Source of the DNA: Zoogloea oleivorans
GTDB taxonomy: Bacteria; Pseudomonadota; Gammaproteobacteria; Burkholderiales; Rhodocyclaceae
Direction of reading: 5' to 3'
DNA length: 64,000 bases
Assembly: GCF_008107625.1 (NCBI RefSeq)
Contig: NZ_SDKK01000017.1
Span: forward strand, 1 to 64,000
Each line of letters starts with the position of its first letter. Within the stretch, counting starts at the first letter, position 1. The notes beneath the pieces are model-generated. The model ran no database searches and was not told the origin of the DNA. It saw nothing but the letters and a program-made list of their open reading frames with translations. This document shows, piece after piece, positions 1-64,000 of this stretch. A program made the translations under genes and the position numbers.

Positions 1-16
1 AGTCCGACCCACGGGG
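1..16. repeat. Edge fragment of the paired-palindrome repeat
   Basis: The first bases read AGTCCGACCCACGGGG, which is the right end of the same palindromic module that fills 961-1648. The rest lies outside the window. The run GACCCACGGGGG also closes the main array at about 1664-1675, so the patatin gene appears to be flanked on both sides by this repeat family. The call rests on 12-16 matching bases only. Confidence 0.6.
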
Positions 17-32
17 GGCTGGGCTGTGGGGG

Positions 33-938
33 TCAGCGTTGGCTGAGGGCGCGGCGGATGGTGGGGAGGGCGAGTTCGACGGCGGCTTCGCCTTCGGCGA
101 TGGCTTCGGGGCCGCGGTGGTAATCCATCAGGCCGAGTTGGGCCAGGCGCGGGGAGATCAGTACGTCGGCAGGTTCGCCGGCCAGGCGACTGCGGGCGAT
201 GCGCACCGACATGATGGAGATGCTGCTCTGCATGACGGTGAGCATGGAGGGCAGGCTTTCGGGGGCGTCGTTGTCGTCGGCCAGCGGGGTGCCGTTGCGG
301 CCAAAGCGGGCCAGCAGCTTGCGCGACCAGCCGGGTGCCTCGGCGGGCACCGACGGCCCTGCCCTGCCACGCCAGGCGGCGCCGACCAGGTCGGAATTGA
401 GATCGACGGCGATGACCACGTCTGCCCCCATGGCCCGGGCCAGGGACACCGGCACGGGATTGACGAGCCCACCATCGACGAGCAGGCGCCCGTCTTGCCA
501 GGAGGGCGTCATCAGACCGGGCAGCGCAATGGACGCACGCACGGCCGCCGACACGCTGCCCTCACGCAACCACACTTCGTGCCCGTTTTGCAGGTCGGTG
601 GCGACGCAGCCGAACAGATGCGGCAGCGCGGTGAAGTCGCGATCGACAAAGTTGCGCTCGAAAAAGGCGATCAGCTTGTCGCCCTTGATGAGCCCGCCGC
701 GCAGGCCCATATCCATCAGGCCAACCACGTCCTGCCAGCCGAGGGCTTCAACCCACAGCCCCAGCTTTTCGAGGTCGCCAGATGCGGCAACGGCGCCCAC
801 GAAGGCGCCGATGGAACAGCCGCTGATGATCTGCGGCTCGATGCCCTCGCGGGCCAGTGCCCGCAGCACGCCAATATGCGCCCATCCACGGGCGGAGCCG
901 CTGCCGAGGGCGATGCCGATACGAGGGGGGCGTTTCAT
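33..938 (-). CDS. Patatin-like phospholipase family protein (RssA/YlbK type)
   Basis: 301 aa serine acyl hydrolase of the patatin family, expected to cleave acyl esters of phospholipids or lipids. The N-terminal glycine-rich oxyanion loop GSGSARG is at residues 12-18, the nucleophile elbow GCSIG puts the catalytic serine at residue 42, and the catalytic aspartate of the dyad is in the DGG motif near residue 155. No signal peptide is seen, so it is probably cytosolic. The ATG is at 936-938 without an obvious Shine-Dalgarno. The leader is peculiar: the 86-bp palindrome array begins only about 22 bp upstream. Substrate unknown; family assignment is secure, a more specific role is not. Confidence 0.9.
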   Translation of the reverse strand: MKRPPRIGIALGSGSARGWAHIGVLRALAREGIEPQIISGCSIGAFVGAVAASGDLEKLGLWVEALGWQDVVGLMDMGLRGGLIKGDKLIAFFERNFVDRDFTALPHLFGCVATDLQNGHEVWLREGSVSAAVRASIALPGLMTPSWQDGRLLVDGGLVNPVPVSLARAMGADVVIAVDLNSDLVGAAWRGRAGPSVPAEAPGWSRKLLARFGRNGTPLADDNDAPESLPSMLTVMQSSISIMSVRIARSRLAGEPADVLISPRLAQLGLMDYHRGPEAIAEGEAAVELALPTIRRALSQR

Positions 939-960
939 GGAAGCAGGATGATTTTCCCGG

Positions 961-1648
961 TGGGTCGGACTTTAGTCCGATTCGGAGGTTGAGCCTGGGT
1001 TGTCGGACTGAAGTCCGACCCACAAGAACATCGGACGCCGACGCTGTGGGTCGGACTTTAGTCCGACTCGGAGGTTGAGCCCGTGTTGTCGGACTGAAGT
1101 CCGACCCACAAAGACATCGGACGCCGACGCTGTGGGTCGGACTTTAGTCCGACTCGGAGGTTGAGCCTGGGTTGTCGGACTGAAGTCCGACCCACAAGAA
1201 CATCGGACGCCGACGCTGTGGGTCGGACTTTAGTCCGACTCGGAGGCTAAGCCTGGGTTGTCGGACTGAAGTCCGACCCACAAAAACATCGCACGCCGAC
1301 GCTGTGGGTCGGACTTTAGTCCGACTCGGAGGTTGAGCCTGGGTTGTCGGACTGAAGTCCGACCCACAAAGACATCGCACGCTGACGCTGTGGGTCGGAC
1401 TTTAGTCCGACTCGGAGGTTGAGCCTGGGTTGTCGGACTGAAGTCCGACCCACAAGAACATCGCACGCTGACGCTGTGGGTCGGACTTTAGTCCGACTCG
1501 GAGGCTGAGCCCGTGTTGTCGGACTGAAGTCCGACCCACAAGAACATCGCACGCCGACGCTGTGGGTCGGACTTTAGTCCGACTCGGAGGTTGAGCCTGG
1601 GTTGTCGGACTGAAGTCCGACCCACAAGAACATCGCACGCCGACCCAC
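961..1648. repeat. Tandem array of eight 86-bp units, each with two inverted palindromes
   Basis: Units start at 961, 1047, 1133, 1219, 1305, 1391, 1477 and 1563, an exact 86-bp period. Each unit holds TCGGACTTTAGTCCGA and, about 27 bp on, TCGGACTGAAGTCCGA, each a 7-bp inverted repeat, and the two modules with their flanking GTGGG/CCCAC face each other. All sixteen palindromes are invariant, whereas the spacers vary (gagcctggg or gagcccgtg; acatcgga or acatcgca; one ggctaag variant in unit 4). A degenerate tail follows to about 1680. The array fills the gap between the rimO stop and the patatin start, both on the minus strand, so read-through RNA would carry sixteen short hairpins. It resembles REP/BIME-type repeats rather than a CRISPR. 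Confidence 0.93.
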
Positions 1649-1680
1649 AAAGACATCGGACGCTGACCCACGGGGGAGGT
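1649..1680. repeat. Degenerate end of the 86-bp array
   Basis: After the eighth unit the sequence repeats the inter-module segment (acaaagacatcggacgctga) and ends with GACCCACGGGGG just before the rimO stop codon. It looks like a truncated ninth unit or the array boundary; nothing coding is seen. Confidence 0.6.
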
Positions 1681-3009
1681 TTAGATGGGTTCGGCGTAGA
1701 GGTCGTGCACGTCGCAGTCGGTGATGCGCACGCGGGCGAACTGGCCGGGCTCGAGGTTTTCGCCGTTCGGGATGACGACCAGGCCGTCGATCTCGGGGGC
1801 GTCGCCGGGCGAACGGGCCAAGGCGCCCTCCTCGTCGATTTCATCGACCAGCACGGTCATTTCGCGGCCGATGAAGCGTTCGAGGCGTTCGGTGGAGATG
1901 TCTTCCTGGAACTCCATGAGCTGGATGCGGCGCTCTTCGCGGACTTCTTCGGGCACCGGATTGGCGAGTTCGTTGGCGGCGGCGCCTTCAACCGGCGAGT
2001 AGGCGAAGGCGCCCACGCGGTCGAGCTTGGCTTCGTCGAGGAACTGCAGGAGTTCTTCGAATTCGGCGTCGGTTTCGCCGGGGAAGCCGGTGATGAAGGT
2101 CGAGCGGATGGTGAGATCGGGGCAGATCTCGCGCCAGCGGCGGATGCGCTCGAGGTTGTTTTCGGCGCTGGCCGGACGCTTCATGGCCTTGAGGATGCGC
2201 GGGTTGGCGTGCTGGAAGGGCACGTCGAGGTAGGGCAGGATCTTGCCTTCGGCCATCAGCGGGATGATGTCATCGACGCTGGGATAGGGATAAACGTAGT
2301 GCAGGCGCACCCACACGCCCAGGTCGCCGAGGGCGTTGCACAGGTCGTAGAGCTTGGTGCGCAGCGGGCGACCGCCCCAGAAGCCGGTGCGGTACTTGGT
2401 GTCGACGCCGTAGGCGGAGGTGTCCTGCGAGACGACGAGGAGTTCCTTGACGCCGGCATTGACGAGGTTTTCGGCTTCGCGCATGACTTCGCCGATGGGC
2501 CGGCTGACCAGGTCGCCACGCATCGACGGGATGATGCAGAAGGTGCAGCGGTGATTGCAGCCTTCGGAAATCTTGAGGTAGGCGTAGTGATCCGGCGTGA
2601 GCTTGATGCCTTGCGGCGGGGTCAGGTCGATGAACGGATCGTGGCGCTTTGGCAGGTGCTTGTGCACCTCGCTCATGACTTGCTCGGTGGCATGCGGCCC
2701 GGTGACGGCGAGCACTTGCGGGTGCGCGGCCATGACCACGTCGGCCTTGGCGCCCAGACAGCCGGTCACGATGACCTTGCCGTTTTCACTGAGGGCTTCG
2801 CCGATGGCGTCGAGGGATTCTTCAACCGCAGCATCGATGAAGCCACAGGTGTTGATCACGACGAGGTCGGCACCTTCGTAGGAAGGAGAAATCTCGTAAC
2901 CCTCGCCGCGCAAACGGGTGAGGATGTGCTCGGAGTCCACCAATGCCTTGGGGCATCCGAGACTGACGAAGCCGACTTTGGGGGCGGCCGCTTGCTTGGC
3001 TTGGGTCAT
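1681..3009 (-). CDS. rimO: Ribosomal protein uS12 methylthiotransferase RimO
   Basis: 442 aa radical-SAM enzyme that methylthiolates the conserved aspartate of ribosomal protein S12. The N-terminal UPF0004 domain carries the auxiliary-cluster cysteines at about 19, 55 and 84; the radical-SAM CxxxCxxC is CNHRCTFC at residues 151-158; a C-terminal TRAM domain follows. The text [13 protein letters not shown] is typical of RimO rather than MiaB. The chosen ATG at 3007-3009 gives the usual N-terminus; an upstream in-frame extension is not supported. It lies 58 bp downstream of phaR on the same strand, so it may be partly co-transcribed with the PHA regulator. Confidence 0.96.
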
Positions 3010-3067
3010 GCGTAAAAACCTGAAGAGGGGAAGTGCAAGGGCCGCGACGATTGCGCGGCCCCGTGTG

Positions 3068-3673
3068 TTATTTCTTGGGCGTGCCCTGCGGCTCGTCAGT
3101 GGCCGCTTGAGGGTCTTTTTTGTCCGGTGTGAAACCGGCCACAAAAGTCGGGAACTGGAAGCCCGAGAAGATGTTGCGCGTCTGGCTGTCGAGCTGCTCC
3201 TGCATCTGCGCGTACATCTTTTTGCTCTGTTCCATGTAGGCGCCCATCATGCTTTGCATGGCCGGCCCCTGGAGGTTCAGAAACTGGGCCCACAGATCCT
3301 GGCTGACTGTGGCATTTTCGCCATATACCGACCGGACCTGATCCTGAAGCTTGGCCTGCATGTCGGTGAAGGACCGGATGTTGCTCTCCAGATACTTGCC
3401 CATCATCCCCTGCATGGCATTGCCATAGAAGCGGATCATTTGGGAGAGCAGGTCACTGGTGAACATCGGTGCCCCGCCGGCTTCCTCTTCGAGGATGATC
3501 TGCAGGAGGATGTTGCGGGTGAGTTCTTCGCCACTTTTGGCGTCGACTACCTGGAAAACAGCATTTTCAAGAACAAGTTCCTTCACGTCTGCGAGCGTGA
3601 TGTAGGAGCTGGTTTGCGTATCGTAAAGGCGGCGGTTCGGGTACTTTTTTATCAGGCGAATTTGATCGGCCAT
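3068..3673 (-). CDS. phaR: Polyhydroxyalkanoate synthesis repressor PhaR
   Basis: 201 aa regulator that binds DNA and PHA granules and represses phasin and sometimes its own gene until granules form. The N-terminal PHB accumulation DNA-binding domain is evident ([20 protein letters not shown], about residues 6-25), followed by the PHB accumulation regulatory domain and a Met/Gln-rich helix region. The ATG at 3671-3673 has GGAG about 10 bases upstream; a TTG fifteen bases further up is a less likely start. It sits downstream of the two phaB genes, separated by a terminator hairpin, so it probably has its own promoter in the 109-bp gap. Confidence 0.94.
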
Positions 3674-3730
3674 CTGTGTCTTCTCCAAGGCGGCGATAGA
3701 GTCGCCATCGAAGATTATACTGCGCTGCGC

Positions 3731-3757
3731 AAAAAAAAACCCCGCCGTGCGGCGGGG
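3731..3757 (-). terminator. Rho-independent terminator after the phaB pair
   Basis: On the minus strand a 7-bp GC stem (CCCCGCC/GGCGGGG with a four-base loop) is followed by nine T. It lies 26 bp past the stop of the distal phaB and separates phaB transcription from phaR. Confidence 0.9.
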
Positions 3758-3782
3758 TTGGTGTGAAGCGTGGCGCAGCGGA

Positions 3783-4523
3783 TTACTGGTAGTACAGACC
3801 GCCGTTCACGTTCAGGGTGGCGCCAGTGACGTAGCCAGCCAGATCGGAGGACAGGTACACCACGGCAGCGCCGATTTCTTCCGGCTTGCCCAGACGCTTG
3901 ACCGGCACGGTGTCGATGATGGCGTTGCGGACTTCTTCCTTGATCGCCATGACCATGTCGGTGCCGATGTAGCCCGGGGCGATGGCGTTACACGTCACGC
4001 CCTTGGTGGCCAGCTCGGCCGCCAGTGCCTTGGTGAAACCAATCACGCCAGCCTTGGCGGCGGAGTAGTTGGTCTGACCGGCCTGACCCTTGACGCCGTT
4101 CACCGAGGAGATGTTGATGATGCGGCCAAAACCACGTTCCGCCATCTTCGGGGAAATGGTGTGGGTCACATTGAACAGGCTGGTGAGGTTGGTCGCGATG
4201 ACCGCATCCCACTGACCCTTTTCCATCTTCGGGAAGAACTTGTCGCGGGTGATGCCGGCGTTGTTCACCAGGATGTCGATCGGGCCGACTTCGGCGGCGA
4301 TCGACTCAACGGCTGCCTTGCACTGCTCGTAGTCGGAAACGTCGAACCCGTACAGCGGGATGTCGAGGCCTTCGGCCTTGCGGGCTTCAACCCAGGCATC
4401 CTTGGCGGGATCGCCGGGGAAGAAATTGCCAACCACACGAACACCGGCGGCAGCGAGAGATTTGCAGATTGCAGTGCCGAGACCGCCGACTGCGCCAGTA
4501 ACAAGAGCGATGCGTTGAGTCAT
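3783..4523 (-). CDS. phaB: Acetoacetyl-CoA reductase PhaB (paralogue 1)
   Basis: 246 aa short-chain dehydrogenase that reduces acetoacetyl-CoA to (R)-3-hydroxybutyryl-CoA with NADPH, the monomer-supplying step of PHB synthesis. The cofactor loop TGAVGGLG is at residues 9-16, NNAG at 87-90, and the catalytic Ser/Tyr/Lys are about S140, Y153 and K157 (TNYSAAKAG). The ATG at 4521-4523 has AAAGGAA upstream, so I reject a 9-codon extension. It lies 39 bp after a second phaB on the same strand and before a strong terminator. The two copies are clearly diverged (roughly half identical by eye), so it is not a recent duplication. Confidence 0.95.
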   Translation of the reverse strand: MTQRIALVTGAVGGLGTAICKSLAAAGVRVVGNFFPGDPAKDAWVEARKAEGLDIPLYGFDVSDYEQCKAAVESIAAEVGPIDILVNNAGITRDKFFPKMEKGQWDAVIATNLTSLFNVTHTISPKMAERGFGRIINISSVNGVKGQAGQTNYSAAKAGVIGFTKALAAELATKGVTCNAIAPGYIGTDMVMAIKEEVRNAIIDTVPVKRLGKPEEIGAAVVYLSSDLAGYVTGATLNVNGGLYYQ

Positions 4524-4562
4524 TTCACTTTCCTTTTGTTGCGGTGCCATAAAGAACGGCGA

Positions 4563-5303
4563 TTAGAACATATGCTGACCGCCGTTGATAGAGATGTTGG
4601 CGCCGGTCACGAACGCTGCCTCGTCGGAAGACAGGTAAGCAATCAGGCCGGCGATTTCTTCCGGTTTGCCAAGACGGCTCATCGGAATTTGCGGCAGGAT
4701 CTTGGTTTCAAGGACTTCCTGCGGAATGGCAAGGACCATCTTGGTGCCGATGTAGCCCGGCGAGATGGTGTTGACGGTGACGCCGGACTTGGCGACTTCG
4801 AGGGCCAGGGACTTGGTGAAACCATGCATGCCGGCCTTTGCGGCAGCGTAGTTGGTCTGCCCGAAAGCACCCTTGATACCGTTCAGCGAGGACACGTTGA
4901 TGACCCGGCCCCACTTGCGCTCAACCATGCCGTCCATGACCTGCTTGGTCATGTTGAACACGCTGTCGAGGTTGGTGTGGATGACGGAATCCCAGTCGGC
5001 CTTGGTCATGCGCTTGAAGGTCATGTCGCGGGTGATGCCGGCGTTGTTCACCAGCACATCAACCGGTCCGATGTCCTTTGTGACTTGTTCGACGCAAGCC
5101 TTGGCGGAATCGAAATCGGCCACGTCGCACGGGTAGGCCTTGAAGCCGTAACCCATGTTGTTCATTGTTTGCAGCCATTCGGCGGCGGTGGTGTTTCCCG
5201 GTGAGTGGGTCGTTACGACCTTGTAGCCGAGCGCTGCCAGCTTGATGCAGACAGATTCGCCAAGACCGCCCATACCACCGGTAACCAATGCTACACGAGC
5301 CAT
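4563..5303 (-). CDS. phaB: Acetoacetyl-CoA reductase PhaB (paralogue 2)
   Basis: 246 aa short-chain dehydrogenase, a second acetoacetyl-CoA reductase in tandem with the gene at 3783. Cofactor loop TGGMGGLG at residues 8-15, NNAG at 86-89, catalytic S139, Y152 and K156. GGAGGGAG precedes the ATG at 5301-5303. Its start lies 129 bp after the phaC stop, with no clear terminator between, so phaC-phaB-phaB could be one transcript. The text THSPGNTTAAEWL differs from copy 1 in the NADPH-binding region, hinting at different cofactor or substrate preference, which is inference only. Confidence 0.94.
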   Translation of the reverse strand: MARVALVTGGMGGLGESVCIKLAALGYKVVTTHSPGNTTAAEWLQTMNNMGYGFKAYPCDVADFDSAKACVEQVTKDIGPVDVLVNNAGITRDMTFKRMTKADWDSVIHTNLDSVFNMTKQVMDGMVERKWGRVINVSSLNGIKGAFGQTNYAAAKAGMHGFTKSLALEVAKSGVTVNTISPGYIGTKMVLAIPQEVLETKILPQIPMSRLGKPEEIAGLIAYLSSDEAAFVTGANISINGGQHMF

Positions 5304-5432
5304 GTTTTCTCCCTCCTTATTGGATTATGCGGGGGTCCTCACTCACGCCGGCAGCGCCCCCGTCTTCCCCGCCGCCGACGCATTTTTTTTAATTCTCCGG
5401 CGCCAGGTTTCCCGGTCGCCGTGCAAAACGGT

Positions 5433-7172
5433 TCAGGCCTTTTCCTTTACGTAACGTCCGGGAGCGGGCTCGATGACCTTGTACTTGGCATTGCCGGGCT
5501 TGCTGCGCGCCGCAACCATGTCGCCACTGCGCGGCTTGAGCCATTCGATCCAGTGCAGCCACCAGCTGCCCTTTTGCTCCGCGGCGGTCTCGAGCCATTC
5601 TTCGGGTACCGAGGCGGTGGAGTCGCTGACCCAGTAGCTGCGCTTGTTCTTCGAGGCCGGGTTGATGGCGCCGGCGATGTGGCCGCTGGCGCCGAGCACG
5701 AAGGTGGTTTCGCCGCCGAGGATCTGGCGCACCAGGTAGGCGCTGGTCCAGGGCACGATGTGGTCTTCGCGGGTGGCCAGCAGGTAGGCCGGCAGATCGA
5801 CCTTGCCGAGGTCAACCTTGGTGCCGAGCATTTCGAGCTTGCCGGGCACGCGCAGGTTGTTTTCGAGGTACATGTTGCGCAGGTACCAGGCCAGGAAGGG
5901 GCCAGCCAGATTGGTGCTGTCGGAGTTCCAGTAGAGCAGGTCGAAGGCTTCCGGCTGCTTGCCCTTGAGGTAGTTGCCGACCACGTATTGCCAGATCAGG
6001 TCGTTAGCCCGCAGGCTGGAGAAGACTTGCGCCAGTTCGCGCCCCTGCAGCAGACCGCCCTTGCCGATGGCGGCTTCGCGGGCCGCGACGGAGGCTTCGT
6101 CCACCAGGCAGCCGATTTCGCCGGCATCGGCAAAATCAAGCAGCGTGGTCATGAGGGTCAGGCTTTCGGCCGGATCTTCACCCTTGGCACGCAGCACGCC
6201 GAGGGCCGACGACAGGATGGTGCCGCCGACGCAGAAGCCGAGCACGTTGGGCTTGTCGACCTTGGTCACTTCACGCACGACCTGCAAGGCGGTGATCGGA
6301 CCCTTGTCGAGATAGTCGTCCCAGCCGAAGTGGGCTTCGCTTGCGGTGGCGTTCTTCCAGGACACCAGGAAGACGGTGAAACCCTGTTCGACGATGAAGC
6401 GCACCAGCGAGTTGGCCGGCTGCAGATCCATGATGTAGAACTTGTTGATGCAGGGCGGGACGATCAGCAGCGGCGTTTTGTGAACCTTGTCGGTCAGCGG
6501 CGCGTACTGGATGAGCTGGATCAGCTCGTTTTCGTAGATGACGGAACCCGGCGTGGTGGCCAGGTTGGTGCCGATCTCGAAGGCCGCATCGTCGGTCATC
6601 GAGATGCGCCCCTTCTCCATGTCGCCGATGAGGTTCTTGATGCCCTGGGTGATGCTTTCACCCTTGGTGGCGAGCGCCGTCTGGATGAACTCGGGGTTGG
6701 TCGCCGCAAAATTGGACGGCGCCATGGCGTCGATGTACTGACGGGTCATGAACTGCATGCGCGCCTTGGCCCGGCCGTCGGCCACCGGCAGCGCGTCGGA
6801 AACCTTGTTCAGGTAGTCCGCGTTGAGCAGGTAGGCCTGGCGGATGTAGTTGAAAACGGGGCTGGCCGACCATTCCGGCGCATTGAAGCGACGGTCGCCC
6901 GGCTGGGGCTTGATCAGCGGCTCGGCGGACTCGCCCGGCTTGAGCTGGGCCATGGAGGCCCACAAGCGGGCGTGCGCTTCGGCGAGTTCCTGCTGGAGTT
7001 TTGCAAGCTCCTGGGATTCCGGCATGGGAATTTGCGGAATCGGGGTCGGTGCTGCCTGCGGAAAGGCGACACCTTGCTTGCCGAGGAAATCAAAGAACCC
7101 TTCGGCCATCGACTGACCGAACTTGAACATGCCCTGTAGTGCCTCTGCTGACTGCTCCGGGGTAACAGACAT
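5433..7172 (-). CDS. phaC: Class I polyhydroxyalkanoate synthase PhaC
   Basis: 579 aa polymerase that joins (R)-3-hydroxyacyl-CoA into PHA at the granule surface. It has the N-terminal PhaC domain and an alpha/beta-hydrolase fold with the lipase-like box GFCVGG at 312-317, whose Cys314 is the acyl-carrying nucleophile; the single-subunit length fits class I. The ATG at 7170-7172 is preceded by AGGAGAGG; an in-frame 21-codon extension upstream is rejected. It heads the minus-strand phaC-phaB-phaB-phaR cluster. No phaA (beta-ketothiolase) is present in the window, so acetoacetyl-CoA must be supplied by a distant gene. Confidence 0.96.
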   Translation of the reverse strand: MSVTPEQSAEALQGMFKFGQSMAEGFFDFLGKQGVAFPQAAPTPIPQIPMPESQELAKLQQELAEAHARLWASMAQLKPGESAEPLIKPQPGDRRFNAPEWSASPVFNYIRQAYLLNADYLNKVSDALPVADGRAKARMQFMTRQYIDAMAPSNFAATNPEFIQTALATKGESITQGIKNLIGDMEKGRISMTDDAAFEIGTNLATTPGSVIYENELIQLIQYAPLTDKVHKTPLLIVPPCINKFYIMDLQPANSLVRFIVEQGFTVFLVSWKNATASEAHFGWDDYLDKGPITALQVVREVTKVDKPNVLGFCVGGTILSSALGVLRAKGEDPAESLTLMTTLLDFADAGEIGCLVDEASVAAREAAIGKGGLLQGRELAQVFSSLRANDLIWQYVVGNYLKGKQPEAFDLLYWNSDSTNLAGPFLAWYLRNMYLENNLRVPGKLEMLGTKVDLGKVDLPAYLLATREDHIVPWTSAYLVRQILGGETTFVLGASGHIAGAINPASKNKRSYWVSDSTASVPEEWLETAAEQKGSWWLHWIEWLKPRSGDMVAARSKPGNAKYKVIEPAPGRYVKEKA

Positions 7173-7273
7173 CCACCTCTCCTTTATGTGCCCACCAGGA
7201 CGACGCAGCCTGAAGCAAACCGGTATTGGGGACACAACCCCCAGCCAGCGCTACGGCCTTGTAGAATCCGGGT

Positions 7274-7498
7274 ATGTATATTGTTGCTATCGCTTGGCTT
7301 TATGTCGCGCTGCTGGCCACCGCAGCGGAAACCACCGTCATCGGCGGGGTACTGACTTTTTTATTCTATGGCGTTGCGCCGCTCTCCCTGTTTCTCTGGC
7401 TGTTTGGCACGCCGACCCGTCGCCGCCGCTCAGCCCAGCGCTCGCTCCGCGAGGGGGTGGGCAAAGACGACGGAAGCGATGCCGGCAGCGATCAATAA
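7274..7498 (+). CDS. Small conserved-type membrane protein, unknown function
   Basis: 74 aa. Two hydrophobic segments cover about residues 3-25 and 26-45 with a short turn, followed by an Arg-rich stretch (TRRRRSAQR) and an acidic tail, which suggests a two-helix inner-membrane protein with a cytoplasmic basic tail. It is divergent from phaC with about 100 bp between. Its last 69 bp overlap the 3' end of the ZIP transporter gene on the opposite strand. The hydrophobic pattern and spacing support a real gene; the function is unknown. Confidence 0.6.
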   Translation: MYIVAIAWLYVALLATAAETTVIGGVLTFLFYGVAPLSLFLWLFGTPTRRRRSAQRSLREGVGKDDGSDAGSDQ

Positions 7499-8209
7499 TA
7501 CCTGCTGCGCGGTGGCACGCAATTCAGTTCGCTTGTGCAAACCCGGAATGAGATCTGCAACCGCGACGTAGATCATACTCGCGGCCGCCAGCGCGAGAAA
7601 CACCGGAACCAGCGACTGGACATGGGATAGCGCAAAATAGGCCAGCAGGCCGCCGGCCAGCGTCGCCAGGCTCGACAGCATGTTGAAGAGCAGCGCCTTG
7701 CGGCGGCTGTAGCCCGAGTGCAGCAGAATCAGGAAGTCGCCCGCTTCCTGCGGGATTTCATGGGCAATGATGGCCATGCCGGTGACGATCCCGAGCGGCG
7801 TGCTCTCGACGAAGGCGGCGGCAATCAGCACGCCGTCCACGAAGTTGTGAAAGGTGTCGCCGACGAGGATCAGCAGGCCGCTGCGCCCGTGATCGTGCCC
7901 GTTGTGCTCGTGGCCATGACAGCCCTCGTCGTGGCAGTGCCGCCACAGCACCAGTTTTTCCAGCACGAAAAACAGCAGGATGCCTGCCAGCACGTTGATG
8001 GCGGCCTGCTGCGGGCTTTCGGCCGCTTCGATGGCGTGCGGCAGCACCTCAAGGAAGGCGGCGCCGAGCAGTGCGCCGATGGCGTAGCTGATCAGGACCG
8101 GCACCCAGTTCGGCCGGGCGGCATAGGCAAATCCGGAAGCCACCAGCACGCTGAGCAGCCCGCCGGCAAAACTCATAAAGACAATCCAGACGAGGGGTGT
8201 CATGGGCAT
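7430..8209 (-). CDS. ZIP family divalent metal transporter
   Basis: 259 aa integral membrane protein with about eight hydrophobic segments, predicted to import zinc or a related divalent metal. A His-rich cytoplasmic loop (HCHDEGCHGHEHNGHDHG) lies about residues 93-110, and the conserved metal-path motifs are seen as HNFVDG and HEIPQE. Two candidate ATGs, at 8207-8209 and 8201-8203, differ by two codons. The gene overlaps the small membrane protein tail-to-tail by 69 bp. Substrate metal cannot be assigned from sequence alone. Confidence 0.88.
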   Translation of the reverse strand: MPMTPLVWIVFMSFAGGLLSVLVASGFAYAARPNWVPVLISYAIGALLGAAFLEVLPHAIEAAESPQQAAINVLAGILLFFVLEKLVLWRHCHDEGCHGHEHNGHDHGRSGLLILVGDTFHNFVDGVLIAAAFVESTPLGIVTGMAIIAHEIPQEAGDFLILLHSGYSRRKALLFNMLSSLATLAGGLLAYFALSHVQSLVPVFLALAAASMIYVAVADLIPGLHKRTELRATAQQVLLIAAGIASVVFAHPLAERALG

Positions 8210-8264
8210 TCGGCAATAAATGGGCCGCGCAGTATAGCGTTTGTCACGAAAAGAACCGGCAAGC

Positions 8265-8996
8265 CTAGTCGAGCCAGACCAGGGAGGCCATCCGCCCGGT
8301 CACGCCGTCACGGCGGTAGGAGAAGAAGCGCTGCCGGTCGGTGACGGTGCACAGGTCTCCGCCAAAAACACCGCTCACGCCAAGAGACTGCAGGCGCAGA
8401 CGAGCCAGCAAGTAAATGTCGGCCAGCCACTTGCCGGACTGGACGCCGGGCCGGAAGGCTGCCGCGGCGCCGGGTTCGGCGTCGACAAACGCGGCACGCA
8501 CCTCGTCACCGACTTCAAAGGCTGTCGGGCCGATGGCCGGGCCCAGCCAGGCGATGATGTCCGACGGCGGCACTTGCATCGCCGCCACCGTCGCCTCGAT
8601 CACCCCGCCCTGCAGACCGCGCCACCCCGCATGGGCAGCGCCGACTACCGAGCCGGCCCGGTCACACAGCAGCACCGGGAGGCAATCGGCCGTCATTACG
8701 ACGCAAACGGCGCCGGGACGACGGCTCACCGAGGCATCTGCGTCGGGCACCCCGTCAGGGCAGGCAGCATCGACAACCCGGGTGCCGTGCACCTGGTTCA
8801 ACCAGTACGGCTCGCCCGGCAGCACACCGCGCAGGATCGCCCGGTTGGCCGCCACGCTGGCTGGCAGGTCACCCACGTGCGTGCCCAGGTTCAGGCTGTC
8901 GTAGGGCTGCCCGCCAACGCCGCCGCAACGGGTCGTGGACAAGGCCCGCACCCGCGCTGGCGCTGGCCAGTCGGGCCGAATCCAGTCGGCGGTCAC
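8265..8996 (-). CDS. pgeF: Peptidoglycan editing factor / multicopper polyphenol oxidase family (YfiH, PgeF)
   Basis: 243 aa protein of the YfiH/laccase-domain family. Members have been reported as peptidoglycan-precursor editing factors and as purine nucleoside phosphorylases. Typical motifs are seen: LNLGTHVGD, TADCLPVLL, HAGWRGLQGG and a C-terminal HxxR-type end with FSYRRDGVTGR. The start is GTG at 8994-8996, whose GTGA overlaps the rluD stop; this fits translational coupling and the family length. Downstream partner of rluD, as in many Proteobacteria. Confidence 0.9.
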   Translation of the reverse strand: MTADWIRPDWPAPARVRALSTTRCGGVGGQPYDSLNLGTHVGDLPASVAANRAILRGVLPGEPYWLNQVHGTRVVDAACPDGVPDADASVSRRPGAVCVVMTADCLPVLLCDRAGSVVGAAHAGWRGLQGGVIEATVAAMQVPPSDIIAWLGPAIGPTAFEVGDEVRAAFVDAEPGAAAAFRPGVQSGKWLADIYLLARLRLQSLGVSGVFGGDLCTVTDRQRFFSYRRDGVTGRMASLVWLD

Positions 8997-9925
8997 GGCG
9001 TGGGGCTCTCGCGCAGGACTTCCAGCAAGCCTTCGATATCGGCGGCCAGATCGATATTCCAGCGGCAGGGTTCGCCACTGAGTGGATGAATGAAGCCAAG
9101 CTGCCAGGCATGCAGGGCCTGTCGCGGAAAAGCGTCGAGACGGGGGTCCGAGCTGCGGGGCTTGCCATAGGTGGCGTCGCCCACCAGCGGATGGCCGATA
9201 TGGGCCATGTGAACACGGATCTGGTGGGTTCGTCCGGTGGCCAGTTCGCATTCGACGAGGGTGGCTCGCGCAAAGCGCTCGATGACCCGGTAACGGGTCA
9301 GGGCTTCGCGCCCGCCGGGCACAACCGCCATCTTGGTGCGATTCACCGGATGACGACCGACCGGCGCGTTCACCTCGCCACTCGATGCCGGCGAACCATG
9401 CACGAGGGCGTAATAGTGGCGCTTGACCGTGCGCGCCTGCAGCTGGCGGACCAGTTCGGTCTGCGCCTCGAGGCTTTTCGCGACAACCAGCAGGCCGCTG
9501 GTGTCCTTGTCGAGGCGATGCACGATGCCGGCGCGCGGCACCTCACGGAAAACACTGCCGTGATGCAGCAGCGCATTGAGCAAGGTGCCAGACCAGTTGC
9601 CGCTACCCGGATGGACGACCAGCCCGATGGGCTTGTTGATGACGACCACCGTGTCGTCTTCAAAAACCACGTCGAGCGGAATGTCCTCGGCCTTCTCGGC
9701 AAGCATGGACTCGGACGGTTCCGGGCTGACGAGAATGGTTTCGCCCCCCCAGACCTTGGTCTTGGAATCGGGCGAAGCGCCGTTCACAAGAATCCGCCCG
9801 GACTTCAGCCAGGATTGCAGGCGACTGCGGGAATGTTCAGGAAACAAGCGAGCGAGAGCCTGGTCTACCCGCAGACCAGCACAATCATCGGGAATCGACT
9901 CGCGTTGCGGCGAAGGGGAAGACAT
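8993..9925 (-). CDS. rluD: 23S rRNA pseudouridine synthase RluD
   Basis: 310 aa. It makes pseudouridines 1911, 1915 and 1917 in helix 69 of 23S rRNA. An N-terminal S4 RNA-binding domain (RVDQALARLFPEHSRSRLQSW) precedes the RsuA/RluA catalytic domain with HRLDKDTSG, whose Asp is catalytic. The ATG at 9923-9925 lies 43 bp from the divergent bamD start. The bamD/rluD/pgeF arrangement is standard in Beta- and Gammaproteobacteria and supports RluD over RluC. Confidence 0.95.
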   Translation of the reverse strand: MSSPSPQRESIPDDCAGLRVDQALARLFPEHSRSRLQSWLKSGRILVNGASPDSKTKVWGGETILVSPEPSESMLAEKAEDIPLDVVFEDDTVVVINKPIGLVVHPGSGNWSGTLLNALLHHGSVFREVPRAGIVHRLDKDTSGLLVVAKSLEAQTELVRQLQARTVKRHYYALVHGSPASSGEVNAPVGRHPVNRTKMAVVPGGREALTRYRVIERFARATLVECELATGRTHQIRVHMAHIGHPLVGDATYGKPRSSDPRLDAFPRQALHAWQLGFIHPLSGEPCRWNIDLAADIEGLLEVLRESPTP

Positions 9926-9933
9926 GGCTGGGC

Positions 9934-9939
9934 TATAAT
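9934..9939 (+). promoter_or_regulatory. Possible -10 box for bamD
   Basis: TATAAT lies 29 bp before the bamD start in the 43-bp divergent gap with rluD. No good -35 is seen at normal spacing, so this is a candidate only. Confidence 0.4.
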
Positions 9940-9968
9940 CGGCCCAGTCTTCTTCCAAAGAGTTTTCA

Positions 9969-10772
9969 ATGGCGCATTTCACCCTGCGTAGTTTAACGCT
10001 TACCGCCTTCCTCCTGCTTGCCGGCTGTAGCGGCATGCCGGATCAGGTCGACGAAACCGTCAGCTGGAGCGCCCAGAAGCTCTATACGGAAGCCAAGGAA
10101 TCCATGTCCGACGGGGCCTGGGACCGCGCCATCAAGATGTTCGAGAAGCTGGAAGCGCGCTACCCCTACGGTCGCTACGCCCAGCAGGCCCAGCTTGAAG
10201 TGGCCTACGCCTACTACAAGTCGAGCGAGCCGGCCTCGGCCATCGCCGCCTGCGAGCGCTTCATCAAGCTCCACCCGAATCATCCGAACGTCGACTACGC
10301 CTACTACCTGAAGGGCCTGGCCAACTTCAACGAAGACCTCGGCCTGCTCGGCAGCCTGGCCAGGCAGGATCTTTCCGAGCGTGACCCCAAGGCCACCCGG
10401 ATCTCCTTTGAAACTTTCAAGGAACTCGTCCAGCGCTTCCCGGACAGTAAATACACGCCCGACGCCAAGCTGCGCATGCGTTATCTGCTCAACGCACTGG
10501 CCTCCTACGACGTGCATGTGGCCCGTTACTACTACCGTCGCGGCGCCTATGTGGCGGCGGCCAACCGGGCCCAGACAACGATCAAGGATTTCCCCCAGTC
10601 GCCGGCCACCGAAGAAGCGCTGTTCCTGATGGTCAAGAGCTACGACGCCCTGAACATGCCGGAACTGCGCGACGATGCCGAACGCGTCATGCGCAAGAAC
10701 TTCCCGAACAGCACTTACTACACCGCCGCCCCAAACGGGAATGCGACCACCTCATGGTGGAAGATGTGGTGA
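9969..10772 (+). CDS. bamD: Outer membrane assembly lipoprotein BamD (ComL)
   Basis: 267 aa lipoprotein of the BAM complex, which inserts beta-barrel proteins in the outer membrane. The signal peptide ends in the lipobox LLAGC, so the lipidated Cys is residue 20. The mature part is built of TPR-like helices (QLEVAYAYYKSSEPASAIAACERFI). It is divergent from rluD and 18 bp upstream of a small conserved gene. Confidence 0.96.
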   Translation: MAHFTLRSLTLTAFLLLAGCSGMPDQVDETVSWSAQKLYTEAKESMSDGAWDRAIKMFEKLEARYPYGRYAQQAQLEVAYAYYKSSEPASAIAACERFIKLHPNHPNVDYAYYLKGLANFNEDLGLLGSLARQDLSERDPKATRISFETFKELVQRFPDSKYTPDAKLRMRYLLNALASYDVHVARYYYRRGAYVAAANRAQTTIKDFPQSPATEEALFLMVKSYDALNMPELRDDAERVMRKNFPNSTYYTAAPNGNATTSWWKMW

Positions 10773-10790
10773 TACGCAGCGCCCGCCGCC

Positions 10791-11309
10791 ATGGATGAAG
10801 CCGTTCGCCTCGCCCTGACCAAATGGCCCGATGTCCCGTCCTGCACGGGCTGGCTCAGGCTGTCGCGGCGGGGCGAATGGTGGGTACCCGAAGGGCCGAT
10901 CCGTCACGCGGGGCTGCGCGCCTTCATCGGGCGCAACTATCTGGCCACACCCGACGGCCGCTGGTACTTTCAGAACGGCCCGCAGCAGGTTTTTGTAAGC
11001 CTCGACTACACACCAAGCATCCTGCGTCTCGTTGCACCGGGGCAACTGGAAACCCATACCGGCCTGCCGGTCATGTCGATTTCGGAAGCCTGGCTGGACG
11101 AAGAAGGCAGCCTTGTCCTGCGCAGCGAACACGGCGCCGCCCTGCTGGACGACCGTGACCTGCCGGCGCTGTGCGAACTGATGGACGGCAACCTTGAAGC
11201 ACCTGACGGGCCGATTACCCTGAACTGGGCCGGCCAACAGTTGCCTGTCGGCCGGATTCAGCGGGCAGAAGTGCCTGCCCGCTTTTCCTTCAACCCGAAT
11301 CCGGCCTGA
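10791..11309 (+). CDS. Conserved protein of unknown function (DUF2946-like family)
   Basis: 172 aa soluble protein with no signal peptide or membrane segment. The text (MDEAVRLALTKWPDVPSCTGWL, then RWYFQNGPQ and VSLDYTP) matches my memory of a betaproteobacterial conserved family annotated as DUF2946; I am not certain of the DUF number. It starts 18 bp after bamD on the same strand and ends 7 bp before the convergent manC stop. No function can be assigned. Confidence 0.7.
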   Translation: MDEAVRLALTKWPDVPSCTGWLRLSRRGEWWVPEGPIRHAGLRAFIGRNYLATPDGRWYFQNGPQQVFVSLDYTPSILRLVAPGQLETHTGLPVMSISEAWLDEEGSLVLRSEHGAALLDDRDLPALCELMDGNLEAPDGPITLNWAGQQLPVGRIQRAEVPARFSFNPNPA

Positions 11310-11316
11310 GCCGGAC

Positions 11317-12756
11317 TCAGCCCCGGCCGTAGGTGTCTTCGAAACGGACGATGTCGTCCTCGCCGAGGTAGCTCCCCGACTGGACTTCGATGATCTCGAG
11401 GGGCACCTTGCCCGGGTTGGCAAGTCGGTGCACGTGCCCTAGCGGAATGTAGGTGGACTCGTTTTCACCGAGCAGGAAGGTCTTGTCGCCATTGGTGACT
11501 TCAGCAGTACCCTTCACCACAATCCAGTGCTCGGCGCGGTGGTGGTGCATCTGCAAGCTGAGACGCGCCCCCGGATTGACGACGATGCGCTTGACCTGGA
11601 AGCGCTCGCCGTTGTCGATGGAGTCATACCAGCCCCACGGACGGTGAATCTTGCGGTGGGCCGAAGCCTGGCTGCGCTTGGCCAGCTTGAGGGCGGCAAC
11701 GATCTGTTTGACGTTCTGGGTCTTGTCCTTGCGGGCCACCAGCACGGCATCGGGCGTTTCGACAATCACCGCATCGTCCAGACCGACACAGGCCACCATG
11801 CGGTCCTGGGCATAGACGAGGGTGTTGCGGCTGTCTTCAAACAGCACATCACCCCGCGCCACATTGCCACTGGCGTCCTTGTCAGCGATTTCCCACAAGG
11901 CGTCCCACGCCCCGACATCCGACCAGCCGGCTGACATGGGCACCACGCAGCCGGCGATCCCCAGTTCGCTGGCACCGGCCAGCTTTTCCATGATGGCGTA
12001 GTCGATGGAGTCCGACGGGCAGGCAAGAAAGGCTTCCTTGTCCACGCGCAGGAAATCCGCATCGCGGGACCCCGCCGCCCAGGCTGCCGCGCAAGCCTTG
12101 GCCATGGCCGGCTGAAGATGGTCCATGGCTTTCAGCCAGGTGCTCGCCTTCATCATGAAAAGGCCGCTGTTCCAGAGATATTCGCCGCTATCCAGGTAAC
12201 GCTGTGCCGTGACGGCATCGGGCTTTTCGACGAAGGACGCAATCGATTTGCTGCCATCCGCGCGCTCGGCGCCAAAGCGAATGTAGCCGTAACCGGTTTC
12301 CGCATGATCGGGAACGATGCCGAAGGTCACGATGGCCCCGTCAAGGGCCGCCGGAATGCCGGCGTCGATGGCCTGCTGAAAGCCGGCCAGATCACGCATG
12401 ACGTGATCGGCAGGCATCACCAGCAGGACCGGATCGGCCTCACCGGCAGCCAGCACCGCCAGAGTCAGGGCCGGCGCGGTGTTGCGACCAACCGGCTCAA
12501 GGACGATGCTGCGACTGGCACGCCCCGTCGAGCGCAGTTGCTCGGCCGTGACGAAGCGGTACTCCTCATTGCAGACCACGATGGGTGCCGATGCCACCGG
12601 CAGACGCCCGGAAAACCCGGCCAGCCGGCCTGCAGTGGCCTGCAGCATGGTTTCATCGCCCACCAGCGCCAGCAGCTGCTTGGGATACTGTTCGCGGGAG
12701 AGAGGCCACAGACGGGTGCCGGAGCCCCCGGAAAGAATGACGGATTGAAGTTCCAT
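11317..12756 (-). CDS. manC: Mannose-1-phosphate guanylyltransferase / mannose-6-phosphate isomerase
   Basis: 479 aa bifunctional enzyme making GDP-mannose for exopolysaccharide or LPS. The N-terminal nucleotidyltransferase has the GGSGTRLWP loop at about residues 9-17 and FVEKP; the C-terminal type II phosphomannose isomerase is a cupin domain with HHHRAEHW and GHVHRL. The ATG at 12754-12756 gives the normal family start. No other polysaccharide genes are nearby, so the pathway cannot be named. Confidence 0.95.
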   Translation of the reverse strand: MELQSVILSGGSGTRLWPLSREQYPKQLLALVGDETMLQATAGRLAGFSGRLPVASAPIVVCNEEYRFVTAEQLRSTGRASRSIVLEPVGRNTAPALTLAVLAAGEADPVLLVMPADHVMRDLAGFQQAIDAGIPAALDGAIVTFGIVPDHAETGYGYIRFGAERADGSKSIASFVEKPDAVTAQRYLDSGEYLWNSGLFMMKASTWLKAMDHLQPAMAKACAAAWAAGSRDADFLRVDKEAFLACPSDSIDYAIMEKLAGASELGIAGCVVPMSAGWSDVGAWDALWEIADKDASGNVARGDVLFEDSRNTLVYAQDRMVACVGLDDAVIVETPDAVLVARKDKTQNVKQIVAALKLAKRSQASAHRKIHRPWGWYDSIDNGERFQVKRIVVNPGARLSLQMHHHRAEHWIVVKGTAEVTNGDKTFLLGENESTYIPLGHVHRLANPGKVPLEIIEVQSGSYLGEDDIVRFEDTYGRG

Positions 12757-12855
12757 GACAGGTTTGGCGTGTTTGAAGTCAGAAAAGTGGGCACTGCACA
12801 ATGAAGCGCCTTTTTACCACAAACCCTGCTGCGTCAAACGCATGTCATGCAAATG

Positions 12856-13473
12856 TCAGGCAGCCGGAACTTCTTCTTCCGGAGTCGCCAGCCATGATCC
12901 GACAACCTGCTCGGCCTCTTCGATCCCGGTCTTCTTGAGACTCGAGAACAACTGCACGGTCACCTGCGCACCCAGCGGGGCCAGTTCCTTGCGCACGGCG
13001 GCCAGGGTCGTCGCCTGCACGGTACGGGTCAGCTTGTCGCTCTTGGTGAGCAGCACGTGGATCGGACGGCCACTGGGCGCAAACCAGCCCAGCATGACGC
13101 GGTCCCGATCCTTCAGCGGATGACGGGAATCCATGATCAGGACCAGCCCGACCAGGTTCGGCCGCGTGGTGAGGTAATCCTCAAGCAGGCCCTGCCACTG
13201 CAGGCGAACGGCTTCCGGCACCTCGGCATAACCGTAGCCCGGCAAGTCCACCAGCACGGCGCCGTTACGCAGGCGGAAAAAGTTGATCAGCTGGGTACGT
13301 CCCGGCGTCTTCGACACGAAGGCGAGACGGACGTGATCGCAAAGGGTGTTGATGGCGCTCGACTTGCCGGCGTTGGAGCGGCCCGCAAAGGCGACTTCCG
13401 GACCGTTGGGCGGGGGCAGACCGTTCGGCTTGGCGACGGAAATTTCAAACTGGGCGTTACGGAACAGGGACAT
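12856..13473 (-). CDS. engB: Ribosome biogenesis GTP-binding protein EngB (YsxC/YihA)
   Basis: 205 aa TrmE-Era-EngA-EngB family GTPase needed for large-subunit assembly. The P loop GRSNAGKSS is near residue 30, switch [11 protein letters not shown] near 75, and the NKxD equivalent is TKSD. The gene is divergent from cytochrome c4 across a 107-bp gap, the usual neighbour pair in Betaproteobacteria. Confidence 0.96.
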
Positions 13474-13580
13474 GAGATGCTTTGGCAGGCGCGACGCATG
13501 TTATTGCATCGCGCAAATGACTGGAATTACTATAGAATAGCAGGTTTGAGACATCCACATTCTTGGCTTCCGAGGACATC

Positions 13581-14216
13581 ATGATCAAGCGTTCACTTCT
13601 GCTTTCGCTGTTTCTGACCGCCAGCGCGGTTCAGGCTCAAGACAAGGCCGCCGGCCAGCCCGACCTGGCCAAGGCGAAACAGACTGCAGAACAGGTTTGC
13701 GGCGCCTGCCACGGCGCTGATGGCAACAGCCAGATCCCCGCGAACCCGAAGCTCGCGGGCCAGCATGCGGAATACCTCTACAAGCAGCTGAAGAACTTCA
13801 AGAGCGAAGGCGGTCAACCCGCAGAGCGCGCCAACCCGATCATGGCCGGCATGGCTGCGATGCTCTCCGACGACGACGCCAAGGGCGTGGCCGCCTACTT
13901 CGCAGGCCAGACCCTCAAGCCCGAAAGCGCCAAGAACAAGGCCTCCATCGAGCTCGGCCAGAAACTCTGGCGTGCTGGTGACTTGAAGCGCGGCATTCCC
14001 GCCTGTGCGGCCTGTCACGGCCCCGCCGGTGCCGGCCTGCCGGCCCAGTTCCCGCGTCTGTCGGGCCAGTTCGCCGATTACACCGAAGCCCAGCTGAAGG
14101 CCTTCCGTGCTGGCGAACGCGCCAACGATCCGGCCAAGATGATGCGCACCATCGCCCTCAAAATGACCGATCCGGAAATCAAGGCCGTCTCCGACTTCGC
14201 CGCCGGCCTGCGCTGA
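13581..14216 (+). CDS. Diheme cytochrome c4
   Basis: 211 aa periplasmic electron carrier. A signal peptide ends at about residue 19 (SAVQA). Two class I heme c sites are seen, CGACH with Cys40/Cys43/His44 and CAACH with Cys142/Cys145/His146, one in each of two homologous halves, and Met ligands fit in the IMAGMAAML and KMMRTIALKM segments. The ATG at 13581 has GAGG upstream. Likely donates electrons to a terminal oxidase. Confidence 0.95.
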   Translation: MIKRSLLLSLFLTASAVQAQDKAAGQPDLAKAKQTAEQVCGACHGADGNSQIPANPKLAGQHAEYLYKQLKNFKSEGGQPAERANPIMAGMAAMLSDDDAKGVAAYFAGQTLKPESAKNKASIELGQKLWRAGDLKRGIPACAACHGPAGAGLPAQFPRLSGQFADYTEAQLKAFRAGERANDPAKMMRTIALKMTDPEIKAVSDFAAGLR

Positions 14217-14250
14217 GCCTGGGCGCCTTCGGGCGTGCTGATGCAGTGAA

Positions 14251-14280
14251 AAAAAGGGGTGGTTCCGACCACCCCTTTTT
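14251..14280. terminator. Bidirectional terminator between cytochrome c4 and the DUF455 gene
   Basis: Perfect 13-bp inverted repeat AAAAAGGGGTGGT / ACCACCCCTTTTT with a TCCG tetraloop. The A and T runs at the two ends let it work on both strands for two convergent genes. Confidence 0.93.
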
Positions 14281-14293
14281 CTATTCTTGCAGC

Positions 14294-15133
14294 CTACGAT
14301 TCACGCTGAACAAGACGCGGCCGCCCCGCCTCCAGCCGGGTGATTTCGTCGGCACTGAAGCCCGCCATCCGGCGGGCTTCCACATTCAGGGGCCTGGGCG
14401 GCCAGGGCGCTTCGAACTCGTTCATCAAGGCCAGATAGGTTGCCTCGGGCTCCAGGTCGCGTTCGGCGCAAAAATAGCGAAACCACTGGTCGCCCAGCGC
14501 CACATGGCCAATCTCGTCACGCAATATGATGTCCAGCACCGCAATGCTTGCGGCATCGCCGATGTGTTTCAGCCTGGCCACGATGGGCGGCGTGGCATCC
14601 AGCCCGCGGGCCTCCAGAACCCGCGGCACCAGGGCCATCCGCGTCAGGGGATCGTCCGCGGTCTTGACAGCCATGTCCCACAAGCCGCGGTGGGCGGGAA
14701 AATCGCCGTAAGCAAAGCCCACATCGCGCAGCCGATCAGCCACGAGACCGAAGTGATAAGCCTCTTCAAACGCCACCGTCAGCCAGCCCGCATAGAAATC
14801 GACCGGTAGCCCGCGAAAGCGATAGACGCAATCAAGAGCCAGATTGATCGCGTTGAACTCGATATGCGCAATGGCATGCAGCAAGGCCGCCAGCCCTTCG
14901 GGAGAGCCGGGCCGGCGGCGCGGAACCGACGTATGGGCAAGCAACTCCGGCCTCTGCGGCCGCCCCGCGTCGTCAACCGGCAAGGCCGGGGCAACACTGC
15001 CATCGGGCAAAGGCACCAGGCCAGCGGCCCAGTCCTGGCAAAGCGCCCGCACCAGCGCCACCTTGTCGGATGGCTCGCAACTCATCAATGCCCGATAGGC
15101 ACGGGCATGCACATTTTCATGATCTTCCAGCAT
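14294..15133 (-). CDS. DUF455 family ferritin-like protein
   Basis: 279 aa. The segments AHIEFNAINLALD, EEAYHF and DEIGHVALGD supply the Glu/His ligands expected for a ferritin-like di-iron four-helix bundle, which is how DUF455 is classed. The function is not established; a role in rRNA/tRNA hydroxylation or oxidative chemistry would be guesswork. It sits alone between two terminators, so it is a monocistronic unit. Confidence 0.85.
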   Translation of the reverse strand: MLEDHENVHARAYRALMSCEPSDKVALVRALCQDWAAGLVPLPDGSVAPALPVDDAGRPQRPELLAHTSVPRRRPGSPEGLAALLHAIAHIEFNAINLALDCVYRFRGLPVDFYAGWLTVAFEEAYHFGLVADRLRDVGFAYGDFPAHRGLWDMAVKTADDPLTRMALVPRVLEARGLDATPPIVARLKHIGDAASIAVLDIILRDEIGHVALGDQWFRYFCAERDLEPEATYLALMNEFEAPWPPRPLNVEARRMAGFSADEITRLEAGRPRLVQRES

Positions 15134-15163
15134 GGGGGCGATGCTACCAGTTTGCGCACATGC

Positions 15164-15196
15164 AAAAAGGCCGCCCTTTTCAGGGGCGGCCTTTTT
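15164..15196. terminator. Terminator after the phasin gene
   Basis: A 13-bp stem AAAAAGGCCGCCC / GGGCGGCCTTTTT with a 7-base loop lies 21 bp beyond the phasin stop. On the minus strand the hairpin is followed by five T, so it ends phasin transcription. Confidence 0.9.
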
Positions 15197-15217
15197 GGCA
15201 CTTTTTACTGCGTCAGG

Positions 15218-15778
15218 TCAGACGGCCTTGCGCTTCGCCGGGGCGCGAGTCTTGACCGGGGCCTTGGGGGCCACTTCGGGCAGCAGGCCGTTGGAGGCCG
15301 CGATTTCAGTGATCTGCTCGCCAGCCTTGGTGATGCTCTCCATCGCCGCAAGTTGCGCATTCAGGCCGGTGCGAATCGCATTGAACAGGGGCTCGAAGCC
15401 TTCGGGGGCACCGACGACCAGACGGTCGATGTTTTCCTGCACCTGGCGGCTCGCCTCGGTGGCCGACTGCTTCAGCGCGTCAGCAAGGATGCTGCGGGTT
15501 TCGACCAGCACGCCATATTGCTGGCGGGCGCTGTCGGATGCACGCTCGAGATTCGGTTGCAGGTAGGCAGCTTGCCACTGGGCCAGCCCCTCGGCATCCT
15601 TCACCTCAAAAAAAGCCTGGGTCGCGGCCATTGCTTCACGGGCAGACTCCAGACCGGCGTCGAACTGCAAACGGGTCATTTTCTGCGCCTGCTCCATCAG
15701 GCTCTGACCAAGCTCGATCAGACTTTCCATCCCAGCAATCTGGAGCGGAGCGAATTGCGTGAAACCGGCAGCCGACAT
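15218..15778 (-). CDS. phaP: Phasin family protein (PHA granule-associated)
   Basis: 186 aa. The amphipathic helical text (LQIAGMESLIELGQSLMEQAQKM and later A/Q-rich helices) matches phasin_2 proteins that coat PHA granules. The C-terminus is Ala/Lys/Arg-rich (TRAPAKRKAV), reminiscent of phasins that also contact DNA. The ATG at 15776-15778 is preceded by AAGGGAAAGGG. It is about 8 kb from phaC and is probably a PhaR target, which is inference. A 186-bp upstream gap leaves room for an operator. Confidence 0.88.
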   Translation of the reverse strand: MSAAGFTQFAPLQIAGMESLIELGQSLMEQAQKMTRLQFDAGLESAREAMAATQAFFEVKDAEGLAQWQAAYLQPNLERASDSARQQYGVLVETRSILADALKQSATEASRQVQENIDRLVVGAPEGFEPLFNAIRTGLNAQLAAMESITKAGEQITEIAASNGLLPEVAPKAPVKTRAPAKRKAV

Positions 15779-15964
15779 GTAATCCCTTTCCCTTGCATTG
15801 ACATGAATAACAGGACCGCATCGTGGGCGTCTCCTCCACCTCTGCGTATTTTTTTCAACGCGAACCCTGTGACAACAGTGCGCCAGAAAACGCACAACTG
15901 CAAAACTGTCGCCATTGTCCTGAATTTATCACTTTAGCCGAATCCGGCATTTCCCCGTCACACA

Positions 15965-16585
15965 TCAGGGTAAACCCTTGCGTTCTGACAAAATCACGAT
16001 CCGTACGAGTTCGGCGAGCGATTCAACCTGCAACTTCTCCATGACCTTTGCCCGGTGTTGCTCGACCGTCTTCATGCTGATGCCCAGGCCATCCGCAATC
16101 TGCTTGTTGAGCCGGCCCGCAACCATGCCCTCCATCACCTCCCGCTCCCTCGCAGTGAGGCCATCAAGGCGCCGCTGGATTTCGGTCAGGCGCTCAGCCT
16201 CCTCCCGACGCCGGGCGGCGAGCAGCACCGCATCGTGAACCCGGTCGAGGAGAACCTGCTCGTTGAAAGGTTTCTGCAGAAAATCGAAAGCACCGTCGCG
16301 CATGGCCCGCGCCACCATCGGCACATCGCCATGGGCTGACACGAAGATGATCGGCACGCTGTACCCAAGCCGAATCAGGCGCTCCTGCAAGCCTACGCCG
16401 CTGAGGCCCGGCATGCGCACGTCAAGAACCAGGCAATGTGCATTCTGCAAGGCCTCTCCGTCAGCCATCAAATCCAGCGCGCCACTGAAACAACGAACCG
16501 GCAACCCCAGGGTTTCGACGAGCAGGCCTATGGACAGCCTGACTGCATCATCATCGTCGACCACGCAAACAAGCGGCCCTTTCAT
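15965..16585 (-). CDS. FixJ/LuxR-type response regulator
   Basis: 206 aa two-component regulator. Receiver domain with the acidic pocket DDDD near residues 10-13 and the phosphoacceptor Asp in LDVRMPG near residue 54; C-terminal GerE/LuxR helix-turn-helix (LTAREREVMEGMVAG ... SMKTVEQHRAKVMEKL). It follows the histidine kinase by 60 bp and is its likely partner. Target genes are unknown. Similar to FixJ/TodT/NodW in architecture. Confidence 0.93.
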   Translation of the reverse strand: MKGPLVCVVDDDDAVRLSIGLLVETLGLPVRCFSGALDLMADGEALQNAHCLVLDVRMPGLSGVGLQERLIRLGYSVPIIFVSAHGDVPMVARAMRDGAFDFLQKPFNEQVLLDRVHDAVLLAARRREEAERLTEIQRRLDGLTAREREVMEGMVAGRLNKQIADGLGISMKTVEQHRAKVMEKLQVESLAELVRIVILSERKGLP

Positions 16586-16645
16586 GTCAGCCTCCTGGTG
16601 GGAAAAGCATTTTTTATTTTATGTATGTGCAATACCGGCCGGCAC

Positions 16646-18148
16646 TTACCCGGCCAGGGACGGAATGCATAAACAGAAGGTCGTCCCCCGAACCGTACTG
16701 TTTTCGACCCACAAGCGCCCGCCATGGTTCTCGATAATTGTACGGCATATGGCGAGTCCCAGACCGACGCCATCCGGCTTGGTCGTCACGAATGGGGCAA
16801 ACGGGTCGCTGCGGACAGCCTCGGCGAGCCCTTCCCCACGGTCGGTAACCGCAACCTCCACCATGCCGTCCAGCCCCGGACGGGTGAGAATCTGCAGGAT
16901 GCGCTCGCCCGGGACGGCGCGCATCGCATCGATACCGTTCTTGACCAGGTTGCTGAGCACCTGCTCCAGTTGCCCTTGGTCGGCCTGCACGGCCGGCAAG
17001 GGCTCCGCCAGATCGAGCACGAACTGCACGGCATGGGCACGCGCCTCGAATTCGGTGAAGCGAACGATATCCCTGACCACCTCGTTGAGCGCTACCGGCG
17101 CCGTCACCAGCCCGCCCTTGCGGGCCAGGCCGCGCACCCGATGGACGATTTCACCCGCCCTCAGGGACTGTTCGGCAATCATTTTCAGGGGCTCGCGGAT
17201 GCGCTCGCCGGCAGCCCCAAGCTCCTCCAGTCGGCGCAGGGCAACAGCACTGAAGTTACGCAATGCGGTCAGCGGCTGGTTAAGTTCATGGGCCAGGGCG
17301 GACGCCATCTCGCCCACGTGAATCAGCCGCCCGGCACGCTCGAGCTCCTGCTGCTGACGCTTTTCCCGCTCCTCGATGAGGTAGTGCTCATGCACGTCAC
17401 GCACGGTACCGATCATGCGCAGCGGCCGGCCGCCGGCATCCCGCTGCATGACCTTGCCACGCAAGGCCACCCAGCGGTAGCTGCCATCTTCCAGACGCAG
17501 GCGGAACTCCACTTCGGTAATCGGCCGGGCATCGGCAAGATGCGCGGAAAACGCGGCGATGGCCATGCGCAGATCGTCCCGATGAACCCGCTCGGGCCAG
17601 ATCTCGTTGCCTTGCAGGGGCCGCTCGTCGGGCCAGCCAATGATGGCCCGGAACGAGCCGCTGACCTTGATTTCGCCGCTATCCAGGGCCCAGTCCCACA
17701 GGGCATCGCCAGCCCCTTCCAGGGCAAAACGCCAGCGCTCCTCGGCCTCCTCGAGACGGATCACGGCTTCGCGAGCCGCGGTCACATCCCGAACGAGCAA
17801 AATCGCCAAAGAGCCGCCCCGCTGCTGAATGTAGGAGACGCTGACTTCGGCAAAAAAACGGGTGCCATCCTGACGCAGATGAATACCCGCCGGGAGTTGC
17901 CCCCGGCGGTTTTCAAACAAGCCTTCAAGCACGGACGGATCGACGAACAGACTACCGACGATCTGGCCACGCATGGCCTCGCGAGGGCGGTGATAGAGGT
18001 GCGCTGCCGCCGGATTGGCATCGACGATCCAGCCCTGCCCATCGACGAGCAGGACCGGCTCGGGCACCGCTTCGAAAACCGCCCGATAACAGACTTCGCA
18101 GTCGAGCCGGAGCGCGTCACAAGCGATGCTGTCGTCGCAATCCTCCAT
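16646..18148 (-). CDS. PAS-domain sensor histidine kinase
   Basis: 500 aa soluble kinase. Two PAS domains are seen (about residues 22-125 and 140-255, the second with a PAC tail), then HisKA with the H-box ALAHELNQP and an ATPase domain with N-box LVKNGIDAM, DRGEGL and GVGLGLAI. No membrane segment. The PAS text has no clear heme-binding FixL histidine that I can identify. It starts 15 bp after ffh ends on the same strand, an unusual neighbour, and precedes its response regulator. Confidence 0.93.
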   Translation of the reverse strand: MEDCDDSIACDALRLDCEVCYRAVFEAVPEPVLLVDGQGWIVDANPAAAHLYHRPREAMRGQIVGSLFVDPSVLEGLFENRRGQLPAGIHLRQDGTRFFAEVSVSYIQQRGGSLAILLVRDVTAAREAVIRLEEAEERWRFALEGAGDALWDWALDSGEIKVSGSFRAIIGWPDERPLQGNEIWPERVHRDDLRMAIAAFSAHLADARPITEVEFRLRLEDGSYRWVALRGKVMQRDAGGRPLRMIGTVRDVHEHYLIEEREKRQQQELERAGRLIHVGEMASALAHELNQPLTALRNFSAVALRRLEELGAAGERIREPLKMIAEQSLRAGEIVHRVRGLARKGGLVTAPVALNEVVRDIVRFTEFEARAHAVQFVLDLAEPLPAVQADQGQLEQVLSNLVKNGIDAMRAVPGERILQILTRPGLDGMVEVAVTDRGEGLAEAVRSDPFAPFVTTKPDGVGLGLAICRTIIENHGGRLWVENSTVRGTTFCLCIPSLAG

Positions 18149-18163
18149 CAGCGCGCGGCAGCG

Positions 18164-19531
18164 TCAGCGCAAGCTGCCGCCACCACCCGGCATCATTCCC
18201 TTCATGGCACGCATCATCTTCTGCATGCCGCCCTTGGAGAACTGCTTCATCATCTTCTGGGTCTGTTCGAACTGGCTGAGCAGGCGATTCACCTCCTGCA
18301 CCGTGACGCCGGCACCGGCCGCGATACGGCGCTTGCGCGAAGCCTTGAGGATTTCCGGCTTGGCGCGTTCGTTGGCGGTCATCGAGTTGATGATGCCCTC
18401 GATGCGCTTGACGGCTTTCTCTTCGACACCGCCCTGCAGTTGACCGGCGGCCTGCGAAAACTGGGCCGGCAACTTGTCCATCAGACTGCTGAGGCCGCCC
18501 ATCTTCTTCATCTGGCCGAGCTGATCCTTGAAGTCGTTGAGGTCGAAGCCCTTGCCGCTCTTGAGCTTCTGGGCGAACTCCTTGGCCTTGTCTTCATCGA
18601 CACCGCGACGGGCGTCTTCCACCAGCGACAGGATGTCGCCCATGCCGAGAATCCGGCTGGCCATCCGCTCCGGGTGGAACTCCTCCAGCCCGCCGAGCTT
18701 CTCGCCGACACCGGCGAACTTGAGCGGCTTGCCGGTGACATGGCGCACCGACAGGGCCGCACCGCCGCGGGCATCGCCGTCGAGCTTGGTGAGCACCACG
18801 CCGGTGAGCGGCAGTGCCTCGTTGAAGGCGCGAGCCGTATTGACCGCATCCTGACCGAGCATCGCATCGACGACGAACAGGGTTTCGATGGGATTGACCG
18901 CGGCGTGCAGCGCCTGGATTTCCTCCATCATTGCCTGGTCGATGGCCAGCCGGCCGGCCGTATCCACCAGCAGCACATCGATATAGTGCCGACGCGCGTA
19001 ATCAACGGCGGCGAGGGCGATATCCACCGGTTTCTGGTCGGCCGTGGACGGGAAGAATTCAATCCCCGCCTGCTGGGCGACCATCTGCAGCTGGGCGATG
19101 GCGGCCGGACGATAGACGTCGGTGGACACCGCCATGACCTTCTTCTTCATCCGCTCGCTCAGCATCTTGCCGAGCTTGCCGGTGGTGGTGGTCTTGCCGG
19201 CCCCCTGCAGACCGGCCATCAGGATGATCGCCGGCGGCTGGGTGGCCAGGTTGAGACCGATGTGGGCGCCGCCCATCAGATCGGTCAATTCCCGGTGAAC
19301 GACGCCCACCAGGGCCTGGCCGGGGGTCAGGGAGCTCAGCACTTCGGTGCCGACCGCCTTTTCCTTCACCCGGGCGATGAAATCCTTGACCACCGGCAGG
19401 GCCACGTCGGCCTCGAGGAGGGCCATGCGCACTTCGCGCAGGGCGTCCTGGATGTTGTCTTCGGTAAGGCGCGCCTGACCCCGCAGGGTCTTGACGACTT
19501 TAGCCAGTCGGGTTGTGAGGTTATCCAGCAT
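18164..19531 (-). CDS. ffh: Signal recognition particle protein Ffh
   Basis: 455 aa SRP54 GTPase that binds 4.5S RNA and signal peptides. N domain, then G domain with GLQGAGKTTT and DTAGR, and the methionine-rich M domain with GGMQKMMRAMKGMMPGGG at the C-terminus. The ATG at 19529-19531 gives the normal N-terminus MLDNLTTRL. Divergent from the ccsA-like gene with a 38-bp gap. Confidence 0.97.
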   Translation of the reverse strand: MLDNLTTRLAKVVKTLRGQARLTEDNIQDALREVRMALLEADVALPVVKDFIARVKEKAVGTEVLSSLTPGQALVGVVHRELTDLMGGAHIGLNLATQPPAIILMAGLQGAGKTTTTGKLGKMLSERMKKKVMAVSTDVYRPAAIAQLQMVAQQAGIEFFPSTADQKPVDIALAAVDYARRHYIDVLLVDTAGRLAIDQAMMEEIQALHAAVNPIETLFVVDAMLGQDAVNTARAFNEALPLTGVVLTKLDGDARGGAALSVRHVTGKPLKFAGVGEKLGGLEEFHPERMASRILGMGDILSLVEDARRGVDEDKAKEFAQKLKSGKGFDLNDFKDQLGQMKKMGGLSSLMDKLPAQFSQAAGQLQGGVEEKAVKRIEGIINSMTANERAKPEILKASRKRRIAAGAGVTVQEVNRLLSQFEQTQKMMKQFSKGGMQKMMRAMKGMMPGGGGSLR

Positions 19532-19569
19532 GATGGTTCGTGACCGAGGCCTTGGAGTAAACTTAAAGA

Positions 19570-20397
19570 ATGTCCGCGATTCTACTTCATCTCCTCCCCG
19601 CTTCCCTGTACGCGCTCCTGGGCCTTCATTTCTGGCACACCCGCTGGCGTGCGCCGACCGTCGCCCAGCGCCAGGGTCTGCTGCCGTGGGAGCGGCTGGT
19701 GATGCTCGCCGCACTGGTCGCCCACGGCTTTTCATTGCACAGCGTGTTCTTCTCGCCGGAGGGCATCCATTTCGGTTTCAGCATGGCCTTGTCGCTGATG
19801 TTATGGCTGGCCATGCTGTTCTACTGGATCGAAAGTCTCTACGCCCGCCTCGAAGGACTCCAGACCCTGGCCATGCCGGCCGCGGCCGTGTGCGCACTGC
19901 TGCCGGCCTTCTTCCCGGATCAGCACCTGCTTGAAAACGCCAGCTCACCGCTGTTTCGCGCCCACTTCGTGGTTGCCATGCTGGCCTACAGCCTGTTCAC
20001 GCTGGCAGCCCTGCACGCCATGCTGATGGCGGTTGCCGAGCGGCGCCTGCACGGAGCACGACTGAGCCGGGCCATGGCCTCCCTGCCCCCGCTGCTGACC
20101 ATGGAAACCCTGCTGTTCCGGCTGATCGGCATTGCCTTCGTGCTCCTCACCCTCACCGTCGGCTCGGGCGTGCTGTTCTCCGAAGCCTTGTTCGGCAAGG
20201 CCTTCCGTCTGGACCACAAAACGGTCTTTGCGATCATCTCGTGGATTCTCTTCGGCAGCCTGCTGGTGGGGCGGCATGCCTGGGGCTGGCGCGGCAAAAA
20301 AGCCCTGTACTGGACCCTCGCCGGCTTCATCGCCCTGATGCTCGCCTACGTGGGCAGCCGCTTCGTTTCGGACGTTCTCCTTGGCCGCCCGGCTTGA
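19570..20397 (+). CDS. CcsA/YpjD-type cytochrome c assembly membrane protein
   Basis: 275 aa protein with about eight hydrophobic helices, member of the CcsA/CcmF/ResC superfamily as found next to ffh in many Betaproteobacteria (YpjD-like). The characteristic His-bearing stretch GRHAWGWRGKKA lies near residue 235. Either a heme-handling role or another membrane function is possible; experimental data for this subgroup are thin. Confidence 0.85.
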   Translation: MSAILLHLLPASLYALLGLHFWHTRWRAPTVAQRQGLLPWERLVMLAALVAHGFSLHSVFFSPEGIHFGFSMALSLMLWLAMLFYWIESLYARLEGLQTLAMPAAAVCALLPAFFPDQHLLENASSPLFRAHFVVAMLAYSLFTLAALHAMLMAVAERRLHGARLSRAMASLPPLLTMETLLFRLIGIAFVLLTLTVGSGVLFSEALFGKAFRLDHKTVFAIISWILFGSLLVGRHAWGWRGKKALYWTLAGFIALMLAYVGSRFVSDVLLGRPA

Positions 20398-20453
20398 CAA
20401 GGCCTGACCCGGCCTGAATACTCGGCCGGAAATCATCTCCCGACACACCCCGC

Positions 20454-21728
20454 TTGGACAGTATTCCCCTCTCCGCCCAATCAGCCATCCTGGTTACGCT
20501 ACTGGCGTTATCCGGTTTCTTCTCGATGGCTGAAACGGCCATGATGGCGGCCAACCGCTATCGTTTGCGCTCGGCCGCCAACCTCGGCTCGCGGGGCGCA
20601 CGCCTCGCGCTGGAACTGCTCGGCCAGACCGACAAGCTGCTCGGCATCATCCTGCTCTTCAACAACCTCGTGAATGCCGCCGCGGCAACGCTGGTCAGCG
20701 TCATCACGATCCAGTTGTTCGGCAGCGAGGAATGGGTACTCGGCCTGAGCACCCTGGCGGTCACTTTCCTGATCCTGGTCTTTTCCGAGATCACCCCGAA
20801 AGTCATCGGCGCCAACCACGCCAACCGGCTGGCCTGCTTTGTCAGCTACCCCCTGTCGGCGCTCCTCAAGGGCCTCTATTTCATCGTCTGGTTCGTCAAT
20901 CTGTTCGTGGCCGGCCTGCTCCGCCTGCTGCGCCTGCGCGCCAGCACCGATCCGGAAGCCCACACACTCTCCACCGAAGAGCTGCGCACGATGGTGCTGG
21001 AGTCGGGCTCCTTCATTCCGCCCAAGCACCGCAGCATCCTGCTCAACCTGTTCGAACTGGAAGACATCACGGTCGAAGACGTGATGACGTCCCGCAACCA
21101 GATCGAGGCGGTCAATATCGCCGATTCGATCAACGTCATCCAGGGCCATCTGGCCACCTGTTACCACACGCGCCTGCCGGTTTTCGACGGTGAAATGAAT
21201 GCGGTCGTCGGCATCCTCCATGTCCGCCGGGTGCTCGGCCAGACCCTCGATCACAGCCTGTCCGTTTCCGACATCAGCGAAATGCTGGCCAAGCCCTACT
21301 TCATTCCGGCCAGTACGCCGATCTACTCGCAGCTCCAGTTTTTCCAGGAGAACCGCGAGCGGCTGGGGCTGGTGGTCGACGAATACGGCGAACTCCTCGG
21401 GCTGGTCACGCTGGAGGACATCATCGAAGAGTTGATCGGCAAATTCACCACCAGCGCCCCCGATGCCACCGAGAAACTCAGCTGGGGCGCCGACGGCAGC
21501 GTACTGGCCGATGGCAGCCAGCACCTGCGCGCCCTCAACCGCAAACTCGGCCTGAGCCTGCCCCTCGATGGCCCGAAAACCCTCAATGGCCTGATCCTCG
21601 AACACCTGCAGGACATTCCCGAATCGGGCGTATCGGTGAAAATCGCCGGCGTTCCCATCGAAGTCGTGCAAGCCGAGGACCGTCGCATCAAGAACGTGCG
21701 AATATTCCGCCCGCAACCGCCCAAATAG
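20454..21728 (+). CDS. HlyC/CorC family membrane protein (DUF21-CBS-CorC_HlyC)
   Basis: 424 aa. The N-terminal DUF21 domain has four hydrophobic segments (residues 5-140), followed by two CBS domains (from about 200) and a C-terminal CorC_HlyC transporter-associated domain. Likely linked to Mg/Co efflux or tolerance. The start appears to be TTG at 20454, because the family N-terminus MDSIPLS begins there; the first ATG would remove part of the first helix. It follows the ccsA-like gene by 56 bp. Confidence 0.88.
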   Translation: MDSIPLSAQSAILVTLLALSGFFSMAETAMMAANRYRLRSAANLGSRGARLALELLGQTDKLLGIILLFNNLVNAAAATLVSVITIQLFGSEEWVLGLSTLAVTFLILVFSEITPKVIGANHANRLACFVSYPLSALLKGLYFIVWFVNLFVAGLLRLLRLRASTDPEAHTLSTEELRTMVLESGSFIPPKHRSILLNLFELEDITVEDVMTSRNQIEAVNIADSINVIQGHLATCYHTRLPVFDGEMNAVVGILHVRRVLGQTLDHSLSVSDISEMLAKPYFIPASTPIYSQLQFFQENRERLGLVVDEYGELLGLVTLEDIIEELIGKFTTSAPDATEKLSWGADGSVLADGSQHLRALNRKLGLSLPLDGPKTLNGLILEHLQDIPESGVSVKIAGVPIEVVQAEDRRIKNVRIFRPQPPK

Positions 21729-21818
21729 CCACAACGTGCTTCCCGGCTTTACAAGCCCCGCGGCGAACGGCATGATCCAAGCACATTTCAGGCCGCTCAC
21801 CCCTATCGACGCTCCGGC

Positions 21819-23534
21819 ATGTCCGCCACTCCTCACGCCGCCCTGAGCGGTCTCGCCCGCGCCCTCGTACAGCATGGTCGGCTCCTTGAAGCCGAAGCCG
21901 TGGCCTGCTCGTCGCCTTCGGCAAACCCCAACGACTTTGTCATCGAACTCATCAACCGTGGTCTGATGAGCGCTGCCGACGTGGCCCGCTTTGCCGCCGA
22001 GACCTTCGGCTCGCCGGTCATGGACCTGGCCGCCTTCGACGAAGCCCACCTTGCCGTGGACGCCATCGACCGCAAGCTGATGAACAAGCACCAGGTTGCA
22101 GCCCTTGGCCGACGCGGCAACCGGCTGACGCTGGCCCTGGCAGATCCGTCGAACCTGCGCATCCTCGACGAGATCCGCTTCCAGACCGGGCTCGCCGTCG
22201 ACCCCGTGGTTGTCGAGGCCCCCAAGCTCATTGCGCTGGTGGAACGCCTGTCCGAATCGGCCACGACAACGCTGAAGGACATGACCGGGGAAGAGTTCGA
22301 CATGGACCTCCTCGGCCAGGAAAGCGTGACCGACGCCCAGGCTACCGAGGAGAACTCATCGGAGGTGGATGATGCGCCAGTGGTGCGCTTCATCCAGAAA
22401 CTGCTGATCGACGCGATCAACGAAGGGGCCTCGGACGTCCACTTCGAGCCCTACGAAAAGTATTACCGGATCCGCTTCCGCACCGACGGCATCCTGCGCG
22501 AGATCGCCCAGCCGCCCCTCGTGCTGAAAGAAAAGATCGCCGCGCGCATCAAGGTCATTTCGCGCCTCGACATTTCCGAGAAGCGGGTTCCGCAAGACGG
22601 CCGGATGAAACTCGTCCTGTCCAAGAACAAGGCCATCGACTTCCGGGTGTCCACACTGCCGACCCTGCACGGCGAGAAGATCGTCATGCGGATTCTCGAC
22701 CCCAGCTCGGCCATGCTCGGCATCGAGGCCCTGGGTTATGAGCCGGAACAAAAAGCCGTACTGATGGAGGCCATCGGGCGCCCGTACGGCATGATCCTGG
22801 TCACCGGCCCGACCGGTAGCGGTAAAACCGTGTCGCTGTACACCTGCCTTAACATCCTGAACAAGGCCGGCGTCAACATCAGCACGGCCGAAGACCCGGC
22901 TGAAATCAACCTCCCCGGCGTCAATCAGGTCAACGTCAATGAAAAGGCCGGCCTCACCTTCGCCACTGCCTTGCGCGCCTTCCTCCGGCAGGATCCGGAC
23001 GTCATCATGGTTGGCGAAATCCGCGACCTGGAAACCGCCGAAATCTCCGTCAAGGCCGCCCAGACGGGTCACCTGGTGTTGTCGACGCTGCACACCAACG
23101 ACGCGCCCTCCACGCTCGAACGCCTCAAGAACATGGGCGTGGCGCCGTTTAACATCGCATCGTCGGTGATCATGATCACCGCCCAGCGCCTGGCCCGCCG
23201 CCTGTGCACCTGCAAACAGCCGGTGGACATCCCGATCGAGGCCCTGATCTCGGCGGGCTTTACCGATGAAGATCTCGACGGCAGCTGGCAGCCCTACGGC
23301 CCGAAAGGCTGCGAACGCTGCAAGGGCAGCGGGTACAAGGGGCGCCTGGGCATTTACCAGGTCATGCCGATCTCCGAAGATATCGCACGTATAATCATGA
23401 CGAACGGCAACTCGATGGACATCTCCGCCCAGGCCCAGGCCGAAGGCGTCAAAGATCTGCGCCAGTCCGGCCTCCTGAAGGTGAAGCAAGGGGTCACCTC
23501 ATTGACCGAAGTCCTCGCCTGCACAAACGAGTGA
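21819..23534 (+). CDS. pilB: Type IV pilus assembly ATPase PilB
   Basis: 571 aa extension motor. An N-terminal MshEN/GSPII_E domain precedes the ATPase core with Walker A GPTGSGKT near residue 330, the Asp box and Walker B DPDVIMVGEIRD, the His box, and the tetracysteine zinc site CTCK...CERC near residues 465-505. First gene of pilB-pilC-pilD, with 22 bp to pilC and a 90-bp gap upstream. Confidence 0.96.
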   Translation: MSATPHAALSGLARALVQHGRLLEAEAVACSSPSANPNDFVIELINRGLMSAADVARFAAETFGSPVMDLAAFDEAHLAVDAIDRKLMNKHQVAALGRRGNRLTLALADPSNLRILDEIRFQTGLAVDPVVVEAPKLIALVERLSESATTTLKDMTGEEFDMDLLGQESVTDAQATEENSSEVDDAPVVRFIQKLLIDAINEGASDVHFEPYEKYYRIRFRTDGILREIAQPPLVLKEKIAARIKVISRLDISEKRVPQDGRMKLVLSKNKAIDFRVSTLPTLHGEKIVMRILDPSSAMLGIEALGYEPEQKAVLMEAIGRPYGMILVTGPTGSGKTVSLYTCLNILNKAGVNISTAEDPAEINLPGVNQVNVNEKAGLTFATALRAFLRQDPDVIMVGEIRDLETAEISVKAAQTGHLVLSTLHTNDAPSTLERLKNMGVAPFNIASSVIMITAQRLARRLCTCKQPVDIPIEALISAGFTDEDLDGSWQPYGPKGCERCKGSGYKGRLGIYQVMPISEDIARIIMTNGNSMDISAQAQAEGVKDLRQSGLLKVKQGVTSLTEVLACTNE

Positions 23535-23556
23535 TTGCTTCACGCGGAAAACACTG

Positions 23557-24801
23557 ATGGCCACAGCATCCAACAAAAAGCCCCCCGCCCGTAACGCGAA
23601 CCTTGCCCGGGAGCACCTGTTCGTCTGGGAAGGCAAGGACAAGACCGGCAAGATCATCCGCGGCGAAATGCGTGCGGTGACGGAAACCGTCGTCCAGACC
23701 ATACTGCGCCGGCAAGGCATCCTGGCCCACAAGATCCGCAAGCAGGCCTTTGCCCGTGGCCGGAAAATCACCGACAAGGACATCGCGCTGTTCACCCGCC
23801 AGCTGTCCACGATGATGCGTTCGGGCGTGCCACTGCTGCAATCCTTCGAGATCGCGATCAAGGGCTGCGGCAACCCGTCCCTGGCCCGCCTGCTCAACGA
23901 CGTGCGCGCCAACGTGGAAACCGGCAGCAGCCTGTCCCAGGCCTTCCGGCGCCACCCGGTGCATTTCGATGCCCTGTTCTGCAACCTCGTCGCCGCGGGC
24001 GAACAGGCCGGTATCCTCGACTCCCTGCTCGACCGGCTGGCGAACTACAAGGAAAAGATTCTTGCCATCAAGGGCAAGATCAAGGCCGCCATGTTCTACC
24101 CGATCTCCGTGGTCGTGGTTGCAGCGCTGGTGGTCTCGGTGATGATGCTGTTCGTCGTGCCCGAATTCAAAAAGGTCTTCGCCAGCTTTGGCGCCGACCT
24201 CCCGGCGCCGACGATGTTCGTCATCACCATCTCAGACTTCTTCATCGCGTACTGGTATCTGGCCTTCAGCATCATCATCGGCACGGTGATGGGCGTTGCC
24301 TATACCTACAAACGCTCGGTGCCAATGCAGGTTGCCGTCGATCGCGCCGTACTGCAGCTTCCGGTGATCGGCGATGTGGTCCGCAAGGCCACCATCGCCC
24401 GCTGGACACGCACCCTGGCCACCATGTTCGCCGCTGGCGTGCCCCTCGTCGAGGCCCTCGACTCGGTCGGCGGCGCCTCCGGTAACGTGGTCTACAAAAA
24501 TGCCACCAAGCAGATCCAGTCGGATGTAAGCACCGGCACCAGCCTGACGGTGGCAATGCAGAACTCCCTCGTCTTCCCGACCATGGTCGTGCAGATGGTC
24601 TCCATCGGCGAAGAATCCGGCCAGCTCGACTCGATGCTCAGCAAGGTTGCGGACTTCTTCGAGCAGGAAGTGGATGACGCGGTAGCCGGCCTCAGCCAGT
24701 TGCTGGAGCCGATCATCATGGTGTTTCTCGGCGTCGTCATCGGCGGTCTCGTCGTCGCCATGTACCTGCCGATCTTCAAGCTTGGCGCGGTTGTCAGCTA
24801 A
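23557..24801 (+). CDS. pilC: Type IV pilus inner-membrane platform protein PilC
   Basis: 414 aa. Two homologous T2SSF domains (FTRQLSTMMRSGVPLLQSFE and later WTRTLATMFAAGVPLVEALD) and three membrane helices. It couples PilB to the growing pilus in the inner membrane. Lies 22 bp after pilB and 18 bp before pilD, one operon. Confidence 0.97.
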   Translation: MATASNKKPPARNANLAREHLFVWEGKDKTGKIIRGEMRAVTETVVQTILRRQGILAHKIRKQAFARGRKITDKDIALFTRQLSTMMRSGVPLLQSFEIAIKGCGNPSLARLLNDVRANVETGSSLSQAFRRHPVHFDALFCNLVAAGEQAGILDSLLDRLANYKEKILAIKGKIKAAMFYPISVVVVAALVVSVMMLFVVPEFKKVFASFGADLPAPTMFVITISDFFIAYWYLAFSIIIGTVMGVAYTYKRSVPMQVAVDRAVLQLPVIGDVVRKATIARWTRTLATMFAAGVPLVEALDSVGGASGNVVYKNATKQIQSDVSTGTSLTVAMQNSLVFPTMVVQMVSIGEESGQLDSMLSKVADFFEQEVDDAVAGLSQLLEPIIMVFLGVVIGGLVVAMYLPIFKLGAVVS

Positions 24802-24819
24802 GCAGCCCAATATTCACCC

Positions 24820-25671
24820 ATGGACGTTTTCAAGGACCCCATCGTCTTCGTGACGATCTGCACGCTGGTCGGGCTGTTCGTCGGCAGCTTTCTGAATGTC
24901 GTCATCCACCGCCTGCCGGTGATGATGGAACGGGAATGGCACCTCGAGGCGGCCTCGCTCCGGGGCGACACACCGGAAGAAGCCGCGCCGCGCTTCAATC
25001 TGGCCGTCCCGCGCTCGCGCTGCCCCCACTGCGGCCACCTGATCGGTGCCCTCGAGAACATTCCGGTAGTCAGCTACATCCTGCTGCGCGGACGCTGCCG
25101 GCACTGCAGCGGCCCGATCGGCGTTCGCTACCCGCTGATCGAGATCCTGTGCGCAGGCCTGTCCGGCTTCACCGCCCTGCATTTCGGCTTCGGTGCGGCC
25201 GGCTGCGGGGCTCTGGTCTTCGTGTGGGCCATGATCGCCCTGTGCTTCATCGACCTGGACACCCAGCTCCTGCCCGACAGCATCACCCTGCCGCTGCTGT
25301 GGCTGGGGCTGCTGTTGAATCTCAACGCCACCTACACAAACCTCGCCGACGCCGTCGTCGGCGCTGCCGCCGGCTACCTCACCCTGTGGTCGGTGTTCTG
25401 GCTGTTCAAGCTCGCCACCGGCAAGGAAGGCATGGGCTATGGCGACTTCAAGCTGCTGGCGGCCATCGGCGCCTGGCTCGGCTGGCAGATTCTGCCCCTG
25501 ACGATCCTGCTGTCCTCCCTGGTCGGTGCCATTGTCGGCATCAGCCTGATCCTCCTGCGCAAGCACGGCCGCGAAATCCCCATCCCTTTCGGCCCTTATC
25601 TGGCCGCTGCCGGGCTGCTTGCACTGTACTGGGGCACCCCACTGACCCAGGCCTACCTCGGGACACTCTGA
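24820..25671 (+). CDS. pilD: Prepilin peptidase / N-methyltransferase PilD
   Basis: 283 aa aspartic protease that cleaves and methylates type IV prepilins. The N-terminal zinc site CPHC...CRHC is present (about residues 68-94), and the catalytic aspartates are in FIDLDTQLLPD and GYGDFKLL. About eight membrane segments. In many Proteobacteria coaE and zapD follow pilD; here the next gene is fmdB, so they are elsewhere. Confidence 0.96.
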   Translation: MDVFKDPIVFVTICTLVGLFVGSFLNVVIHRLPVMMEREWHLEAASLRGDTPEEAAPRFNLAVPRSRCPHCGHLIGALENIPVVSYILLRGRCRHCSGPIGVRYPLIEILCAGLSGFTALHFGFGAAGCGALVFVWAMIALCFIDLDTQLLPDSITLPLLWLGLLLNLNATYTNLADAVVGAAAGYLTLWSVFWLFKLATGKEGMGYGDFKLLAAIGAWLGWQILPLTILLSSLVGAIVGISLILLRKHGREIPIPFGPYLAAAGLLALYWGTPLTQAYLGTL

Positions 25672-25781
25672 GGCTGCCACCTTGAAACGCCGCCTTTCGC
25701 CCCCAAGTGGGCGAGAGCGGGTCTGTTTCGCCCGATGTTGCGATGCGCTAAACTTCGCCAATTGACTTTCCGGAGCTCGTC

Positions 25782-26063
25782 ATGCCTATCTACGAGTATC
25801 GCTGCACCGCCTGCGGCCATCAAAAAGACCATCTTCAAAAAATGAGCGATGCCCCGCTCACCACCTGCCCCGCCTGCGGCGCCGAAACCTATGCAAAGCA
25901 GATTTCCGCTGCCGGTTTCCAGCTGAAGGGCAGCGGCTGGTACGCCACCGACTTCAAGGGTGGCGGTAGCAGCAGCACCGGCAGTGCCAGCCCCAAAACC
26001 GAAGCAGCCAAGGCCGACACGCCCGCCTCCACCCCCTGTGGCGGCAGTTGCGCGTGCCACTGA
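25782..26063 (+). CDS. FmdB-type zinc ribbon protein
   Basis: 93 aa. The N-terminal zinc ribbon has CTACGH and CPACGA (residues 9-14 and 35-40), followed by a Gly/Ser/Ala-rich linker and a terminal CGGSCACH. This is the putative regulatory FmdB family, common next to DUF502 and aspS in Betaproteobacteria. Function unknown. Confidence 0.92.
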   Translation: MPIYEYRCTACGHQKDHLQKMSDAPLTTCPACGAETYAKQISAAGFQLKGSGWYATDFKGGGSSSTGSASPKTEAAKADTPASTPCGGSCACH

Positions 26064-26089
26064 GCGCCGCCGCCCGCAAACACCACTGA

Positions 26090-26725
26090 ATGAAAAAATA
26101 CTTCGTTACCGGACTGCTGATCTGGATTCCGCTGGTCATCACCTTCGTCGTGCTGGCCTGGATCGTCAATACCCTTGACCAGATCCTCCTGCTCGTCCCG
26201 GCCACAGTCCGGCCGGAAGCCTTTCTGGGCTTCCACATGCCGGGCATCGGCGTCGTCGTCTCCCTGCTGCTGATTCTCGTCACCGGCCTCGCTGCCGCCA
26301 ACTTCGTCGGCCAGCGCATGGTGGGCTTCTGGGAAAGCGCCCTGTCGCGCATCCCGGTGGTCAAGTCGATCTACTACAGCGTCAAGCAGGTTTCCGACAC
26401 GCTGCTGTCCAGCAACGGCCAGGCCTTCCGCAAGGCGCTGCTGATCCAGTATCCCCGCGAGGGCATGTGGACCATCGGCTTCCAGACCGGCGCGCCTGGC
26501 GGTGACGCTGCGCATCACCTGGGGCCCGACTTCGTCAGCGTTTACGTGCCGACCACGCCCAACCCGACCTCCGGCTTCTTCCTGATGCTGCCCCGCAAGG
26601 ACGCCATCGAGCTGGACATGAGCGTCGATGAAGCCCTCAAGTACATCATCTCGATGGGCGTCGTGGCACCTCCACCCCACCGTACCCGGACGCCGCAACC
26701 CGCGTCGGCCCTACTGAATCAATAA
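26090..26725 (+). CDS. DUF502 family membrane protein
   Basis: 211 aa. Two membrane helices (about residues 5-25 and 50-72) are followed by a soluble domain with [15 protein letters not shown] and [14 protein letters not shown], hallmarks of DUF502. The function is unknown. It lies between fmdB and aspS, 26 bp and 53 bp away, a conserved order. Confidence 0.92.
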
Positions 26726-26778
26726 GCGCGGCTGTCGCCCAGCCGCGTTCCGTTATTTCCAGGAATAAAGATCACACC

Positions 26779-28569
26779 ATGCGAACTCAATACTGCGGCC
26801 TCGTTTCCGCCGCCTACCTCGACCAGATCGTCACCCTTTGCGGCTGGGTTCATCGCCGGCGCGACCACGGCGGCGTGATCTTCATCGACCTGCGCGACCG
26901 CGAAGGTCTCGTCCAGGTGGTCTGCGATCCGGACCGGGCCGACATGTTCCAGGTGGCCGAGTCCATCCGCGGCGAGTTCGTCCTGAAGATCACCGGCAAG
27001 GTGCGTCGGCGCCCGGCCGGCACCGAGAACGCCAACCTGGTGTCCGGCGAGATCGAAGTGCTGTGCCACGACATCGAAGTGCTCAACACCTCGGCCACGC
27101 CCCCGTTCCAGCTCGACGAGGAAAACCTCTCCGAAACCACCCGCCTCACGCACCGCGTCATCGACCTGCGTCGTCCGCAGATGCAGAAGAACATGATGCT
27201 GCGCTACAAGACGGCCATGGCCTTCCGCCGCTTCCTCGATGCCCAGGGCTTCATCGACATCGAAACCCCGATGCTCACCAAGAGCACCCCGGAAGGCGCC
27301 CGCGACTACCTGGTGCCGTCCCGCGTTCACGACGGCCAGTTCTTCGCCCTGCCCCAGTCGCCGCAGCTCTTCAAGCAGCTGCTGATGGTGGCCGGCTACG
27401 ACCGCTACTACCAGATCGTCAAGTGCTTCCGCGACGAAGACCTGCGCGCCGACCGCCAGCCCGAATTCACCCAGATCGACCTGGAAACCTCCTTCCTGGG
27501 CGAAGACGAGATCACCGCGCTGACCGAGGAGATGATCCGCACGGTCTTCAAGGAAGTGCTGTCCGTCGATCTGCCCCAGCCCTTCCCGCGCATCACCTAC
27601 GCGGAAGCCATGGACCGTTTCGGCTCCGACAAGCCCGACCTGCGCGTCACCCTTGAGCTCACCGACGTCACCGACGCGGTCAAGGACGTGGCCTTCAAGG
27701 TGTTCAGCGGCCCGGCCACCTCCGGCGGCCGTGTGGCGGCCATGCGCGTGCCCGGCGGCGCCACCCTGACCCGTGGCGAAATCGACGAGTACACCAAGTT
27801 CGTCAGCATCTACGGTGCCCGCGGCCTGGCCTACATCAAGGTCAACGACGTGACCCAGCCGAACGAAACCGGCCTGCAGTCGCCCATCGTCAAGAACCTC
27901 AACGAAGCGGCCCTGCGTACCATCCTCGAGCGCACCGGCGCCCAGTCCGGCGACCTGATCTTCTTCGGCGCCGACAAGACCAAGGTGGTGAACGACGCCC
28001 TCGGCGCGCTGCGCACCAAGCTCGGTCACGAGAAGGGTTTCGTCAACGGCAAGGCCTGGGAACCTCTGTGGGTCGTGGACTTCCCGATGTTCGAGTACGA
28101 CGAGGAAAACAAGCGCTGGACCGCCTGCCACCACCCCTTCACCAGCCCCAAGGACGAACACCTGGCGCTGCTCACCACCGACCCGGGCAAGTGCCTGGCC
28201 AAGGCCTACGACCTCGCCCTCAACGGCTGGGAAATCGGCGGCGGCTCGGTGCGTATCCACCAGGCCGAAGTGCAGGAAACCGTCTTCTCCGCCCTCAACA
28301 TCGGTCCGGAAGAGCAACAGGCCAAGTTCGGCTTCCTGCTCGACGCCCTCAAGTACGGTGCGCCCCCGCACGGTGGCCTGGCCTTCGGCCTCGACCGCAT
28401 CGTCACGATGATGACCGGTGCCGAGTCGATCCGCGACGTGATCGCCTTCCCGAAGACCCAGCGCGCCCAGTGCCTGCTCACCAACGCGCCGTCGCCGGTG
28501 GATGAAAAGCAACTGCGCGAACTGCACATTCGCCTGCGTCAGAAGGCCACGGATACGCCCGCAGCCTGA
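26779..28569 (+). CDS. aspS: Aspartyl-tRNA synthetase
   Basis: 596 aa class IIb synthetase of the bacterial type with an insertion domain. N-terminal OB anticodon domain, motif 2 [18 protein letters not shown] (near residue 220), the GAD insertion and motif 3 GLAFGLDR near the C-terminus. Whether it is discriminating or non-discriminating (also charging tRNA-Asn) depends on gatCAB or asnS elsewhere. A strong terminator follows. Confidence 0.97.
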
Positions 28570-28590
28570 ACCTGAAAAGCAATATGTCGT

Positions 28591-28627
28591 AAAAAGGGGC
28601 GAACGGCCTGGCCGCTCGCCCCTTTTT
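28591..28627. terminator. Terminator after aspS
   Basis: Stem AAAAAGGGGCGA / TCGCCCCTTTTT enclosing an additional CGGCC/GGCCG helix, 21 bp past the aspS stop. The T run supports plus-strand termination. Confidence 0.9.
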
Positions 28628-28665
28628 CGTGCGTTTCCCGCTCAAGAATCACCGCTGCGGGCCGT

Positions 28666-30318
28666 TTGAAGAGGGACCAAAGCTTCACGCCCCCGCTACC
28701 CGTGATCGATCTCGCCACAATCTCCGCCCTCGTTGTCGAAGCGAATCCGACCATGCGGACACAGCTTCGCACGATGCTCAACATGAGCGGCATCAGCAAG
28801 GTCCAGTTTGCCGTTACGGCCGGTGTGGCTGTACGCAAGCTGCGCGACACCCGCTACGACCTGATTCTTTGCGAATATCACCTCGGCGACGGCCAGGACG
28901 GCCAGCACCTGCTCGAAGACCTGCGCCACCACAGCATCATCCCGCTGACCACGCTCTTTGTGATGGTCACCGGCGAGCGCCAGTATGAACGCGTGGTCAG
29001 CGCGGCAGAGCTGGCGCCCAACGATTACATCCTCAAGCCCTTCGCCGCCGACACCCTCCACGACCGTATTCAAAAATCCCTGGAGAAGCGTGAAGCCTTC
29101 ATGCCGGCTTACCGGCTGATCGAGCTGGGCAACGCCCCGGATGCCATCGCTGCCTGCGCCACCGGGGAAGAGAACTACCCCCAGTGGACCGTCGATTTCA
29201 TGCGCCTGCGGGCCGAGCTGTACCTTGCCAGCGGCAATGCCGACGAAGCCCAGCGGCTGTACACCGAAATCCTGCTGACACGCAGCATTCCGTGGGCCAA
29301 GCTGGGCCTCGCCAAGACGCTTTACATGCAGAAGCGCTACGCCGAGTCGGAAGACATCCTCCAGGGCCTGGTCGCCGAGAACGATCTTTTCCTCGATGCC
29401 TACGACTGGTTGTCGCGCACCCGCGAAGCCGCCGGCGAACTGGAAGGCGCCCGCACGGTTCTCACCACGGCCACCAACCTGTCGCCCCACCGGATCGGCC
29501 GCCTGCGCCGGCTCGGCGAACTGGCCATCGAAACCGGCGATCACGAAGCCGCCGAAAAGGTGCTCACCGAAGTCGTTCGCAAGGGCAAATACTCCGACTT
29601 CCGCGATCCGGAAGACCATGTACGCCTGATCCAGGCCCAGCTCGGGCGCGGCGATACCGTCCAGGCCGAAGCCACCATCCGCGATCTCGAACGCTCCATG
29701 CTGGGCCTCGACAAGACCAGTTCCTGCTCGTCCCTGTCCAGCGCCATGGTGCATATCAAGAAAGGGGATCACGCCAAGGCCGGGGACGCCATCCGCAACC
29801 TCACCAGCGATGGCGCCAACACCAGTGGCCTGTCCCTCGGCCTCAAGAAAGAACTGGCTCGCGCCTGCTTTGCCAGCAACATGACCGAGCACGGCACTGA
29901 AGTAATCCTGGACATCATGCGCAACGCCGCCGACGAGCGGACCATGGAGAGCACCAAGACCATCCTGCGGGACGCCGGCAAACCCGAACTGTGCGAGCAG
30001 CTCTCTACCCAGATGCAGGGCGAGGTCAAGGATCTGGTCGCCGAAGGCGCCCGCAAGGCGCAAAGCGGTGATTTCGACGGTGCCGTGCAGTTCATGCTCA
30101 GCGCCGTGCGCAAGATGCCGGGCAATATCCACGTTCTCTTCAACGCCACGCTGGCGCTGCTCAAGCATGTGGAAAACTGTGGCTGGAACGAGCGCTTTGC
30201 CGAGCAGGCCCGCACCCTGATGGAACGGGCCCGCCTGCTTGACCCCGGCAACGCGCGCCTGCCGGCCCTGACTACGTATTACTACAATCTGCTCAAGAAG
30301 TACGGCATCCAGCCCTGA
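28666..30318 (+). CDS. Response-regulator receiver fused to TPR repeats
   Basis: Up to 550 aa. CheY-like receiver at about residues 18-140 with the phospho-acceptor Asp replaced or displaced: the usual D-x-x-M-P position reads LILCEYHLGDGQDG, so Glu at the normal phosphorylation site is likely. The conserved Lys is in NDYILKPF. The rest is a helical TPR region. The start is unclear: TTG at 28666, GTG at 28702 and a later ATG are in frame, none with a strong Shine-Dalgarno. No kinase adjoins it. Similar receiver-TPR proteins occur in many Proteobacteria without clear roles. Confidence 0.82.
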   Translation: MKRDQSFTPPLPVIDLATISALVVEANPTMRTQLRTMLNMSGISKVQFAVTAGVAVRKLRDTRYDLILCEYHLGDGQDGQHLLEDLRHHSIIPLTTLFVMVTGERQYERVVSAAELAPNDYILKPFAADTLHDRIQKSLEKREAFMPAYRLIELGNAPDAIAACATGEENYPQWTVDFMRLRAELYLASGNADEAQRLYTEILLTRSIPWAKLGLAKTLYMQKRYAESEDILQGLVAENDLFLDAYDWLSRTREAAGELEGARTVLTTATNLSPHRIGRLRRLGELAIETGDHEAAEKVLTEVVRKGKYSDFRDPEDHVRLIQAQLGRGDTVQAEATIRDLERSMLGLDKTSSCSSLSSAMVHIKKGDHAKAGDAIRNLTSDGANTSGLSLGLKKELARACFASNMTEHGTEVILDIMRNAADERTMESTKTILRDAGKPELCEQLSTQMQGEVKDLVAEGARKAQSGDFDGAVQFMLSAVRKMPGNIHVLFNATLALLKHVENCGWNERFAEQARTLMERARLLDPGNARLPALTTYYYNLLKKYGIQP

Positions 30319-30366
30319 GTCGCAGGCTGCTAAACTGCGGGCACCTTATCGCCCATCCCGCCAGTC

Positions 30367-30750
30367 ATGCTCACCCGCCATTTCCGAATTTTTGCGCTGC
30401 TGCTGCTCCTGCTCGGCGCGTCCGGCGCCGAGGCGCGCGGCTTTTTTGACTGGGGCAGGTCCGAGGACAGCGCAACGATCGCTGCCGCCAGCCTGCCGGC
30501 AGAAGCCCGGGAAGCCCTGGGCCTGATCCGCCAGGGCGGCCCCTTCCCCTACCGGCGCGACGGCATCACCTTCCAGAACAGGGAAAAGCGTCTGCCCGAA
30601 GCCGCCTCCGGCTACTACCGGGAATACACGGTGACCACCCCCGGCTCCCGCGATCGCGGCGCCCGGCGCATCATCAGTGGCGGACGGCCCCCGGCCGTCT
30701 TCTATTATTCAGACGACCATTACCGCACTTTCCGGCGCATCCAGGACTGA
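30367..30750 (+). CDS. Secreted barnase-type ribonuclease
   Basis: 127 aa with a signal peptide (cleavage near AEA/RG, residue 23), so the enzyme is exported. The mature domain matches the microbial N1/T1 RNase fold: FQNREKRLP, then YREYTV with the putative general base Glu86, RGARRI with the phosphate-binding Arg, and DDHYRTF with His118 as general acid. All catalytic positions are in place. The stop is 2 bp before the barstar-type gene, so enzyme and inhibitor are co-transcribed. Confidence 0.88.
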   Translation: MLTRHFRIFALLLLLLGASGAEARGFFDWGRSEDSATIAAASLPAEAREALGLIRQGGPFPYRRDGITFQNREKRLPEAASGYYREYTVTTPGSRDRGARRIISGGRPPAVFYYSDDHYRTFRRIQD

Positions 30751-30752
30751 TC

Positions 30753-31196
30753 ATGAGCGCACTCCCGTTCCACACTTTGCTCTCCCGCGCCGAACGGGCC
30801 GGGATCTATCACATGCCCTTTGCTGCCGACCTCGCCCTCGAAGAAGCCACTGAAAGCCTCGAATACCCCATGTACCGGGTGGACCTGGCCAAAGTCACCG
30901 ACAAGGAAGGCTTCCTCGAGGCCATCAGCAAGGCCATGGATTTTCCCGACTGGTTCGGACACAACTGGGACGCCCTGGCCGACTGCCTCACCGACCTGTC
31001 GTGGATGGGCGCCGATGGCTATGTGATCATCCTCGACCATGCCGACGGCTTCGCCCAGGCCAGCCCCACCGACTTTGCCACCGCCCTGTCCGTTCTCCAG
31101 GATGCCTCCGACACCTGGCGCGAAGATGGCGTTCCCCTATGGACCCTGGTCGGCACCGCCTCCGACGGCCTGGACTGGCTACAGGACATCGAATGA
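30753..31196 (+). CDS. Barstar-type ribonuclease inhibitor
   Basis: 147 aa. The barstar fold motif is clear at FPDWFGHNWDALADCLTDLSW (the inhibitory helix with the Asp residues that fill the RNase active site). About 35 extra N-terminal residues precede the core. No signal peptide, consistent with cytosolic protection. It begins 2 bp after the RNase gene and its TGA overlaps the nudB ATG (ATGA), indicating coupling in a three-gene operon. Confidence 0.9.
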   Translation: MSALPFHTLLSRAERAGIYHMPFAADLALEEATESLEYPMYRVDLAKVTDKEGFLEAISKAMDFPDWFGHNWDALADCLTDLSWMGADGYVIILDHADGFAQASPTDFATALSVLQDASDTWREDGVPLWTLVGTASDGLDWLQDIE

Positions 31197-31666
31197 GCGA
31201 GGGCCACAAGCAGCCTGTGTCAGTGCTGGTGGTCATCCACACGCCGGCACTCGACGTGCTGGTGCTGGAACGTGCGGCAAGCGGCGGCCTGTGGCAATCG
31301 GTTACCGGCAGCCGGGAGGACAGCGAAGCCCTTGCGGCCACCGCCCTGCGCGAAGTCGCGGAAGAAACCGGCATTGCGGCCCAGCCGGCCGATCTCGTCG
31401 ACTGGCATCTGAGCAATCGTTTTGAAATCCTGCACCGCTGGCGCGCCCGCTACGCGCCAGGCGTCAGCCACAATACCGAGCACGTTTTCAGCCTGAGCGT
31501 GCCCGCACCGCTGTCGGTACGCCTCGCGCCCGACGAGCACGTCGCCGCCCTGTGGCTGCCCTGGCAGGACGCCGCCGACAAGGTCTTCTCATGGACCAAC
31601 CGCGACGCAATCCGTCTGGTCGCCCGCAGCCTCAGCGCCGAGCGGCTTCCCCGATCTTCTTTGTGA
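31193..31666 (+). CDS. nudB: Dihydroneopterin triphosphate diphosphatase NudB
   Basis: 157 aa Nudix hydrolase in folate synthesis. Nudix box GSREDSEALAATALREVAEETG is complete (about residues 39-60). The text SVLVVIHTP, LWQSVTGSRE and HNTEHVFSL fits NudB rather than a generic Nudix. The ATG overlaps the barstar stop by 4 bp. nudB normally follows aspS closely in Betaproteobacteria, so the receiver-TPR gene and RNase pair look inserted between them. Tail-to-tail overlap of 35 bp with the CWC gene. Confidence 0.9.
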   Translation: MSEGHKQPVSVLVVIHTPALDVLVLERAASGGLWQSVTGSREDSEALAATALREVAEETGIAAQPADLVDWHLSNRFEILHRWRARYAPGVSHNTEHVFSLSVPAPLSVRLAPDEHVAALWLPWQDAADKVFSWTNRDAIRLVARSLSAERLPRSSL

Positions 31667-31832
31667 GGCATTCGGGGCAATAGCACTGGCCGGCGTGCGC
31701 CTCCGGCACGCTTAATACCGGGGGCAGGCTGGCGCACCAGCACTCAGCCATACCGGCATTCATTCCACAGGTAAAACGCGCACCACAGGCCGGACAGACA
31801 TTCGTCGGGGCCACATTCTTCACGTCTTCCAC
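31632..31832 (-). CDS. Cysteine-rich CWC family protein
   Basis: 66 aa. The spacing CPACGARFTCG ... CWC ... CYCPECL is the Cys-rich CWC signature, probably a zinc- or metal-binding mini-protein. The start is GTG at 31830-31832 with AAGGAG upstream. It overlaps the 3' end of nudB by 35 bp on the opposite strand. Function unknown. Confidence 0.88.
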   Translation of the reverse strand: MEDVKNVAPTNVCPACGARFTCGMNAGMAECWCASLPPVLSVPEAHAGQCYCPECLTKKIGEAARR

Positions 31833-31881
31833 CGGGTTTCTCCTTGGATTTTCAAGCTGCGAGTCTAGCTGCTCAAAGGGG

Positions 31882-31910
31882 CTTGAAGCACGCGCCGGGC
31901 ACCCCTATAT
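31882..31910 (+). promoter_or_regulatory. Sigma-32 (heat shock) promoter for hsp20
   Basis: CTTGAAG at 31882-31888 and CCCCTATAT at 31902-31910 match the sigma-32 -35 (CTTGAAA) and -10 (CCCCATNT) elements with a 14-base gap between CTTGAA and CCCC. They lie 58 bp before the hsp20 start, leaving room for a 5' leader. Confidence 0.88.
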
Positions 31911-31967
31911 ACACATCAGGGAGGGCACACTGCCCTTGGCCCCGCAGACTTTTCAAGGAGAAAACGC

Positions 31968-32384
31968 ATGAGCAACCTTACTCGCCGTGACCCTCTGGAC
32001 GACTTCCTCCGCGGCTTCCTGGTGCGGCCCGTCGAATACGGCAACACGACCACCGAGGCCCCGCAGATGAAGGTCGACGTGAAGGAGGCGAACGATGCCT
32101 ACCTGGTTCACGCCGAGCTGCCCGGCATCAAGAAAGAGGACATTCATGTGCACATCGATGGCCCGGTGGTGTCGATCAGCGCAGAGCGCAAGCAAAGCAG
32201 CGAAGTGAAGGAGGGCGAACGCATTCTGCGCACCGAACGCTACTTCGGCCAGGTCTCGCGCAGTTTCCAGCTCGGCCAGGACCTGGATGAAAGCCGGGCC
32301 AGCGCCAGGTTCAACGAGGGTGTGCTCGAACTGAGTCTGCCGAAGAAGATTGCAGTCCAGGCCAAGCGTCTCGTCATCGAATGA
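31968..32384 (+). CDS. Hsp20/alpha-crystallin small heat shock protein
   Basis: 138 aa. The alpha-crystallin domain spans about residues 35-125 (KVDVKEANDAYLVHAELPG, ISAER, SFQLGQDLDES, ARFNEGVLEL) and ends with KRLVIE. It acts as an ATP-independent holdase for unfolding proteins. GGAG precedes the ATG (aaggagaaaacgc). A sigma-32 promoter lies upstream and a terminator follows, so it is a single heat-inducible gene. Confidence 0.94.
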   Translation: MSNLTRRDPLDDFLRGFLVRPVEYGNTTTEAPQMKVDVKEANDAYLVHAELPGIKKEDIHVHIDGPVVSISAERKQSSEVKEGERILRTERYFGQVSRSFQLGQDLDESRASARFNEGVLELSLPKKIAVQAKRLVIE

Positions 32385-32410
32385 TTGCCACACTGAAAGC
32401 CGATAAATAA

Positions 32411-33406
<996 letters not shown>

Positions 33407-33483
33407 TCCGCCTCTGTGCGGAACTCCGGGGCAAGATGCCGCTCTTCCTACAACCTATTGCCCCGGATTCCGTCCCTCGCCCC

Positions 33484-33987
33484 ATGTTGCTCCGCCTCCC
33501 CTTCCGCTCCCTCGCCATCGCCCTGTTCGTCGTCTGCAGCAGCCTTCTGGCCGTCGGACTCTACCTCCAGCACGTCAAGGGCATCGAGCCCTGCCCGATG
33601 TGCATCATGCAGCGCTACGCCATGCTGGTCTGCGGGCTGATTGGCCTTGTCGCCGGCCTGCACAACCCCGGACACAAGGGCTTTCTCGCCTATGCCTCAC
33701 TGCTCGGCGTTGCGGCCCTCGCCGGCGGCGGCGTGGCGGCCCGGCAATCGTGGCTGCAGTGGTTCCCCCCCGCCGTGTCCGAATGCGGTCCGGGCCTCGA
33801 GTACATGCTGGAGAGCTTCCCCCTGGCCTCTGCCCTGCCGATGATCTTCCGCGGTGCCGGCGATTGCTCGGTGATCGACTGGACCTTCCTGGGTCTGTCC
33901 ATCGCCAACTGGTCCTTCCTGGTCTTCGCCACCATCCTCGCAGCACTGATCCTTCATCTGCTGCAGCGCGGCAAACAGCGAACCTGA
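33484..33987 (+). CDS. dsbB: Disulfide bond formation protein DsbB
   Basis: 167 aa, four membrane helices. Oxidises DsbA and passes electrons to quinone. First periplasmic pair is Cys37-Pro-Met-Cys40 and the second pair is Cys101 and Cys128. The ATG at 33484 is preferred; the upstream in-frame extension is proline-rich and not conserved. argB lies 77 bp upstream. Confidence 0.93.
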   Translation: MLLRLPFRSLAIALFVVCSSLLAVGLYLQHVKGIEPCPMCIMQRYAMLVCGLIGLVAGLHNPGHKGFLAYASLLGVAALAGGGVAARQSWLQWFPPAVSECGPGLEYMLESFPLASALPMIFRGAGDCSVIDWTFLGLSIANWSFLVFATILAALILHLLQRGKQRT

Positions 33988-34009
33988 AAGACGCCCCACC
34001 ACGGGGCCA

Positions 34010-34030
34010 GGCGCACCAGTGCAGTGCGCC
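34010..34030. promoter_or_regulatory. NtrC-like binding site
   Basis: Inverted repeat GGCGCAC-N7-GTGCGCC. Its core GCACC-N5-AGTGC differs at one base from the NtrC consensus GCACC-N5-GGTGC. Centre is about 97 bp upstream of the predicted start, a normal distance for an enhancer site. Confidence 0.65.
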
Positions 34031-34090
34031 ACTTTTCCATTTTTCCCGCTTTTTCCAGCGATGAAGGCCGGCAATCTGGCCTTCAAGCAC

Positions 34091-34106
34091 TGGCACGCGC
34101 ATTGCT
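34091..34106 (+). promoter_or_regulatory. Sigma-54 promoter for nirB
   Basis: TGGCACGCGCATTGCT matches the -24/-12 consensus TGGCACG-N4-TTGCW at every fixed base. With the NtrC-like site upstream this gives nitrogen-limitation control. The predicted start is about 34117, leaving a 210-base leader. Confidence 0.9.
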
Positions 34107-34116
34107 TATAGCCATC

Positions 34117-34330
34117 CATCGAATGTGCGCAGACGGCAATAAAGACATTGCTGCACTGCCCGCAACCTGAATCCAGGTGCTTGCGCACCGCATCCCCATT
34201 GATGCGGTGACGCGGTCGGGCCAACGGCGGCCCGAACCGCGATCAACGACGATCTCCCTGCAAAAGGCTTAATGCCCGCACCGGATGCCCCGCGCGACCG
34301 GCTCGGGGAGAACCAATCGTTGGAGGAATC
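34117..34330 (+). promoter_or_regulatory. Structured leader of nirB, possible ANTAR antitermination leader
   Basis: Three hairpins are seen. The first (34136-34151) has stem GCAAT/ATTGC and hexaloop AAAGAC; the second (34186-34209) has a 9-bp stem with loop CCCATT; the third (34211-34241) has a 12-bp GC stem with loop AACGGC. The first and third loops have A1 and G4, as ANTAR regulator targets do. The third could be the terminator-like hairpin, though no T run follows. A NasT/NasR regulator is not in the window. Confidence 0.45.
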
Positions 34331-36793
34331 ATGCGCAAACTGAAACTGGTCATGGTCGGAAACGGGATGGCGGGTGTCCGCACGCTGGAAGAGCTGCGCA
34401 AGATCGCGCCGGACATGTACGACATCACCGTGTTCGGCGCCGAGCCGCACCCCAACTACAACCGCATCCTGCTCTCCCCGGTGCTCGCCGGCGAGATGAC
34501 CATTCAGGACATCATCCTCAACGACCTGCAGTGGTACGCCGACAACGGCATCACCCTGCACCTGGGCAGCAAGGTCACCGAGATCGACCGCAAGAACCGC
34601 TCGGTGATTGCCACCGACAAGAATGGCGAACTGATCACCGTCGATTACGACCGCCTGCTGATCGCCACCGGTTCCAGCCCCTTCATCCTGCCGGTGCCGG
34701 GCAAGGAACTGCCGGGCGTGATCTCCTACCGGGACATCAAGGACACCGACGAGATGATCGACGCCGCGGCGAAGTACCAGCACGCGGTGGTCATCGGCGC
34801 CGGCCTGCTGGGCCTCGAAGCCGCCAACGGCCTGGCCCTGCGCGGCATGGACGTGACCGTGGTGCACAACTCCGAGTGGATCATGGAGCGCCAGCTCGAC
34901 CGCACCGCCGGCAAGATGCTGCAGTCCGCCCTTGAAGCCAAGGGCATGAAGTTCCGCATGAGCGCCCAGACCGCCGAATTGCTGGCGGGTGACGCCGGTC
35001 GCGTCGCAGCCATCAAGTTCAAGGACGGCGAGAGCATCCCCGCCGACCTGGTGTGCATGGCTGCCGGCATCCGCCCCAACGTGGAACTGGCCGAAAAAGC
35101 CGGCATCCACTGCAACCGCGGCATCGTGGTGAATGACACCCTGCAGACCTACGACCCGCGCATCTACGCCGTCGGTGAATGCGCCAACCACCGGGGCACT
35201 GCCTACGGTTTGGTCGCGCCGCTGTTTGAACAGGCCAAGGTCTGCGCCAACCACCTGGCCATGTACGGCATCGGCCGCTACCAGGGCTCGGTGACCAGCA
35301 CCAAGCTCAAGGTCACCGGTATCGACGTGTTCTCCGCCGGCGACTTCTCCGGCGCGGAAGGCACCGAGGACATCGTCCTCCACGACCCCGGCATGGGCAT
35401 CTACAAGCGCCTCGTGCTGAAGGGCGACAAGCTGATCGGCGCAGTGCTCTACGGCGACACCAAGGACGGCGCCTGGTACTTCCAGCTGCTCAAGGATGAA
35501 CAGGACATCCACGACATCCGCGATCACCTGGTGTTCGGCAATTCCCACCTCGGCGATGTCGGCCACAAGGGCAACAGCATGGCCGCCAGCATGCCGGACA
35601 GCGCCGAAGTGTGCGGCTGCAACGGCGTGTGCAAGGGCACCATCGTCAAGGCCATCCAGGAGCACGGCCTGTTCTCGCTGGAAGACGTGCGCAAGCACAC
35701 CAAGGCGTCGAGCTCGTGCGGCTCCTGTACCGGCCTGGTCGAACAGATCCTCGCCTCCACCGTCGGCGGCGCCTACACCCCGGCGGACTCCAACAACAAG
35801 GCGGTGTGCGGCTGTACCGACCACTCCCACGGCGAAGTGCGCAAGGCGATCAAGGACAACAAGCTGCTGTCGGTGGTCGAGGCCCAGAAATTCCTCGCCT
35901 GGAAGACCCCCAACGGCTGCGCCAGCTGCCGCCCGGCGCTCAACTACTACTGCATCTCCACCTGGCCCCACGAGGCCATCGACGATCCGCAGAGCCGCTT
36001 CATCAACGAGCGCGCTCACGCCAACATCCAGAAGGACGGCACCTATTCGGTCGTCCCGCGCATGTGGGGCGGCCTGACCACGCCGGGCGAGCTGCGCGCC
36101 ATCGCCGACGCGGCCGAGAAGTACAAGGTGCCCACCGTCAAGGTCACCGGCGGCCAGCGCATCGACCTGCTCGGCGTGAAGAAGGAAGACCTGCCCGGCA
36201 TGTGGTCCGATTTCGCCAAGGCCGGCATGGTCTCCGGCCACGCCTACGGCAAGAGCCTGCGCACCGTGAAGACCTGTGTTGGCGCCGAGCACTGCCGCTT
36301 CGGCACCCAGCGCTCCATGACCCTCGGCGTGAAGCTCGAGAAAATGCTTTTCGGCATGTGGAGCCCCCACAAATTCAAGCTGGCCGTCTCGGGCTGTCCG
36401 CGCAACTGTGCCGAGTCCGGCATCAAGGACATCGGCGTGATCGGCGTGGATTCGGGCTACGAGCTCTACGTGGGCGGCAACGGCGGCATCAAAACCGAAA
36501 TCGCCCAGTTCTTCTGCAAGGTGAAGGACGACGACGAAGTCATGGAATACGGCGGCGCCTTCATCCAGCTCTATCGCGAAGAAGGCTTCTACCTGGAGCG
36601 CACCTGCCACTACCTCGAGCGGGTCGGCCTGGAACACGTCAAGAAGGCGGTGCTCGAAGACGCCGAGCAGCGCAAGGCGCTGTACGAAAGGCTCCTCTTT
36701 GCCCTGCAGAACTACAAGGACCCGTGGGCCGAGATCTTCGAGGACAAGCCCGGCGGCACCTTGAAGCGCGAATTCGAAATCATCAAGGTATAA
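34331..36793 (+). CDS. nirB: Assimilatory nitrite reductase (NAD(P)H) large subunit
   Basis: 820 aa. FAD motif GNGMAG near residue 11, NAD(P) motif GAGLLGLE near 156, two BFD-type [2Fe-2S] segments (CGCNGVCKG...CGSC and CGC...C), then nitrite/sulfite reductase ferredoxin-like and siroheme/4Fe-4S domains with TCVGAEHCRFG and SGCPRNC. It reduces nitrite to ammonia by six electrons. TTGGAGGAATC precedes the ATG. Followed by nirD at 11 bp. Confidence 0.96.
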   Translation: MRKLKLVMVGNGMAGVRTLEELRKIAPDMYDITVFGAEPHPNYNRILLSPVLAGEMTIQDIILNDLQWYADNGITLHLGSKVTEIDRKNRSVIATDKNGELITVDYDRLLIATGSSPFILPVPGKELPGVISYRDIKDTDEMIDAAAKYQHAVVIGAGLLGLEAANGLALRGMDVTVVHNSEWIMERQLDRTAGKMLQSALEAKGMKFRMSAQTAELLAGDAGRVAAIKFKDGESIPADLVCMAAGIRPNVELAEKAGIHCNRGIVVNDTLQTYDPRIYAVGECANHRGTAYGLVAPLFEQAKVCANHLAMYGIGRYQGSVTSTKLKVTGIDVFSAGDFSGAEGTEDIVLHDPGMGIYKRLVLKGDKLIGAVLYGDTKDGAWYFQLLKDEQDIHDIRDHLVFGNSHLGDVGHKGNSMAASMPDSAEVCGCNGVCKGTIVKAIQEHGLFSLEDVRKHTKASSSCGSCTGLVEQILASTVGGAYTPADSNNKAVCGCTDHSHGEVRKAIKDNKLLSVVEAQKFLAWKTPNGCASCRPALNYYCISTWPHEAIDDPQSRFINERAHANIQKDGTYSVVPRMWGGLTTPGELRAIADAAEKYKVPTVKVTGGQRIDLLGVKKEDLPGMWSDFAKAGMVSGHAYGKSLRTVKTCVGAEHCRFGTQRSMTLGVKLEKMLFGMWSPHKFKLAVSGCPRNCAESGIKDIGVIGVDSGYELYVGGNGGIKTEIAQFFCKVKDDDEVMEYGGAFIQLYREEGFYLERTCHYLERVGLEHVKKAVLEDAEQRKALYERLLFALQNYKDPWAEIFEDKPGGTLKREFEIIKV

Positions 36794-36804
36794 GGGGCGA
36801 GCAC

Positions 36805-37116
36805 ATGACTGAATGGAAAAAGATCTGCGCCGTCAGCGACGTGCCGGTCCTCGGCTCCCGGGTGGTGGAAAGCGAAGCGCACGGCCGCATCGCGATCTTC
36901 CGCAACTCGACCGATGAAGTCTTCGCGGTGCGCGACAAGTGCCCGCACAAGGCCGGCCCCTTGTCCCAAGGCATCGTCCACGGCAAGACCGTCACCTGCC
37001 CGCTGCACAGCTGGAAGATCCAGCTCGACGACGGTCAGGTGGTGCCGCCCGATGTGGGCTGCGTCAAGCACTTCCCGGTCAAGGTGGATATGGGCGAGGT
37101 TTACCTCGAACTCTAA
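36805..37116 (+). CDS. nirD: Nitrite reductase small subunit NirD
   Basis: 103 aa Rieske-like subunit. The [2Fe-2S] residues are intact: C46-P-H48 and C65-P-L-H68. In enteric NirD the cluster ligands are mostly lost, so this copy may carry a real cluster. Starts 11 bp after nirB, so co-transcribed. Confidence 0.94.
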   Translation: MTEWKKICAVSDVPVLGSRVVESEAHGRIAIFRNSTDEVFAVRDKCPHKAGPLSQGIVHGKTVTCPLHSWKIQLDDGQVVPPDVGCVKHFPVKVDMGEVYLEL

Positions 37117-37267
37117 GAACTCACGAAACGGGGGCTGCGTCCTGCCCCGGCAGTCTCCCCCCGCCGCCCCCGCTGCGTGAGCCCCACCTGAATCACCCGA
37201 ATTTGGCATTACCCCGGCAGCGCCCCACTGGCGCCAGCCAGGGACAACTCATCCCCAGGAGTCTGAA

Positions 37268-38482
37268 ATGGATCGTAAATCCTTCCTCAAGGCCGGCCAC
37301 ACGCCCACGCTGATCGCCGCCTTTCTCTACTTCGACCTCGCCTTCATGGTGTGGGTACTGCTCGGTCCGCTGGGCGTACAGATCGCCGCCGACCTCGGCC
37401 TGACCCATTCCCAGAAGGGCCTGATGGTGGCCACCCCGGTACTCGCCGGCGCGCTGCTGCGCCTCGTCATGGGTGTACTGGTCGACCACCTCAAGCCCAA
37501 GATGGCCGGCGCCATCGGTCAGGTCATCGTGCTTTGTGCGCTGGCTTTCGCCTGGCAGTACGGCATCCACAGCTATGAAGAAACCCTGATCCTCGGCCTC
37601 TTCCTGGGCGTGGCCGGCGCGTCCTTCGCCGTCGCCCTGCCCCTGGCCTCCCGCTGGTATCCGCCGGAGCACCAGGGCACCGCGCTGGGCATTGCCGGCG
37701 CCGGTAACTCGGGCACCGCCATGGCAGCACTGTTCGGCCCCGGCCTGGCGGCCGCCTTCGGCTGGGTAAACGTTTTTGGCCTGGCGCTGATCCCGCTGTC
37801 CATCGTCTTCGTGCTCTACCTGGTCATGGCCAAGGATGCCCCCGAGTGCCCGCCGGCCAAGTCCCTCTCCGAATACCTGAAGGTGCTGCAGGACAAGGAC
37901 TCCTGGTGGTTCATGTTCTTCTACTCGGTCACCTTCGGCGGCTTCGTCGGCCTGGCTTCATCGCTGACCATCTACTTCAACACCCAGTACGGGCTGGATG
38001 CCAAGATGGCCGGCTACTTCACCGCTGCCTGCGTGTTTGCCGGCAGCCTGGTGCGCCCCATCGGCGGTAACGTGGCTGACCGCATCGGCGGCATCAAGAG
38101 CCTCACCGTCATGTACATCCTGGCGGCCATCTTCCTGGCCATCGTCAGCATCGGCCTGCCCGAAGCCTGGCAAGCCCTGGCCATCTTCGTGTGCGCCATG
38201 CTGTCGCTGGGCATGGGCAACGGTGCCGTCTTCCAGCTGGTGCCCCAGCGTTTCCGCAAGGAAATCGGCGTGATGACCGGCCTGGTCGGCATGGCCGGCG
38301 GTGTGGGCGGCTTTTACCTGGCCTCCAGCCTGGGCTACAGCAAGCAGGTCACCGGCAGTTACCAGGCTGGCTTCCTGATTTTCGCCGCGCTGGCGATCGC
38401 CGCACTGATCGGCCTCACCGCGGTGAAGAAGCGCTGGCGCACCACCTGGGGCGCCCCGCACCTCACCGCCGCCAAGATCTGA
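37268..38482 (+). CDS. Nitrate/nitrite transporter (NNP/NarK-type MFS)
   Basis: 404 aa MFS carrier with about 12 helices. The NNP signatures are present in the segment GVLVDHLKPK, near GAGNSGTAMAALFGPGL and GNGAVFQLVPQRF. Probably imports nitrate for assimilation, given nirBD upstream by 151 bp. NasA/NarK1-type; I do not assign a symbol. The assimilatory nitrate reductase is not in the window. Confidence 0.93.
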   Translation: MDRKSFLKAGHTPTLIAAFLYFDLAFMVWVLLGPLGVQIAADLGLTHSQKGLMVATPVLAGALLRLVMGVLVDHLKPKMAGAIGQVIVLCALAFAWQYGIHSYEETLILGLFLGVAGASFAVALPLASRWYPPEHQGTALGIAGAGNSGTAMAALFGPGLAAAFGWVNVFGLALIPLSIVFVLYLVMAKDAPECPPAKSLSEYLKVLQDKDSWWFMFFYSVTFGGFVGLASSLTIYFNTQYGLDAKMAGYFTAACVFAGSLVRPIGGNVADRIGGIKSLTVMYILAAIFLAIVSIGLPEAWQALAIFVCAMLSLGMGNGAVFQLVPQRFRKEIGVMTGLVGMAGGVGGFYLASSLGYSKQVTGSYQAGFLIFAALAIAALIGLTAVKKRWRTTWGAPHLTAAKI

Positions 38483-38485
38483 TTC

Positions 38486-38553
38486 TGTGGGTCGGACTTC
38501 AGTCCGACAAACCCCCGCTGAAGCAGCGCTGTCGGGCTAAAGTCCGACCTACA
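38486..38553. repeat. Solitary paired-palindrome repeat
   Basis: GTGGGTCGGACTTCAGTCCG at 38487 and its inverted partner GTCGGGCTAAAGTCCGACC at 38531-38549 face each other across a 22-bp spacer. It is the same module as the array at 961-1648 but with a different spacer and one variant arm (C for A in one stem). It sits 3 bp after the transporter stop and 20 bp before the next gene, so it may act as a transcript-end hairpin or processing site. Confidence 0.88.
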
Positions 38554-38572
38554 GGAACTTGACGATCGCCCC

Positions 38573-40279
38573 ATGACCACCGCCACACTCCAGGCCTCCC
38601 TCGGCTACTCTTCCCTCACCGGCCCGCGGCCGCGCAATGAAGACTTCTGCGGTGCCGTCACGCCCGAGGGGCCAGAACTGGACAGCAAGGGCATCCTGGC
38701 GGTGGTGGCGGATGGCGTCGGTGGCCATGCCAACGGGCGCGAGGCGTCCGAGTACACCGTGCGCGGCCTGCTCTCCGACTACTACGCCACCCCCGACACG
38801 TGGGCGGTGAACAAGGCCCTCGACACAGTCATCTCGGCCCTCAACCGCTGGCTGGTGTCCCACGCTGCACGCACCCGCGAAACCGCCGGCATGGCCACCA
38901 CGCTGACAGCCATCGTGCTGCGCGGCAGGCGCTACTACCTGGCTCACGTGGGCGACTCGCGCATCTACCGCCTGCGCGCCGGCAAGCTGGAACAGCTCAG
39001 CACCGACCACGTGTGGGAACACCCCGAGCTGAAGAACGTGCTGTCCCGCGCGGTCGGACTCGATGCCCACCTGTCGGTCGATTACGCCGACGGCGAACTC
39101 GAGGCCGGCGACGTCTTCGCACTGATGAGCGACGGCGTGTGGGGCCAGCTTGGCGACCGCAAGATCGCCGACATCCTGTGCGCCGAATCGGACCCCCAGG
39201 ACGCCGCCGCCCGCCTCGCCATGAGCGCCGAAGACAGCGGCAGCCAGGACAACTGCACCGCGCTGGTCATGCGCATCGACGCCCTGCCGGCCGACAAGCT
39301 GCGCGACAACATTGCCCGCCTGCACCGCCTGCCGCTGCCGCCCAAGCTCAAGCTCGGGCAAACGCTGGACGGGCTCACCGTCGAAGCCGTGCTCCATGAA
39401 TCCATTGCCACCCTGCTCTACCGGGTGCGTGACAGCCACGGCCACGCCCGCGTCCTCAAGACCCTGCGCCCCGAGCACGACGACGCCGAATCCGCAGCGG
39501 CCCTGGCCCACGAGGAATGGCTGGCCCGGCGGGTCAACGACGCCTACTTCCCGCAGGTCATCGCCCACCCGGAACGCAGCCACCTTTACTACCTGATGAG
39601 CTGGCACGATGGCGCAACGCTCAAGGCCCGCCTCGACAACGGCCACCGCTTCGGCAGCGGCGAGATCGCCGACCTGGGCGAGCGCATTCTCAAGGGTGTC
39701 GCCGGCCTGCACCGCCTGTCCATCGTCCATCGCGACATCAAGCCCGACAACCTGCACCTGGACGCCGAAGGCCGCCTGCGCATTCTCGATCTGGGTGTCG
39801 CCGCCTCCGATGCGCAGGTCGAAGGCCAGAAGTTCGGCGAGATCAACAACCCTGGCACTCCCACCTACATGGCGCCCGAGCTGTATGGCCCGAAGACCAT
39901 CGCCGCCAACGAACAGACCGACCTCTACGCGGTGGGCGTAACCCTCTACGAACTGCTCACCCGCAAATACCCCTACGGCGAGATCGAGCCCTTCCAGAAC
40001 CCCAAGTTCGGCGATCCGGTGCCGCCCACCCGCTACCGGCCGGACACCCCCGAGTGGCTGGAAGCAGTACTACTGAAGGCCGTCGCCCGCGATCCGAAAG
40101 CCCGCTTCGAGACCGCTGAGGAATTCCTGCTGGCCCTCGAACGCGGCGCCCGCCGGCCCCTCGCTGTACCGCGCCGGTCACCGCTGATGGAGCGTGATCC
40201 GCAGATGGGACTGAAGCTGCTCGCGCTGGGATCGGTCGTCATCAACATCTTGCTTGTTTATCTGCTCATGGTCCGCTGA
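38573..40279 (+). CDS. PP2C phosphatase / Ser-Thr protein kinase fusion
   Basis: 568 aa. The N-terminal PP2C domain has VADGVGGHANG, ALMSDGVWG and SQDNCTAL, so its metal-binding Asp residues are intact. From about 265 a kinase-like domain has VLKTLRP, HRDIKPDN, DLG, APEL; the Gly-rich loop is poorly matched, so the kinase may be atypical. A C-terminal helix (LLALGSVVINILLVYLLMV) anchors it to the membrane. The linkage to nitrate genes is known from related bacteria. Confidence 0.9.
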   Translation: MTTATLQASLGYSSLTGPRPRNEDFCGAVTPEGPELDSKGILAVVADGVGGHANGREASEYTVRGLLSDYYATPDTWAVNKALDTVISALNRWLVSHAARTRETAGMATTLTAIVLRGRRYYLAHVGDSRIYRLRAGKLEQLSTDHVWEHPELKNVLSRAVGLDAHLSVDYADGELEAGDVFALMSDGVWGQLGDRKIADILCAESDPQDAAARLAMSAEDSGSQDNCTALVMRIDALPADKLRDNIARLHRLPLPPKLKLGQTLDGLTVEAVLHESIATLLYRVRDSHGHARVLKTLRPEHDDAESAAALAHEEWLARRVNDAYFPQVIAHPERSHLYYLMSWHDGATLKARLDNGHRFGSGEIADLGERILKGVAGLHRLSIVHRDIKPDNLHLDAEGRLRILDLGVAASDAQVEGQKFGEINNPGTPTYMAPELYGPKTIAANEQTDLYAVGVTLYELLTRKYPYGEIEPFQNPKFGDPVPPTRYRPDTPEWLEAVLLKAVARDPKARFETAEEFLLALERGARRPLAVPRRSPLMERDPQMGLKLLALGSVVINILLVYLLMVR

Positions 40280-40364
40280 ACATCACCCCGCCGGCACCGC
40301 GCAACAGGAACCCAGCGGCAGCGTGTATGCTGCTTGCCCCCTGGGCGCGATCCTGACGGACAGA

Positions 40365-42626
40365 ATGAAACGTTTCCCCGCTGACGCAAGGCAGACCGGC
40401 AAACCACTGTTTGATAGCGGCACCAGCCGAAAACTGCTCCGTTTCATGAGCATCACCCTGCTATGCATCGGCGGCGTCAGCGCCATGACCACGCTGCTTG
40501 GGTCCCTCCCCACCACCATCCGCTGGCTGGTGCATGGGGGCATCATTGCGCTTCCACTGCTGAGCCTCGCCCTGCTGGAACAGCAGCGCATCCGCGCCGC
40601 CGGCCATGTGCTGCTGTGGGGGTGCTGGATCCTCGCCCTCCTCAGCGCACCGTCCACCAGTGGCAACCGCAGCATCGGAGTGACGATCATTCCGGTGCTG
40701 ATCGTGCTGATGGGCTGGCTGGTCGCCCCCCGGCAGGCCATCATCATGGCCGGGACGAGCATCATCGCGCTCCTCGGCATTTCCCTGTCGGAGCACTACG
40801 CCTGGATCGCGCTGGAAGGTCCGATCCCGCCCCTGTCCCGCTGGACCATCCTGACCGGAATGATCCTCGTGACGACCCTGCTCACGGCGCTCTCCTACCG
40901 CCTCTACGCCACCCGCTTTGCCGAGCAGCAACATCTCGCCGCGACCCTCGAACTGGTCACCGAGCGCAGTCCGATCATGCTCGCCTCCGTCGATGAAAAA
41001 GACCGCTACCGCTACGTAAACCGCAACTACGCGGCCTTCCACGGCAAGATGCCCACCGACCTGATCGGGACACCCGTGTCACTGCATCTCGGACCAGGCG
41101 GCGCCCAGGCGCCCATCCTCGCCATCGAAAAAGGCAATGGTTCGGCCCGCTACCGCCAGCTCCGCCAAAACGTGCAAACGGGGACCGAATGCTGGCTGGA
41201 AATCGACGCCCAACGGGCGACCCGGGAAGACGGTATCTACGATGGCTATTACGCCATCCTGCGCGACATCACCGACGAAGTCCGGAGTGCCGAGCAGATC
41301 CAGTTCATGGCCTACCACGACTCGCTCACCAGCCTCCCCAACCGCACCCTGCTCGCCGACAGACTGCGCCAGGCCATCGTCCGCGGCGAACGGGAAGACA
41401 GCCTGATCGCCGTCTGCTACCTGGATCTGGACGGATTCAAGCTTCTCAACGACACCTGGGGGCATTCCACCGGCGACATGGTGCTGATTCAGCTGGCCGC
41501 CCGGCTGCAGGAATGCGTGCGCGGCACCGACACCGTGGCCCGCCTGGGGGGCGACGAGTTCGTGGTGCTGATCGGAGGCATCCAGAACCGGCAGGAGATT
41601 CCCGTCGCCGTGGGACGCCTCATCACCGCCATCAGTCGTCCGATATCCATACATGCCGGCACCGAAGTCGGCGTTTCCGCCAGTATCGGGGTCGCCGTCA
41701 GCCCCCACGACGGAGAAGATCCAGACGTCCTCCTGCGCCATGCCGACCAGGCCATGCTGATGGCCAAGCAATCCGGACGCAATCGCTTCGCCCTCTTCGA
41801 TACCGAACTGGAGCAACGCATGCGAACTCTTCACCAGATCGCCGCCAGTGTCGAAAAAGGCCTGGCCGACGGTGAGTTCCGCCTGTTCTACCAGCCCAAG
41901 GTCAACATGCGGCTCGGTACCGTCATCGGCGCCGAAGCTCTGATCCGCTGGCAGCATCCGGAGGAGGGTCTGCTCCTGCCGGCCAGCTTCCTCCCCTACA
42001 TCGAAGGCAATCCGATGGCGAGCCGGCTCGGACAATGGGTGCTCGGCGAAGCCCTCTCCCAGATCCGCCAATGGGCAACGCAAGGCCTGCAGCTGTCGGT
42101 CAGCGTCAATATTTCCAGCCACCATCTGCAGGATGCGGACTTCACCGAACAGCTCGCCAACCTGCTCGACGCCCATCCGGACGTGCCCGCCGAACGGCTG
42201 GAAATCGAAATTCTCGAAACCTCTGCCATGGAAGATGTGGAGAAGACGGCCCGGATCATCCGCGCCAGCTCGGTTCTCGGCGTCAGCTTCGCGCTGGACG
42301 ACTTCGGCACCGGCAACGCCTCCCTCACCGACTTCCGGCGCCTCCCGGCCCAGACACTGAAGATCGACAAATCCTTCGTCCGCGACATCCTGGAAGACCC
42401 GGAGGACCTGGCCATCGTCAAAAGCATCGTCGCCCTCGCCAACAGCTTCGAACGCCAGGTCATCGCCGAAGGGCTCGAGAGCATCGCACACGGCGCACCT
42501 CTGCTTGGCCTTGGCTGCGATTGCGCCCAGGGCTACGGCATCGCCCACCCCATGCCGGCAGACGCCATCCCGCCCTGGATTGCCAACTGGACGGCCCCTG
42601 CCGAATGGCTTCAGGCAAGTCGCTGA
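40365..42626 (+). CDS. Membrane GGDEF-EAL cyclic-di-GMP enzyme
   Basis: 753 aa. About six N-terminal helices (residues 25-190), a PAS domain, then GGDEF with the RxxD I-site (RGTD) just before [10 protein letters not shown], and EAL with EALIRW, VNIS, ILET, LDDFGTG, KIDKS, AEGLES and CAQGYG, so catalytic residues of both domains look complete. Bifunctional potential; which activity dominates is unknown. The ATG at 40365 is chosen over an upstream TTG. Confidence 0.93.
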
Positions 42627-42718
42627 TCGTCCCCGATACGGATGAAATTTCCGTGAAATCCGCCTTGGTGGCGACCAGAGGGCTAATATTTACGGCCTTT
42701 AATCAGGAGACACCTTTC

Positions 42719-43912
42719 ATGCGCTACGGCGAATTCGACAGCAACTCGTTGATGAGCATCACTAACCGTCCCGAGCTCACCTTCGTGTGGGGCGAAGGCT
42801 CCTGGCTGTTCGACGACAAGGGCAAGGCCTATCTCGACTTCGTCCAGGGCTGGGCGGTGAACTGCCTCGGCCATTGCCCACCCGAAATCCGCGATGCGCT
42901 GACGGCCCAGGCCGGACAACTGATCAATCCCAGCCCAGCCTTCTACAATGGCCCGGCCATCGAACTGGCCAGCCTCCTCACCACCCACTCGGCCTTCGAC
43001 CGGGTATTCTTCGCCAATACCGGCGCCGAAGCCAACGAAGGTGCCATCAAGCTGGCCCGCAAGTGGGGCAAGGTTCACAAGGGCGGCGCGTTCGAGATTA
43101 TCACCTTCGAGCACAGCTTCCACGGCCGCACCCTGGCCACCATGTCGGCCTCCGGCAAGCCCGGCTGGGACACCCTCTTTGCCCCCCAGGTGCCCGGCTT
43201 CCCGAAAGCCCGTCTCAACGACATCGACTCGGTAAAGGCCCTCATCGGCCCGAAAACCGTCGCCATCATGCTCGAGCCGGTACAGGGCGAAGGCGGCGTG
43301 ATTCCTGCAGAACCGGACTTTCTGCAGGCCCTGCGCGCCCTCACCCACGAGCAAGGACTGCTGCTGATCGTCGACGAAGTGCAAACCGGCATGGGCCGCA
43401 CCGGCCGCCTGTTCGCCTATCAGCACGCCGGCATTGACCCGGACATCATGACCCTCGGCAAGGGCATCGGTGGTGGCGTCCCCCTTGCAGCACTCCTCAC
43501 CCGTGAGGAAGTGTGCTGCTTCGAGCCCGGCGACCAGGGCGGCACCTACAACGGCAATCCGCTGATGACAGCTGTTGGCGTCGCCGTTCTGCGCCGCCTG
43601 TTGTCGCCCGGCTTCCTCGACGGTGTCGAAGAGAACGGTCGCTACCTGGCCGTCGCCCTCGAGCGCCTGGTCATTCAGCACAAGCTCGTCGGCGAACGCG
43701 GCACCGGTCTTTTGCGCGCCCTGATCCTCGACAGCGACCGTGGCCCAGCCCTCGTCAAGGCCGCCCTGGAGCACACACCCACGGGCCTTCTGCTCAACGC
43801 ACCACGCCCCAACCTGCTGCGCTTCATGCCGTCGCTGACCGTCAGCAAGGCCGAAATCGACCAGATGGTCAGCCTCCTCGACACCCTGCTGCACGCCACC
43901 CGCGGCACCTGA
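42719..43912 (+). CDS. argD: Acetylornithine aminotransferase
   Basis: 397 aa class III PLP aminotransferase. PLP lysine is in [28 protein letters not shown] and GTYNGNPL are class III hallmarks. Family could also be succinyldiaminopimelate or ornithine aminotransferase, but ArgD fits length and text. The ATG spans the line at 42719-42721; upstream in-frame sequence belongs to another gene. Confidence 0.9.
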
Positions 43913-43926
43913 AACCGCGTCGGCCT

Positions 43927-43954
43927 TTGGATGAACGGGAACCCGCTTTACAAT
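43927..43954 (+). promoter_or_regulatory. Possible promoter of ychF
   Basis: TTGGAT at 43927-43932 and TACAAT at 43949-43954 with a 16-base gap, 52 bp before the ychF start. The -10 overlaps the argD end hairpin. Confidence 0.45.
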
Positions 43955-43964
43955 AGCGGGTTTT
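43940..43964 (+). terminator. Terminator-like hairpin after argD
   Basis: Inverted repeat AACCCGCT / AGCGGGTT with a 7-base loop followed by four T, 27 bp past the argD stop. Overlaps a candidate ychF promoter, so the role may be either or both. Confidence 0.65.
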
Positions 43965-44006
43965 CCGGCTCGTCTGGCCGGAAGCCCTGCACATCAAAGG
44001 AATTCC

Positions 44007-45098
44007 ATGGCTCTCCAATGCGGCATCGTCGGCCTGCCCAACGTCGGCAAATCGACCCTCTTCAATGCCCTCACCAAGGCCGGCATCGCTGCCGAGAACT
44101 ATCCGTTCTGCACCATCGAGCCCAACGTCGGCATCGTCGAAGTGCCCGACCCGCGCCTTGACGCCCTGTGCGAGATCGTCAAACCCCAGAAAACCCAGCC
44201 GGCCATTGTCGAATTCGTGGACATCGCCGGCCTGGTTGCCGGTGCCTCCAAGGGCGAAGGTCTGGGCAACCAGTTCCTCGCCAACATCCGCGAGACCGAC
44301 GCCATCGTTAACGTAGTGCGCTGCTTCGACGACGAAAACGTCATCCACGTGAATGGCAAGGTCGACCCCCTCGCCGACATCGAAACCATCGTCACCGAAC
44401 TGGCCCTGGCCGACATGTCCGCCGTCGAGAAGGCCATCCACCGCGAAAGCAAGAAGGGCCGCTCCGGCGACAAGGATGCACAGAAGCTCGTCGCCATTCT
44501 CGAAAAGCTGCTGCCCCACCTCAACGAAGGCCAGCCAGCGCGCACCATGGCGCTCAGCGACGACGAAAAGCTGATCCTCAAGCCCTTGTGCCTGATGACC
44601 CTCAAGCCCGCCATGTACGTCGGCAACGTGATGGAAGACGGCTTCGAAAACAACCCTTACCTCGACCGCCTGCGCGAGCACGCCGCCAAGGAAGGCGCGC
44701 CGGTCGTCGCCCTGTGCGCCAAGATCGAAGCCGAACTGGCCGACCTGGACGACGAAGACAAGATGGCCTTCCTGGCCGACCTGGGCCTCGAAGAGCCGGG
44801 CCTCAACCGCCTGATCCGCGCCGGCTACCAACTCCTCGGCCTGCAGACCTACTTCACCGCCGGCGTCAAGGAAGTGCGCGCCTGGACCATCCACGTGGGC
44901 GATACCGCCCCGCAGGCAGCCGGCGTGATCCACACCGACTTCGAGCGCGGCTTCATCCGCGCCCAGACCATCTCCTTCGACGACTTCATCAAGTTCAAGG
45001 GCGAAGCCGGCGCCAAGGAAGCCGGCAAGATGCGCTCGGAAGGCAAGGAATACGTGGTCAAGGACGGCGACGTACTGAACTTCCTGTTCAACGTGTAA
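44007..45098 (+). CDS. ychF: Redox-regulated ATPase YchF (OLA1 family)
   Basis: 363 aa. P loop [10 protein letters not shown]2 region [11 protein letters not shown]3 DIAGLVAGA; the family prefers ATP. C-terminal TGS domain with [22 protein letters not shown] precedes the ATG. A terminator follows between it and tatC. Confidence 0.97.
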
Positions 45099-45135
45099 GC
45101 ACCACCAGGGCCCGGTGCTTTCCGGGCCCCAAAAG

Positions 45136-45171
45136 AAAAACCCCGCGAATCGTGCTGATCGCGGGGTTTTT
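45136..45171. terminator. Bidirectional terminator between ychF and tatC
   Basis: 13-bp stem AAAAACCCCGCGA / TCGCGGGGTTTTT with a 10-base loop. Both ends carry runs, suiting the convergent genes on either side. Confidence 0.92.
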
Positions 45172-45193
45172 ATCGGACATGCAACCCGAAGAA

Positions 45194-45931
45194 CTACTCG
45201 GCGACCGCTTCGGTCCTGGTCTTCGTCACAAACCGCGCCAGGAAAATCCCCAGCTCGTAGAGCAGGCACATGGGAATCGCCAACATCAGTTGTGACACCA
45301 CATCTGGCGGCGTCACTACCGCAGCGACGACAAAGGCGCCAACGATGACATAAGGCCGTGCTTCCTTGAGCTTGGGCACATCGACGATGCCCATCTTGGT
45401 CAGGACGATCACGAACACCGGCACTTCGAAGGTCAGTCCGAAGGCCAGGAACATCGACATCACAAAAGCCAGATACTGTTCAATGTCAGGCGCCGGCGTA
45501 ATGCTCTTCGGTGCGAACTGGGCAATGAACTTGAACACTGTCCCGAATACGAAGAAATAGCAGAAAGCCATCCCGGCGATGAACAGCACCGTGCTGCCCA
45601 CCACCAGCGGCAGACCCAGGCGCCGCTCGTGGGCGTACAGGCCCGGCGCGATGAAGCACCAGGCCTGATACAACACAAAGGGCAGCGCGATCACGAAAGC
45701 CACCATCAGGGTCACCTTCATGGGCACGAAGAAAGGCGTCACCACACCGGTGGCGATCATCCGCGTCCCCTCGGGCAGCGCCTGCATCATCGGATGGGCA
45801 AGGATGTCGTAGATATCCCCTGCCCACGGCATCAGGCCCACGAAAACCACCACGACGGCAACCACGGCCCGCAACAGACGGTCCCGCAGTTCGACCAGAT
45901 GGGAAATGAAGCTGTCTTCCTGATCGCTCAT
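45194..45931 (-). CDS. tatC: Sec-independent protein translocase TatC
   Basis: 245 aa with six membrane helices. The N-terminal SFISHLVELRDRLLRA and the P-rich loop FVPMKVTL are TatC hallmarks. Receives twin-arginine signal peptides with TatB. Its ATG overlaps the tatB stop by 4 bp. Confidence 0.97.
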   Translation of the reverse strand: MSDQEDSFISHLVELRDRLLRAVVAVVVVFVGLMPWAGDIYDILAHPMMQALPEGTRMIATGVVTPFFVPMKVTLMVAFVIALPFVLYQAWCFIAPGLYAHERRLGLPLVVGSTVLFIAGMAFCYFFVFGTVFKFIAQFAPKSITPAPDIEQYLAFVMSMFLAFGLTFEVPVFVIVLTKMGIVDVPKLKEARPYVIVGAFVVAAVVTPPDVVSQLMLAIPMCLLYELGIFLARFVTKTRTEAVAE

Positions 45932-46416
45932 GACTTCGCCTTCCCGGACGCAAGGACGGTCTCATCACTGGTGGGCCCCGCCTCGGGATTCGGCGTGACA
46001 TGCGCAGCGGCCGCCTCCAGCTGCCGGTCGAGCTGGACAGCAGCGGCGTCGAGATCGACCGGAGCCGTAACCGTCGCTTCACCGGAGATGGACGACTTCA
46101 TGCTGTTTTCCAGCTCGGCCACCGCTGACGAAGCCGACTGCAGGGACGACGACATGCCGTTTTCAATGCCCGCCGCCTCGTTGCGCACCGTGCTTTCAAA
46201 CTCCATTGCGGACTTGCGCGCCTCTTCCTGCAGCTTCTTCAACTCATCCAGCTGCATTTCCCGGTTGATGTCCGACTTGACGTCGGAAACGTAACGCTGC
46301 AGGCGGCCAAGAAGGTGCCCGGTGGTACGCGCCACCTTGGGGAGACGTTCCGGACCGAGCACCAGGAGCGCCACGATACCGATGACCATGAGCTCCGAAA
46401 AACCGATATCGAACAT
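45928..46416 (-). CDS. tatB: Sec-independent protein translocase TatB
   Basis: 162 aa. N-terminal helix FDIGFSELMVIGIVALLVLGPERLP (with the Glu/Pro hinge), then a long charged amphipathic region and a Pro/Ala tail. Follows tatA at 103 bp with a hairpin between, and overlaps tatC. Confidence 0.95.
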   Translation of the reverse strand: MFDIGFSELMVIGIVALLVLGPERLPKVARTTGHLLGRLQRYVSDVKSDINREMQLDELKKLQEEARKSAMEFESTVRNEAAGIENGMSSSLQSASSAVAELENSMKSSISGEATVTAPVDLDAAAVQLDRQLEAAAAHVTPNPEAGPTSDETVLASGKAKS

Positions 46417-46468
46417 CCGATTCGCCTAACTTTTTAAGTACGCAGAAAAAATCAGGCTACACAAACGA

Positions 46469-46496
46469 AAAAGGGGCAGCTCAAAGCGCCCCTTTT
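46469..46496 (-). terminator. Hairpin between tatA and tatB
   Basis: Stem AAAAGGGGC / GCCCCTTTT with a 10-base loop; on the minus strand it resembles a terminator, but lies inside the tatABC operon. It may reduce tatBC expression relative to tatA. Confidence 0.65.
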
Positions 46497-46519
46497 CCGC
46501 GCCTGCCGCGGGTCCGGAT

Positions 46520-46744
46520 TCAGGACTTGTTCTTTTCCCGCGCTTCCGCATCGATGGTCTGATTGTTGCCGTCGGCAATTTTCTGCCCTGCTTCGCCAGG
46601 CTTGCCGGCCTCCTGCATGCCGTCCTTGAAACCCTTGACTGCGCCACCGAGATCCTGCCCGATGTTGCGCAGCTTCTTGGTACCAAACACGAGCATGACA
46701 ATAACCAGAACGATCAGCCAATGCCAAATGCTGAAGGAACCCAT
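46520..46744 (-). CDS. tatA: Sec-independent protein translocase TatA
   Basis: 74 aa. A single N-terminal helix ([21 protein letters not shown]) and the [21 protein letters not shown] amphipathic helix, typical TatA pore-forming protein. 16 bp downstream of hinT. Confidence 0.96.
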
Positions 46745-46760
46745 TTAATTCTCCTAAAAA

Positions 46761-47108
46761 CTACCGTTTAAGCATCGGCCCGACTGGCTCTTGCCCACCC
46801 ACGATGTGCATGTGCACATGCATGACTTCCTGTCCGCCGACGCGACCGGTATTGATAATGGACCGAAAGCCGTCAGGACTTCCTTGATCGACGGCAATAC
46901 GGTTCGCCACTACCAGCATCCTGCCGAGTACAACCGCATCGGCCTCGGTGGCTTCGGCCAGCGAGGTGATGTGCTTTTTCGGTATGACCAGGACGTGCAC
47001 CGGGCGCTGGGGCTGGATGTCCCGGAAGGCCAGGACCTCGTCGTCCTCATACACCTTCGCTGCGGGGATCTCGCCCCGCACGATACGGCAGAACAGGCAC
47101 TCCTGCAT
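46761..47108 (-). CDS. hinT: HIT family hydrolase (HinT)
   Basis: 115 aa. The histidine triad HVHMHIVGG is near residues 99-107, and the N-terminal CLFCRIVRGEIPA is typical of HinT. Hydrolyses purine phosphoramidates. 12 bp downstream of hisE, a conserved pairing in Betaproteobacteria. Confidence 0.95.
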   Translation of the reverse strand: MQECLFCRIVRGEIPAAKVYEDDEVLAFRDIQPQRPVHVLVIPKKHITSLAEATEADAVVLGRMLVVANRIAVDQGSPDGFRSIINTGRVGGQEVMHVHMHIVGGQEPVGPMLKR

Positions 47109-47120
47109 TGGACTCTTTCC

Positions 47121-47447
47121 TTACTTGACCGTTCGCGCTTTTTTCTCGTCGATGCCCGACACCCCTTCGCGGCGGCGGAATTCGGCGAGCACGTCATCAA
47201 CCGACAGGCCGAAGTGGGCCAGCAGGATCATGGTATGGAACCATACATCGGTGACTTCCCACACCACGTGCAGCAAGTCCTTGTCCTTGGCGGCCATGAT
47301 GACCTCGGCGGACTCTTCGGCAACCTTCTTGCAGATCGCGTCGGTGCCCTTGTGGAACAGGCCGGACACGTAGGAGGACTCGGGGCTGGCGTCCTTGCGT
47401 GCAGCAAGGGTCTCGGCCACACGGTGCAGCACTTCGATATCGATCAT
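47121..47447 (-). CDS. hisE: Phosphoribosyl-ATP pyrophosphatase
   Basis: 108 aa MazG-like all-alpha enzyme, histidine step 2. Conserved [15 protein letters not shown] near residues 35-50 supplies the metal-binding Glu residues. ATG overlaps the hisI stop by 4 bp. Confidence 0.96.
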
Positions 47448-47839
47448 TTGTAGATGTCCTTCGGGTCTTTAAGAACCGGATCGACGGCCGACCAGCTGCC
47501 GTCAGCGAGGTATTTCTGAAAGAAGCAGCTGCGCCGCCCGGTGTGACAGGCAATACCGCCCACCTGCTCGATCTTCAGAAGTACCACGTCATTGTCGCAA
47601 TCGATGCGGATCTCGCGGATCTTCTGCGTGTGGCCGGACTCTTCGCCCTTGTGCCACAGCCTTCCGCGAGAGCGCGAGAAATATACTGCTTCACCTGTTT
47701 CAGCCGTCCGCGCCAAGGCCTCGCGATTCATCCACGCGAACATCAGCACGTCGCCGGTTTCGGCATCCTGGGCAATCGCGGGGATCAGTCCGTCCTTGTC
47801 CCAGGCAAGTTCGTCAAGCCATGCCGAATTGGCGCTCAC
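47444..47839 (-). CDS. hisI: Phosphoribosyl-AMP cyclohydrolase
   Basis: 131 aa, histidine step 3. Zinc/Mg site residues in [14 protein letters not shown] and [12 protein letters not shown], with [11 protein letters not shown] near the C-terminus. Starts with GTG at 47837-47839, overlapping the hisF stop as GTGA. Separate from hisE, as in most Betaproteobacteria. Confidence 0.96.
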
Positions 47840-48594
47840 AGGCGCACCTCGATACCACGGGCACGCATCAGTTCCTTGGCTTCACGCACAGTGTGATCAC
47901 CGAAGTGAAAGATGCTGGCCGCCAGCACCGCATCGGCACGGCCGAGAGTCACGCCGTCAGCCAGGTGGTCGAGACTACCGACCCCGCCGCTGGCGATAAC
48001 CGGAATCGACACCGCATCCGAAACCGCGCGGGTCAGTCCCAGGTCGAAACCGTTCTTGGTGCCGTCCCGGTCCATGCTGGTGAGCAGAATTTCGCCAGCG
48101 CCAAGAGAAGCAATTTTCTGCGCCCACTCGACGACATCAAGGCCTGTCCGGTTGCGGCCGCCGTGGGTGAACACTTCCCACTTGCCCGGTGCAACCTGCT
48201 TGGCGTCGATGGCGACGACGATGCACTGACTGCCGACCTTGCCGGCCGCATCGGCCACCACCTGCGGATTGTTCACCGCGGCGGTGTTGATGCTGACTTT
48301 GTCGGCACCGGCATTGAGCAGCCGGCGCACGTCATCGACAGTGCGCACGCCTCCGCCCACCGTCAGCGGAATGAAGACCTGCTCGGCCACCTGCTCGACC
48401 ACGTGCAGGATGATGTTGCGGTCGTCCGAGCTGGCGGTGATGTCGAGAAAGGTGATCTCGTCGGCACCCTGCTCGTCATAACGACGGGCCACCTCGACGG
48501 GATCGCCGGCATCCCGCAACTCGATGAAATTAACACCCTTTACAACCCGCCCGGCACTGACGTCGAGGCAGGGGATGATGCGCTTGGCCAGCAT
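47836..48594 (-). CDS. hisF: Imidazole glycerol phosphate synthase subunit HisF
   Basis: 252 aa TIM barrel cyclase. The catalytic Asp residues fit ARIIPCLDV-like [11 protein letters not shown] (near residue 11) and [11 protein letters not shown] (near 130). Works with HisH. The ATG at 48592-48594 is chosen; upstream in-frame sequence belongs to hisA. Confidence 0.96.
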
Positions 48595-48598
48595 GGGA

Positions 48599-49345
48599 TC
48601 AGTCGGCCTCGGCAAGCTCGTCGGCACGGGCCTGGGCCGCACCGAAGTCGAGCGTGCCTTCGTAGATGGCCCGACCGGTGATGGCGCCGGTGATGCCTTC
48701 GGACTCCACCGCACACAGGGCCTCCACGTCGGCCATAGCCGCAATGCCGCCACTGGCAATGACAGGAATGCGCAGGGCCTGGGCGAGCTTCACCGTGGCT
48801 TCGATATTCACGCCCGAGAGCATGCCATCGCGGCCGATGTCGGTGTAGATCACGCCTTCGACGCCATAGTCCTCGAACTTCTTGGCGAGGTCGATGACGT
48901 CGTGGCCGGTGAGTTTGGACCAGCCGTCCACTGCCACCTTGCCGTCCTTGGCATCGAGCCCGACGATGATGTGGCCCGGGAAGGCACTGCAGGCATCGTG
49001 CAGGAAGCCGGGGTTTTTCACCGCGGCGGTGCCGATGATGACGTAGGACAGGCCGGCGTCGAGGTAGCGTGCAATGGTATCCAGGTCACGGATGCCGCCG
49101 CCGAGTTGAACCGGGATCTCGTCGCCAACCTCTTTGAGGATGGCCTTGATCGCCGCTTCGTTCTTCGGCTTGCCGGCAAAGGCACCGTTCAGATCAACCA
49201 GATGCAGGCGCCGGGCGCCCTGGTCGATCCAGTGTCGGGCCATGGCCTGGGGGTCTTCGGAGAAGACCGTGGCAGCGTCCATTTCGCCTTGTTTCAGGCG
49301 CACGCAGTGACCGTCCTTGAGGTCGATAGCGGGAATCAGCAGCAT
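48599..49345 (-). CDS. hisA: Phosphoribosylformimino-AICAR ribotide isomerase
   Basis: 248 aa TIM barrel related to His[16 protein letters not shown] at the N-terminus includes the catalytic Asp, and [12 protein letters not shown] carries the second Asp. 4 bp before hisF. Confidence 0.96.
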
Positions 49346-49403
49346 AGGAAGAGAAGGGCGGTAGGAGTTGAAACGGAACGACGGAATGGATCGGAGCGTG
49401 AAA

Positions 49404-50042
49404 TCAGGGCTTCCAGCACATGAAGTTCGACAGGAGTTGCAGCCCAGCTTGCGCGCTCTTTTCCGGATGGAATTGGATGGCGAAGATATTAGCCTGCGCT
49501 ACCGCCCCGGTAAAGGGGATGCCGTAATCGGTTGTGGCAGCGACGAGGGCCGGATCGGCCGGATCCACGTAATAACTATGCACATAGTAGAAGCGGGCAC
49601 CGTCTTCGATGCCATCCCAAAGGGGGTGGGCCTGCTTCTGCCACACCTCGTTCCAGCCCATGTGCGGCACCTTCAGGCGGGAACCATCAGCGGCCACCAT
49701 TTTGTCGGCGGGAAAGCGGCGCACTTCACCCTTGAAGATGCCAAGACCAGGCACGTTGCCTTCTTCGCTGTGCTCGAAAAGCATTTGCTGGCCAATGCAG
49801 ATACCGAGGAAAGGCTTGTTCTTGGCCGCTTCCAGCACCGCCGGGCGCAAGCCACGGGCGTCCAGTTCACGCATGCAGTCGGGCATCGCCCCCTGGCCGG
49901 GGAAGACCACCCGGTCAGCGGACAGCACTTCCTGCGGATCGGCGGTCACGACGATCGTCGCGTCGCTGGCCACATGCTCGATGGCCTTGGCCACGGAACG
50001 CAGGTTGCCCATGCCGTAATCGATGATCGCAACCTTGCTCAT
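49404..50042 (-). CDS. hisH: Imidazole glycerol phosphate synthase glutaminase HisH
   Basis: 212 aa class I glutamine amidotransferase. Nucleophile Cys is in FLGICIGQQ; His and Glu of the triad are in [10 protein letters not shown]. Provides ammonia to HisF. ATG overlaps the hisB stop by 4 bp. Confidence 0.96.
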
Positions 50043-50626
50043 AGCGCCCCCTTGGTGGACGGCACCACGCCGGCCTGGCGCGGATCGGGCGTCACGGCCA
50101 TGCGCAGGGCACGACCGAAAGCCTTGAAAACGGTTTCGCACTGATGGTGCGCGTTGCGCCCCTTCAGGTTGTCAATGTGCAGACTCACGCCGGCATGATT
50201 GACGAAGCCCTGGAAAAACTCATAAACGAGCTGGGTATCCAGTGCACCGATGGCACCGGCCGAGAAAGGCACATCGAACTCCAGCCCGGGGCGACCGGAC
50301 AGGTCCACCACCACGCGGGACAGGGCCTCGTCGAGGGGCACATAGGCATGACCGTAGCGGGTCAGGCCCTTCTTGTCGCCGACGGCCCTGGCAAAGGCCT
50401 GACCGACGGTGATGCCCACGTCTTCCACCGTATGGTGGCCGTCGATGTGCAGATCGCCGACGGCTTCGATCTCGAGATCGAAGGTGCCGTGACGGGCGAT
50501 CTGATCGAGCATGTGATCGAAGAAACCGATACCGGTGTTGAGCTGGCTGTTACCCGAGCCATCCAGGTTGATCTTGACCCGGATCTTGGTCTCAAGGGTA
50601 TCGCGGGAGATTTCGGCTTGCCGCAT
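50039..50626 (-). CDS. hisB: Imidazoleglycerol-phosphate dehydratase
   Basis: 195 aa monofunctional dehydratase without the phosphatase domain. Metal-binding motifs HHTVEDVGI and [17 protein letters not shown] are present. The phosphatase for histidinol-P must lie elsewhere. First gene of the minus-strand hisBHAFIE block, divergent from hisC. Confidence 0.96.
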
Positions 50627-50736
50627 TGCGCTATTTTCCAGAAGAACGGTCGGAACAGGGGATTGGATGGGGTCATGATAGCATTTAGTGTTTTCATCGT
50701 CCCTTGCGGCGCCACGCACCGCCGAGCACGCCAGCC

Positions 50737-51828
50737 ATGAGCCGTTTCTGGAGCCCCGTCGTTCACGACTTGACCCCCTATGTTCCCGGTGAGCAGCCCA
50801 AGCTCGCCAACCTGGTCAAGCTCAACACCAACGAGAACCCCTACCCGCCCAGCCCTCGTGTGCTGGAAGCGATCCGCGACGAACTGGGCGAGAGCGCCGA
50901 CAGCCTCAAGCTCTACCCGGACCCGACCGGCTCGCAACTGAAAGCCGCCGTCGGCCGGCACTTCGGCGTGCCGCCGGAATGGGTCTTCGTCGGCAACAGC
51001 TCGGACGAAGTCCTTGCCCATACCTTCCAGGCCCTGCTCAAGCACGACAAGCCCCTGCTCTTCCCGGACATCAGCTACAGCTTTTATCCGGTGTATTGCG
51101 GGCTGTACGGCATTGACTACGAAACCGTGGCACTGGACGAAGACTTCGCGATCTGCGTCGACGACTACCTCGCCCGTGGTGCAGCCAAGGTCGGCGCGGT
51201 AATCTTCCCGAACCCCAACGCCCCCACCGGCCGCCTGCTGCCGCTCGCCGACATCGCCCGCCTGGCGGCCGCCCTGCCCGACAGCCCGATTGTCATCGAT
51301 GAGGCCTATGTGGATTTCGGCGGCCTGGATGTCATTCCCACCGCCGTCGGGCTGGTGAAGCAGCACCCGAACATCCTGGTTACCCAGACGCTCTCCAAAT
51401 CGCGCTCGCTGGCCGGACTGCGGGTTGGCTACGCCATCGGCCAGCCGGAGCTGATCGAAGCGTTGACGCGGGTAAAGGACAGCTTCAATTCCTATCCGCT
51501 CGACCGCCTTGCCATCGTGGGCGCCAGCGCGGCGATGGACGACGCAGACTACTTCGACCAGACCCGTCGGCATGTAATTGCCAGCCGCGACGCGCTGAGC
51601 AACGGGCTCGCCGCACTGGGCTTTTCGGTTCTGCCCTCGGCCGCGAACTTCGTCTTTGCCCGTCACCCGGCCCGGGATGCCGCTGCGCTGGCCGCCGCAC
51701 TACGCGAGCGCAGCATCATCGTGCGTCACTTCAAGGCCGCACGCATCGACCAGTTTCTGCGCATCACAGTCGGCACCGACGTCCAGTGCCGGCTGCTGCT
51801 CGATGCACTGAAGGAAATTCTCGCCTGA
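50737..51828 (+). CDS. hisC: Histidinol-phosphate aminotransferase
   Basis: 363 aa class I/II PLP aminotransferase. PLP lysine is in [14 protein letters not shown] near residue 221, NENPY at about 34, and NPNAPTG near 158. Start ATG at 50737. It is on the plus strand between hisB and hisD, although both neighbours are on the minus strand, so it is inverted relative to the usual operon order. Divergent from hisB by 110 bp and followed by a terminator. Confidence 0.95.
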
Positions 51829-51843
51829 CCCGCAGGTGCCAAG

Positions 51844-51874
51844 AAAAAGCCGCACCCTTGGGTGCGGCTTTTTT
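51844..51874. terminator. Bidirectional terminator between hisC and hisD
   Basis: Stem AAAAAGCCGCACCC / GGGTGCGGCTTTTT with a two-base centre, followed by T. Closes hisC on the plus strand and hisD on the minus strand. Confidence 0.93.
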
Positions 51875-51891
51875 GCATCCGTCGCGGGCAA

Positions 51892-53208
51892 TCAGCGCTT
51901 CAAACGCATCTCCGCCGAACGGGCGTGGGCCTGCAAGCCTTCACCGTGGGCCAGCACCGAGGCGATCCGCCCAAGCGTCTGTGCCCCCGCCTCGGATATG
52001 TCGATGAGGCTGGTACGCTTCTGGAAGTCATACACTCCCAGCGGGCTGGAGAAACGCGCGCTGCGCATGGTCGGCAGCACGTGGTTCGGACCGGCGCAGT
52101 AATCGCCCAGCGCCTCGACCGAGTAGTGACCGATGAAGATCGCCCCGGCATGGCGGATCTTGTCGACCCACTGGTAGGGATCAGCGAGGGACAACTCCAG
52201 GTGCTCCGGCGCGATGCGGTTGGCGATCTCGCAGGCTTCGTCGAGATCCTTCACAAGGATCAGCGCCCCCCGGTTCTTGAGGGACGTGGCGATGGTTTCG
52301 CGACGCGGCATCTCCGGCAACAGGCGGGTGATGCTCTCCTCCACGCGACCGATGAAGGCTTCGTCGGTACACAACAGGATGGACTGGGCCAGCTCGTCGT
52401 GTTCGGCCTGGGCGAAGAGATCCATCGCCACCCAGTCCGGATTGCCGGAACCGTCGGAGATGATCAGCACTTCGGACGGCCCGGCCACCATGTCGATGCC
52501 AACGGTGCCGAACACTCGCCGCTTGGCAGCCGCCACGTAAGCGTTGCCCGGACCGACGATCTTGTCCACCTGCGGGATGGTTGCCGTACCGTAGGCCAGT
52601 GCGGCCACAGCCTGGGCGCCACCGATGGTGAACACCCGGTCGACGCCAGTGATGGCGGCAGCGGCCAGCACCAACTGGTTCTTCTGGCCGTGGGGCGTCG
52701 GCACCACCATGATCAGTTCGCCGACGCCAGCCACCTTGGCCGGCACCGCATTCATCAGCACCGAACTGGGATAGCACGCCCGACCGCCCGGCACGTAAAG
52801 GCCAACGCGATCCAGCGGAGTGATCTTCTGGCCGAGACGGGTGCCGTCCATGCCCGGGGATTCATCGGTGTAGCGCCACGACTCCTGCACCTGACGTTCG
52901 TGATAGCTGCGCACACGGCCGGCAGCCAGCTCCAACGCATTGCGCTGCTCGGCACCGAGGCCGGCCAGCGCGGCGGCCAACTCGCTCTTCGGCAGTTCGA
53001 GCGCAGCCATGTCGGGCGCATCGAGGTGGTCGAAGCGGCGGGTGTACTCGACGACCGCCGCATCGCCATCCCGCCGCACCGTCTGCAGGATGTCGGCGAC
53101 GGCCAGTTCGATCGCCGCGTCGGTACTGCCTTCGAAGGCCAGCAGGGCATCGAGGGTGGCAACAAAACCGGAATCGGTGGACGACAGACGACGAATCTGG
53201 GCACTCAT
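51892..53208 (-). CDS. hisD: Histidinol dehydrogenase
   Basis: 438 aa NAD/zinc enzyme, final two oxidations of histidine synthesis. [22 protein letters not shown] and IDMVAGPSE and the zinc-binding motifs EHDE and HVLPT are intact. ATG overlaps the hisG stop by 4 bp. Confidence 0.97.
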
Positions 53209-53849
53209 GGCTTGATGGCTCCGGCAAAGGCCTCCAGCACCGGCTGGATCAACTCACGCTTGAGCTTGAGGGAGGCCTGATTGACAACGAGGCGGGAGCT
53301 GATGGGCATGATGTCCTCCACCTCGACCAGATTGTTGGCACGCAGGGTGTTGCCGGTGGACACCAGATCGACGATGGCATCGGCCAACCCAACCAGCGGC
53401 GCCAGCTCCATGGAACCGTAGAGCTTGATCAGGTCCACGTGCATGCCCTTGGCGGCAAAGTGTTCCTTGGCCGCCTTGACGTACTTGGTCGCCACGCGGA
53501 TGCGCGCACCGCGCTTGACGGCCGCGGCGTAGTCGAAATCCTTTTGCACCGCCACGCACAAACGACACTTGGCGATGTTCAGGTCGAGGGGCTGGTACAG
53601 CCCGGCCCCGCCGTGTTCGATCAGCGTGTCCTTGCCGGCGATACCCATGTCGGCGGCACCGTACTGCACGTAAGTCGGCGTATCGGTGGCGCGCACGATG
53701 ACCAGCCGCACATCCGGCCGGTTGGTGCCGAGAATGAGCTTGCGCGATGTATCCGGATTGTCGGTCGGGGTGATCCCTGCGGCGGCCAGCAGCGGCAAGG
53801 TTTCTTCGAAGATTCGGCCCTTCGAAAGGGCGAGCGTAATGCCGTTCAA
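53205..53849 (-). CDS. hisG: ATP phosphoribosyltransferase, short form
   Basis: 214 aa, first step of histidine synthesis. The short form lacks the regulatory C-terminal domain and needs HisZ as partner; hisZ is not in the window. [15 protein letters not shown] at the N-terminus and the PRPP loop GNTLRANNL are typical. The start is TTG at 53847-53849, giving the family N-terminus; no strong Shine-Dalgarno is seen. Confidence 0.94.
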
Positions 53850-53962
53850 GATGATGATCTGTCTGCGTAAAAAGTGATTCTAGCCGATTCGCGGCCAGGT
53901 CCGCACCGAGGTATCCAGGAAGGCATTTGTTCCGCGGCGCCCCTTCTGATAGCCTTGACCCC

Positions 53963-54002
53963 ATGGCTGAACCGCTGAAGCGGGTTCGGCCATTTTCTTT
54001 TC
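53963..54002 (+). terminator. Terminator-like leader hairpin before rnk
   Basis: A long stem (ATGGC-GAACC-GCT paired with AGC-GGTTC-GCCAT) is followed by TTTTCTTTT, 22 bp before the rnk start. Being inside the rnk leader it could attenuate rnk; alternatively it ends something from upstream. No plus-strand gene precedes it within 2 kb. Confidence 0.6.
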
Positions 54003-54023
54003 CTTCACTCCGGAGAGTTTGAC

Positions 54024-54407
54024 ATGAAACCCGAAATCATCGTTTCAACCCACGATCTCGAACGCCTGGAAGGCCTGCTCTCAAAGCCGCCGACCCGCAA
54101 CCGCAGCGATCTCGACGACCTGCGCGCCGAACTCGATCGCGCCAATGTACTCGACAGCGACGCCATGCCCGACAACGTCATCACGATGAACAGCCGCGCC
54201 CGTTTCCGCGAGGAAACATCAGGCCGCGAATACGAACTGACCCTGGCCTGGCCCCAGGACGCCAGCGCGGCCGATGGAAAAGTCTCCATCTTCTCGCCAG
54301 CCGGCAGCGCCCTGCTCGGCCTCTCGGCCGGCCAGCACATTGACTGGCAAACACCAGAAGGCCATGCCATCAAGCTCACGGTACTGGCAGTAAGCCCGGC
54401 CAGCTGA
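54024..54407 (+). CDS. rnk: Nucleoside diphosphate kinase regulator (Rnk, GreA/GreB C-terminal family)
   Basis: 127 aa. Rnk N-terminal helices (ERLEGLLSKPPTRNRSDLDDLRAEL) and C-terminal GreA/B FKBP-like domain (EYELTLAWPQDA, IFSPAGSALLGL). Binds RNA polymerase; GGAG precedes the ATG. Lies on the plus strand between hisG and murA, which are both on the minus strand. Confidence 0.93.
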   Translation: MKPEIIVSTHDLERLEGLLSKPPTRNRSDLDDLRAELDRANVLDSDAMPDNVITMNSRARFREETSGREYELTLAWPQDASAADGKVSIFSPAGSALLGLSAGQHIDWQTPEGHAIKLTVLAVSPAS

Positions 54408-54473
54408 GCCGGACGCCCAAGGCGTCCGAAGCCTCCCGACATGGGCCGCAGCAAGCGGCCCACCTCACGAATT

Positions 54474-55727
<1,254 letters not shown>

Positions 55728-55738
55728 TCAATGGGCGT

Positions 55739-55993
55739 TCAGCCCAGTTCCTTCAGCAATTCGGCCCACTGGCCGGGAGTAAAGGTGGTCAGCTGGAGAG
55801 CGTGGATCTCGTTGCCCATCAGCTTGCCGAGGGTGGCGTAAACCAGCTGATGCTGACGCACGCGCGGCTTGCCGTCGAACTCGGGGCTGACCACGATGCC
55901 CGAGAAGTGGGTGCCGTCTTCACCTTCGATTTGCAGGAATTCGCAATGGAGTCCGGCCACGATGAGCCGTTCGATTTCACTAGCTTGAAACAT
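55739..55993 (-). CDS. ibaG: BolA family protein IbaG
   Basis: 84 aa BolA/IbaG protein, thought to handle Fe-S clusters with glutaredoxins. VRQHQLVYATLGKLMGNEIHAL is the BolA signature, with the invariant His in RQHQLVY. Lies between the ABC permease and murA, as in many Proteobacteria. Confidence 0.93.
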   Translation of the reverse strand: MFQASEIERLIVAGLHCEFLQIEGEDGTHFSGIVVSPEFDGKPRVRQHQLVYATLGKLMGNEIHALQLTTFTPGQWAELLKELG

Positions 55994-56003
55994 TTTCTAA
56001 TCC

Positions 56004-56759
56004 TCAGGCCCGCAGTTTGTAGCCCCTGGCAAGCATTTGCAGGGTAATGATTGCGAGCACGATAAAACAGACTGTCACTACTCCGATGCTCATCCAGGGA
56101 GAGACATCGGAGACCCCGAAAAATCCGTAGCGGAACCCGTCAATCATGAAGAAAAACGGGTTGAAATGCGAGACGCCCTGCCAAAAATCCGGCAGGGAAT
56201 GAATCGAGTAGAACACGCCGGAGAGCATCGTCAGCGGCATGATCAGGAAGTTCTGAAAGGCGGCGAGCTGGTCGAACTTGTCAGCCCAGATCCCGGCAAT
56301 CACCCCCAGGCTGGCCAGGAAAGCGCCGCCAATCAGCGTGAAAGCGACAATCCACAGCGGCTCGGCCACACTGAAGGACGCAAACGGCAGCGACACCAGC
56401 AGCACGCCCAGCCCGCACATGGTGCCACGCAGCACGGCCGCCAGCACGTAGGCCATATAGAACTCCCGGTAGGAGATCGGCGGAAGCAGCACGAACACGA
56501 TGTTGCCGGTGATCTTGCTCTGAATGAGAGACGAGGAACTGTTGGCGAAGGCGTTCTGCAACACCGTCATCATCACCAGGCCGGGCACCAGGAAGGCCGT
56601 GTAACTGACACCCGGATAGGGCTGGACGTGATCCTCCAGCACATGACCGAAGATCAGCAGGTAGAGCACTGCGGTGAGCACCGGCGACAACACGGTCTGG
56701 AAACCCACCTTCCAGAAACGCAGGCACTCCTTGTATAACAGGGTCTTGAAGCCTTCCAT
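56004..56759 (-). CDS. ABC-2 type transporter permease (YadH type)
   Basis: 251 aa, about six membrane helices. ABC-2 permease with the text MLSGVFYSIHSLPDFWQ. Partner of the ATPase upstream at 6 bp. Substrate unknown; location beside mla suggests a lipid or envelope role, which is inference. Confidence 0.92.
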   Translation of the reverse strand: MEGFKTLLYKECLRFWKVGFQTVLSPVLTAVLYLLIFGHVLEDHVQPYPGVSYTAFLVPGLVMMTVLQNAFANSSSSLIQSKITGNIVFVLLPPISYREFYMAYVLAAVLRGTMCGLGVLLVSLPFASFSVAEPLWIVAFTLIGGAFLASLGVIAGIWADKFDQLAAFQNFLIMPLTMLSGVFYSIHSLPDFWQGVSHFNPFFFMIDGFRYGFFGVSDVSPWMSIGVVTVCFIVLAIITLQMLARGYKLRA

Positions 56760-56765
56760 GGATCC

Positions 56766-57668
56766 TCAGTTCTGATTCATCACGCCGACGAAGACCTGTT
56801 CCAGGTCCGGCTTGCCGATCGCCATGTCGACGATTTCCGCACCGGCGGATTTCAGGCCGGCGAGGAGCTGGCCGACGTCGTCGAAGCGCTCGAAGGCGAG
56901 TTCAAGATCGACGCCGTCGCACTTGACCACCTGGGCGGCCAGCGCCTCGGGCAAAACGACGGCGGCGGCGAGGCGCACCTGCAAATTATGGCTGGCGAAG
57001 CGCTGGAGCAGATTGGCGGTGGTATCGAGGGCCACCACCCGTCCGGCCTTGAGCATGGCGATGCGCCCGCACAGGGACTCGGCTTCTTCCAGATAATGGG
57101 TGGTCAACACGATGGTATGACCATCGCGGTTGAGCTTGCGGATGAACTGCCACAGGCCGTGACGCAACTCCACATCGACACCGGCGGTGGGTTCGTCAAG
57201 GACGATTACGGGGGGGCGGTGCACCAGCGCCTGAGCCACCAGCGCCCGCCGCTTCATGCCACCGGAGAGCAGGCGCATGTTAACGTCACCCTTCGAGGTC
57301 AGATCCAGGCTGTGAAGGATTTCGTCGATCCAGGCGTCATTGTTGCGAATCCCGAAATAGCCAGACTGGATGCGCAGCATCTCGCGCACCGAGAAAAAGG
57401 GGTCAAACACCAGTTCCTGCGGCACCACGCCGAGGGCCAGGCGAGCGGCGCGGTAATCATGCACCACGTCGTGGCCCATCACTTCAAGCGTGCCGGAGTC
57501 GGCCCGGGCCAGCCCGGCCAGCGTCGAGATGAGGGTCGTTTTGCCGGCGCCATTGGGGCCGAGGAGACCGAAGAACTCACCCTGCGCCACTTCCAGATCC
57601 ACCCCGGCCAGGGCCTGAAGGGAACGGAAACGCTTGGTGACACCGGCAATGCGGATCGCAGGACTCAT
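56766..57668 (-). CDS. ABC transporter ATP-binding protein (YadG type)
   Basis: 300 aa. Walker A GPNGAGKTT near residue 40, signature LLSGGMKRR, Walker B VIVLDEPTAGVD. Start ATG at 57666-57668. Downstream of mlaB by 16 bp. Confidence 0.93.
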   Translation of the reverse strand: MSPAIRIAGVTKRFRSLQALAGVDLEVAQGEFFGLLGPNGAGKTTLISTLAGLARADSGTLEVMGHDVVHDYRAARLALGVVPQELVFDPFFSVREMLRIQSGYFGIRNNDAWIDEILHSLDLTSKGDVNMRLLSGGMKRRALVAQALVHRPPVIVLDEPTAGVDVELRHGLWQFIRKLNRDGHTIVLTTHYLEEAESLCGRIAMLKAGRVVALDTTANLLQRFASHNLQVRLAAAVVLPEALAAQVVKCDGVDLELAFERFDDVGQLLAGLKSAGAEIVDMAIGKPDLEQVFVGVMNQN

Positions 57669-57684
57669 GAACGGTACGGAAGGC

Positions 57685-57969
57685 TCAGGGAGCCAGCGGA
57701 AGAATGGCGTCGACGTCGTAGAGGGACGCAAGACTGACCAGCGCCGGCGGGGCGTGATCGATGGAAAGCTGCCGCCCGGCAGCCCTGGCGGCCCGTACCC
57801 AGCTGAGCAGCAGGGCCAGGGCGGCAGAGTCCACGTGGGTTACCGCAGACAGATCGACCACCCGATCGGCCTCGACCACCTGGGCACGGCCCTCCTCCAC
57901 CACCCCGGCAACCGTGGCGATGGTGAGCGGGCCGGAAAGGCTCAGGCGATTGCCTTCCGCATTGATCAT
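57685..57969 (-). CDS. mlaB: STAS domain protein MlaB
   Basis: 94 aa. STAS fold with VDLSAVTHVDSAALALLL (conserved Ser). Part of the MlaFEDB ABC complex in the inner membrane. ATG overlaps the mlaC stop by 4 bp. Confidence 0.9.
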   Translation of the reverse strand: MINAEGNRLSLSGPLTIATVAGVVEEGRAQVVEADRVVDLSAVTHVDSAALALLLSWVRAARAAGRQLSIDHAPPALVSLASLYDVDAILPLAP

Positions 57970-58598
57970 TTCTTGGCCGACACCGCGGGGTCGATCTGCT
58001 TGTTCTTGTCTTTGAGGGACTTGATCAGGCCGTCGATGCCGCCGCTGCGCACCTCCTGGCCGAAGCTGTCCCGATAGTTGGTGACCAGGCTCACGCCCGC
58101 CACCATGACGTCGTAGACCTTCCAGTTGTCGCCCTGCTTTTCCAGGTTGTAGTCAATCTGCACCGCCTTGGCGCCCGGCTGACGAACTTCCGTGCGGACG
58201 ATCACGTCGGTCTCTTCCGGCTTGGCCTTGAGCGGCTTGAAGTCGATCTGCTGGTTGCGGTACTGGGTCAGGGCGTTGGAATAGGTGCGCACCAGCAAGG
58301 TCTTGAACTCATTGGTCAACACCGCCTTCTGGTCGGCATTGGCCTGTTTCCAGTCCTTGCCCACGGCCAGACGGGTCATGTGAGCGAAATCGAAATACGG
58401 CAGCACCTTGGTTTCGACCAGCTCAACGGCCTTGCGGGTGTCGCCAGACTGAATCGCCTTGTCCTGACGAACGATGGTGATCACATCGTCGGTGACGCTC
58501 TTGACCAGTGCGTCGGGCGCAATGGCATCGGCAAAAGCATTGAACTGGATACCGATACCAAGAGCCAGCGCGGCCAGCAGGGAAGCAACTTTTTTCAT
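57966..58598 (-). CDS. mlaC: Periplasmic phospholipid-binding protein MlaC
   Basis: 210 aa with a signal peptide (cleavage near residue 23). Ttg2D/MlaC fold. Carries lipids between MlaA at the outer membrane and MlaD at the inner. Overlaps mlaA by 4 bp. Confidence 0.94.
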   Translation of the reverse strand: MKKVASLLAALALGIGIQFNAFADAIAPDALVKSVTDDVITIVRQDKAIQSGDTRKAVELVETKVLPYFDFAHMTRLAVGKDWKQANADQKAVLTNEFKTLLVRTYSNALTQYRNQQIDFKPLKAKPEETDVIVRTEVRQPGAKAVQIDYNLEKQGDNWKVYDVMVAGVSLVTNYRDSFGQEVRSGGIDGLIKSLKDKNKQIDPAVSAKK

Positions 58599-59407
58599 TC
58601 CTGATTCTCTTTCTTGTCGGGAGCTGCGGGGACTTCAGCCGTTGCGGCCAGCGTAGCGCCGGCATCGTCGACGCGCGCTTCCTCGTCATCGGGATCCTTC
58701 ACCCGCGGAGGCTGACCGTCGTAGATCTGGTTCAGGCGGTACTGCATGTAGAAACTGCGCATGTAGCCGTACTTGTCCAGCGCCGCCTGGTCGGCCGTGG
58801 TGTCGGCACCAAGGAGTGCAGCGCGGCGGTTCACGAAGCGCAGGCCGGACAGGGAATTGCGCGTGGCGACCTCATTCACCTGCCAGACCGGATCGACACT
58901 CAGATCAATGTACAAACCCACGCTATCCCGCAAATTGCTCGAACCGAGAAAGGGCAAGACGATGTAGGGACCATCGCCGACGCCCCAGAACCCGAGGGTC
59001 TGACCAAGATCTTCTTCGTGCTTCTCAAGCCCGAGCTCGGTCGCAATGTCGAAAACCCCCAGCAACCCGACCGTACTGTTGACCAGGAAACGACCGCCAT
59101 CGGAAGCACCGTCGACAAACTTGCCCTGCAGCAGGTTGTTCGCGCCGATCCACAAGTCGCCGATATTGCCGAAGAAATTGCCGACTCCGGTCTTTACCGG
59201 CAGGGGCGCAAAGTCATACACCTGTGCCGCCGGACGCATCACGTACTTGTCGGCGACTTCGTTGAAACGGAAGGTGGCCCGGTTCAGAGGCTCAAGGGGA
59301 TCCTTCGGATGCCCGCCAGGCCCGGCACAGGCCGTCAGTCCAAGGCCGAGCGCGAGCGTTGCAACGCTCTGCAGCAGGGCCCTCGATGCAGCTTTCCTGT
59401 TTTTCAT
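58595..59407 (-). CDS. mlaA: Outer membrane lipoprotein MlaA (VacJ)
   Basis: 270 aa lipoprotein with lipobox LTAC. DPLEPLNRATFRFNEVADKYV is the MlaA signature. Removes misplaced phospholipid from the outer leaflet. The ATG at 59405-59407 is chosen over one 10 codons up because it starts the signal peptide cleanly. Ala/Pro-rich acidic tail. Confidence 0.94.
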   Translation of the reverse strand: MKNRKAASRALLQSVATLALGLGLTACAGPGGHPKDPLEPLNRATFRFNEVADKYVMRPAAQVYDFAPLPVKTGVGNFFGNIGDLWIGANNLLQGKFVDGASDGGRFLVNSTVGLLGVFDIATELGLEKHEEDLGQTLGFWGVGDGPYIVLPFLGSSNLRDSVGLYIDLSVDPVWQVNEVATRNSLSGLRFVNRRAALLGADTTADQAALDKYGYMRSFYMQYRLNQIYDGQPPRVKDPDDEEARVDDAGATLAATAEVPAAPDKKENQE

Positions 59408-59467
59408 TTCCTGTTCCACGCACGGAATGACCCGCATCGCGCTCTCTGTGGCCGTTGCCGCCAGCCC

Positions 59468-59947
59468 TTACTTGGCCGGAGCCGGCTCGCCGTCTGCCGC
59501 CTTGTTGAACATGAACTGGCTGATCAGCTTTTCAAGCACAACGGCGGACTGGGTTTTTTTGATGACATCGCCGGGCGCCAGGGTCTTCTCTTCACCGCCC
59601 GGATCAAGGCCAAGATACTGCTCGCCCAGCAAGCCGGACGTCAGGATGTTGGCGAAGGTATCGGTCGGAAACTTGTAGCGCCCATCAACGGTAAAGACCA
59701 CTTCCGCCTGGAAGTGTTCATTGTCGTAGCGAATTTCCGACACGCGCCCCACCAGCACGCCGGCGCTTTTCACCGGAGCACGCGCCTTGAGCCCGCCGAT
59801 ATTGTCGAAGCGGGCGCTCAGGGTATAGGGCGACTGGATGTCGGAACCGGAAATACTGCCTACCTTCAGCGCCAGGAACAGCAGCGCGGCGATTCCCATC
59901 GCCACGAAAACACCGACCCAAAGATCGAGCGTCGTGCGACTCATCAT
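59468..59947 (-). CDS. mlaD: MCE-domain protein MlaD
   Basis: 159 aa. One N-terminal helix then an MCE domain ([26 protein letters not shown]). Hexameric lipid channel of the Mla ABC transporter. Two adjacent ATGs, at 59945-59947 and 59942-59944. Overlaps mlaE by 4 bp. Confidence 0.94.
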
Positions 59948-60726
59948 AGACCTCGGAACATGAAAGACGTCATTACAAAATCGATTGCCAGAATGGCCAG
60001 CGCCGAACTCACCACCGTACGCGTGATCGCCCGGGAGACCCCCTCGGCGGTCGGCACACAGTCATAACCTTCAAATACCGCAATCAGGGCTACCGCCACA
60101 CCGAATACCGTGCTCTTGATCACCCCGTTGAGCACGTCATAGCGAAAATCCACTGCCGCCTGCATCTGCGACCAGAAGGCACCATTATCGACGCCGATGA
60201 ACACCACGCCGATCAGCCAGCCACCGAACACCCCCATCGCCGAAAACAGCGCAGCCAGCAGCGGCATCGACAACACGCCACCCCAGAAGCGCGGCGCCAC
60301 CACGCGGGCGATCGGGCTGACCGCCATCATGTCCATGGCCTTGAGCTGCTCGGTCACCTTCATCAAGCCGATCTCGGCCGTCACCGCCGAACCCGCCCGG
60401 CTGGCGAAGAGCAGACCGGCCACCACCGGGCCCAGTTCCCGCACCAGAGACAAGGCCACCAGCGTCCCCAGCGATTCACTTGCCCCGTAGCGCTGCAGCG
60501 TCTCGTAGCCCTGCAGTCCAAGCACCAGACCGACGAACAGACCGGACACCAGAATGATCAGCAGCGACATCACGCCGCTGAAATACAGTTCGCGGAGCGT
60601 CAGGTGCAGACGCGTGAAGGACTGGCCGGAATAACGCAGGATCAACCAGAAAAAGCGGGCGATGAAGCCCAGTTGCCACACCCCGTCGATCGCCATCGAC
60701 CCCAGCTTGCGGAACACGCCCCCCAT
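59944..60726 (-). CDS. mlaE: ABC transporter permease MlaE
   Basis: 260 aa, five or six helices. MlaE/YrbE signature [22 protein letters not shown]. Overlaps mlaD and touches mlaF by one base (TGATG). Confidence 0.95.
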
Positions 60727-61529
60727 CAGGCCGGCCCTCCGGTCAGCGCAGTGGCGTAGTCGTCAGCCGGGTAATGGAAGGGCACCGGGCCATCGGCCTC
60801 GGCGTGAACAAACTGGTGCACAAAGGGATCGGTCGTATGGCGAATCTCGTCCGGCGTACCTTCAGCCACCACACGCCCCTCCGAGATGAAGTAGATGTAA
60901 TCGACAATCAGCAGGGATTCCTGGATGTCGTGGGTAACGATCACCGAACTGGCCCCGAGGGCATCGTTCAGGCGGCGGATCAACTGACCGATCACGCCGA
61001 GGGAAATCGGGTCGAGACCGGTAAACGGCTCGTCGTACATGAGCAGCATCGGGTCGAGGGCAATGGTGCGTGCCAGCGCCACGCGTCGCGCCATGCCGCC
61101 GGACAGCTCCCCCGGCATCAACTTCGCGGCGCCGCGCAGGCCAACCGCATGCAGCTTCATCATCACCAGGTCGTTGATCAATTCGGGCGGCAGATCGGTG
61201 TGCTCGCGCAGCGGAAAGGCCACGTTGTCAAACACCGTCATGTCAGTAAACAAGGCGCCAAACTGGAACAGCATGCCCATGCGCCGGCGCATGGCATACA
61301 AGTCTGCCCGGTTGAGCCCGGCGACATCCTGACCGTCCACCGTCACCTGCCCGCTCACGGCACGTTCCTGACCACCGATCAGACGCAACAGCGTGGTTTT
61401 GCCGCACCCACTACCGCCCATGATCGCGACCACTTTACCGCGGGGAATCGACAGGGAAATGTCGCGCAGGATCGTCCGTTCGCCATAGGCGAAACGCACG
61501 TTCTCAAGACGGACGAGGGGCTCGGACAT
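60726..61529 (-). CDS. mlaF: ABC transporter ATP-binding protein MlaF
   Basis: 267 aa. Walker [10 protein letters not shown], signature LSGGMARR, Walker [14 protein letters not shown]. First gene of mlaFEDACB. Its start is about 180 bp from leuS, which runs divergently. Confidence 0.96.
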
Positions 61530-61563
61530 GGAAAAATGTTGCGACGCGGGAGGCGGATTGTAG

Positions 61564-64000
<2,437 letters not shown>

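What the first reader, a model, noticed from the sequence alone, without database searches (positions are those of the whole stretch)
961..1648. Exact 86-bp tandem array with sixteen invariant palindromes
Eight units repeat with no period slippage. The two palindromic modules of each unit are identical in all copies while the spacers carry scattered substitutions, which is what selection, gene conversion or a structural role on the arms would leave. Any transcript would fold as a row of hairpins. Eight copies in an array is unusual for REP/BIME elements, which mostly occur as one or a few.
Basis: seen in the sequence. Interest (0 to 1): 0.8.

Follow-up and report, generated by a model that had tools for sequence, protein, structure and literature searches.

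The report
Tandem array of small mobile palindromes
A Zoogloea-like bacterium carries hundreds of short DNA palindromes of a kind spread by one small transposase, and eight pairs of them sit head to tail between two genes; this is a long but otherwise ordinary example of a known kind of bacterial repeat.

Summary
The array is real: 8.0 units of 86 bp at 960-1644, 0% indels, 16 of 16 core palindromes exact. Each unit is one inverted REP pair (a REPIN, or BIME) of 64 bp with GTGG tags outward, plus a 22-bp linker. The genome holds 381 exact cores and other tandem arrays of 4-14 REPs. It has one REP-associated tyrosine transposase (RAYT; NF047646, 146.9 bits, cut-off 80) flanked on both sides by the same REPs. 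Among 19 genus genomes, the three where this RAYT type was found have 22-381 copies; the other 16 have 0-3. Between rimO and the patatin gene one relative has a single REPIN, others a different REP class or neither. Pooled over arrays, arms diverge less than spacers (1.5% against 8-10%), the published REPIN pattern. So the REP/BIME reading holds; "unusual" does not: arrays are common in this genome, and papers whose passages I read describe clusters of up to six REPINs. Verdict: a new member of a known kind. RAYT activity and any function are inferred; the exact copy number needs long reads.

The parts
960..1647 (.). Tandem array of eight 86-bp units, each a REPIN (64 bp) plus 22-bp linker
960..1023 (+). 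First REPIN: left REP 960-981 (GTGG tag outward), 20-nt loop, right REP 1002-1023 (CCAC outward); later REPINs start at 1046, 1132, 1218, 1304, 1390, 1476, 1562
   Evidence: fold
1024..1045 (.). First of the 22-bp linkers between REPINs; related linkers occur in arrays on contig C88
1617..1671 (.). Degenerate edge: 2.4 copies of a 23-bp linker repeat without the REPIN
33..938 (-). Patatin-like protein gene; 21 bp lie between the array and its start codon
   Evidence: PF01734 103.1 bits, cut-off 27.7; NCBIfam RssA model 260.3 bits, just under its cut-off of 272
1681..3009 (-). rimO, co-directional with the patatin gene; its stop codon is about 55 bp from the last REP (start codon at 3009 is my choice; the listed ORF runs to 3144)
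   Evidence: TIGR01125 566.6 bits, cut-off 356.95; ORF
38487..38552 (+). A lone REPIN of the same family elsewhere in the window; one core is exact, the other has one mismatch
1..12 (.). Half of another REP exactly at the contig edge (the window starts at base 1 of the contig)

Best explanation
It is a tandem cluster of eight REPINs, non-autonomous elements made of two inverted REPs. They are most likely spread in trans by the genome's single RAYT, a HUH tyrosine transposase. Inferred history: a REPIN, or a short REPIN-linker-REPIN block related to arrays on contig C88, landed between rimO and the patatin gene. It then grew locally by slippage or unequal exchange with breakpoints inside units, giving near-identical units with reshuffled spacer variants. 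Arms stay invariant because REPs are what RAYT binds and cuts, so only intact ones keep being copied, or because they are selected; spacers drift. Shown here: the anatomy, the genome-wide family, the RAYT with flanking REPs, the between-species presence and absence, and the mixed (chimeric) pattern of unit variants. Inferred: RAYT as mover, how the array grew, and the likely side effect that a rimO transcript reading through would carry strong hairpins just before the patatin start, loosening its coupling to rimO.
For: 381 exact core sites in 5.68 Mb, control 0. One Y1_Tnp gene found; as a 162-aa ORF it scores 146.9 bits against the RAYT model NF047646, cut-off 80, and matches the solved TnpAREP chain 4er8, E 2.1e-9. 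REPs of this class lie on both sides of the RAYT in G000 (upstream ones with 1-4 mismatches), G003 and G013. 22-381 copies in the 3 genus genomes with this RAYT type, 0-3 in the 16 where it was not found. Head-to-head pairs 42-47 bp apart are the commonest arrangement: 22 of 43 clusters in three whole large contigs plus the window. 100 of 116 REPs lie outside predicted genes against 16% of random positions, and 14 of the other 16 lie within about 110 bp of an ORF end. At the rimO-patatin site, of 18 genomes with both genes adjacent, G000 has eight REPINs, G003 one, G013 a remnant, 4 a different REP class, and 11 neither class (one of these, G004, may hold a further class). Within-array divergence pooled over 15 arrays: REP 1.5%, loop 9.9%, linker 8.0%. 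13 of 21 informative column pairs violate the four-gamete test.
Against: No transposition, cleavage or expression was observed. REP class B is abundant in G015 (122 sites) and present in G011 (65), G004 (43) and G009 (34), where no class-B RAYT was found, so RAYT and copy number do not track perfectly. Absence of a RAYT in drafts is weak evidence: several genus genomes are 72-89% complete, and the four G006 matches were not typed. Tree support for the RAYT types is modest (82/88 for type A, 52/62 for B). Arm conservation is not uniform: in the C74 array REPs (6.1%) differ as much as loops (6.3%) and more than linkers (0%), in C14:9081 REPs and linkers both show 0%, and three short four-REP clusters have REP divergence of 4.5-24%. 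The relaxed REP search (up to 5 of 22 mismatches) gives 8 hits in reversed sequence, so most of the 10 sites with 4-5 mismatches may be chance. Side-specific loops in several arrays are not explained by plain drift or free conversion.
Confidence: 0.88

Rival explanations
1. The array is kept because it does a job: a BIME-2-like gyrase site or topological insulator, or an intercistronic structure that sets rimO and patatin mRNA levels, and selection on that job holds the arms constant.
For: Arms conserved beyond spacers; strong fold of the whole intergenic transcript, -447.3 kcal/mol, z -22.4 over 20 shuffles; the array lies between co-directional genes; gyrase cleavage sites are over-represented in E. 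coli BIME-2 (PMC6379681, passages).
Against: 11 of 18 genomes have neither REP class A nor B at this site, and 8 of those have only 11-35 bp there, so the genes do not need it. The other arrays of six or more REPs have varied neighbours (most not named by a family search). No promoter or intrinsic-terminator match in 900-1800.
Confidence: 0.12
2. The arms are invariant because of gene conversion among the hundreds of REP copies rather than selection or RAYT-dependent copying.
For: Mixed unit variants suggest exchange within the array (four-gamete violations); identical arms are the natural substrate. In the C45 array right-side loops are mixed (2 TTC, 2 TTT), and in C88:3667 one of five left loops is TTC.
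Against: Left TTT and right TTC loops are never swapped in 8 of 8 units here, nor is the side difference broken in the C88:6759, C88:10278 and C38 arrays; conversion with the mostly TTC copies (146 of the 206 REPs sampled) should erase it.
Confidence: 0.1
3. The copy number, or the array itself, is an assembly artefact of a 107-contig draft.
For: The window contig begins inside a REP. 2 of 64 contig ends examined (one of them this one) lie within 120 bp of a REP motif against 0.6% of random windows, a weak excess. The sequencing method is unknown; the array may be longer than the reads.
Against: Units differ by distinguishing substitutions; unique genes lie on both sides; similar arrays occur at many loci, and the G003 RAYT lies within REP arrays with a 109-110-bp period.
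Confidence: 0.08

Closest known systems
REPINs and ordered REPIN clusters of Pseudomonas fluorescens SBW25 (PMC3116915, passages seen)
   Same: Two inverted REPs with 16-bp invariant ends, variable spacer, hairpin; tandem clusters of near-identical REPINs with their flanks; clusters beside the RAYTs; REP classes tied to RAYTs.
   Different: Largest SBW25 cluster is four REPINs plus a REP; here eight. Sequence class and host differ.
BIME-2 of Escherichia coli (PMC2817692, PMC6379681, PMC8049555, passages seen)
   Same: Alternating REPs in tandem, intergenic, with two kinds of REP alternating.
GTAG-tagged REPs of Thauera sp. MZ1T, same order by recall (PMC3733652, passages seen)
   Same: Tagged REPs, largely clustered; large clusters in such families are mostly reiterated in tandem with flanking DNA.
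   Different: Thauera GTAG-1 stems are 5 bp and its RAYT is reported as Pseudomonas-like (PMC2817692, passages).

Membership tests
REP (repetitive extragenic palindrome) | High-copy short palindrome with a GT(A/G)G head | tested here: met
   381 exact cores; GTGG head in G000, GTAG head in the G003 loci seen
REP (repetitive extragenic palindrome) | Mostly extragenic | tested here: met
   100 of 116 outside predicted genes, random positions 16%; gene prediction was a crude ORF and GC3 script
REPIN / BIME | Inverted REP doublets as commonest unit, near-fixed spacing, hairpin | tested here: met
   22 of 43 clusters are head-to-head doublets, 42-47 bp apart, 13 of them at 43; fold of two units
REPIN / BIME | Doublets better conserved than singlets | tested here: inconclusive
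   Mean mismatches 0.75 in head-to-head doublets, 1.67 in singlets, but only 9 singlets
RAYT-associated REP system | RAYT gene flanked by two inverted cognate REPs | tested here: met
RAYT-associated REP system | REP abundance follows cognate RAYT | tested here: met
   Class A: 22 or more copies in 3 of 3 genomes with the type, 0 of 16 without a type-A RAYT found. Class B fits less well: abundant in G015, G011, G004 and G009 without one found
RAYT-associated REP system | RAYT cleaves and moves the REP or REPIN | not testable with these tools
   needs biochemistry or evolution experiments
BIME-2 (E. coli) | Gyrase binding and cleavage | not testable with these tools
   none here

The most novel reading that the evidence does not exclude
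Arrays are built by REP-dependent, RAYT-driven local amplification rather than passive slippage, and they spread between loci as REPIN-linker-REPIN blocks. That would explain why units here keep perfect, side-specific arms while spacers drift, and why arrays on different contigs share linkers (C14 with C74, C45 with C88, and more weakly the window array with C88).
Probability: 0.2. Interest if true: 0.5.

Novelty: new member of a known kind. Interest (0 to 1): 0.25.

Why it matters
It places an abundant, array-forming REPIN/RAYT system in a Zoogloea-like genome (Betaproteobacteria), in a genus with at least three RAYT types and their matching REP classes. Its long arrays with side-specific arms make a usable test case for the question of how REPIN clusters grow and why their arms do not decay.

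Tried and rejected
Rfam on 1-3000 at E up to 1: 11 matches, all microRNA models far below their gathering scores (best 29.8 bits against 74), taken as chance hits to hairpins. Plasmid records: no match; phage and E. coli records were not searched. CRISPR was rejected by form: the spacers are repeated too, and inverted REP pairs are dispersed over the genome (my judgement; no cas search made). Intrinsic terminators: none found in 900-1800. Independent insertion of eight REPINs was rejected: linkers and loops are near-identical within the array. Simple stepwise duplication without exchange was disfavoured by four-gamete violations (13 of 21; recurrent mutation not excluded) and by no rise of difference with distance. 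Flanks of the 23 lone REPINs examined share little with linkers: 4 of 920 pairs reach the 99.9% null level; flank against flank 10 of 1012, some excess, unexplained. In G003 and G013 the triple-REP pattern with gaps up to 38 found nothing; the G003 arrays have 50-bp gaps, which that pattern cannot see. Papers: Zoogloea with RAYT gave 2 papers and Zoogloea with 'repetitive extragenic palindrom' gave 3; by title and start of abstract none is about REPs of Zoogloea, and none was opened. PMC12306157 (REP survey) has no 'Zoogloea' in its main text. Subscription journals are mostly not held.

Full report
Observation. The array is as described. Tandem Repeats Finder places 8.0 copies of 86 bp at 960-1644 with 0% indels. 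The core TCGGACTNNAGTCCGA is exact at 16 of 16 places. Eleven of 86 unit columns vary, none in the 32 core columns (P = 0.004), and 1 of 11 lies in the full 22-bp REPs (P = 0.003). The core limits are post hoc, so the P values are indicative only.

Anatomy. Each unit reads GTGG-palindrome (960-981), a 20-nt loop, an inverted palindrome ending CCAC (1002-1023), then a 22-bp linker. The two REPs pair with each other into one long hairpin on either strand in both units folded. The rimO-side edge keeps 2.4 copies of a 23-bp linker repeat without the REPIN. The array lies between rimO (TIGR01125, 566.6 bits) and a patatin-like gene (PF01734), both on the minus strand, 21 bp from the patatin start.

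Host. Eighteen of the 30 relatives drawn are from the same genus.

Genome-wide family. The genome holds 381 exact cores with 0 in the reversed-pattern control (the pattern is its own complement, so forward and reverse counts are the same sites). In the 1,336,633 bases examined, allowing up to 5 of 22 mismatches, there are 206 REPs, 183 of them with 0 or 1 mismatch; reversed sequence gives 8. Some of those stretches were fetched because they hold arrays. In the three large contigs fetched whole (C1, C8, C14) plus the window there are 43 clusters: 26 doublets (22 head-to-head), 9 singlets and 8 larger. Triple-REP runs number 77, of which 14 come from this array (50 of the 77 listed). The longest arrays seen have 16 (here), 14, 12, 10, 9, 9, 8 and 8 REPs. 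Not every contig was read, so 'longest' means longest seen.

Transposase. One Y1_Tnp gene was found in the genome. As a 162-aa ORF it is a RAYT by NF047646 (146.9 bits, cut-off 80), matches the solved TnpAREP chain 4er8 (E 2.1e-9), and has class-A REPs on both sides, the upstream ones with 1-4 mismatches. In G003 the homologous RAYT lies within REP arrays with a 109-110-bp period, and in G013 between two REP pairs. Two other RAYT types in the genus are flanked by other REPs: GTAGGGGCGACTTCAGTCGCCC (class B) and GTAGGTCGGGTTAGCGCAGCGTAACCCGAC or a near variant (class C). The three REP labels need the fewest possible changes on the RAYT tree (2; as low in 0 of 200 shuffles), although support for types A (82/88) and B (52/62) is modest.

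Distribution. Of 19 genus genomes searched both ways, class-A cores number 381 (G000), 177 (G003), 22 (G013), 3 (G018), 2 (G015) and 0 in 14. Type-A RAYTs were found in exactly the first three; the four G006 matches were not typed, and several genomes are 72-89% complete. For class B, G013 (100) and G018 (170) have a type-B RAYT, but G015 (122), G011 (65), G004 (43) and G009 (34) show none. Either RAYTs were lost or missed in drafts, or REPs outlive them.

The site. In 18 genomes with rimO and the patatin gene adjacent (gaps measured from tblastn ends): G000 has eight REPINs, G003 one with GTAG tags, G013 a degenerate remnant; G018, G015, G011 and G009 have class-B palindromes (one mismatch in G009); 11 have neither class A nor B, of which 8 have only 11-35 bp between the genes and one (G004) has a palindrome that may be yet another class. 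So the gap seems to have been visited by at least two REP classes, and the genes do without it elsewhere. Three of the 21 genomes searched gave only weaker patatin matches.

How the arms stay constant. Pooled over 15 arrays of four or more REPs, REPs differ by 1.5% within an array against 9.9% for loops and 8.0% for linkers. By array, REP divergence is below loop divergence in 11 of 11 with loops of comparable length (only just in C74) and below linker divergence in 8 of 10 (equal at 0 in C14:9081, higher in C74). Long arrays weigh most in the pool. Detection needs at most 5 mismatches in a REP, which favours conserved REPs; most arrays show regular spacing without skipped slots, so I judge the bias small. 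Here and in the C88:6759, C88:10278 and C38 arrays the left and right REP loops differ and never swap, while C45 is mixed and C88:3667 has one exception. This argues against free conversion between arms. Unit variants are mixed: 13 of 21 informative column pairs fail the four-gamete test, and neighbouring units are no more alike than distant ones. Some arrays on different contigs share linkers: C14:255838 with C74 (score 18 on 20-bp linkers), C45 with C88 (up to 21); the window with C88 scores 12 at best (shuffle maximum 11) and 10 with two other C88 clusters, which is only threshold level. The best nine matches of a window unit outside the array are C88 units, 85-91% over 65-79 of 86 bp. Blocks larger than one REPIN therefore seem to have been copied between loci.

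Mechanism. Best supported: RAYT-mobilised REPINs, then local amplification with exchange, with arms held by their role in RAYT recognition. Steps shown: family, RAYT with flanking REPs, distribution, site comparison, mixed unit variants. Steps inferred: RAYT activity, amplification route, effect on rimO-patatin transcription.

Comparison. Bertels and Rainey describe REPINs with invariant 16-bp ends and tandem clusters that include flanking sequence, the largest with four REPINs plus one REP (PMC3116915, passages). A six-REPIN cluster in E. coli lost five copies in a mutation-accumulation line (PMC8049555, passages). Nunvar and colleagues define RAYTs by flanking inverted REPs, with GT(A/G)G heads in Stenotrophomonas (PMC2817692, passages). 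Large REP clusters in GTAG families mostly reiterate singletons or dimers in tandem with flanking DNA, and the Thauera family is largely clustered (PMC3733652, passages). The sequence features of this kind are met here, so this is a new member of a known kind, with a longer array than the REPIN cluster sizes in the passages I saw. I found no paper on Zoogloea REPs in the held library.

Noticed in passing
L234 (contig C88, 1-20000): Class-A REP clusters (arrays of 9, 9 and 14 REPs plus three triples at 5996, 8252 and 9314) lie between galU and a glucose-6-phosphate isomerase / nucleotide-sugar dehydrogenase pair, sugar-precursor genes; PMC3733652 (passages) reports REP arrays beside exopolysaccharide genes in Thauera MZ1T.
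   Followed up: partly
rimO-patatin gap in L128, L132, L136, L131: A different REP class (GGGCGACTNNAGTCGCCC, GTAG-tagged; one mismatch in L131) occupies the same gap in four relatives; its exact copy number ranges from 0 to 170 in 21 genus genomes.
   Followed up: partly
L115, L122, L108, L109: A third, very divergent RAYT type, preceded in all four by a long palindrome GTAGGTCGGGTTAGCGCAGCGTAACCCGAC or a near variant; an inverted copy follows in three, and was not seen in the 300 bp after the longer frame of L109.
   Followed up: partly
L134, rimO-patatin gap: GTGGGGTCGAGTTAATTCGACC looks like yet another REP class in G004; copy number not counted.
   Followed up: no
L126:5476-5964: The RAYT reading frame runs into the downstream REPIN, so its last residues are encoded by a REP.
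   Followed up: no
window 1-12: The contig starts inside a REP; over 64 contig ends examined only 2 (this one included) lie near a REP, so breaks at these repeats are a weak trend at most.
   Followed up: partly
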